In this document: positions 1 to 64,000 of the stretch, in pieces
How the letters are laid out: each line of letters begins with the position of its first letter
Position numbering within the stretch: position 1 is the first letter of the stretch
Origin: Lyngbya sp. CCAP 1446/10
GTDB lineage: Bacteria; Cyanobacteriota; Cyanobacteriia; Cyanobacteriales; Microcoleaceae
Direction: 5' to 3'
Length of the DNA stretch: 64,000 bases
Assembly (NCBI RefSeq): GCF_026130175.1
Contig: NZ_JAIGNI010000020.1
Span: 1-64,000 of the forward strand
The notes under the pieces: model-generated
Database searches by the model: none
Told to the model about the DNA's origin: nothing
The model's input: only the letters and a program-made list of their open reading frames with translations
Program-made: the position numbers and the translations under genes

Positions 1-46
1 CTCTCCCCCTCTCCCTCTCTCCCCCTCTCCCTCTCTTCCTCTTCGA
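1..46. repeat. CT-rich low-complexity tract
   Basis: The window opens in a short pyrimidine tandem repeat made of CTCTCCC-type units. It continues off the left edge, so its full length is unknown. No gene is seen here. Confidence 0.6.
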
Positions 47-110
47 TCGATACTCTGAGCCGATTTCAGCAACCCCTCCCACAATCTCAAAAGTTTTTTT
101 GATTTAGGGG

Positions 111-140
111 TTGCAATTTTCCGAAAGATGTGTTTATATT
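111..140 (+). promoter_or_regulatory. Likely sigma70-type promoter of the first tRNA-fMet gene
   Basis: TTGCAA at 111-116 and TATATT at 135-140 are separated by 18 bases. This fits a housekeeping promoter that would start transcription a few bases before the tRNA 5' end at 159. Assigned by pattern only. Confidence 0.45.
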
Positions 141-158
141 AGAGAGTAGACAAAGCGA

Positions 159-235
<77 letters not shown>

Positions 236-244
236 ACTTGAAAC

Positions 245-280
245 AAACTCTGTAATCTCAACGATTACAGAGTTTGATTT
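245..280 (+). terminator. Hairpin terminator after the first tRNA-fMet
   Basis: A perfect 13-bp stem, AAACTCTGTAATC at 245-257 pairing with 263-275, closes a 5-base loop and is followed by GATTTT. It separates the two tRNA copies, so each is probably its own transcription unit or processed apart. Confidence 0.6.
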
Positions 281-311
281 TCGGAAACGACTAGAAATAT
301 AGATTAAGCGA

Positions 312-388
<77 letters not shown>

Positions 389-401
389 AATTTAATCAGA
401 C

Positions 402-439
402 AAGCCCCGGCAACCGAAAAGTTGCTGGGGTTTGTTTTA
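402..439 (+). terminator. Intrinsic terminator after the second tRNA-fMet
   Basis: The stem AAGCCCCGGCAAC / GTTGCTGGGGTTT is 13 bp with G:U pairs, has a CGAAAA loop, and is followed by TGTTTT. This is a typical Rho-independent terminator. Confidence 0.8.
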
Positions 440-575
440 TGGCGTCTGGAGCCATAAAACAGACCCTCAACCTCAACACTCAACTCCATACTTTTCTACG
501 CCCGTTTGTGCAAGCTTTATTTCTCAAAAATCGGCAATTCGATATCCCTGTTTGTGAACTTTGCATTTTAAATTG

Positions 576-764
576 CTAAGCCGGCTGAGTTTGCAGCCAA
601 TCAAAGATCAAGTCTAACTGTTCCAGCGTGACTAACCCATACTGCCACAGAACCATCGGCAGTTGGCTGGCATCTTCTTCGCCGTGTCTCAGAGCAACAG
701 CGATCGCAGAATTCGAGATCGCCAACTCCCCCCGCAAATAATCGATCAGTTGAGCCTTTCCCAT
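576..764 (-). CDS. DUF2949 domain protein
   Basis: This 62-residue protein starts MGKAQLIDYLRGELAI and ends in a helical segment containing QLPMVLWQYGLVTLEQLDLI. That pattern is typical of the small cyanobacterial DUF2949 family, whose function is unknown. The frame stays open upstream to 980, but that extra part has no family resemblance. A purine-rich GGTGAAGG sits just before the ATG at 764, so the short start is chosen. Whether the protein binds nucleic acid or another protein is not known. Confidence 0.8.
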   Translation of the reverse strand: MGKAQLIDYLRGELAISNSAIAVALRHGEEDASQLPMVLWQYGLVTLEQLDLIFDWLQTQPA

Positions 765-994
765 CACCTTCACCGCCTGTTTTATGCGATCTTGTAAATA
801 TATGTATCCGATTTGACTGAATCTGAAGTTTAATAGTCCTAATTTTCTGTTGATAATGGGCGATGTGGTGTGATGGAAAGCGCACGCAATTTGTGATAAA
901 ACTGATAAAAAAAGGCGATCGCAGTCACAAGAGATCCCAGCCTCAAAAATAGGATCGGGCGATCGATCGCTTGACATCAATTCATTTAAAATTG

Positions 995-1378
995 TTAGAG
1001 TCCTAGCTGAAGCTGAACTCCCCCTCCTGTGCCGCTGTCGTTGGGTTTGAGAGGTAAGGGATTTCCTAGACGCTGGGAGTCGGAAGGAGTAGTGATAAAT
1101 TCCAATTCCGGGCCAACTTTCATGCGAAATGTATCCGCCAAGCTGCGCTCCCTCCTAGCAGAATTAGCCCCCGTTTGTGATTCACCAATCAAGTTTTGGT
1201 AGTCCGAGTCCACGGTTCTGTCCTCCACAGTTCTCAGGGAATCCCCAGATAAAGTCGTTTCCGAATTTTGCGGCCCTGATTGCACTCTTTGTTGGGCGAG
1301 AACCGCCGGGGTGAAACTGATAAAAATTGAGCTCAGTCCGAGAACAGTACCAAAATTAGCCATAACTGCGTTCATCAT
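995..1378 (-). CDS. Hypothetical exported protein
   Basis: About 127 residues. The N-terminus (MMNAVMANFGTVLGLSSIF...) carries a hydrophobic signal segment ending in a likely AVLA|QQ cleavage site. The mature part is polar and rich in Ser, Gly, Asn and Thr, with no recognised domain, and ends LQLQLGL. GGAGG lies 5 bases before the ATG at 1378, which favours this start over the ATG at 1399. The protein is probably periplasmic or outer-membrane linked, and its function is unknown. Confidence 0.6.
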   Translation of the reverse strand: MMNAVMANFGTVLGLSSIFISFTPAVLAQQRVQSGPQNSETTLSGDSLRTVEDRTVDSDYQNLIGESQTGANSARRERSLADTFRMKVGPELEFITTPSDSQRLGNPLPLKPNDSGTGGGVQLQLGL

Positions 1379-1672
1379 CCATGCCTCCGTTAGCTGCATC
1401 CTACTATGTTTATTATATGTAGTTTCAACTCCACAAGCTGTGTGGAATTGACAACGCTAATGGAAAAATAGCTCCAAAAGCTCGATCGCCCTCCCAAAGC
1501 TCCCGATCGCGTTAAGATAGCGGTGGCAGCCGTTAAAAATTCAGTTACCAGCGACAGATTCCGATTTCTTAACAGCACTTTGCCTGCTCAAGCAATCTCA
1601 ACGTTCAAAATCTGCGCTCATCAGGTTGTACTTTACTTAAATGTTGTGGATTCGTAATATTTCTGCTCGATC

Positions 1673-4606
1673 ATGCCAATCAGATCTCTGACAGACCGGA
1701 TTTTCAAAATATCGAGTAAAGTGCCAATTCGCATCGTCCTTGTCGTGCCTTTTGCCATCCAGACTTTTGCTGCGGTGGGGCTGACGGGGTGGCTGTCGCT
1801 GCGCAACGGGCGCATAGCTGTCAACGATGTTGCCACGCAACTGCGGGCCGAAGTCACATCGCGCATCCAGCAACACATTCATAGTTTGATCGAAACGCCA
1901 CACCAAATCAATCAACTCAATCTTGATGCCATCCGTCTCGGCATTTTGAACGTGCAGGATGAAGTTAGCTTGCGTAACTACTTCTCCAAACAACTCCAAA
2001 CGTTTGATAAAGTGAGCTACATTCAATTCGGCTCCGAACAAAAAACTTTTACTGGAGTTGAACACCTCGACGATGGCAATTTGCAAGTTCGGATTTCTAA
2101 TAAATCTACTGGCTATAACTTTCACAGCTACGCACCGTCAGAGTTCGGCAAATCAACTAAGCTATTAAAAACTACTCCTAATTACGACCCCCGCACTCGA
2201 CCTTGGTACATAGCTCCGGCGAGGGCCGGCAAGCCGACATGGACTAAAATATATACTTATTTTGATACCCCAAAACTAGCAATTACTGCCGCTCAACCAG
2301 TTTACGACAAGAATAACAAATTGATTGGAATCCTGGGTTCTGACTTGACACTTTCCAAGATAAATCAATTTTTGGAAGGTTTCAAGATTGGTAAATCAGG
2401 GCAGACTTTTATTGTGGAAAGGTCGGGAGAATTGGTGGCAAATTCTACTCCAGAACCGCCGTTTATTGTTAGCAACGGCGTTCCGAAACGAATTGCTGCA
2501 ACTCAAAGTAACAATGTTCTAATTCGATCGACTGCCCGGTATTTGAAAGAACGTTTTGGGGATTTGAGCAAGATTGACAGCTCTCGCCAGCTAGATTTTG
2601 CGATCGACGGGGAACGGCAATTTCTACAAGTGACGCCCTTCTCAGACAGCAGAGGCCTCGACTGGTTGATTGTGGTGGCGGTTCCCGAAGCCGATTTTAT
2701 GGAAGCGATTAACGCTAACACTCGTTACACAATTTTGCTTTGTTTCGGTGCTTTGGTGGTGGCGACGGCTCTAGGGATTCTGACTTCGAGATGGATTGTG
2801 ATGCCGATTCAGCGTCTGAGCAAGGCTGCGGAGGCTTTGTCGCGGGGAGAATGGGACTCGATGGCGGTAGATCCCCGCTTGATGGTGTCTCTAGAGCGGG
2901 AGGATGAGGTGGGTGTCCTGGCCCGCTCTTTTAATACGATGGCCGGTCAATTGGAAGAGTCGTTTACTACTCTCGAAGAGCGGGTGGAAGCTGCGATTGC
3001 TGATAAAACTAAATTAATTGGCTCTCTGGAAAAATCTCAGCAAAAACTCGCTCTCCACCTCTATCAAACTCCTTTGGGGGCGATCGAATGGAATCTAAAT
3101 TTTGAAGTGGCAGACTGGAATTTGTCAGCCGAAAGAATTTTTGGATACAACCGCTTGGAAGCAATGGGATGCCACGGAGTCGATCTAATAGTTCCTGACA
3201 GTGCGAAGGAGTATGTCAGGCAACTATCTATAACTTTGCTCACTAATCAAGGAGGAGTTAGTAGCATTAACGAGAATATCAGAAAGGACGGGCAAATTAT
3301 TCTTTGCGAGTGGTACAATACTACTTTGGTTGATGCTGACGGCACGATCATCGGGGTGGCATCGCTGATTCAGGACGTAACCGAGTTTCACACTGCGATG
3401 GAGCAGTTGCGGGCTAGTGAGGAGCGGTTTCGCCAGTTGGCAGAAAATATTCATGAGGTGTTTTGGATTAGAGAACCAAATCAACAGCAAATAATTTATG
3501 TGAGTCCAGCTTGCCAGAAAATATGGCATTTGAGCTATCAGAGTTTGCTGTCAGAACCGGAGGCTTTTTGGGATGCTATTCACCCGGAGGATGTCGATCG
3601 CCTCAAGGCTGCTTTTGAAAAACACGCGCAGGGCGATTATGATGAGGAGTATCGGGTAGTGCGATCTGACGGTTCAGTTTGCTGGGTGCGCGATCGGGCT
3701 TTTCCAGTCCGCAACGAAACCGGAGAAATTTACCGCATTGTCGGTATTGCAGAAGACATTACCCAACGCAAACTAGCAGAAGAATTCCAAAAAGTCGCTC
3801 AAACCGCTCAAGCTGCAAGCCAAGCCAAAAGCGCTTTTTTAGCCAATATGAGCCACGAATTGCGTACTCCCCTCAACGCAATTATCGGTTACAGCGAGAT
3901 GCTCAAAGAAGACGCCGAGGATTTAGGCCACGAAGATTTTATCCCCGACTTGCACAAAATTCAAACTGCCGGCAAACACTTGCTATCTTTAATTAGCGAT
4001 ATTTTAGATATTTCTAAGATTGAAGCAGGGCGGATGGAACTTTATTTAGAAACTTTCAACCCAGTTAATTTAATTGAGGATGTAGTTTCTACTATCGAAT
4101 CCCTCGTCGAGAAAAACTCTAATAAGTTTGAAGTTAATTATGTTGGCGATTTGGGAATGATGTATGCTGACATTACCAAAACTCGTCAAATATTGCTTAA
4201 CCTGCTCAGCAATGCAGCGAAATTTACGGAAGGTGGCACTATTACCCTGTCCATTGAAAAGGTTAAATATGACAGCTTAATAACTCAAGAAATAGCAGAA
4301 ACTTCCGACTTGATAATTTTCCGGGTAGCTGATACGGGCATTGGGATTCCGGCAGAACAAATGCAGCATTTATTTCAAGCTTTTATGCAGGGCGACGCTT
4401 CAACTACGCGCAAGTACGGCGGCACGGGTTTGGGATTGACTATTAGCCGTCATTTTTGCTTGATGATGAGCGGCGATATGCAAGTTCAAAGCCAATTAGG
4501 TGGCGGTTCGGTTTTTACAGTTTACTTGCCCGCGCAAGTTGAATTATTAGATAAGACGGCGGTTGAAACCGCGTCTACAAAAACGAAGTCCGCCTCCGCG
4601 GACTGA
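1673..4606 (+). CDS. Cache-HAMP-PAS-PAS sensor histidine kinase
   Basis: A 977-residue membrane kinase. A first membrane helix lies at about residues 21-43, a periplasmic Cache sensor at about 45-345 and a second helix at about 350-372. HAMP (372-430), two PAS domains (about 462-570 and 582-700, the second with a PAC motif), a HisKA domain with SHELRTP (His728) and a HATPase with DTGIGIP and GTGLGLTIS follow. No receiver domain is present, so the response regulator is elsewhere. The N-terminal half closely resembles the kinase at 31183. The last 20 residues (LLDKTAVETASTKTKSASAD) lie past the usual kinase end and are encoded by a dispersed repeat at 4554-4637, which also supplies the stop codon. 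The ligand is unknown. Confidence 0.92.
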   Translation: MPIRSLTDRIFKISSKVPIRIVLVVPFAIQTFAAVGLTGWLSLRNGRIAVNDVATQLRAEVTSRIQQHIHSLIETPHQINQLNLDAIRLGILNVQDEVSLRNYFSKQLQTFDKVSYIQFGSEQKTFTGVEHLDDGNLQVRISNKSTGYNFHSYAPSEFGKSTKLLKTTPNYDPRTRPWYIAPARAGKPTWTKIYTYFDTPKLAITAAQPVYDKNNKLIGILGSDLTLSKINQFLEGFKIGKSGQTFIVERSGELVANSTPEPPFIVSNGVPKRIAATQSNNVLIRSTARYLKERFGDLSKIDSSRQLDFAIDGERQFLQVTPFSDSRGLDWLIVVAVPEADFMEAINANTRYTILLCFGALVVATALGILTSRWIVMPIQRLSKAAEALSRGEWDSMAVDPRLMVSLEREDEVGVLARSFNTMAGQLEESFTTLEERVEAAIADKTKLIGSLEKSQQKLALHLYQTPLGAIEWNLNFEVADWNLSAERIFGYNRLEAMGCHGVDLIVPDSAKEYVRQLSITLLTNQGGVSSINENIRKDGQIILCEWYNTTLVDADGTIIGVASLIQDVTEFHTAMEQLRASEERFRQLAENIHEVFWIREPNQQQIIYVSPACQKIWHLSYQSLLSEPEAFWDAIHPEDVDRLKAAFEKHAQGDYDEEYRVVRSDGSVCWVRDRAFPVRNETGEIYRIVGIAEDITQRKLAEEFQKVAQTAQAASQAKSAFLANMSHELRTPLNAIIGYSEMLKEDAEDLGHEDFIPDLHKIQTAGKHLLSLISDILDISKIEAGRMELYLETFNPVNLIEDVVSTIESLVEKNSNKFEVNYVGDLGMMYADITKTRQILLNLLSNAAKFTEGGTITLSIEKVKYDSLITQEIAETSDLIIFRVADTGIGIPAEQMQHLFQAFMQGDASTTRKYGGTGLGLTISRHFCLMMSGDMQVQSQLGGGSVFTVYLPAQVELLDKTAVETASTKTKSASAD

Positions 4607-4637
4607 AGAAAATAGCGTAATTTCAACCGCCCGGCCT
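4554..4637. repeat. Dispersed repeat with GGCGGTTGAAA inverted ends, copy A
   Basis: The element starts AGACGGCGGTTGAAACCGC and ends TTTCAACCGCCCGGCCT, so its ends are inverted repeats of each other. The core has GTCCGCCTCCGCGGACTGAAG. Related copies lie at 16108-16326 and 48524-48665, and a core-only copy at 22110-22147. This copy overlaps the 3' end of the histidine kinase gene. The form suggests a MITE-like or REP-like mobile repeat. Confidence 0.8.
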
Positions 4638-4760
4638 TCTTCTCCTCCTTCTTGCTCCTCCTTCTTCCTTCTTGCTCCTTCCGACTTCCATCGGACTGAA
4701 ATCCGTTACATCCGTTACATCCGTTACAGAATCCGTTGCCGAACTGTCTTCTGCCTTCTG

Positions 4761-5348
4761 CTATACTTCCCGTTTTTTTCGCCCCAACATTTGAGCTGCT
4801 AATATCCCGCCTGCAAAGCCAAAGAAATGTGCTTGCCAGGAAACTCCAGGCTGCGAGGGCAAAACTCCCCAAATTAAACTGCCGTAGAAGAAACCGACAA
4901 TTAAAGATATCATAATAGACGTAAAGCTGCGTTCAAAATAGCCCCGCAGTAGCAAAAATCCGAAGTAACCAAAGATTAATCCGCTGGCACCAATGTGTAC
5001 GGAATTGGGCGCGCCTGTCAGCCAAACTCCCAATCCGCTGATGAGTACAGTAACGGCACTTACGATAAAAAAGTCGCTAGTTTCTCGCAGCATGATTAAC
5101 CAACCAAATGTCAAAAAAGGAAGGGTATTGGCGGCTAAGTGAGCAAAACTGCCGTGCAGAAAAGGCATGAAGAGGATGCCTTCGAGTCCGTCGATGCTGC
5201 GGGGGCGGACTCCGTAGGAATTCAGCGCGCCTCTAAACACGAATACATCGAGAATCTCGATCGCCCACAGGAGGGAGACGAAGCCGCCGAGAATGGCGGC
5301 GTGGCTTTGCAATTCGCGGGTAATAGATTTGGTTTCTGGGTTGCTCAT
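4761..5348 (-). CDS. Rhomboid-family intramembrane serine protease
   Basis: A 195-residue membrane protein with about six hydrophobic helices. The HGSFAHLAAN segment (residues 65-74), the nucleophile motif GASG (Ser122) and a late-helix His (WQAH, His174) form the expected rhomboid Ser-His dyad and oxyanion Asn. It should cleave transmembrane segments of other membrane proteins. The substrate is unknown. It converges on the histidine kinase, with only the repeat and a short pyrimidine tract between them. Confidence 0.88.
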   Translation of the reverse strand: MSNPETKSITRELQSHAAILGGFVSLLWAIEILDVFVFRGALNSYGVRPRSIDGLEGILFMPFLHGSFAHLAANTLPFLTFGWLIMLRETSDFFIVSAVTVLISGLGVWLTGAPNSVHIGASGLIFGYFGFLLLRGYFERSFTSIMISLIVGFFYGSLIWGVLPSQPGVSWQAHFFGFAGGILAAQMLGRKKREV

Positions 5349-5845
5349 GGGTGGTGAGGGCGGTAATACCGATTATTTATAATTGTAGGAGTTTCTGGGC
5401 CATTCCCTACGGGATAGCTACGCCGCGCGTGCGAAGCGACACTTGGCGCTGGGTTTCAGGCTTTTTTGCAGCCGAGCTTATTTGAAACTATTATAACTTT
5501 CATTTGAAATTCCGCATTTTCACGTATAGGATAATTCACCTCGATGCGTCACAATTGTAATTGAACTACAAAAGGAGAGTCAACCGAAGGTTGAAGCTAA
5601 AACGTAGAAGACAGAATTTTTACCCGATCGATAAATTCTCGATCTGGCAATGAGGACACTTTTGCGATCGCACACTGTCTCTAAAAAAAACTCAGGAACT
5701 ACTTGTCTCGGTTCTAGTCATTAATTAAAGAACTTTCATCCGGTAAAGCAAAACGAGCTGCTGTAGGTACTTATTGTAGACAAAATCCAGTACAAGCTCT
5801 ACAAAGAGTTCTTGGCAGCTCGTTCTAAAAGAGGAGAAGAGCAAT
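5349..5845. other. Intergenic region with a short dispersed repeat
   Basis: No gene is supported. It holds one copy of the TTCCCTACGGGATAGCT repeat at 5403-5440 and an AT-rich stretch ahead of the next gene. A divergent arrangement suggests promoters for both flanking genes lie here, but none could be assigned with confidence. Confidence 0.5.
5403..5440. repeat. TTCCCTACGGGATAGCT dispersed repeat, copy 1
   Basis: The core TTCCCTACGGGATAGCTACG is followed by CCGCGCGTGCGAAGCGA. Matching copies occur at 11812-11840, 12510-12533 and, inverted, 28674-28703. All are intergenic and next to gene ends. Confidence 0.75.
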
Positions 5846-6223
5846 ATGAACGTATTTGAGCAAAAATTACCCCAGAGAATTCTGCCAATTTGGGTATGGC
5901 ATGGCAAAGAAGAAATTACTGTTACTGTCGCTACAATTTCTCAGCCTTACAGTAAAAAGCCGCGGTTTGATTTATTACATCCGCTGAAAGAGTGGATCGA
6001 GAACACGGAAATTAAGAGTCAAAAATTGGCTCGGTTGTTGTGTAAATATATTCCATCGCAGTGTCCGTTTGAGCGGGAAGTCAAGTTTGGCGATCGCACT
6101 TTATTTTCCATTCCGCCGTTGTGTAAGTTAAATCCGCTTTACGAGCAAGTAGTTGGGATTCGCTTTCGGGCTTTGTGTTATTTGGCTGACGACTGCGGCG
6201 TGGATGTAACTCCCTATTGTTAA
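5846..6223 (+). CDS. Mo-dependent nitrogenase C-terminal-like protein (Mo-nitro_C)
   Basis: 125 residues. The stretch from DLLHPLKEWIENTEIKSQKLA to LCYLADDCGVDVTPYC holds the family pattern: CKYIPSQCPFER, FSIPPLCKLNPLYEQV and GIRFRALCYLADDCG, with conserved cysteines. The name comes from sequence likeness to a nitrogenase gene tail, not from proven nitrogenase activity. The family is common in cyanobacteria, including non-fixers. AGAGGAGAAGAG just before the ATG at 5846 is a strong ribosome binding site. A terminator follows at 6260-6290. Confidence 0.82.
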   Translation: MNVFEQKLPQRILPIWVWHGKEEITVTVATISQPYSKKPRFDLLHPLKEWIENTEIKSQKLARLLCKYIPSQCPFEREVKFGDRTLFSIPPLCKLNPLYEQVVGIRFRALCYLADDCGVDVTPYC

Positions 6224-6259
6224 TTCTCCAAAATTTTAATTTCTAACTCTCTTTTTCGC

Positions 6260-6290
6260 CCTCCCTTCTCCTTGTTGGGGAGGTTTTTTT
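6260..6290 (+). terminator. Intrinsic terminator
   Basis: CCTCCC at 6260-6265 pairs with GGGAGG at 6278-6283 and is followed by seven T. It ends the Mo-nitro_C transcript. Confidence 0.75.
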
Positions 6291-6451
6291 GTTTTGTGCG
6301 GGCGAATTAGCGATCGGAAGTGCGATCGCCCTTTCGGAAGCTAATACAGCAGATTTCAGGTTTGTAGGGGCGGTTCTAAGAGTTCCCGCCCGCGATCGAC
6401 CTAAAATCTGCTGCGACGATCCAACGGAGGACTAAAGTCCTTACTACGAAC

Positions 6452-6646
6452 CTATTTTGAGGGACTATCGCTGTCTTTCTCTTCTTGCCTAATATCCTGA
6501 AAAATGTGCCAAATTAAGCAAACAATACTAATCCAAAATCCTGAAACTGGATCTAACCACGAGATTAAATTGACGACGCCAAACTCGGTCAATTGTCCAG
6601 CAACGCAGGTGAATTTGTGAGTTTTTACAATATCTTTGAACTTCAT
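6452..6646 (-). CDS. Small hypothetical membrane protein
   Basis: 64 residues from MKFKDIVKTHKF. One likely membrane helix (about SGFWISIVCLIWHIF) sits before a charged tail (QEEKDSDSPSK). AGGAA lies 8 bases before the ATG at 6646, so this start is preferred to the ATG at 6667. It is not recognised as a family member. It lies divergent to the NACHT gene, about 160 bp away. Confidence 0.45.
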   Translation of the reverse strand: MKFKDIVKTHKFTCVAGQLTEFGVVNLISWLDPVSGFWISIVCLIWHIFQDIRQEEKDSDSPSK

Positions 6647-6803
6647 GGCGGTATTCCTAAATGTCATAATCTACAAATAACCGCATACCAGGGGCAGCAT
6701 CCAGAGCAAAACAGTGCAGATTGAACTGCACTAATCTGCACTATGATTTTTCCCTAGCTATTCACTAAACTATGAATAGTCGCAATCTCTCCACTTACCA
6801 CCG

Positions 6804-9800
6804 ATGAGCAAAACTCCCAATTCCAGCACCATAGGGCTTACTCTAGAAGGATTAGAGAAAGTTCGCGAAAGAATGGCCCAATTGCCAAAGCCTGAAAAAC
6901 CAGATAAGAAAGGTTGGACTCAAGAGGATTTGGCAAAAAAGTCAGGGGTGAGTATTGACACGGTTAAGCGGTTTCTTGATAAAAAGCGAATTAGGAGAGA
7001 CTTTATTACTTGGATCGCCCAAGCTTTAAATTTAGAAATAACCGAAATTGTCGATCGCCACGAATGGAGCCCGCCCTCACCGCCAGCAACCCAAATCGAC
7101 TGGCGCGAAACCTGCCGCGCCGCAGCCCAAGCCAAGCGACAAGCGGCCAACACTTTTTTTGCTAACGACTTAGCGCGAAAAATCGACCTCAACGAGATTC
7201 ACGTCCCCTTGGGATTAATCGAACGCCAGCAAAAACCCCAGCGCCGCGATGATTTCTCCCCTCAAACAGGTTCCCAAGCTTATCAGGAAGCCGAAAAATT
7301 GATTCCCCTCAGTTACGACGAATTTTGCGAAAAAGTCCTCACAAACAGCGATAGCCCTAAAAGCAAGGGGAAACGCCTTGCAGTCATCGGCGAACCGGGT
7401 GCGGGAAAAACTACTCAATTGTTGAAAATTTGCGATCGCATATTGGCGGAAACTGAATATTTGCCCGTATGGATATCCTTAGCAGAGGTGAAAAAACCTT
7501 TGTGCAAATATTTAATCGAAGATTGGCTGCGAATAGCGGCGGGAAAATTGGATGCTGCACCTGCGGAATGGGTGAAAGAATTTAATGAATTACTGAGTGA
7601 AGGAAAAATCTGGTTGCTGTTGGACGGCGCGGATGAAATGGGAATAGCCGATTCCCTGGGAACTCTATCGCCACAGTTGAGAGAACGGGTATTTGATAAA
7701 GTACGAATAGTAATCAGTTGTCGCCTGAATATTTGGGAGGCTACGGGGAATGCCCTGTCTGATTTTGATACTTATAAAATGCTCGACTTCAGCTATGGAG
7801 ACGGCGATAATTGCGATCAAGTGAAATTGTTTATCGATCAATGGTTTACCCCCCTTAATCCCCCCTTGGAAAGGGGGGAAACTGGCCCAATTCCTAATCC
7901 CTTACCAAGGGTGGAAACTACCTCAATTCCTACTCCCCCCCTTACTAAGGGGGGGCTGGGGGGGGTTCTACGCGCCGCCTTAGACGAACCGGGAAAAGAG
8001 CGAATCAAAGATTTAGCACGCAATCCCCTGCGGTTATTCCTGCTGTGTTTAACTTGGGAATTCGGACAGCAAGAATTACCCGATACTAAAGCCGAACTTT
8101 ATGAGGTATTTGTCACAGCGCTTTATGATTTCAAGAAACAAGCTTTCCCGACAACAGCAGCACAGAGAATAGACTTAAATGCTGCGTTGGGAAGGTTTGC
8201 ACTGACAGCAATTGAAGCTGGATATAAATCGATATTGCCCGATTGGTTTGTGAGCCAAAATCTGGCGCAACCGCATCCTGAGTTATTTGAAAAAGCAATT
8301 GAATTAGGTTGGCTGAATCGAGTGGGAGATGATGCCCAAAACCCGCTGAAATCTGTTTATGCTTTCTATCATCCCACGTTTCAGGAATATTTTGCAGCGT
8401 GCGAGATTGAGGATTGGCACTTTTTCTTGAATCATGTGCCGCAGAATCCGCAGCAGGGGATTTATCGGATTTTTGAGCGGCAGTGGAAAGAGGTGATGTT
8501 GTTGTGGATGGGGCGAAAGGATGTGGATAGGGAGGAGAAGGAAGCGTTTATTCAGGCGTTGGTGGAGTTTCAGGATGGAATTGAAGATGAGTTTTATTGG
8601 TATCGAGCTTATTTTCTAGCTGCTGTCTTAATTGATGAGTTTAAGGATTGTTCTTTGGGTGATGCGATCGTTGCACAAATTGTCCAGTGGGGATTTGGAT
8701 ATTTTAATATTGAAAAGCAGGAGTGGCAGACATTTTTATATCCAATTGCCGAAGCATCAAAAGCAATATTGCCAGAGAGTGATCGTACAATAGCGATCGC
8801 AGCTTTAACTAAATTAATCCGCACATCTGAGGCTGAAGATATCCGGTGGCAGGCAGCCTATAGCTTAGAAGAAATAGGCAAAGGCAACCCAGATGCGATC
8901 GTCGCTTTAATTGATTTAATCCACACCTCTGAAAATGAATATATCCAGTTGCAGGCAGCAAATAGCTTATGGAAAATAGACGAAGGCAACCCAGATGCTA
9001 TCGCCTATTTAACTGAGTTAATCCGCACTTCTGAAAATGTAGATATCCGGCGGCAGGCAGCAGAATATTTAGGGAAAATAGATAAAAGGAATTCAGATGC
9101 TATCGCCACTTTAACTGAGTTAATCCGCACCTTTAAAAATGAGAATATCCGGTGGGAAGCAGCAGATACATTAGTTAGAATAGACCAAAAAAATTCCGAT
9201 GCGGTCGCCTATTTTACTGAATTTATTCGCACTTCTGAAAATGGATTACTCCGGTGTCTAGCAGTAGAAAACTTAGGGGAAATAGGTAAAGAACACCCAG
9301 ATATGATCGCCACTTTAACTCAATTATTCCGCACACCTGAAAATGAATTCATCTTGTGGCAGGCAGCACATAGCTTAGGAAAACTAGACAAAAGTAACCC
9401 AGATGCGAGCGTCGCTTTAACTCAATTAAGCTTCAAATCAGATGAGGAATTTATCCAAGCTCTAGCAGCAGGAAACTTATGGAAAATAGGAAAAGGCAAC
9501 CCAGATATAATCGCCACTTTAACTGAGTTAATCCGCACCTCTGGGAATCTAAGTATCCGGTGGCAGGCAGCAAATAGCTTAGGAAAAATAGACAAAGGCA
9601 ACCCAGATGCGATCGCCACTTTAACTGAGTTAATCCGTACCTCTGGGAATCTAAATATCCGGAGACAGGCAGCCCATAGCTTAGGAAAAATAGACGAAGG
9701 CAACCCAGATGCGATCGCAGCTTTAACTGAGTTAATCCGCACCTCTGGGAATAAATATATCTTCGAGCAGACAGTAGATAGTTTAGTGGAAATAAGCAAA

Positions 9801-10535
9801 AGCAACCCAGATGCGATAGCCATTTTAACTGAGTTAATCTGTACCTCTGAAAAGGAAGATATCCTATCGCAAGCAGCACATACTTTCAATAAATTTTTGA
9901 CAGAAACTCAGCAAATGACAGGGGTTGTCACTGCCTTAAAAAATTGCCTATCCGATGAGACTTACGAAAATGACTTGGACAGATACAACAATTCCTACAA
10001 AGTCATCTGGCACTGTGCCCAAAATCTCCCTTACCCCACCTTCTATGACGCATGGCACCATCCACCCACCACACCCCATTCTGAAGTTCCCGATTGGCAA
10101 ACTTTCCTCCAAGACATTGCCAGAGAAATCAATAATCAAGCCGAATTATCCAATCAAATCCAACTTTTGTGCATCGACAGCAAAAACTTCATCAACCCCG
10201 ACAACCCCGCCGCCAAGATTTACACCCAAATGCTGAAACAAGGCTGTCCCAAAAGTGAGGATGCCACACCGAAAACAATGGCAGATTTACAAACTTATTG
10301 GGATTTGCTGCTGATGGATCGCGAGAAATCTTTCATCTTATTATTCTACAACTCGCGGGGGGAAGAGGCGACAGGATTTAGCGAGACATTTCTCAATGAT
10401 TTAAGCAAGTTTGACGGCAACATTGCTATTGTTAGCGAGAATGACGCGGATTCGCTGACAGCTTTTTCACCAAGTCAATCTGATTTGATTGGAGCGATTG
10501 TGCGGTGGATTTGCCAAGTTGTATGCGAAAGTTGA
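6804..10535 (+). CDS. XRE-NACHT-HEAT repeat protein (STAND NTPase)
   Basis: 1243 residues. The N-terminus (about 35-85) is an XRE-type helix-turn-helix (WTQEDLAKKSGVSIDTVKRF). A linker leads to a NACHT NTPase with Walker A GEPGAGKTTQ (from about residue 196) and Walker B LLLDGADEMG (from about 271), followed by the LRLFLLCLTW segment and winged-helix-like region. Eleven tandem 34-residue HEAT-like units span about residues 660-1030. The C-terminus (about 1110-1243) is an unassigned alpha/beta region. Family knowledge: bacterial NACHT proteins include anti-phage sensors that oligomerise on ligand binding. Defence is an inference here. Residues about 349-388 are a Pro/Gly-rich insert encoded by a repeat (7849-7967). 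The neighbours downstream are toxin-antitoxin genes. Confidence 0.9.
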   Translation: MSKTPNSSTIGLTLEGLEKVRERMAQLPKPEKPDKKGWTQEDLAKKSGVSIDTVKRFLDKKRIRRDFITWIAQALNLEITEIVDRHEWSPPSPPATQIDWRETCRAAAQAKRQAANTFFANDLARKIDLNEIHVPLGLIERQQKPQRRDDFSPQTGSQAYQEAEKLIPLSYDEFCEKVLTNSDSPKSKGKRLAVIGEPGAGKTTQLLKICDRILAETEYLPVWISLAEVKKPLCKYLIEDWLRIAAGKLDAAPAEWVKEFNELLSEGKIWLLLDGADEMGIADSLGTLSPQLRERVFDKVRIVISCRLNIWEATGNALSDFDTYKMLDFSYGDGDNCDQVKLFIDQWFTPLNPPLERGETGPIPNPLPRVETTSIPTPPLTKGGLGGVLRAALDEPGKERIKDLARNPLRLFLLCLTWEFGQQELPDTKAELYEVFVTALYDFKKQAFPTTAAQRIDLNAALGRFALTAIEAGYKSILPDWFVSQNLAQPHPELFEKAIELGWLNRVGDDAQNPLKSVYAFYHPTFQEYFAACEIEDWHFFLNHVPQNPQQGIYRIFERQWKEVMLLWMGRKDVDREEKEAFIQALVEFQDGIEDEFYWYRAYFLAAVLIDEFKDCSLGDAIVAQIVQWGFGYFNIEKQEWQTFLYPIAEASKAILPESDRTIAIAALTKLIRTSEAEDIRWQAAYSLEEIGKGNPDAIVALIDLIHTSENEYIQLQAANSLWKIDEGNPDAIAYLTELIRTSENVDIRRQAAEYLGKIDKRNSDAIATLTELIRTFKNENIRWEAADTLVRIDQKNSDAVAYFTEFIRTSENGLLRCLAVENLGEIGKEHPDMIATLTQLFRTPENEFILWQAAHSLGKLDKSNPDASVALTQLSFKSDEEFIQALAAGNLWKIGKGNPDIIATLTELIRTSGNLSIRWQAANSLGKIDKGNPDAIATLTELIRTSGNLNIRRQAAHSLGKIDEGNPDAIAALTELIRTSGNKYIFEQTVDSLVEISKSNPDAIAILTELICTSEKEDILSQAAHTFNKFLTETQQMTGVVTALKNCLSDETYENDLDRYNNSYKVIWHCAQNLPYPTFYDAWHHPPTTPHSEVPDWQTFLQDIAREINNQAELSNQIQLLCIDSKNFINPDNPAAKIYTQMLKQGCPKSEDATPKTMADLQTYWDLLLMDREKSFILLFYNSRGEEATGFSETFLNDLSKFDGNIAIVSENDADSLTAFSPSQSDLIGAIVRWICQVVCES
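7849..7967. repeat. G/C-tract palindromic repeat carried in frame inside the NACHT gene
   Basis: CCCCCCTTAATCCCCCCTTGG followed by AAGGGGGGA, then a second half with CCCCCCTTACTAAGGGGGGG, forms nested inverted repeats. This class of C6TT..AAG6 element is a known dispersed cyanobacterial repeat type. The insert keeps the reading frame and adds about 40 residues (TPLNPPLERGETGPIPN...) between the Walker B region and the following helix. Confidence 0.75.
8781..9891 (+). repeat. Eleven 102-bp HEAT-coding tandem repeats
   Basis: The unit is 34 codons and runs NPDAIATLTELIRTSGN..IRWQAANSLGKIDKG. Units are spaced exactly 102 bases; for example AACCCAGATGCGATCGC starts at 9600 and 9702. Units 8-10 are nearly identical in DNA, while earlier units have diverged, so the 3' part seems recently expanded or converted. 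Confidence 0.9.
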
Positions 10536-10682
10536 TCGGAGCATCTCAGTTTTGCTTTCGTAGTGCTGTCCCCGCTAGCGAGTCTTGTATAGCTCGCGAG
10601 CGTATAAAAAAATGCTTTTTACAAAAATGAAATGCTCCCAAGTTATACCATTTTGACAAATTATTGCTACGGTTATTAATCG

Positions 10683-10897
10683 TATATAAATTATCTGTCA
10701 TGAGCATAAATTACCGGATACGGCAGTGCCGTGTCCCTACAGGTAAAAACCTTTATTTTTTTTGTAGCAAGGTTTTTTTAAATTGGTATTATACCATTTC
10801 TAAGAAGTATTGCTACATAAATTAGAGGATATAATTTGTAGGGAAACGGCATTGCCGTTTCCGGCGGGGGTTATGCAAATGACAGATAATTTGTATA
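10683..10897. repeat. 215-bp long inverted-repeat element
   Basis: The left end TATATAAATTATCTGTCAT (10683-10701) is matched, inverted with one mismatch, by 10879-10897. The match continues inward: each arm holds a palindrome (GGATACGGCA-G-TGCCGTGTCC at 10716-10736 and GGAAACGGCA-T-TGCCGTTTCC at 10842-10862), each next to a CCCTAC motif. The centre contains TTTGTAGCAA and TTGCTACATAAA, again inverted. The whole stretch could form one large hairpin or cruciform. It encodes nothing evident and lies between the NACHT gene and the broken toxin gene. Confidence 0.75.
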
Positions 10898-10910
10898 AAG
10901 TAATTGTAGC

Positions 10911-11415
10911 TTATTCAAGGACTTTGATGATAGTGGCGATCGGGATAAAAAGTGAAAGTTCATCATCCTCTAGCGGTATGAAACCGTATTTCAAATAAAA
11001 CTGTTTCGCTTGCTGATTTTTAGCATCGACTGTCACCGCAAATATTCCCACTTCTGACGAGAATCGAACTGCTTTGCGAAAAGACTCCATCAGTAGCTCC
11101 TCCTACTCCTCTCCCTTGCATGGAACGATCTACAGCAAGTTTGCCAAGACGCATCCCTGGTACTGGATAGCGTGGCAATCCTCTCCGATAATTTTCGGGT
11201 AGAGACTCCCGTTTAATTTCAGCCATACTGACAGAATAATAGCCTGCTACATCTGGGCTGCCAACTTCAGGAATTGCCACAAAAGTTTTAGAGATGCCTC
11301 TTTTATCGTTTTGTTTGGCATATTTTTTAATGTACTCATTTAACTCTGGTACACCGCAGTCGAAAGCTTCTCGTTTGATTCGGTTATCCTCAATGGAGCA
11401 AAAAATTAATTCCAT
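10911..11415 (-). pseudogene. TacT-like GNAT toxin, frameshifted
   Basis: The first part reads MELIFCSIEDNRIKREAFDCG...YYSVSMAEIKRESLP...LGKLAVDRSMQGRGVG, a GNAT acetyltransferase of the type that acetylates aminoacyl-tRNA (TacT/AtaT class). At about 11097-11105 (AGTAGGAGGAGC on the coding strand) the frame breaks. One base further on, a clean continuation ELLMESFRKAVRFSSEVG...AKQFYLKYGFIPLEDDE runs to a stop at 10911. The span is 505 bases, one more than 168 codons, so a single extra base explains it. The acetyl-CoA motif (RGVG) is split from the C-terminal fold, so activity is doubtful unless this is a sequencing error. The antitoxin gene is 3 bases upstream. Confidence 0.88.
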
Positions 11416-11418
11416 TGT

Positions 11419-11700
11419 TTACCACTTTCCATACTTTTCTTGATGCTCTTTAATGGCTGCTTTTAGTGCTTCGTTGGGCTCCGGTGGGTTTTCGATCGCA
11501 GATGCGAAGTTTTCCCAGTCGCGCTCGCTTAACACGATCTGCTCTACTTGAGGAGTTTCTTTGGCTGCTTTCAGTGCTATGTCTAGCAAATATTCGTTGA
11601 GGCTCAAGCACTTCGCAGTGGCGGCTTTTTCGAGAATTTCTTTATCTGCTTGGCTGAGGGTGAACTCTATTTTTGTTTGGGTATCGGTTGGTGTTGACAT
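11419..11700 (-). CDS. DUF1778 (TacA-like) antitoxin
   Basis: 93 residues. The N-terminal half (TQTKIEFTLSQADKEILEKAA...LSLNEYLLDIALKAA) is a ribbon-helix-helix DNA-binding domain as in DUF1778 antitoxins. The tail (VLSERDWENFASAIENPPEPNEALKAAIKEH) matches the toxin-wrapping segment of the family. It sits 3 bases upstream of the GNAT toxin gene in the classic antitoxin-first order. It would bind the toxin and repress the operon. Since the toxin is frameshifted, the antitoxin may now stand alone. Confidence 0.88.
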   Translation of the reverse strand: MSTPTDTQTKIEFTLSQADKEILEKAATAKCLSLNEYLLDIALKAAKETPQVEQIVLSERDWENFASAIENPPEPNEALKAAIKEHQEKYGKW

Positions 11701-11811
11701 CGTTTTGTTACCAAAGAGCGATCGACTAATTTTATTGTAGCAATTGTCCTCGCGGGCGATCGCCTCTGTGTACCGATCGCTGGAAATGTGGGTTATTATT
11801 TAAAAGAGCGA

Positions 11812-11840
11812 TTCCCTACGGGATAGCTTCGCCGATCGCA
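11812..11840. repeat. TTCCCTACGGGATAGCT dispersed repeat, copy 2
   Basis: The core TTCCCTACGGGATAGCTTCG runs into CCGATCGCA. It lies in the spacer between the divergent antitoxin and Uma2 genes. Confidence 0.7.
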
Positions 11841-11885
11841 CTCAAAAAAAGTATTTGTTCAACATCCTGGTGGGAGAATAGCTTA

Positions 11886-12503
11886 ATGACAACCACTTTG
11901 CCAACAACCGACCAACATTACTTCACAGAAGAGCAATATTTAGCACTGGAAGAAACAGCAGAGGACAAAAGTGAATATCTCGACGGGGAAATTATTCCTA
12001 TGACAGGCGGCTCTACCAATCACAATCGGCTCGCAGGAAACGTTTACATTGCTTTAAATTTGGCTCTTCCAGAACAAGAGTATGATGTCTTCATCGGTGA
12101 CGTGCGTCTGTGGGTTCCAAAAGTGCGACTTTATACTTATCCCGACGTAATGGTAATTTTGGGAAAACCGGAGTATCACAACAATCGCACAGACATGATT
12201 ACTAACCCTCAAGTGATTGTGGAAGTTTTATCAAAGTCTACTAAAAATTACGATCGAGGTGACAAGTTTAAATTATACAAAACTATTCCTAGTTTTCGAG
12301 AATACATTCTGATTGACCAAACACAAATTAATGTTGAGCAGTATTCTAAAACCGAGAATAAAAAATGGTTGTATTCCGAGTATGATGAGGAAGATACCGC
12401 ATTAGTGTTTAATTCCTTCGAGGTTGAAATTCCTCTATCGGCTATTTATAAGAAAGTCAATTTTGAGGAAGTTGAGAAAGACAATAATCAGAATGAGGTG
12501 TGA
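11886..12503 (+). CDS. Uma2 family (DUF820) nuclease-like protein
   Basis: 205 residues, starting with FTEEQYLALEETAEDKSEYLDGEIIPMTGG. The later segments YPDVMVI, NPQVIVEVLSKSTKNYDRGDKFKLY and REYILIDQ give the PD-(D/E)xK-type arrangement (E..D..ExL..K) of the Uma2 family. The family is expanded in cyanobacteria and is often annotated as putative restriction-like endonuclease, with no established function. A GGGAG motif lies before the ATG. The gene ends shortly before another copy of the TTCCCTAC repeat. Confidence 0.88.
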   Translation: MTTTLPTTDQHYFTEEQYLALEETAEDKSEYLDGEIIPMTGGSTNHNRLAGNVYIALNLALPEQEYDVFIGDVRLWVPKVRLYTYPDVMVILGKPEYHNNRTDMITNPQVIVEVLSKSTKNYDRGDKFKLYKTIPSFREYILIDQTQINVEQYSKTENKKWLYSEYDEEDTALVFNSFEVEIPLSAIYKKVNFEEVEKDNNQNEV

Positions 12504-12509
12504 GGGCGA

Positions 12510-12533
12510 TTCCCTACAGGATAGCTTCACTTC
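12510..12533. repeat. TTCCCTACGGGATAGCT dispersed repeat, copy 3 (diverged)
   Basis: The core reads TTCCCTACAGGATAGCTTCA, one change from the consensus at the ninth base and a diverged end. It lies just upstream of the next small gene. Confidence 0.6.
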
Positions 12534-12593
12534 ATGCACTTGCCTCCTGTTAAACTGAATCTAGCGGTCGTCTTAAGCAAGGAAAAAATAGCC

Positions 12594-12827
12594 GTGATAC
12601 CTCTCAAAGAAAAACTCGTTGAAAAACTGAAAAATTTCTCTGAAATTGAACTGCAAGAAATCCTCAACTTTGCTGACTTCCTGTTATGGCAGCGGAAACA
12701 ACAGGAAATAGCTTCGCCGCTCGATGAAACTGGCAACAGCCAACCAGCAAATATGGATGAAGAGTGCGAGGTTCATTATGTTGGTGGAGTCTTAGTCGTC
12801 AAAGCATCATCAATAAAAACTGAATAA
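12594..12827 (+). CDS. Small antitoxin-like protein (DUF2281-like)
   Basis: About 77 residues from a GTG at 12594 (VIPLKEKLVEKLKNFSEIELQEILNFADFLLW). The N-terminal helix pair resembles DUF2281-type antitoxins, and the tail contains VHYVGGVLVVKA. AAGGA lies about 9 bases before the GTG. An upstream ATG at 12534 gives 20 extra residues that derive from sequence next to a dispersed repeat, so I prefer the GTG. No toxin gene is directly attached; the next gene begins 65 bp later. Confidence 0.55.
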   Translation: MIPLKEKLVEKLKNFSEIELQEILNFADFLLWQRKQQEIASPLDETGNSQPANMDEECEVHYVGGVLVVKASSIKTE

Positions 12828-12892
12828 GTAATTAATTGGGATACAATCATTTCCGATATGCGCGAAGATGGAAAATATATAATTGAAAAGAC

Positions 12893-13153
12893 ATGACTCA
12901 AAATAATTTACTCTCTCGCATCTCAATCGACTCGAATATCTGCTTTGGCAAACCCTGTATTCGCGGCCATCGCATCTGGGTTTCTCTGATTCTTGACTTT
13001 CTCGCTAGCGGCATGACTTTAGAAGAATTGCTTGAGGAATATCCGGGAATTGAACGAGAAGACGTTTTGGCTTGTATTGCTTATGGGGCTGAGTTGGCAA
13101 GAGATTATTATGTCGAAATTCCTCTGGGTGAAAAAAAGGTAGTTTTAAAGTGA
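12893..13153 (+). CDS. DUF433 antitoxin
   Basis: 86 residues: ISIDSNICFGKPCIRGHRIWVSLILDFLASGMTLEELLEEYPGIEREDVLACIAYGAELA. The DxxICFGKPCIRGxRI motif and the short winged HTH are diagnostic of DUF433. The gene overlaps the downstream DUF5615 gene by 4 bases (GTGA), the usual layout of this toxin-antitoxin type. It probably neutralises the partner and represses the operon. Confidence 0.9.
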   Translation: MTQNNLLSRISIDSNICFGKPCIRGHRIWVSLILDFLASGMTLEELLEEYPGIEREDVLACIAYGAELARDYYVEIPLGEKKVVLK

Positions 13154-13533
13154 AGTTAAAACTTGATGAAAATTTGGGCAGCATCCGCGTTGTTTCGATG
13201 TTACGTTTGGCTGGCCATGATGTTGCGACTGTACGGGAACAAAATTTGAGTTCCACACCGGATGAATTATTAATTGATATATGTCGGAGGGAAGATAGAT
13301 GTTTTGTGACTTTGGATAGGGGGTTTGGCAATCGCCTCCGCTACAATCCTTCTGATTATTCTGGGATTGTGTTACTGCGTCTGCCTTCTCAATCGAAACC
13401 GCAAGATTTGCAAGCGGCAGTAGAAATATTAATTCGCGGATTGGATGCCGCAGAAGTTGCGGGTAAATTGTGGATTATCCGAGGGGAACAGCTTTTGGAA
13501 TATCAAGCAATATCGGAAGATGAATCTGACTAA
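13150..13533 (+). CDS. DUF5615 PIN-like toxin
   Basis: 127 residues from a GTG. The pattern KLKLDENLGSIRVVSMLRLAGHDVATVREQ, then CRREDRCFVTLDRGFGN and YSGIVLLRLPSQ, is the DUF5615 (Mut7-C-like, PIN fold) family. The acidic residues Asp6-Glu7, the LDRGFG Asp and others form the presumed metal site. It is predicted to be an RNase toxin paired with the overlapping DUF433 antitoxin. No break is seen. Confidence 0.87.
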   Translation: MKLKLDENLGSIRVVSMLRLAGHDVATVREQNLSSTPDELLIDICRREDRCFVTLDRGFGNRLRYNPSDYSGIVLLRLPSQSKPQDLQAAVEILIRGLDAAEVAGKLWIIRGEQLLEYQAISEDESD

Positions 13534-13702
13534 ATGCGGGCAGAAATAATGGAAAAATTTATTCTTGAATAAACTTTTTAGCTGAAATAATCTTCATTAT
13601 CAATATCACTGAAGTAATTCCAAAATTAAGGGTTGAAAGAGATCTGTCCAAGATTTTATAGATCTGCAAGGGCATCCACAACAGAGGCCCTTACCCAACT
13701 AA

Positions 13703-15226
13703 CTACGCGCCGACAGCTTCCTTGGCCGCGTACAACACCTCAGCATTAATTAAAGCAATACCGCGCTCGCGAGCAAACTTCTCAGTATTTCGCTTCACCT
13801 TACCCCGGACAAAACCAGGGATTTTATTCAACTCAGCTTGTCCATCCTTCGTCCAATTCATATCAGAATCAGCCGAAATACCCTTAGTAATCACTTCCTT
13901 AGTATCGTGGCCGCCGAAGATTTCTAGCAAGTGGTCTTCCATGCCCAAAGTAAAGGAATTGTAGACCAAATCTACGCACTGATTTGTGCCTTCATAACCC
14001 AAAAATGGCTTGTAGCCGATCGGGAAATTTTGAACGTGAATCGGCGCAGCAATCACACCGCACGGAATATCAAGCCTTTTACCGACGTGGCGTTCCATTT
14101 GCGTGCCGAAAATTGCCGAAGGTTCCGCTTTCGCGATCGCATCCCCGATCGCCCCGTGATCCTCCGTCACCAGCACTTCATCACAATACCCTTTTACCTC
14201 TTCCCGGAACCAATCAGCATCGTGTTTGCAGTAGGTTCCTGCCCATACAACGTGGATTCCCATCTCGCGAGCCAAAATCTTCGTCATCGCCGCAGCGTGC
14301 GTATTATCGCCAAATACGACCGCTTTTTTGCCCGTTAAGTTTTGGCAGTCGATCGACCTTGAGAACCAAGCAGCCTGAGACACAAACCGCGTTTGTTGGT
14401 CAATAAACTCTTCATAATTAACATCCGCACCTTGAGCATTCAACACTTCCTGAATCTTGCGAATACAGCGCGCAGTTTCTACCACACCCATCGGCGTAAT
14501 ATCCACCATCGGAGTGCCAAATTCTTTTTGCAAATACTTCCCAGTCATCATCCCCAATTCCCGATAAGGAACCAAGTTAAACCAAGCGCGCGGCAGTCTT
14601 TTTAAGTTATGAACCGAAGCACCTTCGGGAATAACTTCGTTAACTTCAATTCCCAAATCTGCCATCAAACGCTTCAACTCGGTGCAGTCGTGCTGGTTGT
14701 GAAAACCCAGCGTAGACATACCGATAATATTCACCGATGGTTTTTCACTTTTACTTTCCAAATCGCCTTTTTTGCGAGCTTTGTTAATGTAAAATTGCAC
14801 GATTTGATCTAAAGTGCGATCGGCAGCTTCGAGTTCGTTAACCCGATAATGGTTGACATCGGCTAGCAACACGTCGCCTTTGGCATCCAATTGAGCTCGC
14901 TCCACGAAGTTTTCCAAGTCTTCTTGCAAAATGCTGGAGGTGCAAGTCGGAGTCAACACGATTAAATCTGGGCTTTCTTCTCTGTCTTTGCGGGTGATAT
15001 TGTCCACCACCCGTTCCTGCGAGCCCCGCGCCAGTACGTGTCTGTCAACGACGCTGGTAGTTACAGGCGTGAAATCCCGTTCCCTCTCTAGCATGGAGCG
15101 CATGACGTTAAAATAGTCATCTCCAATCGGTGCGTGCATGATGGCGTGGACGTTTTTGAAGGAAGTCGCAACGCGCAAAGTGCCGATGTGGGCTGGGCCT
15201 GCGTACATCCAATAAGCCAATTTCAT
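13703..15226 (-). CDS. chlB: Light-independent protochlorophyllide reductase subunit B
   Basis: 507 residues, the usual ChlB length. It starts [20 protein letters not shown] and contains [36 protein letters not shown] and a C-terminal region ending AKEAVGA. With ChlN it makes the NB protein of the dark-operative enzyme that reduces protochlorophyllide to chlorophyllide, using electrons from ChlL. It is related to nitrogenase NifK. ChlL and ChlN are not in this window. The gene stands alone on the minus strand. Confidence 0.97.
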
Positions 15227-15659
15227 AGGTATTTTTCCTGGTGTTGGTTGAGATTTGCCCGATCGGGCGATTACTGCTAAATTTTAAGGTTGTTTCCGAT
15301 TTTCTCACCGGATGAATCCTTTAGAAATAATAACTTTCTGAAGATTTACAGATGGGAAAAATCCTCAAACCCTTTTCCTGGCTGGGATTTTACTCGCCAT
15401 TCCCACAATTTTACCTTTGTTTTATGGCAATAATTCTTAATCTATTGTCAAGTTTCGTTAAGAACCGGACACATCTTATCAACCTAGGATACGCCAGCCG
15501 CACCTGACACCTAAATTGCTACAATAATTTTCGCCCAACTGCATTATTGACTTTTTAAGCAACATCAAATACACTATTAATTAATCCACTATTTCCTCTG
15601 TCGCGCAACTTGCTTTATTAGGGGAAATATTGACCTAAAACAAATCATTGATAAATCCT
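15227..15659. other. Divergent intergenic region upstream of chlB
   Basis: This 430-bp AT-rich spacer between chlB and the KTSC gene contains no supported ORF and no repeat I could relate to others. It must hold promoters for both directions. No specific site was identified. Confidence 0.5.
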
Positions 15660-16148
15660 ATGAAACTATCCAAAATTGACTTGAGCAATGTCTTAGCAGT
15701 CGGTCACTCTAACGGCCAGTTAGGACTATTGATCGATCGCGGTGAACAAGTCGAATTTATCGAAATTGCTGCTCCCGAAGCTGCAATGCAGGGCCTGCAA
15801 ATGGTTGATTTCATCGCCAATACAGATTCAACCGAACTCGATCCCGGTATTGAATTAACAGAAATTGCTCACCGCGACGAACCGATTGCTATGATCCCGG
15901 TTGATTCGGCAATGGCTAGCGCGATCGGATACAACGAAGAGGAGCAAGTTTTGCAAATAGAATTTAGCAGCGGGTCAGTCTATCAATACAGCCACGTAGA
16001 ACCGGAAATTTGGGAATCTCTGCAAGAAGCTGATTCTACAGGCCGATTTTTTAACTCCGAGATTAAAGGTTATTATTCCAGCCAGCGCGTAGATGACCCA
16101 ATAGATAAGACAGCGGTTGAAACCGCTTTTGAAATCGAACTCGGATGA
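15660..16148 (+). CDS. KTSC domain protein
   Basis: 162 residues from the ATG at 15660; a TTG at 15648 also opens the frame. The C-terminal KTSC-like domain runs about residues 85-148 (VDSAMASAIGYNEEEQVLQIEFSSGSVYQY...EIWESLQEADSTGRFFNSEIKGYYSSQRV). The N-terminal half is a cyanobacterial extension of unknown role. The last residues (DKTAVETAFEIELG) come from the dispersed repeat at 16108-16326, exactly as in the kinase ending at 4606. KTSC function is unknown; nucleic-acid binding has been suggested for relatives. Confidence 0.78.
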   Translation: MKLSKIDLSNVLAVGHSNGQLGLLIDRGEQVEFIEIAAPEAAMQGLQMVDFIANTDSTELDPGIELTEIAHRDEPIAMIPVDSAMASAIGYNEEEQVLQIEFSSGSVYQYSHVEPEIWESLQEADSTGRFFNSEIKGYYSSQRVDDPIDKTAVETAFEIELG

Positions 16149-16326
16149 CGGGCGCTTCGCCACATACGAGTTCGATCTCAAACTACAAAAACGTAGGCGT
16201 TAACCTTCCCGAAGGGTAGTCCGCCTCCGCGGGCTGAAGAAAAATCACCTAATTTTAACCCCCCGTTCTTCAACCCGCTTGGAGTGCATGAGTGTTTGTG
16301 TAGACGCGGTTTCAACCGCCCGGTCT
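16108..16326. repeat. Dispersed repeat with GGCGGTTGAAA inverted ends, copy B
   Basis: The left end AGACAGCGGTTGAAACCGC and the right end GCGGTTTCAACCGCCCGGTCT are inverted repeats. The 219-bp inside is longer than copy A and contains AGTCCGCCTCCGCGGGCTGAAG and GTGTTTGTGTAGACGC. It overlaps the 3' end of the KTSC gene. Confidence 0.8.
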
Positions 16327-16407
16327 CTGTCAAGGCCTGTCTTCCCATACATCCCAAAAGATAGCTTTTGAGTGATAATGAAGAATAACATAGGATTTAC
16401 CAAAATA

Positions 16408-16480
16408 AACCCGGTTCACACTAAAAAATCTTGGGTTTGTCAACGACTAGCAACGAAAAAATCGGGTTTCTAGCCCGCCG
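16408..16480. repeat. AAACCCGGTT / CGGGTTTCT dispersed repeat, diverged copy
   Basis: AAACCCGGTTCAC on the left and ATCGGGTTTCTAGCCC on the right form a weak inverted pair. Better copies lie at 25080-25148 and 60407-60475. This one is upstream of the large kinase gene. Confidence 0.5.
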
Positions 16481-16533
16481 CGCGCAACTCCTGTAATATT
16501 GACCAAGCACACCTAATTTGAGAGAACCTGACT

Positions 16534-19500
16534 ATGATGGCAATTCCCGGCGTTGCAGTTCTCGCTCTTATTTATGAAAGCAGCACTTCCCTGGTTTACC
16601 GCGGCCGTAACGAGCAAGACAACCAACCTGTTATTATCAAAATTATCAAAGAAGACTATCCGACTCCCGAAGAACTGAATAGATACAAACGCGAATATGA
16701 TATTACTGCCAACTTAAACCAGCTCGACGGAGTTGTTAAAGTGTACAAGTTGCAGCAGGTTAGCAATATTTTGGCAATGATTTTAGAAGATTTTGGCGGC
16801 GAATCTTTAAAAATATTTATGGCTACCCAAAAATTTACCACTTTAGGATTTTTGACTACAGCCATCAAAGTTGCTGAAACTTTGGGAGAAATTCACGCAA
16901 AAAATGTAATACATAAAGATATAAACCCCTCTAATATAGTTTTTAATCCCGCAACGGGACAAGTTAAACTTATAGATTTTAGCATCTCAACTGACTCAAA
17001 TCAAGAAAATCTTGCCAATAAAAATCCTAATTTTTTAGAAGGCACTTTAGCCTATATGTCGCCGGAACAAACCGGCAGAATGAACAGGGTTATTGATTAC
17101 CGCACAGACTTTTATTCCCTTGGTGTCACCTTCTATGAAATCCTGTCAGGACAGCTCCCTTTTCCCACTACCGATCCGATGGAGTTAGTTCACTGTCACA
17201 TCGCCAAACAGCCAGTACCTCTCGCTGAAATTGCACCAGAAATTCCTCAAGCTATTTCAGACATTGTGATGAAATTACTAGCAAAAACGGCGGAGGATCG
17301 CTATCAAAGTGCTTGGGGACTGAAAGCAGATTTGGAATCCTGTCTGTTTCAGTTGCAAACATCTGGGGTTATTTCTGAGTTTGCTCTTGGCAACCAAGAT
17401 ATTTCCGACAAATTTCAAATTCCTCAAAAACTTTATGGCAGACAGCGAGAAGTTGAAACTCTTTTAGCGGCATTTGAACGGGTAGCAGCAACAAATAATC
17501 GAGCCTACCGCATCGAACACTCCCAAATTTCTGTCATCAAGAAAGAGAGCAAATCGAAACAAGAAAATTCTGTGTCCGTGCTGGCGAGAGGACAGCATAA
17601 ATCCCGCAGCGAGATGATGCTGATTGCTGGTTATTCCGGCATTGGCAAATCTGCAATGGTGAAGATTTTAGACAAACCAATTACCCGCAGGCGTGGCTAT
17701 TTTATTTGGGGAAAATTTGACCAGTACAAGCGGACTATTCCTTACTCTGCCGTTGTCAGCGCTTTTTCGGAATTGGTGCGGCAACTGTTAACTGAAAGCG
17801 AAGCTCAATTGGCAGTTTGGCGCGAAAAACTCCGCACTTCTTTCGGGCAAAATGGGCAAATTATTATTGATGTACTTCCAGAAGTTGAACTAATTGTCGG
17901 AGCTCAGTCTCCTGTAGCTGAATTGGGGCCAACGGAATCTCTGAATCGCTTTAATTTAGTCTTTCAAAACTTCATTCGCGTATTTTGTCAGCCCGAACAT
18001 CCGCTGGTGATTTTTCTCGACGATTTGCAGTGGGCTGATTCTGCCACACTCAAATTGATCGAATTGATGATGACAGATGAAGCGACACAATATCTGTTTT
18101 TAATTGGCGCTTATCGGGATAATGAAGTCAGTCCCACTCATCCTTTAATGATGACTGTGGAGACGCTGCGAAATCAGGAAGCTATCATTAATCAGATTGC
18201 TTTGTCGCCGCTGGGGGTGGAAAATATAACTCATTTGATTGCCGAGACTTTGCACAGCGATCGCGAATCTGTCAAACCTTTAGCTGAACTGGTAGTCAGC
18301 AAAACAGACGGCAATCCTTTTTTTGTAAATCAATTCCTGCAAACATTGTATCAAGAAAACCTGCTAGTTTTTCAGCCACCGCAAGCGGGGAGCAAGGGCG
18401 GCTGGCATTGGGATATGACTCAAATTGAGCAGTGCGCTATCACTGACAATGTGGTAGATTTGATGGTACAAAAATTGAGAAAACTGCCAAGTTCAACGCA
18501 GCAGGTTTTGCGTTTAGTGGCTTGTTTGGGTAACGAATTTGACTTAAACACTCTTTCTTTAATTCATGAAAAAGAAGCGTCGGAAACTTTTTCTCACCTG
18601 TTGCCAGCGATTAAGTCTGGACTGATCTTGCCAACTTCGGAATTGGAAAGTAAGTCATTAGATTACGTGCTGTTTCCGCTATTAATTCTCAATTATAAAT
18701 TTTTGCACGATCGAGTCCAACAAGCAGCTTATGCTTTAATTGACGACTCGCAAAAAAAAGACGTTCACCTGAAAATTGGCAGGCAGATTCTCGAAAATAC
18801 TCCGGCTGAATATCGCGCTGACAGAATCTTTGAATTAGTCGATCACTTGAATGTAGCCCGATCGCTAATTCGAGACGAGCGAGAATTAATTGAACTGGCA
18901 ACGCTGAATTTAGACGCGGCTCGGAGAGCTAAAGATGCCACTGCTTATGTTGCTGCGTTGCAGTATTTAACCGCAGGTATGGACGGTTTAACCGCCGATA
19001 TTTGGGATTCCCACTACGATTTAGCCTTTGCTCTGCACATGGAGCGCGCAAATGTTGAGTATTTAAACGGTTATTTTGAGCATTCAGAAGAATTTATCAA
19101 CATAACCTTGCAAAAAGCGCGATCGGCCTTAGAAAAAGTAGAAATTTACAACCTGCTGATCGTGCAGTACACCCTGCGAGCGAAGTATGAAGAAGCCGTT
19201 AAAGCCGGAATCAAAGCTTTGGACTTGCTGGGAATTGACTTGCCGCTAGACGGGCTGCAAAAAGTCATCTCCGAAGAATTTGCAGCAGCCACAAATTTTT
19301 TAGCAGGTAGAGAAATATCTTCGCTGATTGACGCTCCCGAAATGACTGTACCCGATAAAAAAGTGGCAGTCAAATTAATCACAAACCTGTTAACATCGGC
19401 TTACCTCAAAAATCCCGACTTGTGGAAAGTCAGCGTATTAAAAGGAGTCAATCTTTCTCTCACATACGGTTTGGTTCCCGAAGCATCTCTCTGCTACGCG

Positions 19501-22047
19501 GGCTACGGTATGTTCTTAAACGCTGTTTCTGGAGATTACAAAACAGCTTATCAATTTGCCCTGCTGTCGCTAAATTTGAGCGAAAAATCGGGAAATATCG
19601 GCTTGAAGTGCAGAGCTTGTTCGTCCTTGGTCAGTATTTTTCATTACTGGTTCAATCATATTAAAGAAGCACACGCAATCAGCAATGAAGGGTATCAAGC
19701 AGCTTTAGAATCAGGAGATTTAGAATACGCAGGTTATATCCTGTCCAACCGTATAGCCAATTACTTTTTTCAAGGTAAAGAAATCTCGCAAATTCTAGCA
19801 GACACGAGCAGGTATTTGCAGTTCAGCCAAAAAACGAAAAATCAGCTTGTTACCGATATATTATTAGGGGTAGAGTTAATCCTACGCAACTTGAGCCAAC
19901 TGACTCCTGAAAAGTTTGTATTTGAAAGCGAAGATTTGAGCGAAGCTGAATACGTACACAACTGTCAAGCTCATCAAAATTTGTACTCGCTCTGCCTTTA
20001 TCAGATTCGCAAATGCCAGGTAATGTACTGGTATGGCAACTTTAACGAAGCGTTACAACTAGCTTTGGAAGTTGAAAAGCAGCTATCTTTTATTACTGGA
20101 GCAATCCCCGCTACCGAGTGGAATTTTTTCTTTTCTCTAACTTTGGCGGCAGTTTTTCCCAATGTTTCGGAAGACAAACAAAAGCAATACTTGGAGAAGT
20201 TAGAAGCTAATCAAAAACAAATGAAAATTTGGTCAGACAACTGTGCAGAAAATTTTCTGCACAAGTACCTTTTAGTCCAAGCAGAAATAGCCCGAATTAC
20301 CAAGAAAGATTCAGAAGCTGTAGAGCTTTACGATTTCTCGATAAATTTAGCTCAAGATAATGAGTTTGTGCAAAATGAAGCCCTCGCCAATGAACTAGCG
20401 GCTAAGTTTTGGTTGAGTAAAGGCAAATATCAATATGCCAAAATCCACTTGCGCGAAGCTCACTCATGCTACTTGCGCTGGGGTGCAGTCCGCAAAGTTG
20501 AAGATTTAGAACAGAAGTATCCGCAGTTGCGGGAAATGACGCCGCTCCACGGAAGTTTTAACAACAATCAAACTACAAATACTATTCATACTTCTACTGG
20601 CAGTGATGCGAGAGTGCTGGATTTAGCAACTGTAATGAAAGCATCTCTGGCAATTTCCAGCGAAATTGTCCTCGACAAGCTGCTGGCTTCTTTGATGAGG
20701 ATATCGCTAGAAAACGCGGGGGCACAATCCGGTTTTTTAATCTTAGTTAGAGATGGAAAACTTTTAATATCAGCTCAAGCGTCAGTAGTTGCTGAAGATG
20801 TCGCGGTGCTGCAATTTACGCCTGTTGAAGAATGTCAGGATTTACCTGTGACGGTGATTAATTATGTGGAAAGGACTCGCGAAGATTTGGTGTTGAGCAA
20901 TGCCGCGGCTGAAGGGCGATTTACTGCCGATGCTTACATCGCCAAACACCAGCTCAAATCTCTTTTGTGTACGCCGATAGTCAATCAACGCAAATTAATC
21001 GGCATTCTTTATTTAGAAAATAACTTAACTGTTGGGGCTTTTACTGCCCACAGATTAGAAGTTTTAAGGCTGCTTTCTTCCCAAGTTGCTATTTCTTTGG
21101 AAAATGCTCTGCTTTACAATTCTGTGGAGCAGAAAGTGCAAGAGCGGACGTATGAGTTAAATGATAAAAACGAGCGTTTAGAAAAAACTTTGCGGGAGCT
21201 GAAACTGACTCAAGCTCAATTAATTCAAACGGAAAAGATGTCGAGTTTAGGGCAAATGGTGGCTGGTGTAGCTCACGAAATCAATAATCCTGTAAGTTTC
21301 ATCTACGGTAATCTCAATCCAGCTAGCGAATACGTTAAAGATTTGCTAAAATTGATTGAGCTCTACCAGCAACACTATCCAGAACCTGCTGATGAAATCC
21401 TAGAGGAAATAGAAACAATTGAACTGGAATTTTTGAGTGAAGATTTGCAAAAGTTGCTGGATTCAATGAAAGTGGGAGCCGAAAGAATCCGGGATATTGT
21501 GTTGAGTTTGCGGAATTTCTCGCGCCTCGACGAAGCGCAAATGAAGTCGGTTGATATCCATGAAGGCATCGACAGTACGGTGATGTTGCTGCAACCGCGC
21601 CTGAGAAAAGAGGGCGGCCGTTTGGGGATTGAGCTGATTAAAAATTATGCCAACTTGCCGTTAATTACTTGTTATGCGTCGCAGTTGAATCAGGTATTTA
21701 TGAATATTCTTACCAATGCGATCGATGCGATGCTGTTGGCAAGAAATTGCCCGGAAACGTCTCAAAATACTCCTAATATTACAATTTCTACGGAGGTGAC
21801 AGACCGCAATTCTGTAATAATCAGAATGGCTGACAGCGGGCCGGGGATGAGCACTGAGGTGCTGCACAAGATATTCGATCCGTTTTTTACAACTAAGCCG
21901 GTGGGTTCGGGCACTGGTTTGGGATTGTCTATTTCTCACTCGATTGTTGTTAGTTCTCATGGCGGAAATTTGACTTGTGTGTCTGTACCGGGAGAGGGGA
22001 GTGAGTTTGTTATTGAAATTCCGATCGCCCCCAGGCAAGTTTTGTAA
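16534..22047 (+). CDS. Ser/Thr kinase-AAA ATPase-GAF-histidine kinase giant signalling protein
   Basis: 1837 residues. The order is a Ser/Thr kinase (about 1-275; catalytic loop HKDINPSN at 127-134, DFS in place of DFG), an AAA_16/ORC1-like ATPase (Walker A GYSGIGKSAM with Lys372; Walker B LVIFLDDLQW, Asp496), a long alpha-helical TPR-like region (about 780-1340), a GAF domain (about 1375-1530), a coiled coil, HisKA with GVAHEINNP (His1581) and a HATPase (about 1680-1830) with [11 protein letters not shown]. It joins both kinase chemistries in one chain. This architecture is known in filamentous cyanobacteria. The DFS change and HKD in place of HRD raise the question of whether the first kinase is active. 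The signal is unknown. Confidence 0.93.
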   Translation: MMAIPGVAVLALIYESSTSLVYRGRNEQDNQPVIIKIIKEDYPTPEELNRYKREYDITANLNQLDGVVKVYKLQQVSNILAMILEDFGGESLKIFMATQKFTTLGFLTTAIKVAETLGEIHAKNVIHKDINPSNIVFNPATGQVKLIDFSISTDSNQENLANKNPNFLEGTLAYMSPEQTGRMNRVIDYRTDFYSLGVTFYEILSGQLPFPTTDPMELVHCHIAKQPVPLAEIAPEIPQAISDIVMKLLAKTAEDRYQSAWGLKADLESCLFQLQTSGVISEFALGNQDISDKFQIPQKLYGRQREVETLLAAFERVAATNNRAYRIEHSQISVIKKESKSKQENSVSVLARGQHKSRSEMMLIAGYSGIGKSAMVKILDKPITRRRGYFIWGKFDQYKRTIPYSAVVSAFSELVRQLLTESEAQLAVWREKLRTSFGQNGQIIIDVLPEVELIVGAQSPVAELGPTESLNRFNLVFQNFIRVFCQPEHPLVIFLDDLQWADSATLKLIELMMTDEATQYLFLIGAYRDNEVSPTHPLMMTVETLRNQEAIINQIALSPLGVENITHLIAETLHSDRESVKPLAELVVSKTDGNPFFVNQFLQTLYQENLLVFQPPQAGSKGGWHWDMTQIEQCAITDNVVDLMVQKLRKLPSSTQQVLRLVACLGNEFDLNTLSLIHEKEASETFSHLLPAIKSGLILPTSELESKSLDYVLFPLLILNYKFLHDRVQQAAYALIDDSQKKDVHLKIGRQILENTPAEYRADRIFELVDHLNVARSLIRDERELIELATLNLDAARRAKDATAYVAALQYLTAGMDGLTADIWDSHYDLAFALHMERANVEYLNGYFEHSEEFINITLQKARSALEKVEIYNLLIVQYTLRAKYEEAVKAGIKALDLLGIDLPLDGLQKVISEEFAAATNFLAGREISSLIDAPEMTVPDKKVAVKLITNLLTSAYLKNPDLWKVSVLKGVNLSLTYGLVPEASLCYAGYGMFLNAVSGDYKTAYQFALLSLNLSEKSGNIGLKCRACSSLVSIFHYWFNHIKEAHAISNEGYQAALESGDLEYAGYILSNRIANYFFQGKEISQILADTSRYLQFSQKTKNQLVTDILLGVELILRNLSQLTPEKFVFESEDLSEAEYVHNCQAHQNLYSLCLYQIRKCQVMYWYGNFNEALQLALEVEKQLSFITGAIPATEWNFFFSLTLAAVFPNVSEDKQKQYLEKLEANQKQMKIWSDNCAENFLHKYLLVQAEIARITKKDSEAVELYDFSINLAQDNEFVQNEALANELAAKFWLSKGKYQYAKIHLREAHSCYLRWGAVRKVEDLEQKYPQLREMTPLHGSFNNNQTTNTIHTSTGSDARVLDLATVMKASLAISSEIVLDKLLASLMRISLENAGAQSGFLILVRDGKLLISAQASVVAEDVAVLQFTPVEECQDLPVTVINYVERTREDLVLSNAAAEGRFTADAYIAKHQLKSLLCTPIVNQRKLIGILYLENNLTVGAFTAHRLEVLRLLSSQVAISLENALLYNSVEQKVQERTYELNDKNERLEKTLRELKLTQAQLIQTEKMSSLGQMVAGVAHEINNPVSFIYGNLNPASEYVKDLLKLIELYQQHYPEPADEILEEIETIELEFLSEDLQKLLDSMKVGAERIRDIVLSLRNFSRLDEAQMKSVDIHEGIDSTVMLLQPRLRKEGGRLGIELIKNYANLPLITCYASQLNQVFMNILTNAIDAMLLARNCPETSQNTPNITISTEVTDRNSVIIRMADSGPGMSTEVLHKIFDPFFTTKPVGSGTGLGLSISHSIVVSSHGGNLTCVSVPGEGSEFVIEIPIAPRQVL

Positions 22048-22109
22048 AGAAAGAAAAATGGCGAATATAATGCAAATATAGGGCGAATTATAGGGCGAAT
22101 AGAATTCGC

Positions 22110-22147
22110 TTCTACACAAACAAAGTCCGCCTCCGCGGACTAAGAAA
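22110..22147. repeat. Core-only copy of the GTCCGCCTCCGCGGAC repeat (copy D)
   Basis: TCTACACAAACAAAGTCCGC continuing CTCCGCGGACTAAGAAAA matches the centre of copies A and B without the GGCGGTTGAAA ends. The stop codon of the Uma2 gene on the minus strand (22140-22142) lies inside it. Confidence 0.7.
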
Positions 22148-22700
22148 ACTGCACTTGGCGGTATAAATCCCCGATCGCAATTTCGACATCCACTGATTCC
22201 AGTTGCAAAGCATCGCCCAAACCATACTCCGACAGCACCCATAACCCTTGTTCGTTGCGCCGAAACATCTCTACTCCGGGCTGTTCAACTTGCACCAAGA
22301 CATACTCTTGCAGCGTGGAAAATTGACGGTATTTAGCAAATTTTGCGCCGCGATCTAGGGCTTCAGTTGAAGGTGACAAAACTTCGATAATCAAGGAAGG
22401 AAATTGAACCAATTGCGGATCGTTATCGCGATCGTCGCAAGTTACGACAACATCAGGATAAAAATACTTTCTCCCTGGTTCTACCCGTAGTTTAACAGCT
22501 AGGATGTAAATTTCGTAGGGCAGATTAAGGCGATCGTCTAATAGCTTGAAGAAGTTGAAGGTAATTCGATTGTGATTGCGGGTTCCACCTGTCATAGCGA
22601 CGACTTCGCCATCCCAATACTCGTAGCGTTCTTCTTGGGTGGGTTCCCAAGTCAGGTATTCTGCTGCGCTCATCAATTGGCGATCGGGTAAAGCAACCAT
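22140..22700 (-). CDS. Uma2 family (DUF820) nuclease-like protein
   Basis: 186 residues: MSAAEYLTWEPTQEERYEYWDGEVVAMTGG near the start, then YPDVVVTCDD, SLIIEVLSPSTEALDRGAKFAKYRQFS and LQEYVLVQ. It carries the Uma2 PD-(D/E)xK pattern and is a distant paralogue of the gene at 11886. The function is unestablished. Its last codon and stop lie in a dispersed repeat. It converges on the giant kinase gene. Confidence 0.88.
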   Translation of the reverse strand: MVALPDRQLMSAAEYLTWEPTQEERYEYWDGEVVAMTGGTRNHNRITFNFFKLLDDRLNLPYEIYILAVKLRVEPGRKYFYPDVVVTCDDRDNDPQLVQFPSLIIEVLSPSTEALDRGAKFAKYRQFSTLQEYVLVQVEQPGVEMFRRNEQGLWVLSEYGLGDALQLESVDVEIAIGDLYRQVQFS

Positions 22701-22855
22701 GATGCGATCGGGGAATGAAGTATGTTTCTAGGATAACAGGAAGATTGGCTTCCCTGGATACTGTTGAATGAAGGGCGATCGCTCTCAAATATCAAGTTTG
22801 CTAAACCCTGATAAAATATGACATAATTGGTAAAAAATACCTTGAGGAGAAACAG

Positions 22856-23110
22856 ATGAAAGCTGTTGAAGTATTGGGAACTATAGATGATAAAGGTCAA
22901 TTATTTCTCGATCGCCCGATCGAAGACTTCCCCCCTAGCCGCGTGCGAGTGATTGTACTTTTTGCTGAAGTAGCAGAGGAAGTCGAAACCGATCCTGATG
23001 ATACTCCCATTGCAGAAGTGAAAGCAAGTCTCAGGAGAGCATTAGAGGAAGCAAAAGCAGGACAACGCATCCCCCTTTCAGAAATGTGGGAGGGAATAGA
23101 TGTCGAATGA
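22856..23110 (+). CDS. Antitoxin-like protein of a RelE-type pair
   Basis: 84 residues. The N-terminus (MKAVEVLGTIDDKGQLFLDRPIEDFPPSRVRVIVLF) looks like a short beta-rich DNA-binding or dimerisation domain, followed by an acidic helix (IAEVKASLRRALEEAKAGQRIPLSEMWEGI). Antitoxins of cyanobacterial RelE-like modules share this tail. GAGGAGA lies before the ATG. The gene overlaps the downstream toxin gene by 11 bases. Confidence 0.75.
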   Translation: MKAVEVLGTIDDKGQLFLDRPIEDFPPSRVRVIVLFAEVAEEVETDPDDTPIAEVKASLRRALEEAKAGQRIPLSEMWEGIDVE

Positions 23111-23462
23111 AATTGCTTTCATACAGATTGATTTAACCCCTGAATACAAACGGAATTTGCGTGAATTATCAAAAAAATATCGCAATGTCAGGTTAGATAC
23201 TCAGCCAATTATTGAACAATTCCAAGGGGGCAACTTTACTGGCGATCGCATCCCCGGAATGGGTGAAGATTATGTCATATTAAAGGTGAGAGTCAAAAAT
23301 AGCAATATCCAAAAAGGGAAAAGCGCTGGTTATCGACTGATCTATCAAGTTGAGTCACCGAATAGCCTACTTCTATTAACCATTTATGCTAAATCAGACC
23401 GAGAAGATATTAGTCCTAATGAGATTCGTAACATCTTAGCTGAGTTAGATCGGGATGAATGA
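23100..23462 (+). CDS. RelE/ParE-superfamily toxin
   Basis: 120 residues: IQIDLTPEYKRNLRELSKKYRNV..., then YVILKVRVKNSNIQKGKSAGYRLIYQVES and LLLLTIYAKSDREDISPNEI. The strand pattern and the GYRLIYQV...TIYAKSDREDI block match RelE-like mRNA interferases that cut mRNA at the ribosome. The gene overlaps its putative antitoxin by 11 bases, so the two are translated together. It is intact. Confidence 0.8.
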   Translation: MSNEIAFIQIDLTPEYKRNLRELSKKYRNVRLDTQPIIEQFQGGNFTGDRIPGMGEDYVILKVRVKNSNIQKGKSAGYRLIYQVESPNSLLLLTIYAKSDREDISPNEIRNILAELDRDE

Positions 23463-23498
23463 TTAATGTCGGCAATTACGAGGTCAAAATAAACCAAT

Positions 23499-24212
23499 TT
23501 AAAGAGCTTGCCGCTGAGCCTCCAACAATTCCTGAATCCCTATTTCTGCCAAGTCTAAAATTTGATTTAACTGAGGGCGACTAAAACTTCCTTCTTCCGC
23601 AGTTCCCTGGATTTCTATGATGCTCAAATCTCCATTCATTACCACATTACAATCAATTTGGGCCGCCACATCTTCAAGATAATTCAAATCTAAAAATGGC
23701 TCGCCTTCCAAAAGCCCCACAGAAACGGCGGCCACTTGACGAATAATGGGCGATCGCTCTAATTGACCTTTTTGTACCAATTTGTTCAAAGCATCAGCCA
23801 CAGCCACAAACCCGCCATTAATTGAAGTTGTGCGAGTCCCCGCGTCTGCTTGCAAAACATCCGCATCCACAAGTATCGTGCGTTCGCCCAATAGCTGCAT
23901 ATCCAAGCACGATCGCAAACTGCGCCCAATCAACCGCTGAATCTCTTGAGTGCGTCCCGATAATTTCATAAATTCCCGCTCTTGTCGCTGCGGCGTAGAT
24001 CCGGGTAACATTCGGTATTCCGCCGTCAGCCAACCTTGTCCGGTATTCTCCAGAAATCTCGGCACTCCCGGCTTGATTGTAACGCTGCAAAGTACCTGAG
24101 TATCGCCACTTTTTGCTAGCACGGAACCGCTAGCAAATTTGTTGAATTCGCGATCGAAACTAATCGGGCGAAGTTGATTTGATTTTCTGCCGTCAGGACG
24201 CTGGAAAGACAT
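23499..24212 (-). CDS. rph: Ribonuclease PH
   Basis: 237 residues, the family length. It starts [19 protein letters not shown] and contains [71 protein letters not shown] and a C-terminal [16 protein letters not shown]. It is a phosphorolytic 3'-5' exoribonuclease that trims tRNA 3' ends, working as a hexamer. The gene is directly followed, on its upstream side, by GGGAATT repeats. Confidence 0.96.
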
Positions 24213-24220
24213 AATATTTA

Positions 24221-24277
24221 GGTAATTGGGAATTGGGCATTGGGAATTGGGAATTGGGAATTGGGAATTGGGAATTA
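24221..24277. repeat. GGGAATT heptamer tandem repeat
   Basis: About seven tandem TTGGGAA units with one change (GGGCATT). It is the same short-repeat class as at 49967-50000. Confidence 0.85.
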
Positions 24278-24309
24278 ATATTCCTTCTTGCTAATGACTA
24301 TTGACTATT

Positions 24310-24391
24310 GATCAGGTTCGCGAGCGGGGACGATCGCACTAATAACTAATGATCGGGTTCGCGAGCGGGGACGATCGCACTAATGACTAAT
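24310..24391. repeat. 41-bp tandem duplication
   Basis: GATCAGGTTCGCGAGCGGGG at 24310 recurs as GATCGGGTTCGCGAGCGGGG at 24351, with the following GACGATCGCACTAAT also repeated. The period is 41 bases. It lies downstream of the adenylate kinase gene and flows into the TAATGAC heptamers. Confidence 0.85.
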
Positions 24392-24438
24392 GACTAATGA
24401 CTAATGACTAATGACTAATGACTAATGACTAATGACTA
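24383..24438. repeat. TAATGAC heptamer array reaching the adk stop codon
   Basis: About seven TAATGAC units in a row. Read on the minus strand the first unit is TAGTCAT, and its TAG is the stop codon of the adenylate kinase gene. Confidence 0.9.
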
Positions 24439-24996
24439 TTTGGCGTTAGCTTCGAGAAGTTTGAGAAGATCCTGCTGGACTTGTTCTGGAGATTGATCGC
24501 CGTTGATAGTTAACAATTTGTGGCGGTATTCGTAATAATCTAAAAGAGGAATAGTCCGTTCCTCGAACAAATCGAGCCGGCGCTGTAAAATTTCTGGCTC
24601 GTCGTCCGATCGATCGCGTTCGATCGATCGACTCAGCAACACTTCATGAGGCACTTTCAGCCAAATTGCCCAATCTAGCTCCTGCGCCAAACTCTCTAAT
24701 AAAAAATCCAATTCCTCAGCTTGAAAAGCCGTTCGCGGATATCCCTCCAACACCCAGCCATTAAAGACATCCCACAGCAGCAACCGGCGGCCGATAAATT
24801 TAATCAAAATTTCATCGGGAACTAGCTCCCCGGATTCCACAGAAGACACGGCCAACTTGCCCAAGTCTGTTTCACTTGCGATTTCCGCGCGCAGAATGTC
24901 CCCTAATGCCAGCAAAGGAATGCTCAAATTGTTGCACAATTGTTGTGCTTGAGTTCCCTTTCCCGCTCCTGGCCCTCCCAGAATCACCAATCTCAC
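24436..24996 (-). CDS. adk: Adenylate kinase, short type
   Basis: About 186 residues. The P-loop is LVILGGPGAGKGTQ, followed by LALGDILRAEIAS, an NMP-binding region (GELVPDEILIKFI) and VLEGYPRTAFQAEELD. The LID is short (RSIERDRSDDEPEILQRRL), with no zinc cysteines. It interconverts ATP + AMP and 2 ADP. Cyanobacteria usually have another adk in the ribosomal protein operon, so this is probably a second copy. The GTG at 24996 is chosen: AGGAG lies 8 bases before it, whereas the open frame begins at a TTG at 25026. The stop codon is part of a heptamer repeat. Confidence 0.88.
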   Translation of the reverse strand: MRLVILGGPGAGKGTQAQQLCNNLSIPLLALGDILRAEIASETDLGKLAVSSVESGELVPDEILIKFIGRRLLLWDVFNGWVLEGYPRTAFQAEELDFLLESLAQELDWAIWLKVPHEVLLSRSIERDRSDDEPEILQRRLDLFEERTIPLLDYYEYRHKLLTINGDQSPEQVQQDLLKLLEANAK

Positions 24997-25079
24997 AGTG
25001 TTTGCTCCTAGTGCCGTGACATTCAAATTCTATGCGATGTTTACCTTTTGTTGACACTCCTGGACGCAGCCAGACTCTC

Positions 25080-25148
25080 AGAAACGGGGGTTTGCACCTG
25101 ATAACTCTGGCACTCGATGCTGTGTTTTTGTAAAAAACCCGGTTTCTG
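25080..25148. repeat. AGAAAC-GGG-GTTT / AAACCCGGTTTCT dispersed inverted repeat
   Basis: AGAAACGGGGGTTTGC at the left and AAAACCCGGTTTCTGCG at the right are inverted copies around a 35-bp spacer. The same arms recur at 60407-60475. The element lies upstream of adk and encodes nothing clear. Confidence 0.65.
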
Positions 25149-25343
25149 CGTAAGTGTTTGCTTGAGTTGAAAAATCGAACTAACGACTCCGAATGCTACT
25201 GCCGCTAGCTTTTGACAATTTGTATATCTAGCGTTCGATCGGATGTACACTCGGCCCAGTACACTATATATTGTTAAGCAGGCTTCAGCCGCGCCAAGGT
25301 CGGAGCAGCAGTCAAGACTTAGTTACTAATTAAATATTGCCCT

Positions 25344-25871
25344 ATGGTTGCTCAGTTACAAACCCCTAAACTCAATTTGACCCACAGCTTGCCCTACACC
25401 GTTGAAGGGCTGGTGCAAGTTTTTACAGGCCCGAACCGCTGCTTTTTTACCAGTGTCATGGCTCAAGCGCTCCGAATTGCAGGACAGGGAGCTCCGGTGT
25501 TGGCGGTGCAGTTCCTCAAAGGGGGCATCAATCAAGGGCATCAACATCCGGTGCGACTGGGGCAAAATTTAGATTGGGTGCGGTGCGATTTGTCTCGCTG
25601 TATTGACAAGGCCGATTTAGATGAGCTGGAAACGCGATCGATCGCACAATTGTGGGAGTACGTTCAAAAAGCGGTGCGTTCCGGCAGTTACGCCTTAATT
25701 ATTCTCGACGAGTTGAGTTTAGCGGTGAATTTAGGCTTGATTCCCGAAGCAGAAGTGCTGGCATTGATTGACAGCAAGCCGCAGGATTTGGATATTATTT
25801 TGACTGGGCCTTCGATGCCGCCAGCAATTTTGGATATTGCCGACCAAGTTACTGAAATTCGCCGCAGTTAA
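25344..25871 (+). CDS. P-loop corrinoid adenosyltransferase-like protein with degenerate Walker A
   Basis: 175 residues, with the CobO/BtuR fold: VLAVQFLKGGINQGH, then WEYVQKAVRSGSYALIILDELSLAVNLGLI (Walker B-like LDE) and DIILTGPSMPPAILDIADQVTEI. The P-loop reads FTGPNRCFFTSVM instead of the usual YTGNGKGKTTAA, so the Lys and first Thr that hold ATP are both Phe (residues 34-35). It is therefore unlikely to be an ordinary ATP:cob(I)alamin adenosyltransferase. Related cyanobacterial proteins seem to share the altered loop; I recall this only from the family. The role is unknown. Confidence 0.8.
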   Translation: MVAQLQTPKLNLTHSLPYTVEGLVQVFTGPNRCFFTSVMAQALRIAGQGAPVLAVQFLKGGINQGHQHPVRLGQNLDWVRCDLSRCIDKADLDELETRSIAQLWEYVQKAVRSGSYALIILDELSLAVNLGLIPEAEVLALIDSKPQDLDIILTGPSMPPAILDIADQVTEIRRS

Positions 25872-25920
25872 GGACAATAGACAAGATTGCCTGAGTCCTT
25901 TTAATCAAATCAAATTTTCG

Positions 25921-25983
25921 GACGGGCATCCCGCCGTCCCACAAGCAAAAAAAATTGTGTGTGGGATGGGCGTCTCGCCCGTC
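25921..25983. repeat. GACGGGC...GCCCGTC imperfect hairpin repeat
   Basis: GACGGGCATCCCGCCGTCCC on the left mirrors GGGATGGGCGTCTCGCCCGT on the right around an A-rich loop. It is a typical dispersed cyanobacterial hairpin and might also help end transcription of the gene at 25344. Confidence 0.65.
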
Positions 25984-26017
25984 ATAGGTATTTTTGCAAT
26001 ATATCTAATGATTTTAG

Positions 26018-26050
26018 TTGCGATCGCCCACACGGGCGATCGCAATTTTT
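26018..26050 (+). terminator. HIP1-based hairpin terminator
   Basis: TTGCGATCGCCC (26018-26029), loop ACAC, GGGCGATCGCAA (26034-26045), then five T. The perfect 12-bp stem is built from two HIP1 octamers (GCGATCGC) facing each other. Confidence 0.75.
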
Positions 26051-26130
26051 ATGTATTTTATGTAAATTTTATGTAAAAAAAAGAGGCGACCGCTGAGTTC
26101 ACGCGATCGCACGCCGCTTTAGCAGCGACA

Positions 26131-26310
26131 TTACGCTGAAACTATCGGATCGAACACAACAGTCAAGCGGTCAGCCGGAACCATCCGTTTGAGAATTTTT
26201 AAATGACCGTCTGCATCAGACCAACTGCGAAATTGACCCACAATCACCTTTTCTAAATTCGGAAGCGATCGAACTATAGTCCACGGTTTGAGACGTTTTT
26301 CTTGCAACAT
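26131..26310 (-). CDS. Small hypothetical protein
   Basis: 59 residues: MLQEKRLKPWTIVRSLPN, then KVIVGQFRSWSDADGHLKILKRMVP and a C-terminal VVFDPIVSA. AAGGAG lies 9 bases before the ATG at 26310, so the longer open frame to 26421 is not used. The alternation of VIVGQFRSWSDADGHLKIL weakly resembles a SPOR-like segment. Not otherwise recognised. Confidence 0.65.
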   Translation of the reverse strand: MLQEKRLKPWTIVRSLPNLEKVIVGQFRSWSDADGHLKILKRMVPADRLTVVFDPIVSA

Positions 26311-26769
26311 AGTAGAGAAATCTCCTTGGTAAATTGGAGCCAAAGCCCGTCCTAATACTTTTCTACGGGTAAGGACTGGTCTGTAACTTTGTAAACTTGC
26401 CCTTCTCTCACAACATATCACAAAAAAAATCCTTTGGGATTATATCTGATTTTCTGTTCTTTTTCTACCTAATTTCTACATAATATATCCCTAAGCTGTG
26501 GCGCATTTAAATTGCATATTCGGGGCAGGCTTACGTCCCCACCCCACAAGAGTTTGATTATTTTTTGAACACCTACAATTTAAATGCAGAATAGCTTAAC
26601 TCTTTAAATAATTGCCACCTTTGCCATTATTCCCCAATTCTTCCCTCTTCCTTCTTCCCTCTTCCTTCTTCCCTCTTCCTTCTTCCCTCTTCCTTCTTCC
26701 CTCTTCCTTCTTCCCTCTTCCTTCTTCCTTCTTCCCTCTTCCTTCTTCCTTCTTCCCTCTTCCTTCTTC
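26311..26769. other. Intergenic region with a large pyrimidine tandem repeat
   Basis: The left part is AT-rich with nothing recognised. From about 26638 to 26769 it is a run of CTTCTTCC/CTCTTCC units that ends exactly at the stop codon of the kinase gene on the minus strand. Confidence 0.6.
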
Positions 26770-26771
26770 CT
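26638..26771. repeat. TTCTTCC/TCTTCCC tandem repeat array
   Basis: About 17 units alternating CTTCTTCC and CTCTTCC. Read on the minus strand it is GGAAGAA/GGAAGAG. The TAG stop of the GUN4 kinase is immediately followed by GAAGAAGG. Reading frames through it are low complexity and not real genes. Confidence 0.9.
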
Positions 26772-28266
26772 ACAAATCTCGCCGCGACAGCAAAAACCAG
26801 ATCCCACCCAAACCCAAAACACCGCACAAAACCCCACCTTCCCATCCAAAAACAGTCCCTCCCGGCAAATGTCCAGGCTTTGCCTTAGAAGTAAAATTCA
26901 GTTCAGAATAGTATACCCACTGATTGTTAACCCACCAGCCCACTCGAACGCCAAACTTCTCCCAAACTGTAGCATCATAAACACCAGCCTTTCCCCCCGA
27001 CTTAACCCACAAACCCTTTTGCACAGAAAAACCGAACCTCCGGTGACTGTGGCGTACCCAAAGTTGGTCAATCGTCTGCAAATCCTTAGCCGGAAACTTC
27101 CTAATATCTTCCTCACTCAAATAACCCCTCGAAACTTGCTGCATCACTTCCAGCATTTTTACAGAAGTTTCCTCATCAGCACCCCGCCAATTTTTAGCAG
27201 CCAGCAGCCTTTCCAACCGAGAATAATCAATCCCTTTTTCTGATTCTAAATTAACAGAAACTAGCGGATTTTGAGTCACAGGTTGGGTCGGTAAAGAAGG
27301 ACTAAGAACTGTTGCCTGCTGCAATTGAAAATCAGGTGGAACAACAACAACAGGTTTTAAAAATTCAAACACTTCCATAGAAGACTTGTAGCGGTCTTTC
27401 ACATATTCCTGAATCAACTTATCTAAAATCTGACCTAAATCCTCGCTAATCTTGGTTCCTTTCGGCAAAGCCTCCCTCCAAAGCCAGCGACCTTCGAGCG
27501 GATCGTAAAGGTCATCGTGAATGTCCCCGTAGATATCCAAATAAGGCATAACAGAAGTCAGCAAGCGAATGCAAGTCACCCCCAAACTGTAAAGGTCGCT
27601 AGCCGGAACAGCCATACCATGTCGCTGTTCTAGAGCTGCATAACCCGGAGTGCCCAACTTAGTACCCGTTTTGGTCGGAGCCTCAGCTACTACCTGTTTG
27701 GACACCCCAAAATCTATTAGCACCAACTTGCGATCGCGATTGCGGCGGATCACATTTTCCGGCTTAATATCCCGGTGAATGACATTGCGTTCGTGAACAA
27801 AATTCAGCAAAGGCAACAAATCTAACAGCAGTTCCCTAGTTTTAATTTCGCTATAAGCACCGTACTTTTCTAACTCATCCTTTAAATTATTGCCATCAAT
27901 AAATTCTTGCACTAAATACAATCGCCCATCTTCCTCAAAATAAGAAATTAGCTGAGGAATTTGTGGGTGTTTCAGTTCGTAAAGCCGCCTTGCCTCTTGT
28001 TCAAACAGTCGAACATACTTTTTAAAATGAGCGGGCTTCCGCTGAAACTCCTGCGGTGGCGACAACTGTTTGATAACGCACAATTCTTCAAATTTTCCAT
28101 GATTGACAGCTCTAAAAGTCCTGCCAAATCCTCCATCGCGCAGTGGTTCAGTTGCTGCATAAAGGTCTTTTAGCAGCAGCTTGGAACCACAATTAAGACA
28201 ATACTTTGTGCCTGGTGGGTTCTGACGCTTGTCTCTTGGGCAATCGAGATTAAGGCAGTATGTCAT
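26770..28266 (-). CDS. Ser/Thr protein kinase-GUN4 fusion with zinc ribbon
   Basis: 498 residues. The N-terminus has a four-Cys ribbon (CLNLDCP...YCLNCGSKLL, about 4-32). The kinase (about 40-310) has LRDGGFGRTF, VIKQL, HRDIKPENV (His164, Asp166) and DFGVSK. A Pro/Gln linker leads to a GUN4 domain (about 348-465: DYSRLERLLAAKNWRGADEET, DLQTIDQLWVRHSHRRFGFSVQ). The tail is a hydrophobic helix plus RRDL, so it is probably membrane anchored. GUN4 binds Mg-protoporphyrin and stimulates Mg-chelatase, so a tetrapyrrole-sensing kinase is a reasonable inference. The architecture is known in cyanobacteria. Confidence 0.92.
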   Translation of the reverse strand: MTYCLNLDCPRDKRQNPPGTKYCLNCGSKLLLKDLYAATEPLRDGGFGRTFRAVNHGKFEELCVIKQLSPPQEFQRKPAHFKKYVRLFEQEARRLYELKHPQIPQLISYFEEDGRLYLVQEFIDGNNLKDELEKYGAYSEIKTRELLLDLLPLLNFVHERNVIHRDIKPENVIRRNRDRKLVLIDFGVSKQVVAEAPTKTGTKLGTPGYAALEQRHGMAVPASDLYSLGVTCIRLLTSVMPYLDIYGDIHDDLYDPLEGRWLWREALPKGTKISEDLGQILDKLIQEYVKDRYKSSMEVFEFLKPVVVVPPDFQLQQATVLSPSLPTQPVTQNPLVSVNLESEKGIDYSRLERLLAAKNWRGADEETSVKMLEVMQQVSRGYLSEEDIRKFPAKDLQTIDQLWVRHSHRRFGFSVQKGLWVKSGGKAGVYDATVWEKFGVRVGWWVNNQWVYYSELNFTSKAKPGHLPGGTVFGWEGGVLCGVLGLGGIWFLLSRRDL

Positions 28267-28914
28267 ATATTAAAAAAATGCGAACAAAATTATACTCAGG
28301 GTGTCATTTTATTCAAGAGTCCGATCGCTAGCTGGTTTTTGTGGAGGCGAGATCCCGAACCTTACCTTACGGAGGTGGCAGCTATCAGGGGCGATCGCAC
28401 GCGCGGGCGCTCTCGCCAGACTGTCCCTGAGCAAGTATACCTCTGTTGAGGGTTTGACCTCAAACTCGAAGTCCAAATCTAAGCTTAAACTGCGATCGGC
28501 GCAATAGATTTAATTTAGGGGTCAAATAGCCAGCAGATCAAACAGAAATAGTAATTTATTACCAGCTCAGTTAGCTCTGCAACGCCGAAAAAAAAACTGA
28601 GGATTCCGCCTGAGATATAATTTTATTGACAGAGAGAATCAGACTAACGGGATCTGCGGCTGCCACCTGTGTTCGCGCGGCGAAGCTATCCCGTGGGGAA
28701 TCGACCTTAATATTTGACAAGTATAAAAGTTTACCAAACCCTGCAAAATCAACAATCCCAAACTACCCAACTTTCCCCAGGTTAAAATAAATACTAGCTT
28801 GCTCGATCGCCATCCGATCGCGATCGCGACAATCAGCTAGTTTAAGCTGTTTCCTTTTTTCAGCTATTACCAGTTACATTTATTGCGCTCCGTCTACTTA
28901 ATTAGGAACTGCCA
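28267..28914. other. Long divergent intergenic region
   Basis: About 650 bp between divergent genes. It contains an inverted copy of the TTCCCTACGGGATAGCT repeat at 28674-28703 and several HIP1-like sites. One open frame at 28301-28507 has no family likeness and no ribosome binding site, so I do not call it. Confidence 0.5.
28674..28703. repeat. TTCCCTACGGGATAGCT dispersed repeat, copy 4 (inverted)
   Basis: GCGCGGCGAAGCTATCCCGT followed by GGGGAATCGA is the reverse complement of the repeat at 5403 and 11812, including the GCGCG flank of copy 1. Confidence 0.7.
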
Positions 28915-30369
28915 GTGACACCAAAACTACAGCCATCTCAAACTCCCAACTCCCGCAACAAAAAATCATCCAAAGTACCCTGGTTCGAGCGGTTAATGGC
29001 AGTGCTTGCCCTAGGGAATTTAAGCCTAGTATTATTTGACATAAGTTACGTCCCTGGGCGAAATTTCTACTTCCGGCAACTACCAGTCCTCACCCAAATA
29101 TACGACCCATTTAAAGGAATTACACCCCACAGAGAAACCCAGAAATATCTAGAAACCTTAGAAGAATTAAAAAATCAAGTAGTGCAAACAGGCTTGCCCT
29201 CTCCCCAAGTAGCAGCCAAATTGCAGGAAATAAACAATCTAAGCGCGAACATGATCGACGAAGATCCGTTTCGAGTAGCATCAAAAAGCGGCACCCTAGA
29301 AAAAATTAAAGACCGGATGCGCGATCGCACCCCCAATCCGCAACAATCCGCAAAACAATCATTCAAAACATTCTGGAGCCCTGAGTATTTAAGCAAACAA
29401 GGCTGGCAACAAGAAATCACTTGGTTTGACGCCAAAATCAAGCCATTAATCGCCATCAACTATTACCGTGAGATCGGAGAAAACGGCGAATTTACCGACA
29501 AGTTCTGGCAAATCGACCTGCCATTTATTGCCATATTCGCGATCGAATTTCTAGCCCGTACCTACTTGATCAGCCGCCGCCACCGCAGCGTCACTTGGCG
29601 AGCAGCCATGCTCTGGCGTTGGTACGACATCTTCCTGCTCCTTCCCTTCTGGCGCTTGTTGCGAATATTACCCGTCACAATTCGCATCCACCAAGCCAAA
29701 ATGCCCGACCTCCAACCCATACGCACCCAAATCAGCCGGGGTTTCGTCGCCAACTTCGCCCAAGAATTGACCGAAGTAGTAGTAATTCAACTCATCAACC
29801 AGATGCAACAATCAATTACCACAGGCGAACTCACTCGTCAACTCTTTCAATCTCAAAAACAGCGCTATCTAGACATCAACAATATCAATGAAATAGAAGC
29901 GATCGCCACCCATCTAGTCCAAATCACCGTCTACAAAGTCCTACCCCAACTCCAGCCAGACCTAGAAGCCCTGCTTCGTTACAATATAGAAATGTTTCTC
30001 AAACAATCCCCCCTCTATCAAGGATGGAAGCAAGTACCCGGACTGGGAAACCTGCCCGCACAACTAGCAGAGCAATTAGTTGCAGAACTCTCCAAATTAG
30101 TCACCATCGGCCCCCAAGATGCCTACGAAGCCTTTAAAATCGCCAGCGAAGACCCCGTAGGTACTAAACTCTCAAGCCAGCTAGTCCAACATTTCGGGCA
30201 AGCTTTGGGAGCCGAACTGCAACAGCAGCAAACCTGGCAAGAAATACAAATCTTGCTGTGTGATTTCCTCGAAGAGTTCAAAATCAACTACATCCAGCGG
30301 TTGAGCGAAGAAGACTTCGAGAAAATTTTAGAACAAGCCAAAGAACTGCAACGGATAGCCCCGCGTTAG
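28915..30369 (+). CDS. Cyanobacterial membrane protein with an ion-channel-like helix pair
   Basis: 484 residues from a GTG with AGGA upstream. One helix at about residues 28-48 (LMAVLALGNLSLVLF) is followed by a soluble region. The segment DLPFIAIFAIEFLARTYLISRR...WRWYDIFLLLPFWRLLRILPVTIRIHQ (about 203-262) recalls the S3-S4 region of voltage-sensor proteins by its YDI..LLP..RLLR pattern. The long C-terminal half is helical and Gln-rich. No pore segment is visible, so I call it only a conserved membrane protein. An IS remnant abuts its 3' end. Confidence 0.6.
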   Translation: MTPKLQPSQTPNSRNKKSSKVPWFERLMAVLALGNLSLVLFDISYVPGRNFYFRQLPVLTQIYDPFKGITPHRETQKYLETLEELKNQVVQTGLPSPQVAAKLQEINNLSANMIDEDPFRVASKSGTLEKIKDRMRDRTPNPQQSAKQSFKTFWSPEYLSKQGWQQEITWFDAKIKPLIAINYYREIGENGEFTDKFWQIDLPFIAIFAIEFLARTYLISRRHRSVTWRAAMLWRWYDIFLLLPFWRLLRILPVTIRIHQAKMPDLQPIRTQISRGFVANFAQELTEVVVIQLINQMQQSITTGELTRQLFQSQKQRYLDINNINEIEAIATHLVQITVYKVLPQLQPDLEALLRYNIEMFLKQSPLYQGWKQVPGLGNLPAQLAEQLVAELSKLVTIGPQDAYEAFKIASEDPVGTKLSSQLVQHFGQALGAELQQQQTWQEIQILLCDFLEEFKINYIQRLSEEDFEKILEQAKELQRIAPR

Positions 30370-30534
30370 GGCAAGTCTCCCCACAGAATGCCCCCTCGGT
30401 AGCGGTACAACACCGCTTCCACGAACAACCGATTGTAGGCAGGCTGTCGAACACAAATAACCTTCACATCCCGGCAACAAATCTTTGATCCTTTTCCACT
30501 GTTCATCCCGTAGGGCATAACGGCGACTTGTCAT
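30366..30534 (-). pseudogene. IS5-family transposase N-terminal remnant
   Basis: The 5' part reads MTSRRYALRDEQWKRIKDLLPG, the start of IS5-family orfA transposases. A frame change near 30440 is needed to continue, after which NRLFVEAVLYRYRGGILWGDLP follows, then a stop at 30366. The rest of the transposase is missing. The remnant stops within 4 bases of the end of the membrane-protein gene at 30369, so the insertion or deletion scar touches that gene. Confidence 0.85.
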
Positions 30535-30606
30535 GACGATCGAATCCTTCTAGTCGGCTGTATCTGCTGCACCGCATTACTTATTTTTTTCTTCCGCTAT
30601 TAGTAA

Positions 30607-30774
30607 TTAGCAATTACCCTGCTGTAACTCCTGCAAATGAAACTTGCTGGACTTGTAAACTTTCATGTGCGATCGGCATTGTCTACGAGAGTCATCGGCA
30701 GGGTTGTGCATCAAATCTTCAGCGCGGTAGTTAGTTAGACCGCCGTTAGGGTTCTCAGCGGCCTGGCGTGTCAT
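30607..30774 (-). CDS. Candidate 55-residue protein
   Basis: An open frame of 55 codons begins MTRQAAENPNGGLTNYRAED, continues with LMHNPADDSRRQCRSHMKVY and ends in HLQELQQGNC. The composition (balanced polar residues, two Cys, no low complexity) looks like coding sequence. I see no clear ribosome binding site and do not recognise a family. It lies in a 650-bp gap between the IS remnant and the hybrid kinase. The rest of that gap is AT-rich with nothing recognised. Confidence 0.4.
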   Translation of the reverse strand: MTRQAAENPNGGLTNYRAEDLMHNPADDSRRQCRSHMKVYKSSKFHLQELQQGNC

Positions 30775-31182
30775 TTTTTTAGCGAGAGAGGGATCAAATT
30801 TTTAGACGTATATTATATCAATTTATATGTAAGTTTAATGAAATTATACTTTTCAAGGCCAATCTGTAAAGTAAAGTTAAAAACTACTACAAATAGCTCT
30901 AAACCAAGTAATCTATTAGATATGATTGCTAACTGCTTTTGTCAAGGATAAAATTTTTTATAAATACTCGTGAAAAAATCAGGCGTGCATCTTTAGTAAG
31001 CTATAATTATAACGATTTCATAGTAAACACGTCAGGAGCCATGCTTGTTCAAGCAAGTTACTGTCTAAAAATTTTCAATAACTATTATAGATTGCTTTTC
31101 AATATATATTGCCTCAGCCTCATTTCACTAAATCCACTGAGATTTTTCAGCCAACTCGTTACCCTAGGGGTAACACCAATCA

Positions 31183-34008
31183 ATGTCACACACATCTCCA
31201 ACCACTTTTCTGTCAAACCGTTCTCAAAAAAAGCTGTCACTTCGCCTGATTTTGGTATTGCCATTCGTCGTGCAAATCTTTGCTGCTGTCGGGCTAACAG
31301 GCTGGCTATCCTTACGCAACGGGCAAAAAGCAGTCAACGAAGTTGCTAGCCAGTTGCGGAGTGAAATTACGGCCCGCATCCATCAGCAGCTCAACACATA
31401 CCTAGATACAGCCCCTCGCGTTAATCAACTGAATGCCAATGCGATTCGACTAGGATACTTAAATCCCGACGACTTAGAGAGTGCAGAGCGCTATTTGTGG
31501 GAGCAAATTCAAGTTTTTCCTTCTCTGCCCAATATGGGTTTTGCGACTAAAACTGGAGAGTTCATTGCCATTGAACGCCAAGAGAATGGCCAAGTAGTTT
31601 TTAAAATAGCAGACAAAGAGCATCGGAATGAACTTCATATTTATGAATCTGATAGCAAAGGCAATCAAACGAAGCTTTTAAAAATCTCCCGTAACTACAA
31701 TATACTCAGCCGTTCATGGTATAAAGACAGTGTACGCTTAGGCAAGCCCAGATGGAGCGAAATTTTTTCGCTTACAGGTCAGAAAACGCTCTCCCTTCCT
31801 GCCGGACATCCAGTTTATGACGAAAGTGGCGAGCTGCGCGGGGTATTCGTTGCTAATTTTCTGATCTCTTTCCTTAGTGACTTCCTGCACAGCTTAAACA
31901 TCGGTCGTTCAGGACAGACATTCATTATGGAACGTTCTGGACTCCTAGTAGCCAGTTCAACTCTCAAAGAAGCATTTATCACCAACAATGACCAGCTCGA
32001 TCGCCTGAATGCTTTAGATAGCAGAGATGATTTAATTCGGCTGACAACAGCACAGTTAAAAGAACACTTTGGCGACCTCACTAAAATTAGCAAATCTCAG
32101 CAAATAGATTTTACGATCGCCGGCCAGCGGCAATTCCTCCAAGTTATGCCCTTTCAGGATAGCCGAGGATTGGACTGGCTGATCGTGGTCGTAGTTCCTG
32201 AAAGCGATTTCATGGATCAAATTAACGCCAATACCCAGACTACCATTTTGTTGTGTTTGGGAGCCTTGGCGCTGGCTACCGTTCTGGGAATCTTAACCGC
32301 ACGCTGGATTACCAGCCCGATTCTCAGTTTGAGCGCAGCTTCTAGAGCGATCGCCAGTGGAGACTTAGAAAAAAATGTAGAGGTAAAAGGCATAAAAGAA
32401 CTAGAAGTTCTGGCTCAGTCTTTCAACCTGATGGCACAACAGTTGCGCGAATCCTTTGAGGCGCTAGCCAAGACCAATTCCGAGCTAGAAATCCGAGTAG
32501 AAGAACGCACCGCCGAACTGACGGAAGCCAAACAAATCGCTGATAGTGCCAACCAAGCTAAAAGTGAATTTTTAGCGAATATGAGTCACGAATTGAGAAC
32601 GCCACTCAATGGAATTTTAGGATACGCTCAAATCCTAGAACGCTCAAAAACGATGGCTCCGAAGGAACTCCAAGGCATCAGCATTATTCACAAGTGTGGT
32701 TCCCACCTGCTAACCCTGATCAATGACATCTTAGACCTCGCTAAAATTGAAGCCCAGAAATTGGAACTGTACGCGAAAGATTTCCATTTTCCTTTCTTTT
32801 TGCAGGGAGTCGCGGAAATCTGCCGCATCCGAGCCGAACAAAAAGGAATTGCTTTTGTGTATCTACCCAGTTCTGAAATGCCTCGTGGCATCCACGCTGA
32901 CGAAAAACGGTTGCGACAGGTACTCATTAACTTACTGAGCAATGCAATTAAGTTTACCGACTCTGGAGGGGTGACTTTTAAGATAGAATATCTGGAAAAG
33001 GGGACAGGTAAAAAGGTAAAAAGCAATGAGCAAAAGCCAGCCTCACCAATTCACAAAATTCGGTTTCAAATTGAAGATACTGGTGTTGGCATGACACTAG
33101 AACAAGTGAAAAAAATATTTTTGCCTTTTGAACAGGTAGGAGACAGCAAGCGTCAGGCGGAAGGAACCGGGCTCGGTTTAACAATTAGCCAGAAAATTGT
33201 TGAAATGATGGGTAGTACCATTCAAGTAAAAAGTCAGTCAGCAGCAGGCAGTGTTTTTTGGCTAGATTTGGATTTACTGGAAGCGGCAGATTGGGAAAAT
33301 ACAGCCACGATTGCCAAGCAAAGAAAGCTGGTTGGCTACCAAGGTAGAAAGCAGAAAATTTTGGTTGTGGATGACAAATGGGAAAACCTCTCCGTCATTG
33401 TCAATCTCCTGGAACCCCTCGGCTTTGAAGTAACCGAAGCTAAAAACGGTCAAGAAGGTTTAGAAAAAGTAGAAGAGTTTCAGTTCGATTTGATTATCAC
33501 TGACTTGGTGATGCCAGTGTTGGATGGCTTTGAGATGATGCGCCGTATCCGAAATTTGTCACACTATAAAGACGTGGCAATCATTGCTTCATCTGCTAGT
33601 GTATTTGCTACCGATCAACATAAAAGTTTGGAGGGTGGAGCCAACGATTTTATTGGTAAGCCAGTGCAGGCAGAAGAGCTATTTGAAATGTTGCAAAAAT
33701 ATTTTAAAATTGAATGGATATATGACGAGATAGAGAAGGAACAAAGCAGCACAATTCCCCTTTCCTCTGATTCTCTATCACTTTCTAAATCGACCTCTGT
33801 AGTGGCTCCCCCACCAGGAGAAATGGAACTCCTATTTGAACTGGCGATGAGAGGCAACGTGAAAGGAATTGTGAAGCGCAGCGAGCATCTAGAGAAGTTG
33901 GATCAGAAATTTGTGTCCTTTGCTGTTGAGCTGCGCCAGTTAGCGCAAGGCTATCAGATCAAAAAAATCAAAGAGTTTATTACATCCCACAGGATAGAAA
34001 AAGAATGA
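31183..34008 (+). CDS. Cache-HAMP hybrid histidine kinase with receiver domain
   Basis: 941 residues. The first membrane helix (about 22-42), Cache sensor, second helix (about 346-366) and HAMP are followed by a coiled coil ([18 protein letters not shown]), HisKA with SHELRTP (His469), a HATPase ([15 protein letters not shown]) and a receiver ([11 protein letters not shown]; phospho-acceptor Asp774 in ITDLVMP). After the receiver comes a low-complexity linker and a short helical tail. The sensor half is a clear paralogue of the kinase at 1673 (shared [17 protein letters not shown] vs [17 protein letters not shown]). It overlaps the next gene by 4 bases (ATGA), so the two act together. Confidence 0.93.
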
Positions 34009-35396
34009 AGGCAGCAAATAGGGAAACAAGTAGCATCTTAATCGTCGATGATAATCCTAGCAATCTCGACGTGCTTTCTGAAGCTTTAACTGGTTCTGGA
34101 TGGGAGATATTGGTAGCAACTGATGGCGAAACTGCGATCGAACAGGCTGAATATAGTCAACCTGATTTGATTCTGTTAGATGTGATGATGCCAGGAATTG
34201 ACGGGTTTGAAACCTGTCGTCGGCTAAAGGCAAGTCTGTTGACAACCGAAATTTCGGTAATTTTTATGACGGCTCTTTCTGACATAGGAGATAAGGTCAA
34301 AGGCTTTAATTTAGGGGCTGTGGATTACATTACTAAGCCCTTTGAACAAAAGGAGGTGTTAGCTCGCGTCAACCTCCATTTAAAACTGCGTTCTCTTACT
34401 AAAAATCTGGCAGATCAAAATCTGCTTCTCAAACGGGAAATAGAAGACAGGCTCGCAGCAGAAGCAGCGTTACATCAGCTCGCGCAGGAGTTAGAAAAAC
34501 GGGTAGAAGAACGAACTGCTGAACTTTCTCAAGCTTTGGATAATCTTAAAAAAGCTCAAGTGCAAATCGTTCAAAGTGAAAAGATGGCTTGCCTTGGTCA
34601 ACTTGTAGCTGGGGTGGCTCACGAAATTAACAATCCAGTTAGTTTTATCTCCAATAATATCCCTATTGCCAAGGAATATATTGCCGATTTGATCGGGATG
34701 ACTCGGCTTTGCCAGCACAACGTTACTTCGACATCAGAATTTGAGGATAAGTCCCAGGAGATTGAGTTAGATTTTATTGTTGAAGATTTGCCAAAAATTA
34801 TTGATTCAATGGCGGTGGGAACAGAGCGACTTTACAATCTTTCTATGTCACTGCGTAATTTCTCTCGGTTGGATACATCGGCACTAACGCCAGTGAATAT
34901 TCACGATGGGCTAGATAGTACGTTATTAATTTTAGGGCATCGGCTGAAATCTAAAGGAAGTTTCCCAGGAATTGCAGTGATTAAAGAGTATGGCGAATTG
35001 CCCCTAGTTGAGTGTTATCCGGGGCAACTGAATCAGGTGTTTATGAATATATTGGCGAATGGAATTGATGCTTTAGAAGAGTCTACGATTAGTTGTCCGC
35101 TGTGCGGGGAAAAGAAACAAAGCAATGACAGTCCACAGATTCGGATCTGCACTGAAATGCTTCAGGATGACAGAGTGGTGATTCGGATTGCTGATAATGG
35201 GGTTGGGATAACTCAGGAAGTAATGCAGCATTTATTCACGCCGATGTTTACTACTAAATCAGTGGGTAAAGGGACAGGTTTAGGTTTGTCGATTAGCCGT
35301 GAGATTGTAGAAGCAAAACATGGTGGTACGCTGACCTGCATTTCCTCGCCCGAATGGGGGGTAGAGTTTGTAATTGAGCTTCCTATTCAGCATTAG
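34005..35396 (+). CDS. Receiver domain-histidine kinase (response regulator with kinase output)
   Basis: 463 residues. An N-terminal receiver ([15 protein letters not shown]; Asp59 in LLDVMMP; conserved KPF) is followed by a coiled coil ([19 protein letters not shown]), HisKA with GVAHEINNP (His206) and a HATPase ending [11 protein letters not shown]. The His box and the block after it match the last part of the giant kinase at 16534. The start ATG overlaps the stop of the hybrid kinase, so phosphate probably passes from the hybrid kinase receiver or His to this protein. No DNA-binding domain is present. Confidence 0.93.
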
Positions 35397-35467
35397 TAAT
35401 GGGGATTTTTTATGGTGAATCTTAGTTTGGCTGTTTTGTCAATATACCGTTAATTTGACGATCGCCC

Positions 35468-35777
35468 ATGTCGAATCTACCAATCACCATCACTCTCAAG
35501 CTCTTCACCCCCTATCAAGAAGCAGAGGGCTTGTCCGAACTGAAATTAGAATTTCCCAAAGAAACCTCCGTATCGCAAGTCCTAGAACGCCTGAGTGCCA
35601 CTCCCCCCCTGTTCTAGGCTCGATCGCACCGGCTTCGGTATCAACCAGGAATTTGCCCTCGCCCCACTCCAAAACGGTGATCAAGTCGTCCTTATTCCCC
35701 CTGTCAGCTCTCCCCTTCTGCCCTCGGACAGTCCGCCGATGGCGATCGGTTTGTCACCGGGCGGGCGATCGAGCTAA
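35468..35777 (+). pseudogene. MoaD/ThiS-family protein remnant
   Basis: The ATG at 35468 begins MSNLPITITLKLFTPYQEAE and proceeds through TSVSQVLERLSATPP before a stop at about 35617. In another frame the family continues: RLDRTGFGINQEFALAPLQN, then GDQVVLIPPVS up to 35708. About ten residues of the usual middle are missing, and the C-terminal Gly-Gly, needed for sulfur carrying, is replaced by SSPLLPS. The gene is thus broken twice and probably dead. Confidence 0.82.
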
Positions 35778-36102
35778 AATGAAAAATGAGGCACACTTCG
35801 ATCGGAAGCAGGTCTCAAACTTCTTGGAAGAAATTGTTTTACCTAGGAGTGGGTCAAGCCCACTTTTTTTGTTGCATTAGTCGCAGGAAAAGAGAGCTGG
35901 GCGTCAGACTTGCCAGTTGAAGACTGATCCAGTAGGGATAATTCCCCCGCTTGAGATTCCCAGCAGGGATGCTGGCTAAGTCCCAAAGTTGAAGACGAAA
36001 GTCGCAGCAACCCAATAAAACCACCTCAAAGCAAAGCAATCTCAACACCTGATTTTTCCTTGCCCGTGTCCGAGTTCAGGAGTGTTAACTTAAATATTCG
36101 AT
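35778..36102. other. Leader region upstream of rimP
   Basis: This 325-bp stretch contains the terminator-like hairpin at 35848-35870. The remaining 230 bp to rimP has no ORF or repeat that I recognise. It may be a transcribed leader of the rimP operon. Confidence 0.45.
35848..35870 (+). terminator. Intrinsic terminator or attenuator ahead of rimP
   Basis: AGTGGG (35848-35853), a 5-base loop, CCCACT (35859-35864), then a run of T. Such AGTGGG...CCCACTTTTT hairpins often precede rimP in bacteria. It could end upstream transcription or attenuate the operon. Confidence 0.65.
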
Positions 36103-36567
36103 ATGACTCATCCCCTAATCCCACAAATCATTGACTTAGCTACCCCCGTTGCGGAAACACTGGGATTGGAAGTAGTGGGAGCAGTGTTTCACACCAACCA
36201 AAATCCCCCCGTCTTGCGGGTAGACATCCGCAACATCGAGCAAGACACAGGTTTAGCCGACTGCCAGCGGATGAGCACAGCTCTCGAAGCCGAGTTAGAC
36301 GCAGCCGACATCATACCCGACGCCTACGTGCTAGAGATTTCCAGTCCCGGAATATCCCGATTGCTCAGTAGCGATCGAGAATTCATTACTTTTAAAGGTT
36401 TCCCCATCACAGTCAAAACCACCGAACCGGACTCGCGAGTCAAAGAGTGGAAAGGACTACTTGTGGGCCGGGATGAAACAACTGTTTATCTCAATCAAAA
36501 AGGGCGACAGGTTAAAATTCCCCGCCCTCAGATTGTCAAAGTTGAACTAGACGAAGGAAAGGAGTAG
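36103..36567 (+). CDS. rimP: Ribosome maturation factor RimP
   Basis: 154 residues. The N-terminal alpha/beta domain has [23 protein letters not shown] and the family motif [14 protein letters not shown]; the C-terminal SH3-like domain has FPITVKT...[15 protein letters not shown]. It helps assemble the 30S subunit. It is the first gene of the rimP-nusA-ylxR-infB order and intact. Confidence 0.95.
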
Positions 36568-36875
36568 TAAAGGTCAATTTTGAGTTTTGAGTTTTGAGCT
36601 GTAGGGGCAGTGGATGGTGCGTTCCCGCCCGATTTGAGTGTTGAGATTGCCTCGCAGCAAGCTGAAAATGCTTCGCTGCGAGTTAATTTTTAAGAATCAC
36701 ATCTTTAGCAGCGGGGTTGAATTGGCACAATAAATAAATTGTTACAGCACCCAGATTTCCTAAGCCTATCCTGCAACTGATCAATCATCAGTCATCACTT
36801 TTTCTCGAAAATCACCAATTACTGATTACCGATTACCAGTTACGTATTGTCAAAACAAAAAAAGGAGTGTTTTAT
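36568..36875. other. rimP-nusA spacer
   Basis: A 308-bp spacer, unusually long for this operon. It has no ORF. A GTAGGGGC...TTCCCGCCCG stretch at about 36601-36630 resembles one at 6366-6395, so a short dispersed repeat may sit here. Confidence 0.45.
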
Positions 36876-38171
36876 ATGTCAATGGTTCCCCTCCCAGGAC
36901 TCAAAGAAATGGTCGAAGGTATTAGCAAAGAGCGAAATTTACCCAAACACGCCGTCCAAGCAGCCTTGCGAGAAGCCCTGCTCAAAGGATACGAGCGCTA
37001 CCGTCGCACCCAAAAACTAGATCACTTCAGCGAAGAATACTTCGACAACTTTGATGTAGAACTGGACGCAGAACAAGAAGGTTTCCGCGTTTTAGCGAAC
37101 AAAACTATTGTCGAAGAAGTCACCAATCCCGATCACGAAATATCACTTTCGGAAGTGCAAGAAGTAGCCACGGAAGCTCAGCCTGGGAGCATCGTGCTCG
37201 TAGACGTAACACCAAATCAAAAAGAATTTGGTCGCATGGCTGCCATCCAGACCAAACAAGTTCTCGCTCAAAAATTGCGCGACCAACAGCGCAAAATGAT
37301 TCAAGAAGAGTTTAAAGATTTAGAAGAAACTGTTCTTCAAGCCAGAGTTCTCAGGTTTGAGAGGCAGTCGGTAATTTTAGCAGTTACCAGCAGCTTCGGT
37401 CAGCCCGAAGTAGATGCCGAACTCCCGAAGCGCGAACAGTTGCCCAACGATAATTACCGGGCAAATGCTACATTCAAGGTTTATCTCAAAAAAGTAGGCG
37501 AAGGCTCCACGAGAGGGCCGCAGTTACTTGTTTCTAGAGCTGACGCAGGTTTGGTGGTTTACCTGTTTGCTAACGAAGTGCCAGAAATAGAAGACGGAGT
37601 AGTCAGAATTGTTGCGGTAGCCAGAGAGGCAAATCCTCCCTCGCGGCACGTCGGCCCCCGGACTAAAATAGCAGTAGATACTCTCGATCGCGACGTAGAC
37701 CCCGTAGGAGCCTGCATCGGAGCGCGGGGATCGCGAATTCAGGTAGTAGTCAACGAATTGCGTGGCGAAAAAATAGATGTGATCCGCTGGTCTCCAGATC
37801 CCGCAACTTATATCGCTAATGCTTTGAGTCCTGCTAGAGTAGATGAAGTGCGTTTGGTTGCCCCAGAAGGCAGGCGCGCTCACATTTTGGTCGCTGAAGA
37901 CCAACTGAGTCTTGCCATTGGTAAAGAAGGTCAGAACGTCCGCCTCGCAGCCCGCCTGACTGGTTGGAAAATCGATATCAAAGATATTGCTAAGTACGAT
38001 CGCGACGCCGAAGACACCAAATTGGCAGCAGAAGCAAGCAGGCTCGAAGAACTAGCAGGGGACTATTACGAAGACGAAGACGAATCATCAGGCTTCGACG
38101 GCGAGGAGGAAAACGCAGAATATGAGACCCAAGAGGCGGCGGCCACGGACGAAACCGCAGCCACAGTCTAA
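36876..38171 (+). CDS. nusA: Transcription termination/antitermination protein NusA
   Basis: About 431 residues from the ATG at 36876 (MSMVPLPGLKEMVEGISKER). AAAGGAG lies 8 bases before it, so the in-frame GTG at 36867, which is inside that site, is rejected. The N-terminal RNA polymerase domain, an S1 domain (about 130-200) and two KH domains (PVGACIGARGSRIQVVVNELRGEKIDV; LSLAIGKEGQNVRLAARLTGWKIDI) are present. The tail is acidic and disordered (DEDESSGFDGEEE). It modulates pausing, termination and antitermination. Confidence 0.96.
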   Translation: MSMVPLPGLKEMVEGISKERNLPKHAVQAALREALLKGYERYRRTQKLDHFSEEYFDNFDVELDAEQEGFRVLANKTIVEEVTNPDHEISLSEVQEVATEAQPGSIVLVDVTPNQKEFGRMAAIQTKQVLAQKLRDQQRKMIQEEFKDLEETVLQARVLRFERQSVILAVTSSFGQPEVDAELPKREQLPNDNYRANATFKVYLKKVGEGSTRGPQLLVSRADAGLVVYLFANEVPEIEDGVVRIVAVAREANPPSRHVGPRTKIAVDTLDRDVDPVGACIGARGSRIQVVVNELRGEKIDVIRWSPDPATYIANALSPARVDEVRLVAPEGRRAHILVAEDQLSLAIGKEGQNVRLAARLTGWKIDIKDIAKYDRDAEDTKLAAEASRLEELAGDYYEDEDESSGFDGEEENAEYETQEAAATDETAATV

Positions 38172-38271
38172 AAACTGCGACACTCACTCTTATTTGATTG
38201 ACGGAGAGACAAGGAGGAAAAGTCCCCACTATCCCTCTCTCCCCCTTTCCCACTCTCCGCTTCTTACTCCG

Positions 38272-38586
38272 ATGAAACTGAACTACCGGTGTTGCGCAAG
38301 TTGTCGAAAAATAGGTACTAAGGAAGCTTTTTGGCGAGTAGTCAGGCTCTATCCTTCTCATCAGGTACAATTAGATCGCGGCCTCGGTCGTTCCGCTTAT
38401 CTTTGTCCGGCGAGCGAATGCCTCAAAGCAGCTCAGAAAAAAAATCGACTTGGGCGATCGCTCAAAGCGCCTGTGTCTGACGAACTGTACCAAACACTTT
38501 GGCAGCGTTTAGCCACATCTGACTGTACATCTGACTTACGCTCGACCTGGCGCCAAAGCGACAATAGTTCGGCCTCGACTGTATAA
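38272..38586 (+). CDS. YlxR family (DUF448) protein
   Basis: 104 residues from ATG at 38272 (MKLNYRCCASCRKIGTKEAF). It holds the CxxC-type start, VVRLYPSHQVQLDRGLGRSAYLCP and CLKAAQKKNRLGRSLKAPV of YlxR. This small RNA-binding or nucleoid-associated protein is found between nusA and infB in most bacteria. The frame extends upstream to 38122, but that part overlaps nusA and matches nothing. Confidence 0.92.
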   Translation: MKLNYRCCASCRKIGTKEAFWRVVRLYPSHQVQLDRGLGRSAYLCPASECLKAAQKKNRLGRSLKAPVSDELYQTLWQRLATSDCTSDLRSTWRQSDNSSASTV

Positions 38587-38968
38587 ACCTTCGCGGGCAG
38601 CCCTACCAGTAATTACCGGTAGCGCCAGCTCTAAAACCCCAATCCGATCGGCCCACCAGTCTGGAAAGATTTGTGTCAGATTAGATAAGGGTAGGGTACT
38701 AGCAGAGGTATCCTCAAGGTGGAAAGGTAAACTTGGAAGCTGGATTTGTGGCTGTTGCTAAAATTCAGACTTGAGAGTTCCAAATTCCTAAAAAGACTTG
38801 AGAATTCTACAACCGCAGAGTTCAGCCAGTTGCATCTTTTAGATCAAATTGCTGAGCGAGTACCAAAACCCCGATTCCTGACACTGAATCAATCACAGCG
38901 AATGATGTCGTCATTAGAACAAAAAATCAAAATGTAAAAACTGGTTGGCACAAAAGAGGGCAGAGTGG
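38587..38968. other. ylxR-infB spacer
   Basis: 382 bp without a supported ORF. The 63-codon frame at 38746-38937 has no family likeness. No hairpin terminator was noticed, so read-through into infB is possible. Confidence 0.45.
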
Positions 38969-41900
38969 ATGAACAACGGCAAAGTAAGAATTTACGAATT
39001 ATCACGGGAACTAAATTTGGATAATAAAGACATCTTGGCAGTTTGCGAGCGGCTCAATATTTCAGTCAAGAGCCACAGCAGCACAATTACAGAATCAGAA
39101 GCAGAACGCATTCGCAAAACAGCGGAAAAATACGTAGCCAGCCACTCTTCCCCCGGCAAGCCAGCTCCTACCGAAAGAGCAGCAGCGCCATCTAGAGAAT
39201 CTGGCCCTCACCCTAACGACCAACAAAAAAAGCAGCAAATTTTAGAAATACGCAGTCCAAAAGTACGGCCGGCTGGTGCTTCATCCCAGCCTGCGGGCAA
39301 CGAGGAGCAACAAACCCAGCCTGGGGCCACCGTGGCAACTCCTCCCAAATCGCCCGCCTCTCAACAACTCCAGTCTCCAGCTAAACCAAATATCAATCGA
39401 CCTGTACTGTCGAAGCCAAATGTCGCTGTCTCGGCGGCTCCTTCAGAAACAGTGTCGGAAATAGTGTCGGAAACAGTGTCGGAAACAGTGTCGGAAACAG
39501 TAGGTGCGATCGCCGATGAAGTAACCGCCGAGGCTCAAGCACCTGCGGCACTTCAACAACCGCCGTCGTCCAAGGCTCCCGAACGCACCCAGCGCCCGCC
39601 GGTCGCCCCTCCAGCGCCGCCCGGGGCAAAACTCACGTCGCCGCCAGTCAGAGGAGCGTCGGACTCGGCGACGCGCAACGCCCCAAATCTGGGAAACAAG
39701 CCCGTACTGAAACTTGCCAGAACTGAGCAAGAACAATCAGAACAGGGAGAAACTCTGGAAGCGCCGGCGAAACCGAGCCGCCCCAGCAGACCTGCACCAG
39801 GAGGTAGCGACGCCCAAAGACCTCGCCCAGGTGCTGGTGGGCCAGTTAAAACGGCACTTGCCGATCGACCCCAACAAGGCCCACGCCGGAGCCTTGCCCC
39901 CGCAACTTCAGCCGCCGGGCTGCGGAGCCGGGGCGGTGACAGCGCAACCACAGGAGAAGACGGAGACGATCTCGAAGACGATACGCCGTTGCTGGATACT
40001 CCTCTCCTCACCAGGCCGACACTGCCTGTTCCTCGCAAAAAGACCCAGGTCGTTTGGGAAGAAGATGATGACGAAAACTCAGATGCTGCCAAAGCTGCCA
40101 AAAAGGTCAAGCAGGCACGTTCTCGCCTCAAACCAATTGACGAGGATGACGATGACTTAGAAAACGGCTTGGATATGCCAGCACCGGTCACGGTCAGCCT
40201 GTCCCTAGCCCGCCCAGCTAAAGCGAAAACCCCAGCACCACCTAAGTCAACACCAACTCCGGGCGCACCCGGCAGCAGTGGCAAAAATAAGAGACCAGGC
40301 CCTTCTCACGATAAGAGCTCTTCTAGTTCTTCCGGGGGACGCGGCAACCGGGGTAAAACAGCCGAAGCTAAGGTAGAACGTCCAGAAAAACTGCTACTGA
40401 GCAGACCGATGACCGTTCAAGAACTAGCAGTTACTTTGGCTGTTCCCGAAACCGAAATTATTAAGCGGTTGTTCTCTAAAGGTATTGCGGTCAATATTAC
40501 CGAAACCCTGGACATTCCAGCGGTGAGGATGGTAGCCGAAGAAATGGGTGTAGAGGTAGAAACTCCAGAAAAGGTGGCCCCAGCAGAAAAACTGATCGAG
40601 ATGCTGGACGCCACCGATATGGAATACCTCCAGCGCCGTCCGCCAGTGGTAACGATTATGGGTCACGTGGATCACGGCAAAACTACGTTGCTCGACTCGA
40701 TCCGCAAAACAAAGGTGGCTCAGGGAGAAGCTGGGGGGATTACTCAGCACATCGGTGCTTACCACGTGGATGTGGTACACGAAGGCAGGAGCCAGCAGGT
40801 TGTATTTTTGGATACACCGGGCCACGAAGCCTTTACAGCAATGCGGGCTCGTGGAACGCGGGTTACTGACATCGCCATCTTGGTGGTGGCGGCGGACGAC
40901 GGCGTGCGACCTCAGACAATTGAAGCTATCAGTCACGCGAAAGCGGCAAAAGTGCCAATTGTCGTGGCTATTAATAAAGTTGACAAGGAGGGCGCTCAGC
41001 CGGAACGGGTGAAGCAAGAGCTGACTGAGTACGGCTTGGTCGCAGATGACTGGGGCGGTGATATCACGATGGTTCCAGTCAGCGCTATTCGAGGCGAAAA
41101 CCTCGATACGCTGTTGGAAATGATTCTGACAGTCGCGGAAATGGAAGACCTCTACGCTAACCCCAACCGACCTGCTAAGGGTACGGTGATTGAAGCTCAC
41201 CTCGACAAGGCAAGAGGGCCTGTGGCAACTCTGTTGGTGCAGAACGGTACTCTGCGAGTGGGCGATATTGTGGTCGCAGGCTCTGCTCTGGGCAGGGTGC
41301 GGGCAATGATCGATGACCGGGGCGCTCATGTAGAGCAAGCAACTCCATCCTTCGCGGTGGAAGTGCTGGGCTTACGGGAAGTTCCTCGCGCTGGAGACGA
41401 GTTTGATGTCTTCGCCAACGAAAAAGAAGCAGCGGCGATCGCCAGCGGAAGAGCTACATCCCAACGAGATTCCCGTCTGCTGCAAGGCGGCCGGATCAGC
41501 CTCAGCGGCTTCTCTCAACAAGCTAAGGAAGGCGTTCTTAAGGAACTCAACTTGATCTTGAAGGCAGATGTCCAAGGCTCCCTCGAAGCAATTGTCGGCG
41601 CTCTGACTCAACTTCCTCAAAAAGAAGTTCAACTCCGACTGCTGCTATCTGCTCCAGGAGAAGTCACTGAAACGGATATTGACCTCGCCGCCGCCAGTAA
41701 TGGTGTGATTATCGGGTTCAATACTAATCTCGCTACCGGCGCTCGCCAAGCAGCCGACCAAGCGGGCGTTGACGTGCGGGAATACAGCATCATCTACAAC
41801 CTCTTGGATGACATTCAAGGGGCAATGGAAGGTCTGCTGGAACCCGAACTGGTGGAAGAACCTCTGGGTCAAGTGGAAGTCCGTGCTGTCTTTGCGATCG

Positions 41901-42154
41901 GTCGCGGGGCTGTGGCTGGATGTTATGTACTCTCAGGCAAGGTCGTCCGTAACTGTAAGGTTCGGGTGCGCCGCGGCAACAATGTCGTTTACGAAGGTGT
42001 CCTCGACTCCCTCAAACGGATGAAGGAAGATGCCAAGGAAGTCAATACTGGATACGAATGCGGTATTTCCTTGAGCGGGTTTAGCGACTGGGCGGATGGC
42101 GATCTGATTGAAGCCTACCGGATGGTTACTAAGCGCCGCACGCTATCTCAATAG
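38969..42154 (+). CDS. infB: Translation initiation factor IF-2
   Basis: About 1061 residues from ATG at 38969 ([21 protein letters not shown]); a TTG at 38945 also opens the frame. The N-terminal IF2_N unit is followed by a very long Pro/Ala/Ser-rich linker (about 60-470), a second IF2_N unit ([25 protein letters not shown]), the GTPase domain ([21 protein letters not shown]) and the C-terminal beta-barrel and IF2 C2 domains. It loads initiator tRNA on the 30S subunit. The linker contains 4.75 copies of a 12-bp repeat at 39446-39502. Confidence 0.97.
39446..39502 (+). repeat. 12-bp tandem repeat inside infB
   Basis: GAAACAGTGTCG repeats 4.75 times (one unit GAAATAGTGTCG) and encodes [19 protein letters not shown] in the disordered linker. 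The copy number probably varies between strains. Confidence 0.9.
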
Positions 42155-42548
42155 TTTTGAGTTGTGAGTGTTGAGTTGGAAGAGAAGTTTTGAGTGAAGG
42201 GCACTAAATGGCCTCTAGCTCTTAACTATTCTCTTCACTCAATATTCCAAAACTCATCTGGCAGTTGGCAGTTGGCAGTTGGCAATTGGCAGTTGATAGT
42301 TGGCAGTTGGTAGTTGGTAGTTGACAGTTGATAGTTGGCAGAAGGAACTTCCTAATCGTCTTTACTCTTGCTTAAAATTCAAAATTCGGTCACTCCAGTA
42401 AGAATTACCGAAAGAAACCGGATTTATGATCAGAAGTCTTCGGTTTGACCGCTAAATATTTACTCCTCGCACCTGGTTTCAGAGTCAAGAGTGCATCCAA
42501 AAAGCTCAAAGTTAAAAATTAAAAATTCATAACTAATAATTAATTAAA
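42155..42548. other. infB 3' spacer with tandem repeats
   Basis: About 390 bp with no gene. It contains the TTGGCAG-type repeat at 42260-42342; the rest is AT-rich. Confidence 0.55.
42260..42342. repeat. TTGGCAG heptamer tandem repeat
   Basis: About 11 units of TTGGCAG, with variants TTGATAG and TTGGTAG. The same short-repeat class as the TAGTCAT and GGGAATT arrays. Confidence 0.85.
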
Positions 42549-43274
42549 GTGCGTTCTTTTTGGTCAGATCCTTTCTTGTGGATTCACCTTTCTGGGGCGG
42601 CTGCGTTGCCGATTTTCCTCGGACTGTGCTTGCTGGGACTCGCAGTGGGTTCTCCCATGCTCCCTGTCTGGTTAGAAGTGTTTTTAGTGGCTGTAGCAGG
42701 TATTGCTCCTGTGCTTTGGATGCAGTTGTTCCGCCCTTTTTACATTTTTAGTATTTTAGTTGTGGCGGTGAAACCACAGAATTTAACACCTTCACAGCAG
42801 CAGATTCTGACTCGGTTTAAAACTAAGTTAAATCAAGGACTTGCTCTTTTTGTCGCTGTTTTGCTAGCAGTAATTTTGTGGCAGATATACCGATTTGCTC
42901 CCCTGGCTGCTGGGGTGGCTCCGTTTCCTCCTTCCTGGCGGTGGGCTGGATTGTTGTTGGCAGCTTCGGCTTTTTTAGCTAGCAATTTGTTTTTGCAGGT
43001 GTCTGCTAGTGTGATGGCTGTTTTGCTGACAGCGGAATCAGAATTTGCAGCGACAAAGCCTCATGTTTTAGAAAAAATTAGGCAGGATTTTACGATCGCA
43101 GGTTGGCAAGTCGATCGACTTTTGCCTGCTTTTGCGGGCGAGAAAACTGTCACTCCCCGTGCACCCACAGAGTCAATCCCACCAGCAGAAATCATCAAAA
43201 ATTCGTCACCCAGCAGTATAGTCAACCCAGAACCTGCTGACACCAACGGCGCTACATCTCTACCCCAAAAGTAG
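42549..43274 (+). CDS. Low-complexity tail membrane protein
   Basis: 241 residues from a GTG. Four hydrophobic helices are visible (about 16-34, 40-55, 94-113, 129-150), then a soluble segment (FTIAGWQVDRLLPAFAGE) and a polar, Pro/Ser-rich tail (TPRAPTESIPPAEI...). Cyanobacterial proteins of this architecture are usually annotated as low-complexity tail membrane protein. The function is unknown. It lies 394 bp after infB, so it may not be in that operon. Confidence 0.7.
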   Translation: MRSFWSDPFLWIHLSGAAALPIFLGLCLLGLAVGSPMLPVWLEVFLVAVAGIAPVLWMQLFRPFYIFSILVVAVKPQNLTPSQQQILTRFKTKLNQGLALFVAVLLAVILWQIYRFAPLAAGVAPFPPSWRWAGLLLAASAFLASNLFLQVSASVMAVLLTAESEFAATKPHVLEKIRQDFTIAGWQVDRLLPAFAGEKTVTPRAPTESIPPAEIIKNSSPSSIVNPEPADTNGATSLPQK

Positions 43275-43527
43275 ATCAAAAAGTAAAATTAAAAATAAAG
43301 AGGCAAAAAAGTGTAGTTTAAGCTACTTCACTTTCGACAAATGTATGCAGTCAAAAAAATAGCTAATGCCCAGGCTCAGATTGAAATTATTAATAGTCTT
43401 AATATTGAATTTTTAATCGCAAGTTGTGGATATTTTAGGTTGGCTATTTGGAGAGAAGAATCTATAATAGAGAGAGTCAAGGTAAGCTTTCAATCCTTAC
43501 AGGGGATTAAAACAGAGGTATAACAAT

Positions 43528-43752
43528 ATGGCGAATTATCTACCGATCGCACAAGAACCTCAAGCCGTAGAGCCGATCGAGCTTTGCAAAGATTCTGAAA
43601 TCTGGGGCAGTCTCAAATCTGCGATCGGCGCAAGCTCAGGATTTCAACGCTGGCAGCTAGAACTCAATTTTGAGAGTCAGCAGCAAAATGTCACCATCGA
43701 TCAGCGGGTTCGCTCTTATCTGCGCGAAACTTTAGAAACTTTGGCTTACTGA
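43528..43752 (+). CDS. Small hypothetical protein
   Basis: 74 residues beginning MANYLPIAQEPQAVEPIELC, with WGSLKSAIGASSGFQRWQLE and DQRVRSYLRETLETLAY. AGAGGT lies about 8 bases before the ATG. The soluble, balanced composition suggests a real gene. I believe similar proteins occur in other cyanobacteria but do not recognise a named family. Confidence 0.65.
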   Translation: MANYLPIAQEPQAVEPIELCKDSEIWGSLKSAIGASSGFQRWQLELNFESQQQNVTIDQRVRSYLRETLETLAY

Positions 43753-43906
43753 GCGTAGCAAGACCAGAGATTGTAATGGTTTGTGAAATTCAACGTCAAA
43801 TTCCGCCCCTATCCCCTCCAATATGCTACGTGAGTGAACTCTCAACTTCGGAGTTCAATATTGCAGGGGAGAATGCTTTGACATCAGCGCCGGGGCTATT
43901 TAGTTT

Positions 43907-45034
43907 TTATTTGATCTTCATTTTTTGGAGAATCTGCTCTCGACGCCTAGCAGCAACTTGCGGCCAAGTCAACTCCAAAGCTCGCTGGCGGGCGGCGGCT
44001 CCCATCTTAGCCCGCAAATCAGGAGAATTAGATAATTTTCGCAGTCCCTCCACCCAGGCGTCAGTATCGTAGGGTTCAAGAATTATGCCGTCAATGCCAT
44101 CACGCACAATACCGCCTCCTCCCATCGGCGAAGCAAGAATTGGCAAACCATGACCCATTGCCTCATAGATGACGAGTGCGCTACCTTCCTCAAGACTGGG
44201 AAAGGCAAAAAAGTCAGCTTCGCGATAGGCAGAACTGTAGTCCACAGCATGATCAAAGTGAACTACATCAGGACGTTTCAGCCAATGACTGCAAGTTTGA
44301 GCGATCGCAGGCTCGATCGATCCAAAAATTGTCAGCGTTCCCTTAATCCCAGCTAGCTCCCAAGCCCGCAACAGCAGATGAACCCCTTTGCGGACGCAGA
44401 CAAAACCCAAGAAAAGGACGTTAACTTCCTCCTTGGGCGGTTTCTGGAATTGATAATTGGGGAAACGCTGAGGCGACCAACCTTCTGTCGTTACAAGTAT
44501 TTTCTCTTCAGGAACTCCGGCTGCTTGAAACGATTTTGCTACGATCGGACTAGGACAAAACAGAAAATCAATTACCTTGAGTTTTTCCTTTTCATTCTGA
44601 ATGCTTTCTGCGGTAATTGTGTGTTGAGGTTCCAATCCCAAGCGAGAGTAAGCATCGTCAAGGATTCTCTTAGCTTTGCTTTGATAACAATTAACTTGCT
44701 CCTCAAAAATAGGCTTGTTGTGCTTGTAAACGTTCTTTGCAATATCTACTGAGAGACCAGGCCACAAGTAGGCAACATCAAAATCTTTGAGATCTTTGAG
44801 AAAACGCTTCTCTGTCTTGACGATCGGAAGACTAGGACTGCGGTAATATAGGTTTTTCAGAAATGATGGAATTGCTTCAACTACATTGGGGCCACGACAC
44901 TCGCGATCGCAACTTGGAACAACCATGCGAGCCTTCAGTTCAGGGCCTTGCCATTCTTTGCACACTGAAAAAAATACGCCGCTGATGCCTCGGTTAGTCG
45001 AATGTATTGGGAATACAGCACTCAATTTTAACAT
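43907..45034 (-). CDS. Glycosyltransferase family 4 (GT-B fold)
   Basis: 375 residues from the ATG at 45034; the open frame begins at a TTG at 45049. The C-terminal nucleotide-sugar half shows VLFLGFVCVRKGVHLLLRAW, then FAFPSLEEGSALVIYEAMGHGLPILASPMGGGGIV, with the ExxxxxxxE motif of GT4 enzymes. The N-terminal acceptor half is divergent. It probably acts in polysaccharide or glycan synthesis with the aminotransferase upstream. The sugar and acceptor are unknown. Confidence 0.87.
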   Translation of the reverse strand: MLKLSAVFPIHSTNRGISGVFFSVCKEWQGPELKARMVVPSCDRECRGPNVVEAIPSFLKNLYYRSPSLPIVKTEKRFLKDLKDFDVAYLWPGLSVDIAKNVYKHNKPIFEEQVNCYQSKAKRILDDAYSRLGLEPQHTITAESIQNEKEKLKVIDFLFCPSPIVAKSFQAAGVPEEKILVTTEGWSPQRFPNYQFQKPPKEEVNVLFLGFVCVRKGVHLLLRAWELAGIKGTLTIFGSIEPAIAQTCSHWLKRPDVVHFDHAVDYSSAYREADFFAFPSLEEGSALVIYEAMGHGLPILASPMGGGGIVRDGIDGIILEPYDTDAWVEGLRKLSNSPDLRAKMGAAARQRALELTWPQVAARRREQILQKMKIK

Positions 45035-45304
45035 AACATTAATCTGCAATATTACTCAAAGTGGTCAGTATCATTAAGTAGGTCAACCTAATTAAACGTA
45101 AACAGCGATCTCGCTGTCTTATCCCCGACTTCTTTAAGTGCTGTAGGGATCTGGGTATTCGGTTGTTTTAGGTAGGTTTAGATACCAATTACCTACGAAT
45201 AAAGCTAATCATTTTGATGCAACCTGATTTGAGATCACGAGTCAGGAATCAGGAGTAGGATGATTGACTCTGAAGGATCGAAGCAATCATCCTATTTCAG
45301 GAAT

Positions 45305-46513
45305 TTAGCCTGCTGTTGCCAGAATATAATTCTGAGTTTTGCCGATCGCCAAACACTTTGTAACACCAGCAATTACATCTTCAACATCTGCATCTGTTAA
45401 TTTTGCTGAAATCGGCAAGCTAACTGTATGACGTCCGATGTAGCGAGCATGAGGATAGTCTTCGGTCTGCCATCCAAACATTTTTTGATAGACAGGATGT
45501 TCCGGTATACTCATGTAATGTACGCCGACACCGATATTTTCAGCATTGATAGCGTTGAGAAACTCGTCGCGACTGATTCCTGCTCTGGCTTCGTCTACCA
45601 GAATTGTGTACAGGTGATAACCATGAATTGTGTCCGGTTCGGGGCTTGCGGGCAAAGTAATCGGCAGATCCGCAAATGCTTCGTTGTAGCGCTGCCAAAT
45701 CTGCTCCCGCCGCTGCCAATAAGGGGTGACTCGTTTTAATTGATGAATGCCGATCGCAGCTTGCAGATCCATCATATTGTATTTAAAGCCGACTTCCACC
45801 ACTTCGTAGTGCTTGTAACCCGAGTCGCTGAAGCGCTTCCAAGCATCTTTGCTCATACCGTGCAGCGCTAAAATGTTAAGCCTGTCGGTATCTTCTTGAC
45901 TCTTGACGATAATCATTCCTCCTTCGCCCGTCGTGATGTTTTTGGTAACATAAAAGCTGAAACATCCGAAGTCGCCAAAAGTGCCTGCTTTCCGTCCCTT
46001 GTACTGTGTTTCGATCGCGTGAGCGCAGTCTTCAATCAACTTCAAATTGTGACGGCTAGCAATGGAACAAAGCGCATCCATATCGCAGGGACGACCGGCG
46101 AAGTGAACCGGCAAAATTGCCTTAGTTTTTGGAGTTATTTTAGCTTCGACTTGAGCCTGGTCAATATTCATTGTCACCGGATCTACATCCGCCAGTACCG
46201 GTGTTGCTCCAGCGTGAATAATCGCATTAACTGTAGCGCAAAAAGTCATCGGAGTAGTAATGACTTCATCCCCAGGTTGCAAGCCAGCAGCGAGGACGCT
46301 CAAGTGCAGTCCCGCCGTACAGGAATTAACCGCAACCGCGTACTGGGAACCCTTGTAAGCATTGAATTCGTCTTGAAAAAGCCTGACTTTCGGGCCCGTA
46401 CCCAACCAACCTGTTTTCATGGTTGCCACCACTTCTTGAATTTCAGCATCTTCGATCGCCGGAGCGCCGAAAACCAAGAAACGGTCTTTTGGACGAATAG
46501 GATTGTTTTTCAT
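45305..46513 (-). CDS. DegT/DnrJ/EryC1/StrS family PLP aminotransferase
   Basis: 402 residues: GWLGTGPKVRLFQDEF, NSCTAGLHLSVLAAGLQPGDEVITTPMTF, EDCAHAIETQYKGRKAGTFGDFGCFSFYVTKNITTGEGGMI. The Lys in YVTKN is the PLP-binding residue. These enzymes transfer an amino group to a keto-sugar nucleotide in surface glycan synthesis. The glycosyltransferase follows on the same strand, about 270 bp downstream, which fits a glycan role. The exact sugar cannot be told. Confidence 0.92.
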   Translation of the reverse strand: MKNNPIRPKDRFLVFGAPAIEDAEIQEVVATMKTGWLGTGPKVRLFQDEFNAYKGSQYAVAVNSCTAGLHLSVLAAGLQPGDEVITTPMTFCATVNAIIHAGATPVLADVDPVTMNIDQAQVEAKITPKTKAILPVHFAGRPCDMDALCSIASRHNLKLIEDCAHAIETQYKGRKAGTFGDFGCFSFYVTKNITTGEGGMIIVKSQEDTDRLNILALHGMSKDAWKRFSDSGYKHYEVVEVGFKYNMMDLQAAIGIHQLKRVTPYWQRREQIWQRYNEAFADLPITLPASPEPDTIHGYHLYTILVDEARAGISRDEFLNAINAENIGVGVHYMSIPEHPVYQKMFGWQTEDYPHARYIGRHTVSLPISAKLTDADVEDVIAGVTKCLAIGKTQNYILATAG

Positions 46514-47139
46514 GTTGCTAGTGTTAGCCAGTATATAGAGTCGATGGAATGAAAGTGTACTACCCTGAAAAGTACGATTTTATTTGGATGTGAGGTGCTG
46601 TTAATTAATCCAGTCTCTCACCCTTTCCGTTTTTAACTTTTTTTAGTCAAAAGTTTGGGGGAATGCGTTGTGTAATGTTATCTGTGATAGCACGAGCTTA
46701 CTAATGACTGGTCGTTTTTCTGCAAGCGCCTGACTCTGACAGCATTTCCATATCTTAAGATACATAATCTGTAATGTCCAGCCGATCGTATTTCTGTTTG
46801 TGGGGAATACAGAAGCTCTTGCCCGCATTTTTTTCTCAAAAAACTTTCCTAAACAAAAATATGATTTCTCCCTATAAACTTTTTATTAACTGTCGAACAT
46901 CTATCTTGAGATAGATTTTAGAGCAAAATTAGACGATGTGAGATTTGCCATTTTTCGATTTGAGATTTGGGACTGACTGATTCCCGTCGGGTTTGGAGCT
47001 TGTCTACCGCTGCATTCTTGTTTTAGACTCGTGTTAAAATCAGGAAATTTTGCAAAAATAAAATGTGAGTTTGGTGTAATTTATGCAGGTTGCGAAACAT
47101 GGTGCGATCACCCAAATCAACCCCGGTTGACAAAATCCG
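46514..47139. other. Long intergenic region, nothing recognised
   Basis: 626 bp, AT-rich, between the aminotransferase and the DUF1400 gene. Only short frames without family likeness are present, and no repeat family was seen. Confidence 0.45.
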
Positions 47140-47715
47140 CTACAATCTCGGCAGACGAATCTTGTTCAAAATGTCTTGGAGCCGTTCTGAAACGCCGCCC
47201 AATTGTTCTGACAAAACTACAAGTTTACCGTAAGCTTCAACTAAGCGATCGCCCTCAACGTAAACTTCTGGAGTCGGATAATTCTTCATTGTTTCCAGCA
47301 ACGTAATCTCGTTATCATTAGTTGCAGATAGCACCAATGCCGATCGCAAAGCTTCTCGATTTGCATTCCCAGAAGGAGTCCGAATTACCTGACCAACCTC
47401 ATCAAGAATCACTTCTCCAACTTTACTATTCAGCGTCCGATCCAAAAACCTTGGATTGACTTTAACCGGCCTGGTCAGATAACGGCGTAGTGTTTCGGGG
47501 TCTTTTTTTGCCTTTCCCAGCAGCATTTCTAACCCAGGCGACATTTTCCCAGTTTCTGCAAAAACTTCTAATTCACTGACTGGTAAAGTCATTCGGATCA
47601 CACTGTATTTGAGCACTACCTTTTCGGCAGCCACCGCAGCACTGCTGTAAAATAGAATTCCCGCACCTGCTGCTACAAATAACGTCCACCGCCCTTTGAA
47701 AAATGACCGCCCCAT
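47140..47715 (-). CDS. DUF1400 exported protein
   Basis: 191 residues from ATG at 47715, where GGGAG lies 8 bases before; an ATG at 47733 lacks this. A signal peptide (GRWTLFVAAGAGILFYSSAAVAA) is followed by the DUF1400 domain: EKVVLKYSVIRMTLPVSELEVFAETGKMSPGLEMLL and SKVGEVILDEVGQVIRTPSG. In cyanobacteria this domain often sits in front of an alpha/beta-hydrolase; here only DUF1400 is present. It is probably periplasmic. Function unknown. Confidence 0.83.
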   Translation of the reverse strand: MGRSFFKGRWTLFVAAGAGILFYSSAAVAAEKVVLKYSVIRMTLPVSELEVFAETGKMSPGLEMLLGKAKKDPETLRRYLTRPVKVNPRFLDRTLNSKVGEVILDEVGQVIRTPSGNANREALRSALVLSATNDNEITLLETMKNYPTPEVYVEGDRLVEAYGKLVVLSEQLGGVSERLQDILNKIRLPRL

Positions 47716-48187
47716 AGTAAAATCTCCCAACATCTTTTTCTACTTCGACTTTGGCACATCTAATTAGTTACTGCACTGGCAAATTGGTTCGGGAAACGCC
47801 TTCGGGATGCGATCGTCCCAACACTTAAGTATAAAATCAAACATAAAATTTACACAAAACTCGATCGAGACTTGAATTTTCCCCAATTTCCCCGAAGCCC
47901 AATCCCAGATTCCCACAAAAACACCAAGCGCCAACTCTTCTCTAATTGAAGGCTGGCGCTGGGCTTAAATTTGTTTTGTATATTTAGGGTCTTTATCCAA
48001 GCTGACCCCAATTGAACGAGTTAGAAACGGTTTATGATTAGGGTCTTTAAATTTGCTGACCCCAATTCAACCAACCTCTTCATAATTACAGGGATCGATC
48101 GCTTTCCCAGGATTTCGTAATAATTTCTTTATCTTTATAACTTTTGCTTGCCTCAGATATATTTTTGTGTCTATTTGTAAATTTTTG
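47716..48187. other. Intergenic region with an imperfect duplication
   Basis: 472 bp with no gene. AGGGTCTTTATCCAAGCTGA with CCCCAATTGAAC at about 47985 recurs as AGGGTCTTTAAATTTGCTGA with CCCCAATTCAAC at about 48041. The two copies are 56 bases apart. Confidence 0.55.
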
Positions 48188-48496
48188 TTACTTCGACTTC
48201 GGCGATCGGGCTTCGGCGCGCTGCTCCAGGCGAAACAGAAACACCATCAGAGCCACGACTCCCACTTGCAGGGCAAAATTGGGCAAAGCAGAGCCAATTT
48301 CCCGGCCAGAGGCAATTTTAGCGAGGAAAACCACGCCGCCGATGAAGCCGGAAGCGCCACAAGCTACGTAGACAAACTGTCGCAAAGGCCGATAGGGAGC
48401 GGCGATTTCTGCGGTTAAACGCTCGTATTGTTGGCGGCTGAGGTTGCGAGGGTTTTTGGGGATGTACGGGCGATCGTCCGAATTTGGGGCTGCCAT
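48188..48496 (-). CDS. DUF3493 (LPA1/Rep27-like) membrane protein
   Basis: 102 residues from ATG at 48496 (MAAPNSDDRPYIPKNPRNLS). The segment ERLTAEIAAPYRPLRQFVYVACGASGFIGGVVFLAKIASG and a second helix (NFALQVGVVALMVFLFRLE) match the DUF3493 family. Its plant and algal relatives (LPA1/Rep27) help photosystem II assembly and D1 turnover. A PSII role here is an inference. The frame extends to 48613, but that part is inside a dispersed repeat and is rejected. Confidence 0.82.
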   Translation of the reverse strand: MAAPNSDDRPYIPKNPRNLSRQQYERLTAEIAAPYRPLRQFVYVACGASGFIGGVVFLAKIASGREIGSALPNFALQVGVVALMVFLFRLEQRAEARSPKSK

Positions 48497-48523
48497 AAAT
48501 TTAATAAATAAGTAAATTAGATC

Positions 48524-48665
48524 GGACGTACCGTTGAAACCGCATCTACACAAACAAATCCCACTCCAAGCGGAATGAATAAAATAACCTAATTGTAATC
48601 GCTCAGTCTTCAACCCGCTCCCGTCGGGTTTTGTTTGAAAAGAAGCGGTTTCAACCGCCCGGTCT
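48524..48665. repeat. Dispersed repeat with GGCGGTTGAAA inverted ends, copy C
   Basis: The left end GGACGTACCGTTGAAACCGC and the right end AAGCGGTTTCAACCGCCCGGTCT are inverted repeats. The inside has CTACACAAACAAATCCC and TTCAACCCGCTCCCGTCGGG, related to copy B. It lies in the spacer upstream of the DUF3493 gene. Confidence 0.75.
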
Positions 48666-48731
48666 TATGTGCGCGCAAGTTCTGTGATAAATATCATACT
48701 ACAACAATGATCTCAAAACTGCCGCAATAAA

Positions 48732-49964
48732 TCACCGCTGAAGCAAAAGCACAACTGTCTGCAAACAGCCGACGAAAATGCCCAAAACCCCTCCTAAATT
48801 TACAATTCCCTGCAATTCGCTTTTGACGATTCCCTGAATTGCTAACTCTAAATCTTCGGGAGAAGTACCTTTTACTCGATCGACAATCACCTGGTCGATA
48901 TTCAAAATCGGGATAGCCTGAGCTACAATATTTTCTAAATCCCGCTCCAGATATCGCTCTAAAACCAAAGCCAGTTCTTTGCTGACAATTTCCAGCGAAG
49001 CGCTCATCACCGCTGAAGTTTGCAATCGATTGAGAATCAACCGCGAAATATTTTCCCAGTCAATAGATTTGCTCAACCCATCAAGTACCTCCGTACCCCG
49101 CTCTTGAACGTAGCTACGAACGCTGTCGCGCATAGTTTTTCGCAACTGTCTCACCGTCGAAACCGGTAAGTTTTGCATCGACAAATTTTGCAGCCATTCC
49201 TGAAGTCGCCCGCGAATTCCCAAAGAAACAGTTAACTCTGCTAACCGCTGATTTGTGACTTGTCTGTCATCTAGACAAAAAGTCCGCAGCCGAGTTAAAG
49301 TGTTACGCAAACCAAACAAATTTGCTACTACCCAATAGGTGCCGCTGCTTTTTTCTCGAAACCCTTCATCGATGATCGAAATATTGCGATCGGTCAAAAA
49401 GTCAATCAAAGCCTGCCGCAGCACTTCCGGCGGTATTACTATCTGCAACAGCCAATCAGCCAACTGGCCCGCCTGAGCTTCAGTTAACTGAATTTCCAGC
49501 AAAACTTGGTCAAAAATTTGATTGAGCTGAGCTTCTAAAAAATCTTCCCGGCGCGCCAAAACTTTGAGAATTCGCGGCACAGATTCCCCCAACAAATCTC
49601 GCAGAATGTTAGCAAGAATTTTAGCGGTTTTTTGCTCTGCGTCTGCTTTTACCTGATCCAGCGCCAACTGCAACAGCCAGAGGATTATCGACTGCATCCG
49701 CTCAGTTTGCAGGAGGCGACGTGCTAATTTTTGCAGTTCCTGCGGCGTCAGCAGCGAACCCATAATTGTGTCGGAAATTCGCTTTGCTAAGCGTTCTTGG
49801 TTGCGGGGGATTAAGCCGGGAGTGAAAGGTAACTTCCGCCCTTTGATATAAATAGGTCGATAGGGGCGGAACAGCATTTTGATAGCTATATCGTTGGTGA
49901 AATAGCCAATAATTCCTCCCACTACAGGTGGGGCAAACAACAGCCAAATATCAGACGGGTTCAT
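48732..49964 (-). CDS. DUF445 family membrane protein
   Basis: 410 residues from ATG at 49964 ([40 protein letters not shown]). The early [19 protein letters not shown] motif and [19 protein letters not shown] are diagnostic of DUF445 (YheB-like). One helix sits at each end, with a long helical middle. The function is unknown; membrane or envelope association is likely. The open frame continues to 50051 through GCATGGG repeats ([13 protein letters not shown]), which is not real coding sequence. Confidence 0.9.
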
Positions 49965-49966
49965 CA

Positions 49967-50060
49967 ATAATTGGGGAATTGGGAATTGGGAATTGGGCGA
50001 AGCGAAGCGGAGGCATGGGGCATGGGGCATGGGGCATGGGGCATGGGGCATGGGTAATGG
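49967..50060. repeat. GGGAATT and GGGGCAT heptamer arrays
   Basis: About three TTGGGAA units are followed, from about 50013, by six GCATGGG units. The short-repeat class is the same as at 24221. Confidence 0.85.
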
Positions 50061-50115
50061 GTAATAGTTAATGGTTACTTGTTAGTGATTTTTCTAATAA
50101 CCAATTCCCAATTCC

Positions 50116-50150
50116 CAATGACTAATGACTAATGACTAATGACTAATGAC
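50116..50150. repeat. TAATGAC heptamer array overlapping the menG 3' end
   Basis: About five TAATGAC units. On the minus strand, GTCATTAGTCATTAG is both the last codons (V-I-S-H-stop) of menG and the first two repeat units. Confidence 0.9.
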
Positions 50151-50837
50151 CAATACTCCCATCATAGCTCCGGCAATGGGATAGTGGGTGGCGGTGGCAA
50201 ATCCGGCTTGGTGGGCGATCGCGACTTGCTGCTCGCCGATCGGGAATTTTTCTAAACTAGGATTAATGTAGGCATATTCTTGAGTCATCCCAAATTGCTG
50301 AGCAATGGGCACCACGAGACTGTCGAGATAAAACTGCTGAAAGCTCCGCATGAGGGAATTGCTGGGGCGGTGGAGGTCGAGAATAGCTGCTTTGGCGCCC
50401 GGTTTGAGGACGCGGTGCAGTTCCTGAAGACTGCGGGGGATGTCCGTCACGTTGCGGAGGCCGTAACCCATTGTGGCGCAGTCGAAGTAATTGTCGGCAA
50501 AAGGCAAGTCTAGGGCATCAGCTTCTACCCAGGTAATGGGACTTGCAGGGGTGAGAAAAGGTCGATCGCGCTGGCCCGCAACTGCCAATTGTGCGGCGGA
50601 AAAATCTACTCCAAATACGCAACCGGTAGACCCTGCTTGTCTTGCCAACAGCAATGCTATGTCCCCGCTACCGCAGCACAAGTCTAAACAAGTATTTCCG
50701 GGGCCGGCACCGCTCCATTTGACCGCCATTTGCTTCCAAATCCGGTGCTGCCCCAAGCTCAACCAGTCGTTCATTTGGTTGTAAACTGGTGCAATTCGAT
50801 TAAATATAGTTTTAATTTGTTCTGAGTTATTAGTCAT
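50136..50837 (-). CDS. menG: 2-phytyl-1,4-naphthoquinone methyltransferase (UbiE/COQ5 family)
   Basis: 233 residues: IFNRIAPVYNQMNDWLSLGQHRIWKQ, the SAM-binding motif CLDLCCGSGDIALLLA, and GYGLRNVTDIPRSLQELHRVLKPG. It methylates the naphthoquinone ring to finish phylloquinone, the electron carrier of photosystem I. The family normally ends MGVLVATK; here the tail is MGVLVISH, with the last codons and stop formed by TAGTCAT heptamers. The start ATG is also embedded in a heptamer (TAATGACTAAT). Confidence 0.93.
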   Translation of the reverse strand: MTNNSEQIKTIFNRIAPVYNQMNDWLSLGQHRIWKQMAVKWSGAGPGNTCLDLCCGSGDIALLLARQAGSTGCVFGVDFSAAQLAVAGQRDRPFLTPASPITWVEADALDLPFADNYFDCATMGYGLRNVTDIPRSLQELHRVLKPGAKAAILDLHRPSNSLMRSFQQFYLDSLVVPIAQQFGMTQEYAYINPSLEKFPIGEQQVAIAHQAGFATATHYPIAGAMMGVLVISH

Positions 50838-50880
50838 TAGGAAGAAGGAAGAGGGAAGAAGGAAGAGGGAAGAGGGAAGA
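50838..50880. repeat. GGAAGAA/GGAAGAG repeat upstream of menG
   Basis: About six GGAAGAA/GGAAGAG units immediately next to the menG start codon, on the side from which transcription arrives. Confidence 0.8.
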
Positions 50881-50991
50881 AAGATTTAAATGTAAAAAAT
50901 TGGGATTTGCGATCGACCGCACAAGTAAGAAAGCCAGTAATTTCGCTTTTTGTCTGGGGGAAAGTTTACGGTCTATCGGTCAAATAATCCA

Positions 50992-51032
50992 TAACTAATG
51001 ACTAATGACTGATGACTAATGACCAATGACTA
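50992..51032. repeat. TAATGAC heptamer array reaching the receiver-GAF gene stop
   Basis: About five units, with variants TGATGAC and CCAATGAC. On the minus strand the stop TAG at 51030-51032 starts a TAGTCATTGG run. Confidence 0.85.
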
Positions 51033-51974
51033 CTTATCCTGAAAACTCGTCAATACCAAAGCAACTTGTTGAGCGGCGAGGTGAACTGTTGTGAGTTCGT
51101 CGGGGCGCAGGGAACAAGGTTGCTTCCACTGGAGGGACATCATGGCGATCGATCGACCTTTGTGAACTACTGGGACGCTGAGGTGAGCTTGAATGCCAGA
51201 TTTTTGATAGTGCGGCAGACTCGCTAGGGCTGCGTCGGTCGTAATATTCACAGCACCCTGCATAGTTTGAGAGGAGATTGCCTCTAGAACCAGAGGGTCA
51301 TCTGCTAGCCAATTTTCCACAATTTGGCCGCTGCTGTGAGTGCCTTGGGTTGGCATTAAAACAGTTCCTTCCACCAGTTGCAAAATACAAGCGTCCGCCA
51401 AGAAATTATCGCTCACAGCAGTAGCAATTGGCTCTAAACTTGCTTCCACACTCGGATAATCCATAGCCGTTTGCATGATTGTTGCTAACAGTTGTATTTG
51501 ATTTTGGGCGCGGTGCAATTCCTCAGTCCGCTGCTTGAGAACTTCATAGGTCTCGGCCGCTTTTTGCACCACCATTTTCAATTCGTTCGGGTCCCAAGGC
51601 TTGGTGATATACTTGTAAACCTGTCCGGAGTTAATCGCATCCACCAAGTCTTCAATATCCGTAAAACCAGTCAAGATAATTCTGACAGTATTCGGAAACT
51701 GTGGCACGGTCTTGCTGAGAAATTCCGTTCCCTTCATTTCTGGCATTCGCTGGTCGGAAATGATGACGGCGACCTCGCCCTCGATGCCGAGGACTTCCAA
51801 GGCGCGAATCCCGCTCTCAGCTTTGAGCACATTAAAATCTCGTCGGAAAGTGCGGTAGAGTAAATCCAGATTGTCTGGTTCATCGTCTACTACCAGCATT
51901 TTGGGTTTTTTCGGTCGGTGTAGGGTCATGAGCTGGCGTTTAATTTGATCTAGCTCTGGAATGGCATTATCCAT
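51030..51974 (-). CDS. Receiver-GAF response regulator
   Basis: 314 residues from ATG at 51974 (MDNAIPELDQIKRQLMTLHR). The receiver (MLVVDDEPDNLDLLYRTF; ISDQRMPEMKGTEFL; LTGFTDIEDLVDAINSGQVYKYITKPW) is followed by a coiled coil and a GAF domain (about 165-310: SDNFLADACILQLVEG...SGIQAHLSVPVVHKGRSIAMMSLQW). There is no DNA-binding output. It is probably a two-component receiver that binds a small ligand or tetrapyrrole. It is divergent to raf1. The frame opens further at a TTG (52001), which I reject. Confidence 0.87.
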   Translation of the reverse strand: MDNAIPELDQIKRQLMTLHRPKKPKMLVVDDEPDNLDLLYRTFRRDFNVLKAESGIRALEVLGIEGEVAVIISDQRMPEMKGTEFLSKTVPQFPNTVRIILTGFTDIEDLVDAINSGQVYKYITKPWDPNELKMVVQKAAETYEVLKQRTEELHRAQNQIQLLATIMQTAMDYPSVEASLEPIATAVSDNFLADACILQLVEGTVLMPTQGTHSSGQIVENWLADDPLVLEAISSQTMQGAVNITTDAALASLPHYQKSGIQAHLSVPVVHKGRSIAMMSLQWKQPCSLRPDELTTVHLAAQQVALVLTSFQDK

Positions 51975-52128
51975 AACAATACGATAAACTCCCCTTGGCA
52001 AATTTAGGTGAGCAACTATTCTGTAACAATAGTCTCATAACTCACTCTATCCATCGATCGCTATGCAGCGACACGATCCTTGCTGATATCGAATCACACA
52101 TAAATTAGCGCTGATTTTTGATTCAATT

Positions 52129-53223
52129 ATGACTGATACACCTCAAGATTCCTCCGCTCCTGCATCTGCACCCTCCACGAATGCTGTGGATGTCGAAAAG
52201 TTAATTCGATCGCTCCGCCGCAAGGAAGGCACTTGGGTAGAGTGGGGACAGGCCTGCACGGCTCTGCTGCAAGCGGGCTGCAATTCTCAGCAGATTTTTG
52301 AACAAACTGGTTTTGAGCCAATTCAGCAAAATCAGGTCGGCGTTGCAGCCCAAGTTTACACCAGCATGGTCAATGCTGGCGCTTCGGAAGAAGTTCGATC
52401 GCACTTTCTGCGGAAAGGTAGTGACATTTTATACGAGTTTCGGATTCTCTCTCAAGCAGAGCGGGCTGGTGCGGCAGCTTTGATGCTAGCCCAAAATTTG
52501 GATGTTGACGATGCTCGCCAAGTTGCCAAAGCGATCAAAGAGTTTTCGCACTTCGGGAGTCTGCCGCAGGGCTTTACAGACACTCCTGGGGATGCTGTAG
52601 CTTACCAGTGTTGGCAGTTGGCGAGACAGAAAAGCGATTTGCAAGAGCGATCGCGCTTAATTGCTCGCGGCCTAAAATTAGCTAGTAGCCAAAGTGCTAG
52701 GGCACAAATCGAGCAGTTGTTGGTCGATTTTACAGTAGTTGCGAGGCGGGCTGCGCCCCGATTGCCAATCTATCGGCTCGATTCTGAGGAACAATTGCCA
52801 CGGATTGTCCCCGTGGTGGGCAAATTGCCGCTTTCTACGTCAGATTTGCTGGCAGTGCCTTTGCCGGAGGAAATCTGGCCGTTCCGAATGGTAAAATTTT
52901 CGGGAGCAGGAGCTTGGGTGGCGATTCCTGGATGGCAGGTAATTTTGAACGCGGAAGATCCGGTGGCGGTTTTGGAAATGAGCGATCGATTGCCGGTACC
53001 GCTCGAAGGTAAAGTTGAAGAAGTTTTGATTATTGCCGATCGCGCCCAAAGACAGTGGGATGCTGACAGTTATTTCCTCGCAGATAACGGCGGAAATTTA
53101 GAATTGCACTGGTTTGAAACATCCCCAGATATTGCAGTTTTGGGGCGAGTTGTGCTGGTGATGCGGCCGAAGAAGATTGTGGATGAAGATTATACCAAAG
53201 ATGGATGGCAAATAGACGATTAG
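52129..53223 (+). CDS. raf1: RuBisCO accumulation factor 1
   Basis: 364 residues: an N-terminal alpha domain (VEKLIRSLRRKEGTWVEWGQACTALLQAGCNSQQIFEQTGFEP) and SHFLRKGSDILYEFRILSQAERAGAA, then the C-terminal beta domain (LPRIVPVVGKLPLSTSDLLAVPLPEEIWPFRMVKF). It is a chaperone dimer that stabilises RbcL dimers during Form I RuBisCO assembly. The stop TAG at 53221 is the beginning of a TAGTCATTGG repeat run. Confidence 0.96.
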   Translation: MTDTPQDSSAPASAPSTNAVDVEKLIRSLRRKEGTWVEWGQACTALLQAGCNSQQIFEQTGFEPIQQNQVGVAAQVYTSMVNAGASEEVRSHFLRKGSDILYEFRILSQAERAGAAALMLAQNLDVDDARQVAKAIKEFSHFGSLPQGFTDTPGDAVAYQCWQLARQKSDLQERSRLIARGLKLASSQSARAQIEQLLVDFTVVARRAAPRLPIYRLDSEEQLPRIVPVVGKLPLSTSDLLAVPLPEEIWPFRMVKFSGAGAWVAIPGWQVILNAEDPVAVLEMSDRLPVPLEGKVEEVLIIADRAQRQWDADSYFLADNGGNLELHWFETSPDIAVLGRVVLVMRPKKIVDEDYTKDGWQIDD

Positions 53224-53281
53224 TCATTGGTCATTAGTCAGTAGTCATTGGTCATTGGTCATTAGTCATCAGTAATTAGTA
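53221..53281. repeat. TAGTCAT heptamer array starting at the raf1 stop codon
   Basis: About eight units of TAGTCATTGG/TAGTCAT-type sequence. The first TAG is the raf1 stop codon. Confidence 0.9.
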
Positions 53282-53555
53282 GGGTGCGTTGCGAGCGAAA
53301 ATCCCTAAACAAATATCGACAATCTCGTCGCGACGCACCTTATGCCATTTTCGATTGGCGATGGGGAATGATATGAAGTGCGATCGAGCGATCGTCATAT
53401 TTCCGCGCTTGGTGCGTCGCTACCAGATATTCGATTTGCTCCCAAAATGTTCTGCAAGCGACACACCCTACAAGCTTCTTTCTTCTTCCTTCTTCCTTCT
53501 TCCTTCTTCCTTCTTCCTTCTTCCTTCTTCCTTCTTCCTTCTTCCTTCTGCATGA
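53282..53555. other. Intergenic region with a pyrimidine repeat
   Basis: No gene is supported. From about 53477 to 53549 it is a CTTCTTC array that runs up to the stop of the DUF4349 gene. The part before it has nothing recognised. Confidence 0.55.
53477..53549. repeat. TTCTTCC tandem repeat array
   Basis: About ten TTCTTCC units. On the minus strand it follows the DUF4349 stop codon, which is TAGTCATGCAG and then GAAGGAAGAAGG. Confidence 0.9.
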
Positions 53556-54569
53556 CTAATTAGGCGGTTTCGGTTCTTGAATTTTCGGAACAGAATGCTG
53601 TTTCCTAAATCGATTAAAACCGTAAGCCGCAGCCCCAATTACCAGGAAATAAGGACTGTAAGCCAACATCCAAATACCCAAAGCAAACAAACCAAGCGTC
53701 AATTCGCCCACAGAATGAGTCGCTTGTCCCCAAGTTTCCTGCATCCGCAAACCGAGAGAAGGTTCGGGATCTTGCTGAGCCGATACTGCTGCTTCTAGAG
53801 TTAAGTTAATAGTTGAATAGGCCACTTGATTCCGCAAACTTTTTAACTCAGCGTCAATGCGCTCAATAGACTCCCGAATATTGCTCAACTCTTGAGCAGC
53901 TTTCAGTACATCCCCCACAGAACCCGATCGCTCCATAATTTTTAACACAACTTCTTCCGATTTGCGAAGATTCCTCAGCCTAGCGTCATTATCAACTAAT
54001 TGAGTAGTAACATCCTCAGCCGTAAGCCCTCGGTTCTGTACACTTCCGAGCTTGGCCAAAGCATCTAAAGTAGTTTCTAACTTTGCTTGAGGTACCCGAA
54101 TCTCCACCGTTGCGGTTTGGCGGATACTAGAATCCGGTGGCTTTTGGTTTTGGAAACCTAAGACATCGCCTTGCTGCTTTTTCACAATCTCGGTAACAGA
54201 TTTACTGCTAGTGTCAATTGATTTGACAACGACACTGAGTTCGGCTTTTTTAATCAGTTGGGGAGGAGTTGCTGGAGTTTCTGGGGGTGCTGTTTTTGAT
54301 ACAGCAGAAGTTTTTGACTGTGCGCCTTGTCTGGTGATTGAGGCGGGTGGGGGTTGGGGCGTAGATGCGGCCATTTGGCTTTCGCGGCTGCTGGATGAAT
54401 CTGCGTCGGCTGGAGCGCTGCTGCTGGTCATAGCTCCTCCACAACTCGGTAAAGCAATGGCTGAAGATAAACTTAAGAATACCGCCACAGCAAAACGAGT
54501 TGTGCTGCTGTGGGTTGGGTTTGGGTTTGGCTTGTGGGGCGGGGAATTGGTTTTGAGGTGAGTTTTCAT
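53556..54569 (-). CDS. DUF4349 lipoprotein
   Basis: 337 residues. A hydrophobic N-terminal segment (FAVAVFLSLSSAIALPSCGG) ends in a lipobox-like LPSC, so it is probably lipid anchored. A Ser/Pro-rich linker leads to DUF4349: KKAELSVVVKSIDTSSKSVTEIV, then ATVEIRVPQAKLETTLDALAKLG and SGSVGDVLKAAQELSNIRESIERIDAELKSLRNQVAYSTINLTLE, ending in a C-terminal helix (ALGIWMLAYSPYFLVIGAAAYG). The function is unknown. Its stop is within a TAGTCAT unit. Confidence 0.87.
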   Translation of the reverse strand: MKTHLKTNSPPHKPNPNPTHSSTTRFAVAVFLSLSSAIALPSCGGAMTSSSAPADADSSSSRESQMAASTPQPPPASITRQGAQSKTSAVSKTAPPETPATPPQLIKKAELSVVVKSIDTSSKSVTEIVKKQQGDVLGFQNQKPPDSSIRQTATVEIRVPQAKLETTLDALAKLGSVQNRGLTAEDVTTQLVDNDARLRNLRKSEEVVLKIMERSGSVGDVLKAAQELSNIRESIERIDAELKSLRNQVAYSTINLTLEAAVSAQQDPEPSLGLRMQETWGQATHSVGELTLGLFALGIWMLAYSPYFLVIGAAAYGFNRFRKQHSVPKIQEPKPPN

Positions 54570-54736
54570 TGAGGGTTTGTCCTATAAAAAAGGCTTGGGT
54601 CTTGAATTTTATGCTGGTTTTAATTTAAGCTCGAATAGATAGCGTTAGTTTACCTGATACAAAAATGGAAACGGTAGAGGTTGAAGATTTTTAGATTTTT
54701 AACCGCAGATGAACGCAGATAAACGCGGATGTAATA

Positions 54737-57205
54737 ATGACTGATGAATTTGATCCTGATTTTAGCCGATCGCCAACCGAGATCGATCGCCCTGACAGCA
54801 ATTTCTCCGAGTTAGAGCCGGCGGCTTTTTTGGCTGTAGCTTGCGGTAAAATTCGTGACAGCCTGCGTAAGGGCCAGCACGAGATGGCGGATTGGACAGG
54901 CGGCCCCCTTGCCGTTTCCGCCGTTCCAGGGGCCGGGAAGTCTACGGGAATGGCTGCTGCGTCCGCAATTGCGATCGCCCGCAACCGGCTGCACAACCGC
55001 CGCCAGTTAATTGTGGTGACATTTACGCGATCGGCTGCTGCTAATATTAAAGCTAAAATTCGCCAAAGATTGGCAGAATTGTCTTTATCTCAAGGTGGTT
55101 TTGCAGTACACACATTGCACGGTTTAGCTTTAAACATTGCCATGCGCCACCCCGATTTATCGGGTTTAAATTTAGAAAATTCTACCTTAGTGACTCCCAC
55201 TCAAAGTCACCGATTAATTCGCACTTGTGTAGAACTTTGGATCGCCGAAAATCCCCGCCGATATCAAGTTTTGCTAGAAGGACAGCAATTCGATGGAGAG
55301 GAAACGGAGAGACTGCGGCGACAATCGGTTTTGCGGACGGAGATTTTGCCGCAGTTAGCTAAAACTGTGATTCACGAGGCGAAATCTTCTGGTTTGTCTC
55401 CCCAAGAGTTGTTAGAAATCAGCGATGAAGATTCGGGCGACGCTTATGAAATTTTAGCCGTAGCTGGCGGTTTATATCAAAAATATCAGACTTTGTTGAG
55501 GAGTCGAGAATTTATCGATTACGACGAGATGATTTTAGCAGCTTTGCGGGTGTTGAAAAATCCGGGAGCAAGGGCGATCGAGCAAAAGCAAGTATTTGCC
55601 GTTTTCGAGGACGAAGCCCAGGATTCTACACCTTTGCAGACTGAACTTTTGCAAATATTGGCGATCGATCCAGACAATCTTAACTCACCTGCGAATTTTA
55701 TCAGAGTTGGCGATCCAAATCAAGCGATAAATTCTACTTTTACTCCTGCAGATCCGATTTATTTTAACAGATTTTGTGACGATTGCGAAGTTGAAAACAA
55801 GTTGGCGACAATGGACGGCGCAGGGCGGAGTAGCCAGATAATTATCGATGCAGCTAATTTTATGTTGCAATGGGTAAATCGCTCGGAATTAGCCGGAACC
55901 GAACAACCTTTTCGCAACCAAATTATTCAACCCGTTCCCAGCGACGACCCCCAGCAGAATGCAAATCCCGCTCCGATTGGGCGCGGTTTAGAATTGTGTA
56001 ATCCCAGGGATATTTACCATAGCGTTGAGTTAATTGGTAAGCGGGTGATTGAGTTGGTTGAGGAATTTTTGCCTGCGGATTTTGAATGGGTAAACCCAGA
56101 CCAAAATATCGAATCAGGCGGTGAAGCGCCGGATGCAGAAAATAGCCCCAAATTGCCCTTAGAAAATCTAAAATCAATGGCAGTTTTGGTGCGGGAAAAC
56201 AAACAAGGCAAATTTATCAAAGAAGTTCTAGAAAATCCGCAAAAACACGGATTAAGCTTTGATTTGCGTAAATACGGGATTAAAATTGAGGATGTGGGAG
56301 AACGCGACAGACATTCTCAAGTACCTTGGGAAATCTTAACACTGCTGCAATTTCTCGATCGCCCGCACTCACCAGATTACCTGAAAGCAGCCTTAAAGAT
56401 TTTGAGCGATCGGCAACTCATCCCCAAACAAGACTACAATGCCTTTACCACCAGCCCAGAACAATTCCTCTACCCAGGCCCCCTAGACCCGCAGCAGTCA
56501 GATCCCGTAAAGAAATGCCACTATTTTTGCTGCAGTTTGCTGCAAGCACGCTTAGAATTACCACCCTACCAAATTATCTCATTTTTAGCCTTAGCGCTGC
56601 AATACGACCAAACAGAATTAGCCACCGCCGACAAATTAGCAGAACGAGTAGCAATCCAAACCGCCGGCAACAATTCAATGCACAATATTTTAGACGTATT
56701 GAGCGAAATTGTCAGTTCCGAAAGATTTGAACCGGTGGATGCAGACGACAAAATAGAAGAACGTTATACCAGCAAAGGTCAACTCACAATTATTACCATG
56801 CACAAAGCTAAAGGCTTAGATTGGGATTGCGTATTTTTGCCGTTTCTGCACGAACAAACCATCCCCGGAAGTTTGCGAGTTTTGCCACAAACTAGATTTT
56901 TAGGAGATTTCACTTTAGCAGAGGTAGCGAGAGCAAAAATTAGAGCGAGTTTGCACGATAAAAATCCCTTACCAAATCTCGGGGAAGCGTGGGAACAAGC
57001 AGGTTATTTAAAAATAGCAGAAGAGTTTAGATTGCTTTACGTAGCGATGACTAGGGCAAAAAGTTTACTGTGGATGGCGGCGGAGAATAAAGGGCCTTTT
57101 ACTTGGAACAAACCGGAGAATTTGCAAACTCAAAAACCTTGTCCGGTGATGCCAGTTTTGAAGCAGCAGTTTCCCGAAAATGTAATCCATTATGATATAA
57201 TATGA
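54737..57205 (+). CDS. UvrD/Rep-family ATP-dependent DNA helicase
   Basis: 822 residues. Motifs are present in order: Walker A AVPGAGKSTGM (about 60), TFTRSAAANIKAKI (Ia), VFEDEAQDSTPLQTEL (II), RVGDPNQAINSTF (III), TIITMHKAKGLDWDCVFLP (V) and LLYVAMTRAKSLLWM (VI). It unwinds DNA 3'-5' in superfamily 1A. It has no visible nuclease domain. A Panacea/toxin pair starts 43 bp downstream on the same strand, which may be chance or an accessory island. Confidence 0.93.
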   Translation: MTDEFDPDFSRSPTEIDRPDSNFSELEPAAFLAVACGKIRDSLRKGQHEMADWTGGPLAVSAVPGAGKSTGMAAASAIAIARNRLHNRRQLIVVTFTRSAAANIKAKIRQRLAELSLSQGGFAVHTLHGLALNIAMRHPDLSGLNLENSTLVTPTQSHRLIRTCVELWIAENPRRYQVLLEGQQFDGEETERLRRQSVLRTEILPQLAKTVIHEAKSSGLSPQELLEISDEDSGDAYEILAVAGGLYQKYQTLLRSREFIDYDEMILAALRVLKNPGARAIEQKQVFAVFEDEAQDSTPLQTELLQILAIDPDNLNSPANFIRVGDPNQAINSTFTPADPIYFNRFCDDCEVENKLATMDGAGRSSQIIIDAANFMLQWVNRSELAGTEQPFRNQIIQPVPSDDPQQNANPAPIGRGLELCNPRDIYHSVELIGKRVIELVEEFLPADFEWVNPDQNIESGGEAPDAENSPKLPLENLKSMAVLVRENKQGKFIKEVLENPQKHGLSFDLRKYGIKIEDVGERDRHSQVPWEILTLLQFLDRPHSPDYLKAALKILSDRQLIPKQDYNAFTTSPEQFLYPGPLDPQQSDPVKKCHYFCCSLLQARLELPPYQIISFLALALQYDQTELATADKLAERVAIQTAGNNSMHNILDVLSEIVSSERFEPVDADDKIEERYTSKGQLTIITMHKAKGLDWDCVFLPFLHEQTIPGSLRVLPQTRFLGDFTLAEVARAKIRASLHDKNPLPNLGEAWEQAGYLKIAEEFRLLYVAMTRAKSLLWMAAENKGPFTWNKPENLQTQKPCPVMPVLKQQFPENVIHYDII

Positions 57206-57248
57206 TACAATACTAAAGTAGTGTACCAGAAACTATAAGGGGGATACT

Positions 57249-57683
57249 ATGGCACGGGCTGTAGATGTGGCGAAATACATATTAACTAAAGCTGGTGAAA
57301 TGACTGCCATGAAGCTTCAGAAGCTTGTGTATTACACTCAAGCATGGTCTCTTGTTTGGGATGAAAACCCGTTGTTCGAGGACGATATCCAAGCTTGGGC
57401 TAATGGACCTGTAGTTCCAGTTATCTATGACTATCATCGAGGCCAATTTAAGGTAGACAAAAATACCTTTTCTGACGGAGACATTGATGCCCTCACTCCC
57501 AACCAGAAGGACTCTATCGACAAAGTTCTTGATGCCCTGCAAGAAAAGAGCGCGCAGTGGCTGAGTGAATTAACCCATATGGAAGCCCCATGGAAGGATG
57601 CTAGAGGCGATCTGAAGCCTACAGAAAAATGCGATAAGGTAATTCTCTTGGCTGCAATGCACGAATACTATTCCAGTTTATGA
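57249..57683 (+). CDS. Panacea domain (DUF4065/SocA-like) antitoxin
   Basis: 144 residues: VDVAKYILTKAGEMTAMKLQKLVYYTQAWSLVWDENPLFEDDIQAWANGPVVPVIYDYHRGQ, then the acidic SIDKVLDALQEKSAQWLSELTHMEAPWKDAR. This is the Panacea fold, known as the neutralising part of many different toxin-antitoxin pairs. AAGGGGG lies before the ATG. It overlaps the downstream gene by 4 bases (ATGA). Confidence 0.9.
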   Translation: MARAVDVAKYILTKAGEMTAMKLQKLVYYTQAWSLVWDENPLFEDDIQAWANGPVVPVIYDYHRGQFKVDKNTFSDGDIDALTPNQKDSIDKVLDALQEKSAQWLSELTHMEAPWKDARGDLKPTEKCDKVILLAAMHEYYSSL

Positions 57684-58291
57684 CAGACAAGCTTTCAAAA
57701 GCTCAGAAGAGAAGGTTACGTCAAGAACAAAAGGCCCAGGCGCAAAAGGCGAAAGCGGTAAAACTTTTGTCTGGTGTCGAAAATTTGGCAACTAAGACTG
57801 TGAAAATAGCACCTATACCAGAGCTTGATTTGAAAATTGTAAAGGTTCAAGAACAACCAGACAGAACCAAATCTGTATACATTCCTAGCGAAGAAAAGTT
57901 TTCATTTGATTGTAATTTGACATGGTGTACAACCATATCTGATTTAGAGGGAGAGTGGTCATGGAAAGAGCAAAGACGCTGGACTGAAGAAGAATGGAAT
58001 ACTCAAATACTTTTAAATTTCAGCTTGCTAGAAAACTCCACTTGGTCTGAAATTTTATTTGAGCACAAGACTCCTGCAAAAGGCGATAAAAGTGTACCTA
58101 AACATCATCCTCAAGAGCTAACTACTTTAGTTAAAGAAGCTCAGACTAGGTGGATTGAAATAGGTTTAGAGGAGTACGATACGGCTTTTCGTTTTAGATT
58201 TACTGGTACTATTAGAGCCTGGGGCATAAAGTTGCAAGGCCATTTTTATTTGATTTGGTGGGAAAGATATCACAACATATATCCAGTGTGA
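57680..58291 (+). CDS. Candidate toxin paired with Panacea
   Basis: 203 residues with a lysine/arginine-rich N-terminus (LSKAQKRRLRQEQKAQAQKAKAVK). The middle has CNLTWCTTISDLEGEWSWKEQRRWTEEEW, and the C-terminus has RWIEIGLEEYDTAFRFRFTGTIRAWGIKLQGHFYLIWWERYHNIYPV. I do not recognise a named toxin. The conserved look of FRFxGTIRAWGxxxxxHFYLIWWxxxHxIYP suggests a compact domain. The 4-base overlap with a Panacea antitoxin is the reason to call it a toxin. The basic tail could bind RNA or the ribosome (inference). Confidence 0.7.
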   Translation: MTDKLSKAQKRRLRQEQKAQAQKAKAVKLLSGVENLATKTVKIAPIPELDLKIVKVQEQPDRTKSVYIPSEEKFSFDCNLTWCTTISDLEGEWSWKEQRRWTEEEWNTQILLNFSLLENSTWSEILFEHKTPAKGDKSVPKHHPQELTTLVKEAQTRWIEIGLEEYDTAFRFRFTGTIRAWGIKLQGHFYLIWWERYHNIYPV

Positions 58292-58306
58292 AGTAAAATA
58301 CTTCAC
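58288..58306 (+). terminator. Short hairpin at the end of the toxin candidate
   Basis: GTGAAGTA (58288-58295), loop AAA, TACTTCAC (58299-58306). The stem overlaps the stop codon. No T run follows, so termination is uncertain. Confidence 0.35.
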
Positions 58307-58457
58307 CTATGATTCGTAAAGTATCATAGAGAAGTCCAAAAAAGTAGCGCGATCGGGAGTCAAAGTATGCAAGCGATTCTTTTAAGCCGTGAAATCGCAT
58401 AAAAATGCGATCGCTCAACTTAAAATCAATAGAGCGACATCTACCTTAAAACTCCCT

Positions 58458-59200
58458 ATGACTAACCCAGAAATTCACACAACTAACGTCACAATTCCCA
58501 ACGGAGATTTGCAAATTGCGGCTTACCTGGCCCAACCCGCCGCCTCCGGCGAATTTCCCGCAGTTATTGTCATTCAAGAAATCTTTGGTGTCAACTCGCA
58601 CATCCGCGATGTTACTGAAAGAATAGCAAAGGAAGGATATGTGGCGATCGCCCCAGCCATCTACCAGCGTCAAGCCCCCGGCTTTGAAACCGGCTACACG
58701 CCCGAAGCTATCAAAATTGGCAAAGAATACAAAGAACAAACTACCGCATCCCAACTGCTGAGCGACATCCAAGCCGCCATCGATTACCTCAAAACCTTAC
58801 CATCCGTCAAACAACAAGGTTTTGGCTGCATCGGTTTCTGCTTTGGCGGACACGTCGCCTACCTCGCCGCTACTTTGCCCGGAATCAAGGCTACAGCTTC
58901 GTTCTACGGTGCTGGTATCGCCACGGATACCCCCGCGGAGCCCCCACGATCGATCGCACAGCCGACATTAAAGGCACTCTCTACGCCTTTTTTGGCACTC
59001 AAGACCCCAGCATTCCCTCAGAACAAGTTGACCAAATTGCCACAGAATTGGAAAAACACAGTATTCCTCACCTAATTTTCCGCTACAATGCCGATCACGG
59101 CTTCTTCTGTGACCACCGCGGCAGTTACGACGCTACCGCAGCAGCCGAGTCGTGGGTGCAGGTGAAGGAGCTATTTCGACAGGAACTTCAACCTGTTTAG
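58458..59200 (+). pseudogene. Dienelactone hydrolase family protein, frameshifted
   Basis: From ATG at 58458 (MTNPEIHTTNVTIPNGDLQI) the frame reads normally to GFGCIGFCFGGHVAYLAATLPGIKATASFYGAGIATDTP (nucleophile Cys in GFCFGG). Then at about 58940-58955, near a CCCCC run, it shifts. The right continuation is in another frame: TIDRTADIKGTLYAFFGTQDPSIPSEQ (Asp) and FRYNADHGFFCDHRGSYDA (His), ending at 59198-59200. The span of 743 bases is one short of a multiple of three. The catalytic triad is thus split over two frames. It is either a recent loss or an assembly error. Confidence 0.88.
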
Positions 59201-59234
59201 AGATGAGGAGATGGGGAGATGGGGAGAATTTTCT

Positions 59235-59305
59235 ACTAACAACTGACAACTGACAATTGACAACTGACAACTGACAATTAACAACTGACAACTGACAAAT
59301 AAACT
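59235..59305. repeat. ACAACTG tandem repeat upstream of rps1
   Basis: About ten units of ACAACTG with variants ACAATTG. It ends next to the ATG of rps1. Confidence 0.85.
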
Positions 59306-59308
59306 GAC

Positions 59309-60208
59309 ATGAATTCCAAATCTACAGGTTCTCAAAGCGCAAAAGCATCTTTTTCGATGGATGATTTTGCTAAAGCCCTCGAACAGCACAATTACGAGTT
59401 TCAAAAGGGACAAGTAGTGCGTGGTAAAGTGTTCGAGCACGACTCAAACGGCGCGTATGTTGATATCGGCGGCAAGTCTTCGGCTTTTTTGCCGATCGAA
59501 GAGGCTGCTTTGAGAACAATTACGGATTTGTCGGAAGTGGTTCCGCTGGATGAGGAACAGGACTTTTTAATTATCCGCGAACAAGATGCCAACGGCCAAG
59601 TTACTCTGTCTCTGAAACAGTTACAAGTTCAGCAAGCTTGGGAAGATTTAGTTGCATTGCAGGAAACTGGTAAAGTGCTTCAGGTGCGGGTTTCTGGCGC
59701 GAATAAGGGCGGCGTGACGGTGGATGTTGAGGGAATGCGCGGCTTTATTCCCCGATCGCACTTAGCCCAACGCGATAACATAGAATCGCTAATTGGTCAA
59801 TCTTTGACCGTGAATTTCTTGGAAGTCGATCGCGAACGAGAAAAACTCGTACTTTCGCAACGGATGGCGACTCAATCTTCTGCTTTCCGTCAGTTAGAAA
59901 TCGGTCAATTGGTGGAAGGAACAGTCAGCAGTATCAAGCCTTTTGGCGTGTTTGTGGACTTGGAAGGAGTTAGCGGTTTGCTACACATCAAGCAAGTCAG
60001 TCAAAAATATATTGAGAACCTGGCACAAGTTTTTGCCCCAGGCCAACCCCTGAAAGCCGTGGTGGTTGATCTAGATGAAAGTCGCGGCCGAATTTCGCTT
60101 TCTACTCGGGTACTGGAAAATTATCCAGGGGAAATGGTGGATAAAATGGCGGATGTCATGGATACCGCAGAAGAGCGATCGGAACGTGCTCGAAAAACTC
60201 TTTCTTAG
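59309..60208 (+). CDS. Ribosomal protein S1, three-domain cyanobacterial type
   Basis: 299 residues with three S1 domains: VVRGKVFEHDSNGAYVDIGGKSSAFLP (about 33-100), VLQVRVSGANKGGVTVDVEGMRGFIPRSHL (about 118-185) and LVEGTVSSIKPFGVFVDLEGVSGLLHIKQVS (about 200-270). Typical S1 is six-domain; the three-domain short form is normal in cyanobacteria. It binds mRNA near the ribosome. Tandem repeats lie directly before its start, so no clean ribosome binding site is visible. Confidence 0.88.
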   Translation: MNSKSTGSQSAKASFSMDDFAKALEQHNYEFQKGQVVRGKVFEHDSNGAYVDIGGKSSAFLPIEEAALRTITDLSEVVPLDEEQDFLIIREQDANGQVTLSLKQLQVQQAWEDLVALQETGKVLQVRVSGANKGGVTVDVEGMRGFIPRSHLAQRDNIESLIGQSLTVNFLEVDREREKLVLSQRMATQSSAFRQLEIGQLVEGTVSSIKPFGVFVDLEGVSGLLHIKQVSQKYIENLAQVFAPGQPLKAVVVDLDESRGRISLSTRVLENYPGEMVDKMADVMDTAEERSERARKTLS

Positions 60209-60225
60209 GTCTTGATATAATTACC

Positions 60226-60266
60226 CGTTTACTCGTTTTCACGCTAACCCTGGAAACGAGTAAACG
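60226..60266 (+). terminator. Perfect 13-bp hairpin after rps1
   Basis: CGTTTACTCGTTT (60226-60238) pairs perfectly with AAACGAGTAAACG (60254-60266) around a 15-base loop. No T run follows, so it may be a stabilising or terminating stem. Confidence 0.55.
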
Positions 60267-60406
60267 AGGGGAAATTTAGGGGAAATTGGGGAAATGTGCG
60301 ATCGGGCTTCCTATCCTGTCCGGTAAATTAACAACAATAGACTTCTTGCATATAGATCCACAATATCTATAAACCCGCCCCCACCGCACGACAGAATTTT
60401 GAACTC

Positions 60407-60475
60407 AGAAACCCGGTTTATTGCGTGATTTATAGTTCCTCGTCGCAAAATTCGTAGAAACCGGGTTTCTAGCCC
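60407..60475. repeat. AGAAACCCGGTTT / AAACCGGGTTTCT dispersed inverted repeat
   Basis: A perfect 13-base inverted pair, AGAAACCCGGTTT (60407-60419) and AAACCGGGTTTCT (60458-60470), then AGCCC. It is the same family as at 25080-25148 and 16408-16480. Confidence 0.75.
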
Positions 60476-60533
60476 AGTGCGTTAACAATGAAACTGTCCG
60501 AAGTGTTGTTATTGCGATCTTTCCAGAGGAATA

Positions 60534-60749
60534 ATGAGAGAATATGTTGTAATCTTTGAATGGGCCAGCGCTAACTATTCAGCTTATGTTCCAGATTTGC
60601 CTGGTTGTATTTCTACAGGTAAGACACTTGAAGAAACAGAAAACAATATTAAAGAAGCAATTGAGCTTTATATTGACACCCTCCGAGATGATGGTCAACT
60701 CATCCCAGAACCATCGCTTAAGGCTAAGACAATTTCTGTCGAAGCTTAA
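60534..60749 (+). CDS. HicB-family antitoxin-like protein
   Basis: 71 residues: MREYVVIFEWASANYSAYVPDLPGCISTGKTLEETENNIKEAIELYIDTLRDDGQLIPEP. The YSAYVPDLPGCxSxGxTxEEAxxxIxEAI motif is diagnostic of HicB. No HicA (short double-stranded-RNA-binding toxin) lies next to it: 325 bp upstream has no ORF, and the nblS-type gene follows convergently. It is thus an orphan antitoxin or regulator. GAGGAA precedes the ATG. Confidence 0.88.
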   Translation: MREYVVIFEWASANYSAYVPDLPGCISTGKTLEETENNIKEAIELYIDTLRDDGQLIPEPSLKAKTISVEA

Positions 60750-60778
60750 TTAACATGAATTTCAATTTTCATTTTCCA

Positions 60779-62950
60779 TTAAACAGTTTTAGCTGGGGTC
60801 GAACTTGTTTCAGTCTCTACCTTTGCTTCCACCGGCCAAGCATTTTCCATATCTAGTGATTGTTTATGCTGATAAACTGGTAAGTCAAACCAGAAAGTTG
60901 TACCCACATTAACTTCGCTAACTAAATTGATTTTAGTGTGGTGCTTGTCAATAATGTTTCTGACAATCGAAAGACCTAATCCGGTGCCTTCTAGAGTGTG
61001 AACTCGGTTTTCTACTCGGAAAAAGCGATCAAAAATTGCTTGTTGGTCTTCGGGATCTATGCCAATCCCAGTATCAGAAATTTCGATCCGCACTATCGGA
61101 AAATCTCTGGTATTCGGTGACAAATTGTGGTTCCCGGATGCGCTGTCTTTGTCGGCCACCACGTCCGAATCTACCAAATACGCTCGAATTCCGACCTTGC
61201 CGCCGGACTCCGTAAATTTTAAGGCATTTCCTACTAAATTCCCAAATACTTGCAGCAGCAAATCGTAATGACCTAAAGCTGGTGGCAACAATGGGTCAAC
61301 GTCTTGCTCTAATTGAATTCCTTTATCCTTTGCATTTAACTGATAAGTCCGCAGGGTTTGTTCGACAGCTTGCGGGAGGTCAACTGCGTCTAGTTGATAG
61401 ATTCGGCAGGATTCTAGGCGTGACAAGTCTAACACGTCGTTGACTAAACGGGTGAGGCGATCGGTTTCTCGATTGGCAATTTCTAGGAATTCCCGGCGCT
61501 CGCTTTCTTGAAGGTCTTCTCCGTACTCCTGGAGAGTCTCGATAAAAGATTTGATATTAAATAAAGGCGTTCTCAATTCGTGAGAAACATTGCTGATAAA
61601 ATTGCTTTTAGCCTCATTTAGTTCTACTTCGCGGGTGATGTCTTGTACTGTCATTGCAATGCCTTTGAGACTTTCGCGGTACTGTCCAGAACCTTGATGT
61701 TTGGAGGTTTCTTCGTAGAAAGTACACTCTATTGCCTTCGGGCGTTCCGACTCGGTACAGGTATTTTCCTCATCGCGGACGCAGCTTTTGCACAGTGGTT
61801 CGGAGTCGGATGCTTTGTGCAGAATGACAGTAGTTAAAACAATCCGTATGGTACGGTTGACTGGTTCGCTGATTGAGATGCGAAATTCGCCGCCTTCGCG
61901 ATCGCCCGCAGCTATTTCCTGCAGGGGTCTTGCTAGCTCGCGCTGCACTTCTGAAGGTAAAATATTTACGACGTTAATGCCGATCGCATTTTTACCTTCC
62001 CATCCAAAAATCCGCCTCCCCGTTGGGTTAACTAAAATCACCTGCAAATTCGCATCCAGCAACAGCGCCCCGTCAGCAATAGTTGAAACCAAAGTTTCCA
62101 ACTTCGCTTTTTCCGCTGTCAACTCTTCAATATTTTGTTCTTCATAACTTTCTAATTTCTCGGCCATCTCGTTAAAACTGCCAATCAACTCGCCCAATTC
62201 TCCCCCCAAAGGCAGGTCAACTCGCTGCTTAAAATTCCCGCCCGCGATATTTTTTACCCCAAATACTAATTGTTTGATCGGGTGAGTAATTGTCAGGGCA
62301 TTAAATACAGCGCCCAAAATAACCATCACCCAAATGGTGACAAATACTGCTAAAGTGACATCCCTAGTCAGATTTGAAGAGATCACTGCTGCGGGATTTG
62401 GGTTAATGCCGATCGCCAAAACGCCTAAATATTTATCTTCGTGAATTAGCGGTACAAATACATCAGTCACTTCTCCGTCTGGCGTTAAGTGCTGCCGCAC
62501 CAAAGGCAAAGAAGTCAAATTTCTCGCCTCAATGTCGGCGATAAAATTATCCGGGAGTTTAATTTGGCGGCGCAGCGTCAGGGAAGTGCGCACCTCCGAT
62601 TCCGAGAAAGGTATTCCCAGAAAAATATCCCCTGCTTCGTCGGCGTACAGCATATAGCGGACGCTGGAGGTGCTGCTGTAAAATTGGCGGGAAAAACGGG
62701 CAACTTCTGAGCGATCGTTTTTCGCAATCAGTGGCGCCACATTTGCCGATAACAGCAAACCGAGGTCGCGGCCGTAGCGAGTATCGTTAAGTCTGGCATC
62801 TTGCTGGATAGTATTCACGGCCCAGAAAGTCAGGGCGCTCATAATTAACGAAACTACGAGGGTAGCACCGGCCATCAGGCGAGTCTGGAGGGTAAAATCC
62901 GACCACCAGCGGGCAATAATTTCTCCGATTTTGTTTAGTATGGCCAGCAT
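60779..62950 (-). CDS. nblS: NblS/Hik33-type sensor histidine kinase
   Basis: 723 residues. The first membrane helix (about 24-46), periplasmic sensor region, second helix (about 198-222), HAMP (about 222-275), a PAS domain (about 285-440, with a four-Cys insert CKSCVRDEENTCTESERPKAIEC), HisKA with SHELRTP (His457) and a HATPase ([17 protein letters not shown]) match NblS/Hik33/DspA. This kinase is the central cyanobacterial sensor for high light, cold, salt and nutrient stress and controls phycobilisome degradation. Synteny with purD next to it is a known cyanobacterial pattern, as far as I recall. The regulator is elsewhere. Confidence 0.93.
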   Translation of the reverse strand: MLAILNKIGEIIARWWSDFTLQTRLMAGATLVVSLIMSALTFWAVNTIQQDARLNDTRYGRDLGLLLSANVAPLIAKNDRSEVARFSRQFYSSTSSVRYMLYADEAGDIFLGIPFSESEVRTSLTLRRQIKLPDNFIADIEARNLTSLPLVRQHLTPDGEVTDVFVPLIHEDKYLGVLAIGINPNPAAVISSNLTRDVTLAVFVTIWVMVILGAVFNALTITHPIKQLVFGVKNIAGGNFKQRVDLPLGGELGELIGSFNEMAEKLESYEEQNIEELTAEKAKLETLVSTIADGALLLDANLQVILVNPTGRRIFGWEGKNAIGINVVNILPSEVQRELARPLQEIAAGDREGGEFRISISEPVNRTIRIVLTTVILHKASDSEPLCKSCVRDEENTCTESERPKAIECTFYEETSKHQGSGQYRESLKGIAMTVQDITREVELNEAKSNFISNVSHELRTPLFNIKSFIETLQEYGEDLQESERREFLEIANRETDRLTRLVNDVLDLSRLESCRIYQLDAVDLPQAVEQTLRTYQLNAKDKGIQLEQDVDPLLPPALGHYDLLLQVFGNLVGNALKFTESGGKVGIRAYLVDSDVVADKDSASGNHNLSPNTRDFPIVRIEISDTGIGIDPEDQQAIFDRFFRVENRVHTLEGTGLGLSIVRNIIDKHHTKINLVSEVNVGTTFWFDLPVYQHKQSLDMENAWPVEAKVETETSSTPAKTV

Positions 62951-63293
62951 TTTACCAGTTCACCAGTTTAATATTAAAAGCAAGATTAAGTAGAAGGAAG
63001 AAGGAAGAAGGAAGAAGGAAGACGGAAGACGGAAGACGGAAGAAGGAAGACGGAAGACGGAAGACGGAAGAAGGAAGACGGAAGAAGGAAGACGGAAGAA
63101 GATATACACAGCAATCTTTTTAGCGATCGATATTTTACGTTTAATTAGGTAGATTTGCTTAATAGAGTTTTTGGTCGATCGAATTTTCAGCAGCGACCAG
63201 TCCGCTACCGCCACCGCAGAGATACCAAACTTCATTGTTACACTTCTACTTTGAGAATGCTTGGCTTGCCGATGGCGGTCGATGTCGCAATTC
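62951..63293. other. nblS-purD intergenic region
   Basis: 343 bp, largely a GGAAGAA/GGAAGAC repeat at 62993-63100. No gene is supported; the frame at 62960-63358 is low complexity. Confidence 0.55.
62993..63100. repeat. GGAAGAA/GGAAGAC tandem repeat array
   Basis: About 15 units of GGAAGAA and GGAAGAC, lying just upstream of the nblS-type gene on the minus strand, so within its leader or promoter region. Confidence 0.9.
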
Positions 63294-64000
63294 CTAATTT
63301 TGATCGCCCAACGCTCGACGGCCGATGTCCCGGCGACAGTAGACCCCTTCAAATTCAATACAATCTACTGCTGTGTAAGCTTTGTTTATAGCTTGTTCCA
63401 AAGTTTCCCCCGTCGCAGTCACACCCAAAACGCGGCCGCCCTCGGTAACTAACTGCTGCTTCAACTGAGTGCCGGCGTGAAACACTTCTGCACCTTTGGC
63501 TTCAGCTTCCTCAATACCTGTAATAACTTTGCCTTTTTGGTAATTTCCAGGATAGCCCCCCGAAGCCAAAACTACGCACACAGCAGCCCCCGACTTCCAG
63601 CGAATGTTGGAATATTCACCGAGACGCTGCTGACAACAAGCCAGCACCAAATCTTCCAGAGGAGTCTCCAGCAGGGACAAAACCGCTTGAGTTTCGGGAT
63701 CTCCGAAACGACAGTTGAATTCTAAGACTTTGGGTTCTCCTTCCGCTGTAATCATTAAACCTGCGTAGAGGACGCCCCGGTAGTCGATGTTGCGTTTTTG
63801 CAGCGCGGCGAGGGTGGGTTCCAGAATTTCTGTTTGAATCCTCTCCATGAGCTCTGGGGTGACAATGGGCGCTGGGGCGTAGGCTCCCATACCGCCGGTG
63901 TTGGCTCCCTTGTCGCCTTCGCCGATCGCTTTGTGGTCTTGGGCCGGCAGCAGCGGTTCCACCGTGATACCGTCGGTAAGGGCGAGAATCGAAACTTCTT
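63294..64000 (-). CDS. purD: Phosphoribosylamine-glycine ligase, 3' part (cut by window end)
   Basis: The last about 235 residues of PurD are present. The reading frame is open to the window edge (…EVSILALTDGITVEPLLPAQDHK at the far end). It contains GEGDKGANTGGMGAYAPAPIVTPELMERI, LYAGLMITAEGEPKVLEFNCRFGDPETQAVL and VVLASGGYPGNYQKGKVITGIEEA. PurD joins phosphoribosylamine and glycine to give GAR in purine synthesis. The apparent start at 63962 is an internal GTG; the true start lies beyond 64000. Confidence 0.95.
   Translation of the reverse strand, partial: EVSILALTDGITVEPLLPAQDHKAIGEGDKGANTGGMGAYAPAPIVTPELMERIQTEILEPTLAALQKRNIDYRGVLYAGLMITAEGEPKVLEFNCRFGDPETQAVLSLLETPLEDLVLACCQQRLGEYSNIRWKSGAAVCVVLASGGYPGNYQKGKVITGIEEAEAKGAEVFHAGTQLKQQLVTEGGRVLGVTATGETLEQAINKAYTAVDCIEFEGVYCRRDIGRRALGDQN

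Follow-up and report, generated by a model that had tools for sequence, protein, structure and literature searches.

A mosaic NACHT–HEAT gene with a position-specifically diversified repeat array at one chromosomal site in Lyngbya sp. CCAP 1446/10 and its relatives

We analysed the first 64,000 nucleotides of contig NZ_JAIGNI010000020.1 of Lyngbya sp. CCAP 1446/10 (hereafter, the window). The gene under study is a single reading frame of 1243 aa in the list of open reading frames (ORFs) and lies between conserved flanks, with the following features along the locus.

4761–5348, minus strand: presumably a rhomboid-like gene; left flank, conserved
5846–6223, plus strand: Mo-nitro_C gene (Pfam); left flank, conserved
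6716–6739, no strand: palindrome GCAGATT-N10-AATCTGC, a candidate operator about 65–88 bp ahead of the start codon
6804–10535, plus strand: XRE-NACHT-HEAT-(NCC-H)-NCAB1 gene (ORF, Pfam domains)
6804–7082, plus strand: XRE-type HTH head, exchangeable, aa 1–93 (Pfam, allele comparison, BLAST clustering)
7083–7853, plus strand: NACHT core, homogenised, aa 94–350, with Walker A at 7389–7415 (Pfam, allele comparison)
7854–7976, plus strand: in-frame linker, about aa 351–391 (interspersed palindromes)
7977–8603, plus strand: rear part of the NACHT region, aa 392–600 (allele comparison)
8793–9914, plus strand: HEAT array of eleven 34-aa units, the sensor (TRF, unit map, position test)
9972–10058, plus strand: NCC-H domain (Pfam)
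10110–10514, plus strand: NCAB1 domain (Pfam)
11020–11415, minus strand: 131-aa ORF with no Pfam match, resembling residues 1–105 of the 168-aa TacA partners (GNAT-like, we assume) in relatives
11419–11700, minus strand: TacA-type antitoxin (Pfam)
11886–12503, plus strand: Uma2-family putative nuclease (Pfam; PADLOC candidate PDC-S03)
12534–12827, plus strand: DUF2281-like gene (22.9 bits, under the cut-off of 26.5)
12893–13533, plus strand: DUF433 and DUF5615 (PIN-like) pair, a toxin–antitoxin-like cassette (Pfam)
13703–15226, minus strand: presumably a chlB-like gene; right flank, conserved

Domain architecture and the N-terminal head

Pfam analysis of the full protein identified HTH_26 at aa 35–84 (23.8 bits against a cut-off of 22), NACHT at aa 192–333 (33.2 bits against 26.7), HEAT_2 (178 bits), NCC-H at aa 1057–1085 (60.8 bits) and NCAB1 at aa 1103–1237 (159.8 bits); with the isolated head as query, HTH_26 rose to 27.7 bits and HTH_3 was likewise above its cut-off. 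The motifs GEPGAGKTT and LLLDGADEM, which we take to be Walker A and Walker B, are both intact, and the Pfam domains and repeat unit map together give a tripartite layout of head, NACHT and sensor. A first-pass annotation, made from the letters alone, had described an XRE-type head, a NACHT switch and eleven near-identical HEAT units. The head and the switch are borne out by the domain scores and intact motifs, and the eleven units (aa 664–1037) by their spacing of exactly 34 aa, although NCC-H, NCAB1 and the palindrome linker had been missed and the likeness of the units had been overstated: they share on average 55% amino acid identity (10 units) and 71% DNA identity (best pair, 90%), and TRF reported a 102-bp period with 10.7 copies and a 73% match. 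The linker of about 40 aa is made of an interspersed palindrome with 34 exact genomic occurrences, whereas a reversed control pattern has 0. Between anchor motifs it measures 40 aa in the allele of the window gene (G000), 67 aa in G004 and 82 aa in G010, and it forms the contig end in G014, G023 and G040 (G and L or C numbers denote alleles, loci and related proteins).

The XRE head is carried by alleles G000, G010 and G023, and an unrelated head takes its place in G004, G014, G018 and G040. Pfam matches to the alternative head, followed up to an E value of 10, were weak and mutually inconsistent, and an AlphaFold2 model from three sequences was all-helical with a pLDDT of 72 and a pTM of 0.40, values for which we judged it unfit for a fold search. 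For L125, a motif had hinted at a caspase-like head, which Pfam did not confirm. The pairing of an XRE head with NACHT had been called uncommon; in a non-random sample of related proteins, 9 of 42 heads clustered with that of the window by BLAST. A search of the strain's own genome with the XRE head (E up to 0.001) returned one match, the gene itself, which argues against homotypic adaptor signalling.

A DNA-binding head would also suit a transcription regulator of the STAND class that serves ordinary physiology, for which MalT and GutR are models; the HEAT region would sense a signal from the cell or its environment, and the head would switch promoters, with no role in conflict. The HTH head expected of such a regulator is found by profile, above the Pfam cut-offs, and DNA binding is predicted from it. 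XRE-like heads also occur in the genus on a different kind of P-loop NTPase (the one tested by Pfam gave HTH_26 at 20.3 bits, under the cut-off of 22), and G023 retains the upstream palindrome of G000. However, the palindrome is missing before the XRE allele G010, as it is before the four alternative-head alleles, and its conservation is weak evidence because the entire upstream stretch co-varies with the head. As the same core bears unrelated heads, is patchily distributed, includes broken alleles and is joined to a sensor diversified mainly on its surface (see below), we consider this explanation unlikely.

One chromosomal site with mosaic alleles

The NACHT core is present in 7 of 29 genus genomes and occupies the same chromosomal site in all seven, each with at least one flank on the gene's contig (left in G000, G004, G014, G018, G023 and G040; right in G000, G004, G010 and G018; second flank on a separate contig in G010, G014, G023 and G040). 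Four of the seven core alleles are from MAGs, and the alleles compared belong to different species, not to one population. One further genome retains a 72-bp relic of the gene, and six genomes with both flanks on one contig have no trace of it, which agrees with the accessory character first proposed. Fixed synteny, named in the first-pass annotation as a sign of a housekeeping gene, does apply to the site, but not to what it holds: presence is patchy, alleles are mosaic and two of seven are broken (an in-frame stop in G010 and a deletion in G018). The frame is open in G000 and G004. Each of two unrelated heads is found with each of two widely differing sensor regions—XRE with tandem (G000), alternative with tandem (G004) and XRE with type B (G010), each on a single contig, and alternative with type B (G014 and G040), joined by synteny across a contig break; the combination could not be classified in G018 and G023.

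The NACHT core is homogeneous across alleles (dS of 0.036–0.139, 21 pairs) while the flanking chlB is more diverged (0.228–0.597, 21 pairs). The corresponding values were 0.016–0.105 for NCAB1 (10 pairs) and 0.229–0.642 for the histidine kinase (15 pairs). Some neighbouring genes are close as well: the rhomboid flank has a dS of 0.07–0.12 among G010, G023 and G040, the right-hand kinase and KTSC have 0.034 and 0.104 between G000 and G014, and a small ORF adjoining the gene has 0.12–0.26 in five comparisons.

The toxin–antitoxin neighbours from which an accessory island had been argued are present (TacA, DUF433 and DUF5615/PIN-like) but do not track the gene, as they are found at the site in strains without it; the DUF2281-like gene is multicopy there in some relatives. 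Relatives show toxin–antitoxin cassettes interleaved with copies of the gene's 3′ end. Extra copies in the locus were counted for the 3′ end, middle and 5′ end of NCAB1 genes in 6, 1 and 0 of 42 cases and of other genes in 13, 8 and 9 of 294, the NCAB1 3′ figure being biased because part of the loci had been chosen for carrying NCAB1 fragments. The downstream piece stops short of the C-terminal end in L133, L134 and L136.

A suggested check for other defence genes nearby was answered in part. With regard to phage sensing, PADLOC offered only a HEAT-region match to OloA and, weakly, one to mad8. Across 80 ORFs from nine loci at the site and the window (78 of 129 site ORFs and two more window ORFs; families covered, 25/80 and 25/79), it gave, among the families covered, PDC-S candidates, PD-T4-6 (taken for generic kinase matches) and mad6, but no established defence neighbour. 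A separate scan covered 74 ORFs between tail copies (19/19 families). None of 50,697 phage records matched the gene, and the C-terminal domain had no match on viral contigs in a search that reaches close relatives only; matches on 32 plasmid records were all below 60% identity, the 20 of 32 listed being cyanobacterial. A plasmid-borne homologue in Picosynechococcus sp. PCC 7002 (NC_010474.1) has 33% identity.

Diversified positions of the HEAT array

Variation within the 34-aa unit is focused on positions 15, 16, 19, 20, 23 and 27. These six positions, fixed in advance from the design of the alphaRep library, were more variable than the rest in the window array (p = 0.0003) and, with p < 0.05, in each of the 13 arrays, although the arrays are related to each other and not independent. 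Ratios of pN/pS, which are simple Nei–Gojobori counts among repeats that gene conversion can bias, exceeded 1 at the six positions in 10 of 13 arrays (a modest 1.31 in the window array) and were at most 0.75 at the remaining positions in all 13. Two arrays of low identity gave 1.03 (L183) and 0.97 (L182), and stricter array selection (5, 4 and 3 units) gave a mixed outcome in the position test. Arrays of 31-aa units in NACHT–HEAT proteins behaved similarly at the six positions (pN/pS of 1.29–5.14 in 5/5; p < 0.01 in 4/5), with other positions also above 1 in two of five (1.23 and 1.38). L175 is a NACHT protein by Pfam and the other proteins with 31-aa arrays bear a P-loop motif; these arrays are therefore no independent control, and the arrays examined included no HEAT array of high identity from outside the STAND proteins. 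Part of the agreement with alphaRep is to be expected, because the randomised positions of that library copied natural side-chain frequencies, according to the part of its description used here (PMC3754942).

The array also differs strongly between alleles. G000 and G004 are separated by a dS of 0.37 and a dN of 0.28 in the array, against a dS near 0.10 in the domains on either side; of the 11 units in the window, only 3 are matched best by the G004 unit of the same index, and mean DNA identity of units is 0.71 inside G000, 0.78 inside G004 and 0.73 between the two. Single unit pairs reach 98–99% DNA identity in G004 and C150. A sequence search of solved structures returned three matches, all alphaRep-type designed binders. 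In a single-sequence model of aa 600–1243, ten-residue means of pLDDT were 68–89 at fragment residues 61–400 and below 50 from about residue 440; with this model, the 50 matches listed by Foldseek were generic ARM/HEAT solenoids whose TM-scores stayed under 0.5, and they gave no functional clue. The counts suggest that the HEAT sensing surface varies most where a binding surface would be expected.

Such diversity could be neutral, with arrays that expand, contract and decay, a core that is merely young through recent transfer between species, and no selection for recognition. Tandem repeats mutate readily, the ratio in the window is moderate, and the broken alleles and the relic fit decay; however, G000 and G004 keep their frames, and variation concentrates on six pre-fixed positions in 13 of 13 arrays while the remainder of the unit has a pN/pS of at most 0.75, and we regard neutrality as very unlikely.

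Relation to known systems and proposed function

Bacterial NLR-related (bNACHT) antiphage proteins were reportedly described by Kibby et al. in 2023. In the sections of PMC12169576 drawn on here, such proteins have a central NACHT, an N-terminal head and a C-terminal sensing region in a tripartite STAND design; the window protein, with its NACHT domain, intact motifs and the same layout, resembles them. Those sections name SNaCT (clade 14) and NCH1 (clade 6) as C-terminal domains, where the window gene has NCC-H and NCAB1, and a nuclease as head, where the window gene has an XRE HTH and a putative defence role. At E values up to 0.01, Pfam lists NCC-H and NCAB1 and neither NCH1 nor SNaCT, the domains of clades with experimentally demonstrated antiphage activity; it may lack models for these two.

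The fungal HNWD, ANK and TPR NLRs, as portrayed in the portions of PMC4986451 and PMC12222747 consulted, likewise have a repeat sensor with few diversified binding-face positions, combinatorial heads and allelic polymorphism; the window gene differs in being bacterial, in using HEAT repeats and in exchanging alleles across species at one locus. Binding-face diversification is found here by simple counting. The fungal definition of high internal repeat conservation in the same portions is above 85% identity over 100 aa, compared with 55% in the window and 0.77–0.78 on average between units of the best relatives' arrays. Fungal HNWD genes act in heterokaryon incompatibility (PMC4986451, PMC12222747 and PMC12881547, in the parts used), and the polymorphic repeat sensor, exchangeable heads and single-site patchiness match that pattern. 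A receptor for allorecognition or kin discrimination, sensing polymorphic proteins of other strains and not phages, is nevertheless quite unlikely in our view, given that the alleles compared come from different species.

Other systems share parts of the design, on the excerpts of the papers concerned. In multicellular bacteria, NACHT/STAND targets of diversity-generating retroelements (DGRs) also join a NACHT switch to a domain that resembles an antigen sensor and is diversified, but their variation comes from a reverse transcriptase acting on a C-type lectin fold (PMC10907252), in place of putative repeat turnover and domain exchange. The variable positions of artificial alphaRep binders are spaced identically (0, 1, 4, 5, 8 and 12), but in designed 31-aa units (PMC3754942), as opposed to natural 34-aa units joined to NACHT. 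The strain's own paralogue C104 (EAD4-NACHT-HEAT-NCC-H-NCAB1) links the family to EAD conflict systems (PMC7159879); in contrast to adaptors that share a head with a separate effector, the window head is XRE and its own-genome search returns the gene alone. Our literature search, whose coverage excludes most subscription papers, found no comparable locus described.

On the evidence of its sequence and relatives, the gene probably encodes an NLR-like STAND receptor for conflict with phage, mobile DNA or non-self, in which the sensor recombines and the output head can be exchanged. The HEAT solenoid would bind a ligand through its diversified helix face, the protein may then oligomerise in an ATP-dependent manner, as the NACHT family suggests, and the clustered N-terminal heads would produce the output. 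With an XRE HTH as head, DNA binding is the likeliest output of the window allele. Since an unrelated helical head occurs in alleles and EAD4 or others in paralogues, the head slot may be an exchangeable output module. The locus would change by recombination, with the NACHT core spreading between species, heads and sensor regions being reassorted and repeat units turning over. The sensor–switch–head design proposed at the outset is supported, and is strengthened by the varied putative binding face and head exchange.

More tentatively, filamentous cyanobacteria may possess, at fixed sites, NLR-like genes with natural alphaRep-type arrays in which repeat recombination creates the diversity, their heads, NACHT core and sensors being reassorted between species for combinatorial recognition free of retroelements, and the 3′ ends in sister loci might serve as homologous landing sites for toxin–antitoxin cassettes. 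The parallels suggest a bacterial counterpart of the rapidly evolving recognition receptors found in fungi. If so, bacteria would own an equivalent of fungal repeat-variable immune receptors, built on a scaffold (HEAT, alphaRep-like) from which binders for selected proteins are already known to be obtainable; naturally occurring alleles would offer ready swaps (the same switch with another head or sensor) for probing sensing and output in bacterial NLRs, and the arrays indicate the residues likely to set specificity.

Domain architecture and predicted output

The gene at window 6804–10535 on the forward strand is a single open reading frame of 1,243 amino acids, in which the following domains scored over the Pfam cut-off:

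aa 35–84, XRE-type helix-turn-helix
aa 192–333, NACHT
between NACHT and NCC-H, HEAT repeats
aa 1057–1085, NCC-H
aa 1103–1237, NCAB1

Pfam confirmed the XRE, NACHT and HEAT parts named in the first-pass annotation, which had overlooked NCC-H and NCAB1 (both NACHT-specific C-terminal domains). The HEAT array (aa 664–1037) holds 11 units of exactly 34 amino acids each; these had been described as near-identical but are less similar than that, with mean identities of 71% for DNA (best pair, 90%) and 55% for protein (ten units). A single-sequence structure model (ten-residue pLDDT means of 68–89 in most units and 57–71 at the end) predicts a pair of helices in each unit; in the first unit, the second helix covers positions 15–28. 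An in-frame linker of approximately 40 amino acids (window 7854–7976), built of a palindrome, separates the NACHT core (window 7083–7853) from its rear. The palindrome occurs at 34 exact places in the same genome (reversed control pattern, 0), two of which fall in a paralogous NACHT gene on contig C150 (G000:C150:4398–4482). This interspersed element is in frame in both NACHT genes, and linker length differs among alleles.

The heads of 42 related proteins from fetched loci clustered into 10 long heads (without a Pfam name for the one of 10 tried), 10 of an EAD4-paralogue type (EAD4 confirmed for the paralogue C104), 9 XRE heads, 6 alternative heads and 7 singletons. Within the genus, XRE-like heads are found on a P-loop NTPase of another kind as well. 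The alternative head is likewise carried by a further large P-loop protein. Adaptor signalling through like-with-like pairing of heads is unlikely, as no second XRE-head protein was found in the gene's own genome. DNA binding is the simplest predicted output of the XRE head. A palindrome at window 6716–6739 is kept in genome G023 (94% identity over that stretch) and is absent upstream of the third XRE allele, in G010; it is a weak candidate for an operator.

Mosaic alleles at one site

The NACHT core was present in 7 of 29 genomes of the genus (E up to 1e-80), and all seven carriers share one site, with one of the two flanks on a separate contig in G010, G014, G023 and G040. The site is bordered as follows:

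left flank: histidine kinase, rhomboid-like gene, Mo-nitro_C, small open reading frame
right flank: chlB-like gene

No trace of the gene was found in six further genomes with both flanks on a single contig (G042, G012, G020, G013, G019 and G011), and the absence count rests on such intact sites, the flanks being rearranged or on different contigs in the remaining genomes. The core is reduced in G008 to a 72-bp relic (93% identity), the G018 allele has lost everything between window 7924 and 10507, and the G010 allele is interrupted by an in-frame stop. The toxin–antitoxin neighbours noted at first pass do share the interval, as toxin–antitoxin-like Uma2, DUF2281, DUF433–DUF5615 and TacA cassettes whose order varies between strains, but they are also found there in strains that lack the gene. 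Beside the TacA gene, a 131-aa open reading frame (window 11020–11415) matches its relatives over the first 105 amino acids only, the partners in L090 and L133 having 168 amino acids; it is probably a broken toxin next to a whole antitoxin. The G008 site (L083:2459–14001 and L084:1–8219) holds, with the relic, a polysaccharide-type cluster of glycosyltransferases and a sugar dehydrogenase. The same interval in G042 contains an actin-like reading frame (L085:3251–4417), unexpected in a cyanobacterium and possibly a contaminant or a transferred gene; one of 80 scanned frames matches Pfam Actin (E = 8e-147) and was assigned to this position by reading its sequence.

The alleles combine different parts. 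The XRE head is carried by G000 (the genome under study), G010 and G023, and an unrelated head by G004, G014, G018 and G040, with the junction to the core at window 7081–7083. The tandem 34-aa array is present in G000 and G004. G010, G014 and G040 share a degenerate region of another kind (type B), whose HEAT_2 match of 27.5 bits falls slightly short of the 27.7 cut-off and which is followed by the same NCC-H and NCAB1 domains; G018 and G023 were not classable by sensor. Two heads and two sensors are so distributed that all four combinations exist, three of them on single contigs; for the fourth (G014 and G040), synteny bridges a contig break within the linker repeat.

Synonymous divergence (Nei–Gojobori) was 0.036–0.139 for the core in all 21 allele pairs and 0.016–0.105 for NCAB1 (10 pairs), and 0.228–0.597 for chlB (21 pairs) and 0.229–0.642 for the histidine kinase (15 pairs). 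The flanks are not uniformly old: dS is 0.071–0.701 for the rhomboid gene (21 pairs; low among G010, G023 and G040), 0.12–0.26 for the small reading frame adjoining the gene (five comparisons), and 0.034 and 0.104 for the right-hand kinase and KTSC between G000 and G014. Values were 0.19–0.26 for XRE heads (3 pairs), 0.017–0.326 for alternative heads (6 pairs) and 0.019–0.047 for type B sensors (3 pairs). By these distances, the core has been shared among species later than most of the sequence around it, through either exchange at this one site or a recent transfer. The gene is real, intact and NLR-like, and lies at a mosaic site.

Diversification of the HEAT sensor

Between G000 and G004, the array has a dS of 0.37 and a dN of 0.28, against a dS near 0.10 and a dN of 0.03–0.06 in both bordering domains, and in only 3 of 11 units does the best match have the same index. 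Variable positions were examined with reference to alphaRep, an artificial HEAT-like binder library that, according to part of PMC3754942, randomizes positions 18, 19, 22, 23, 26 and 30. These six were chosen beforehand from that paper and correspond to unit positions 15, 16, 19, 20, 23 and 27, a register set by spacing and sequence alignment. In 13 arrays, each with at least 6 perfectly spaced units, they varied more than the rest in every case (permutation P < 0.05; window, P = 0.0003), the variable columns of three arrays being already known before this wider test; agreement in position is of limited independence, as the library imitates natural variability (same part of PMC3754942). At these positions pN exceeded overall pS in 10 of the 13 arrays (window, 1.31; range, 0.90–2.33) and pN/pS was ≤0.75 elsewhere in the unit, as simple counts that ignore gene conversion, from arrays related to each other; no high-identity HEAT array from non-STAND proteins was found to serve as a control. 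A second NACHT-type group with 31-aa units (NACHT confirmed for one protein) gave ratios of 1.29–5.14 in 5 of 5 arrays (P < 0.01 in 4), the other positions likewise exceeding 1 in 2 of 5. Within this group, L175, L176 and L177 have 16–24 strict units of 64–78% amino acid identity, with pN/pS of 1.65–5.14 at the alphaRep positions.

Tail copies in sister loci and known parallels

In sister loci, the 3′ end of NACHT–HEAT–NCAB1 genes is repeated downstream, on the same strand, in one to several copies. Most of these extend to the C-terminal end of the NCAB1 domain, and toxin–antitoxin genes lie in between; no such copies were found for the window gene. Match lists gave serial copies to the domain end in 7 of 41 NCAB1-bearing genomes (phylum sample of 292) and 6 of 28 in the genus, frequencies that are not generalizable because the loci were picked for NCAB1 fragments. 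Pfam matches among the 74 reading frames between copies (17 loci) include PIN (11), ParE (5), DUF433 (3), YafQ (3), YoeB (2), DUF5615 (2), Peptidase_C39 (2) and transposase domains (1 each), families that may overlap on one frame. Two related loci, L123 (4038–7489) and L124 (4704–9062), differ over this stretch by a single unit of toxin–antitoxin and tail copy. Alternation of tail copies and cassettes is seen in L124:5199–9071, L123:4515–7498, L125, L127, L137, L064, L065, L128 and L129.

The gene, flagged at first pass as a possible phage sensor, is most likely a conflict receptor. In fungal NLRs, the repeat sensors have variable positions under positive selection on their concave face (passages of PMC4986451) and repeats evolve in concert (passages of PMC12222747, which also cite highly repetitive WD40 proteins in bacteria). 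Bacterial NACHT proteins protect against phage (part of PMC12169576), and retroelements diversify NACHT systems in multicellular bacteria (part of PMC10907252). No description of such a locus was found among the papers listed by our literature searches. The window locus joins these themes of fungal NLRs, bacterial NACHT proteins and NACHT diversification, by other means.
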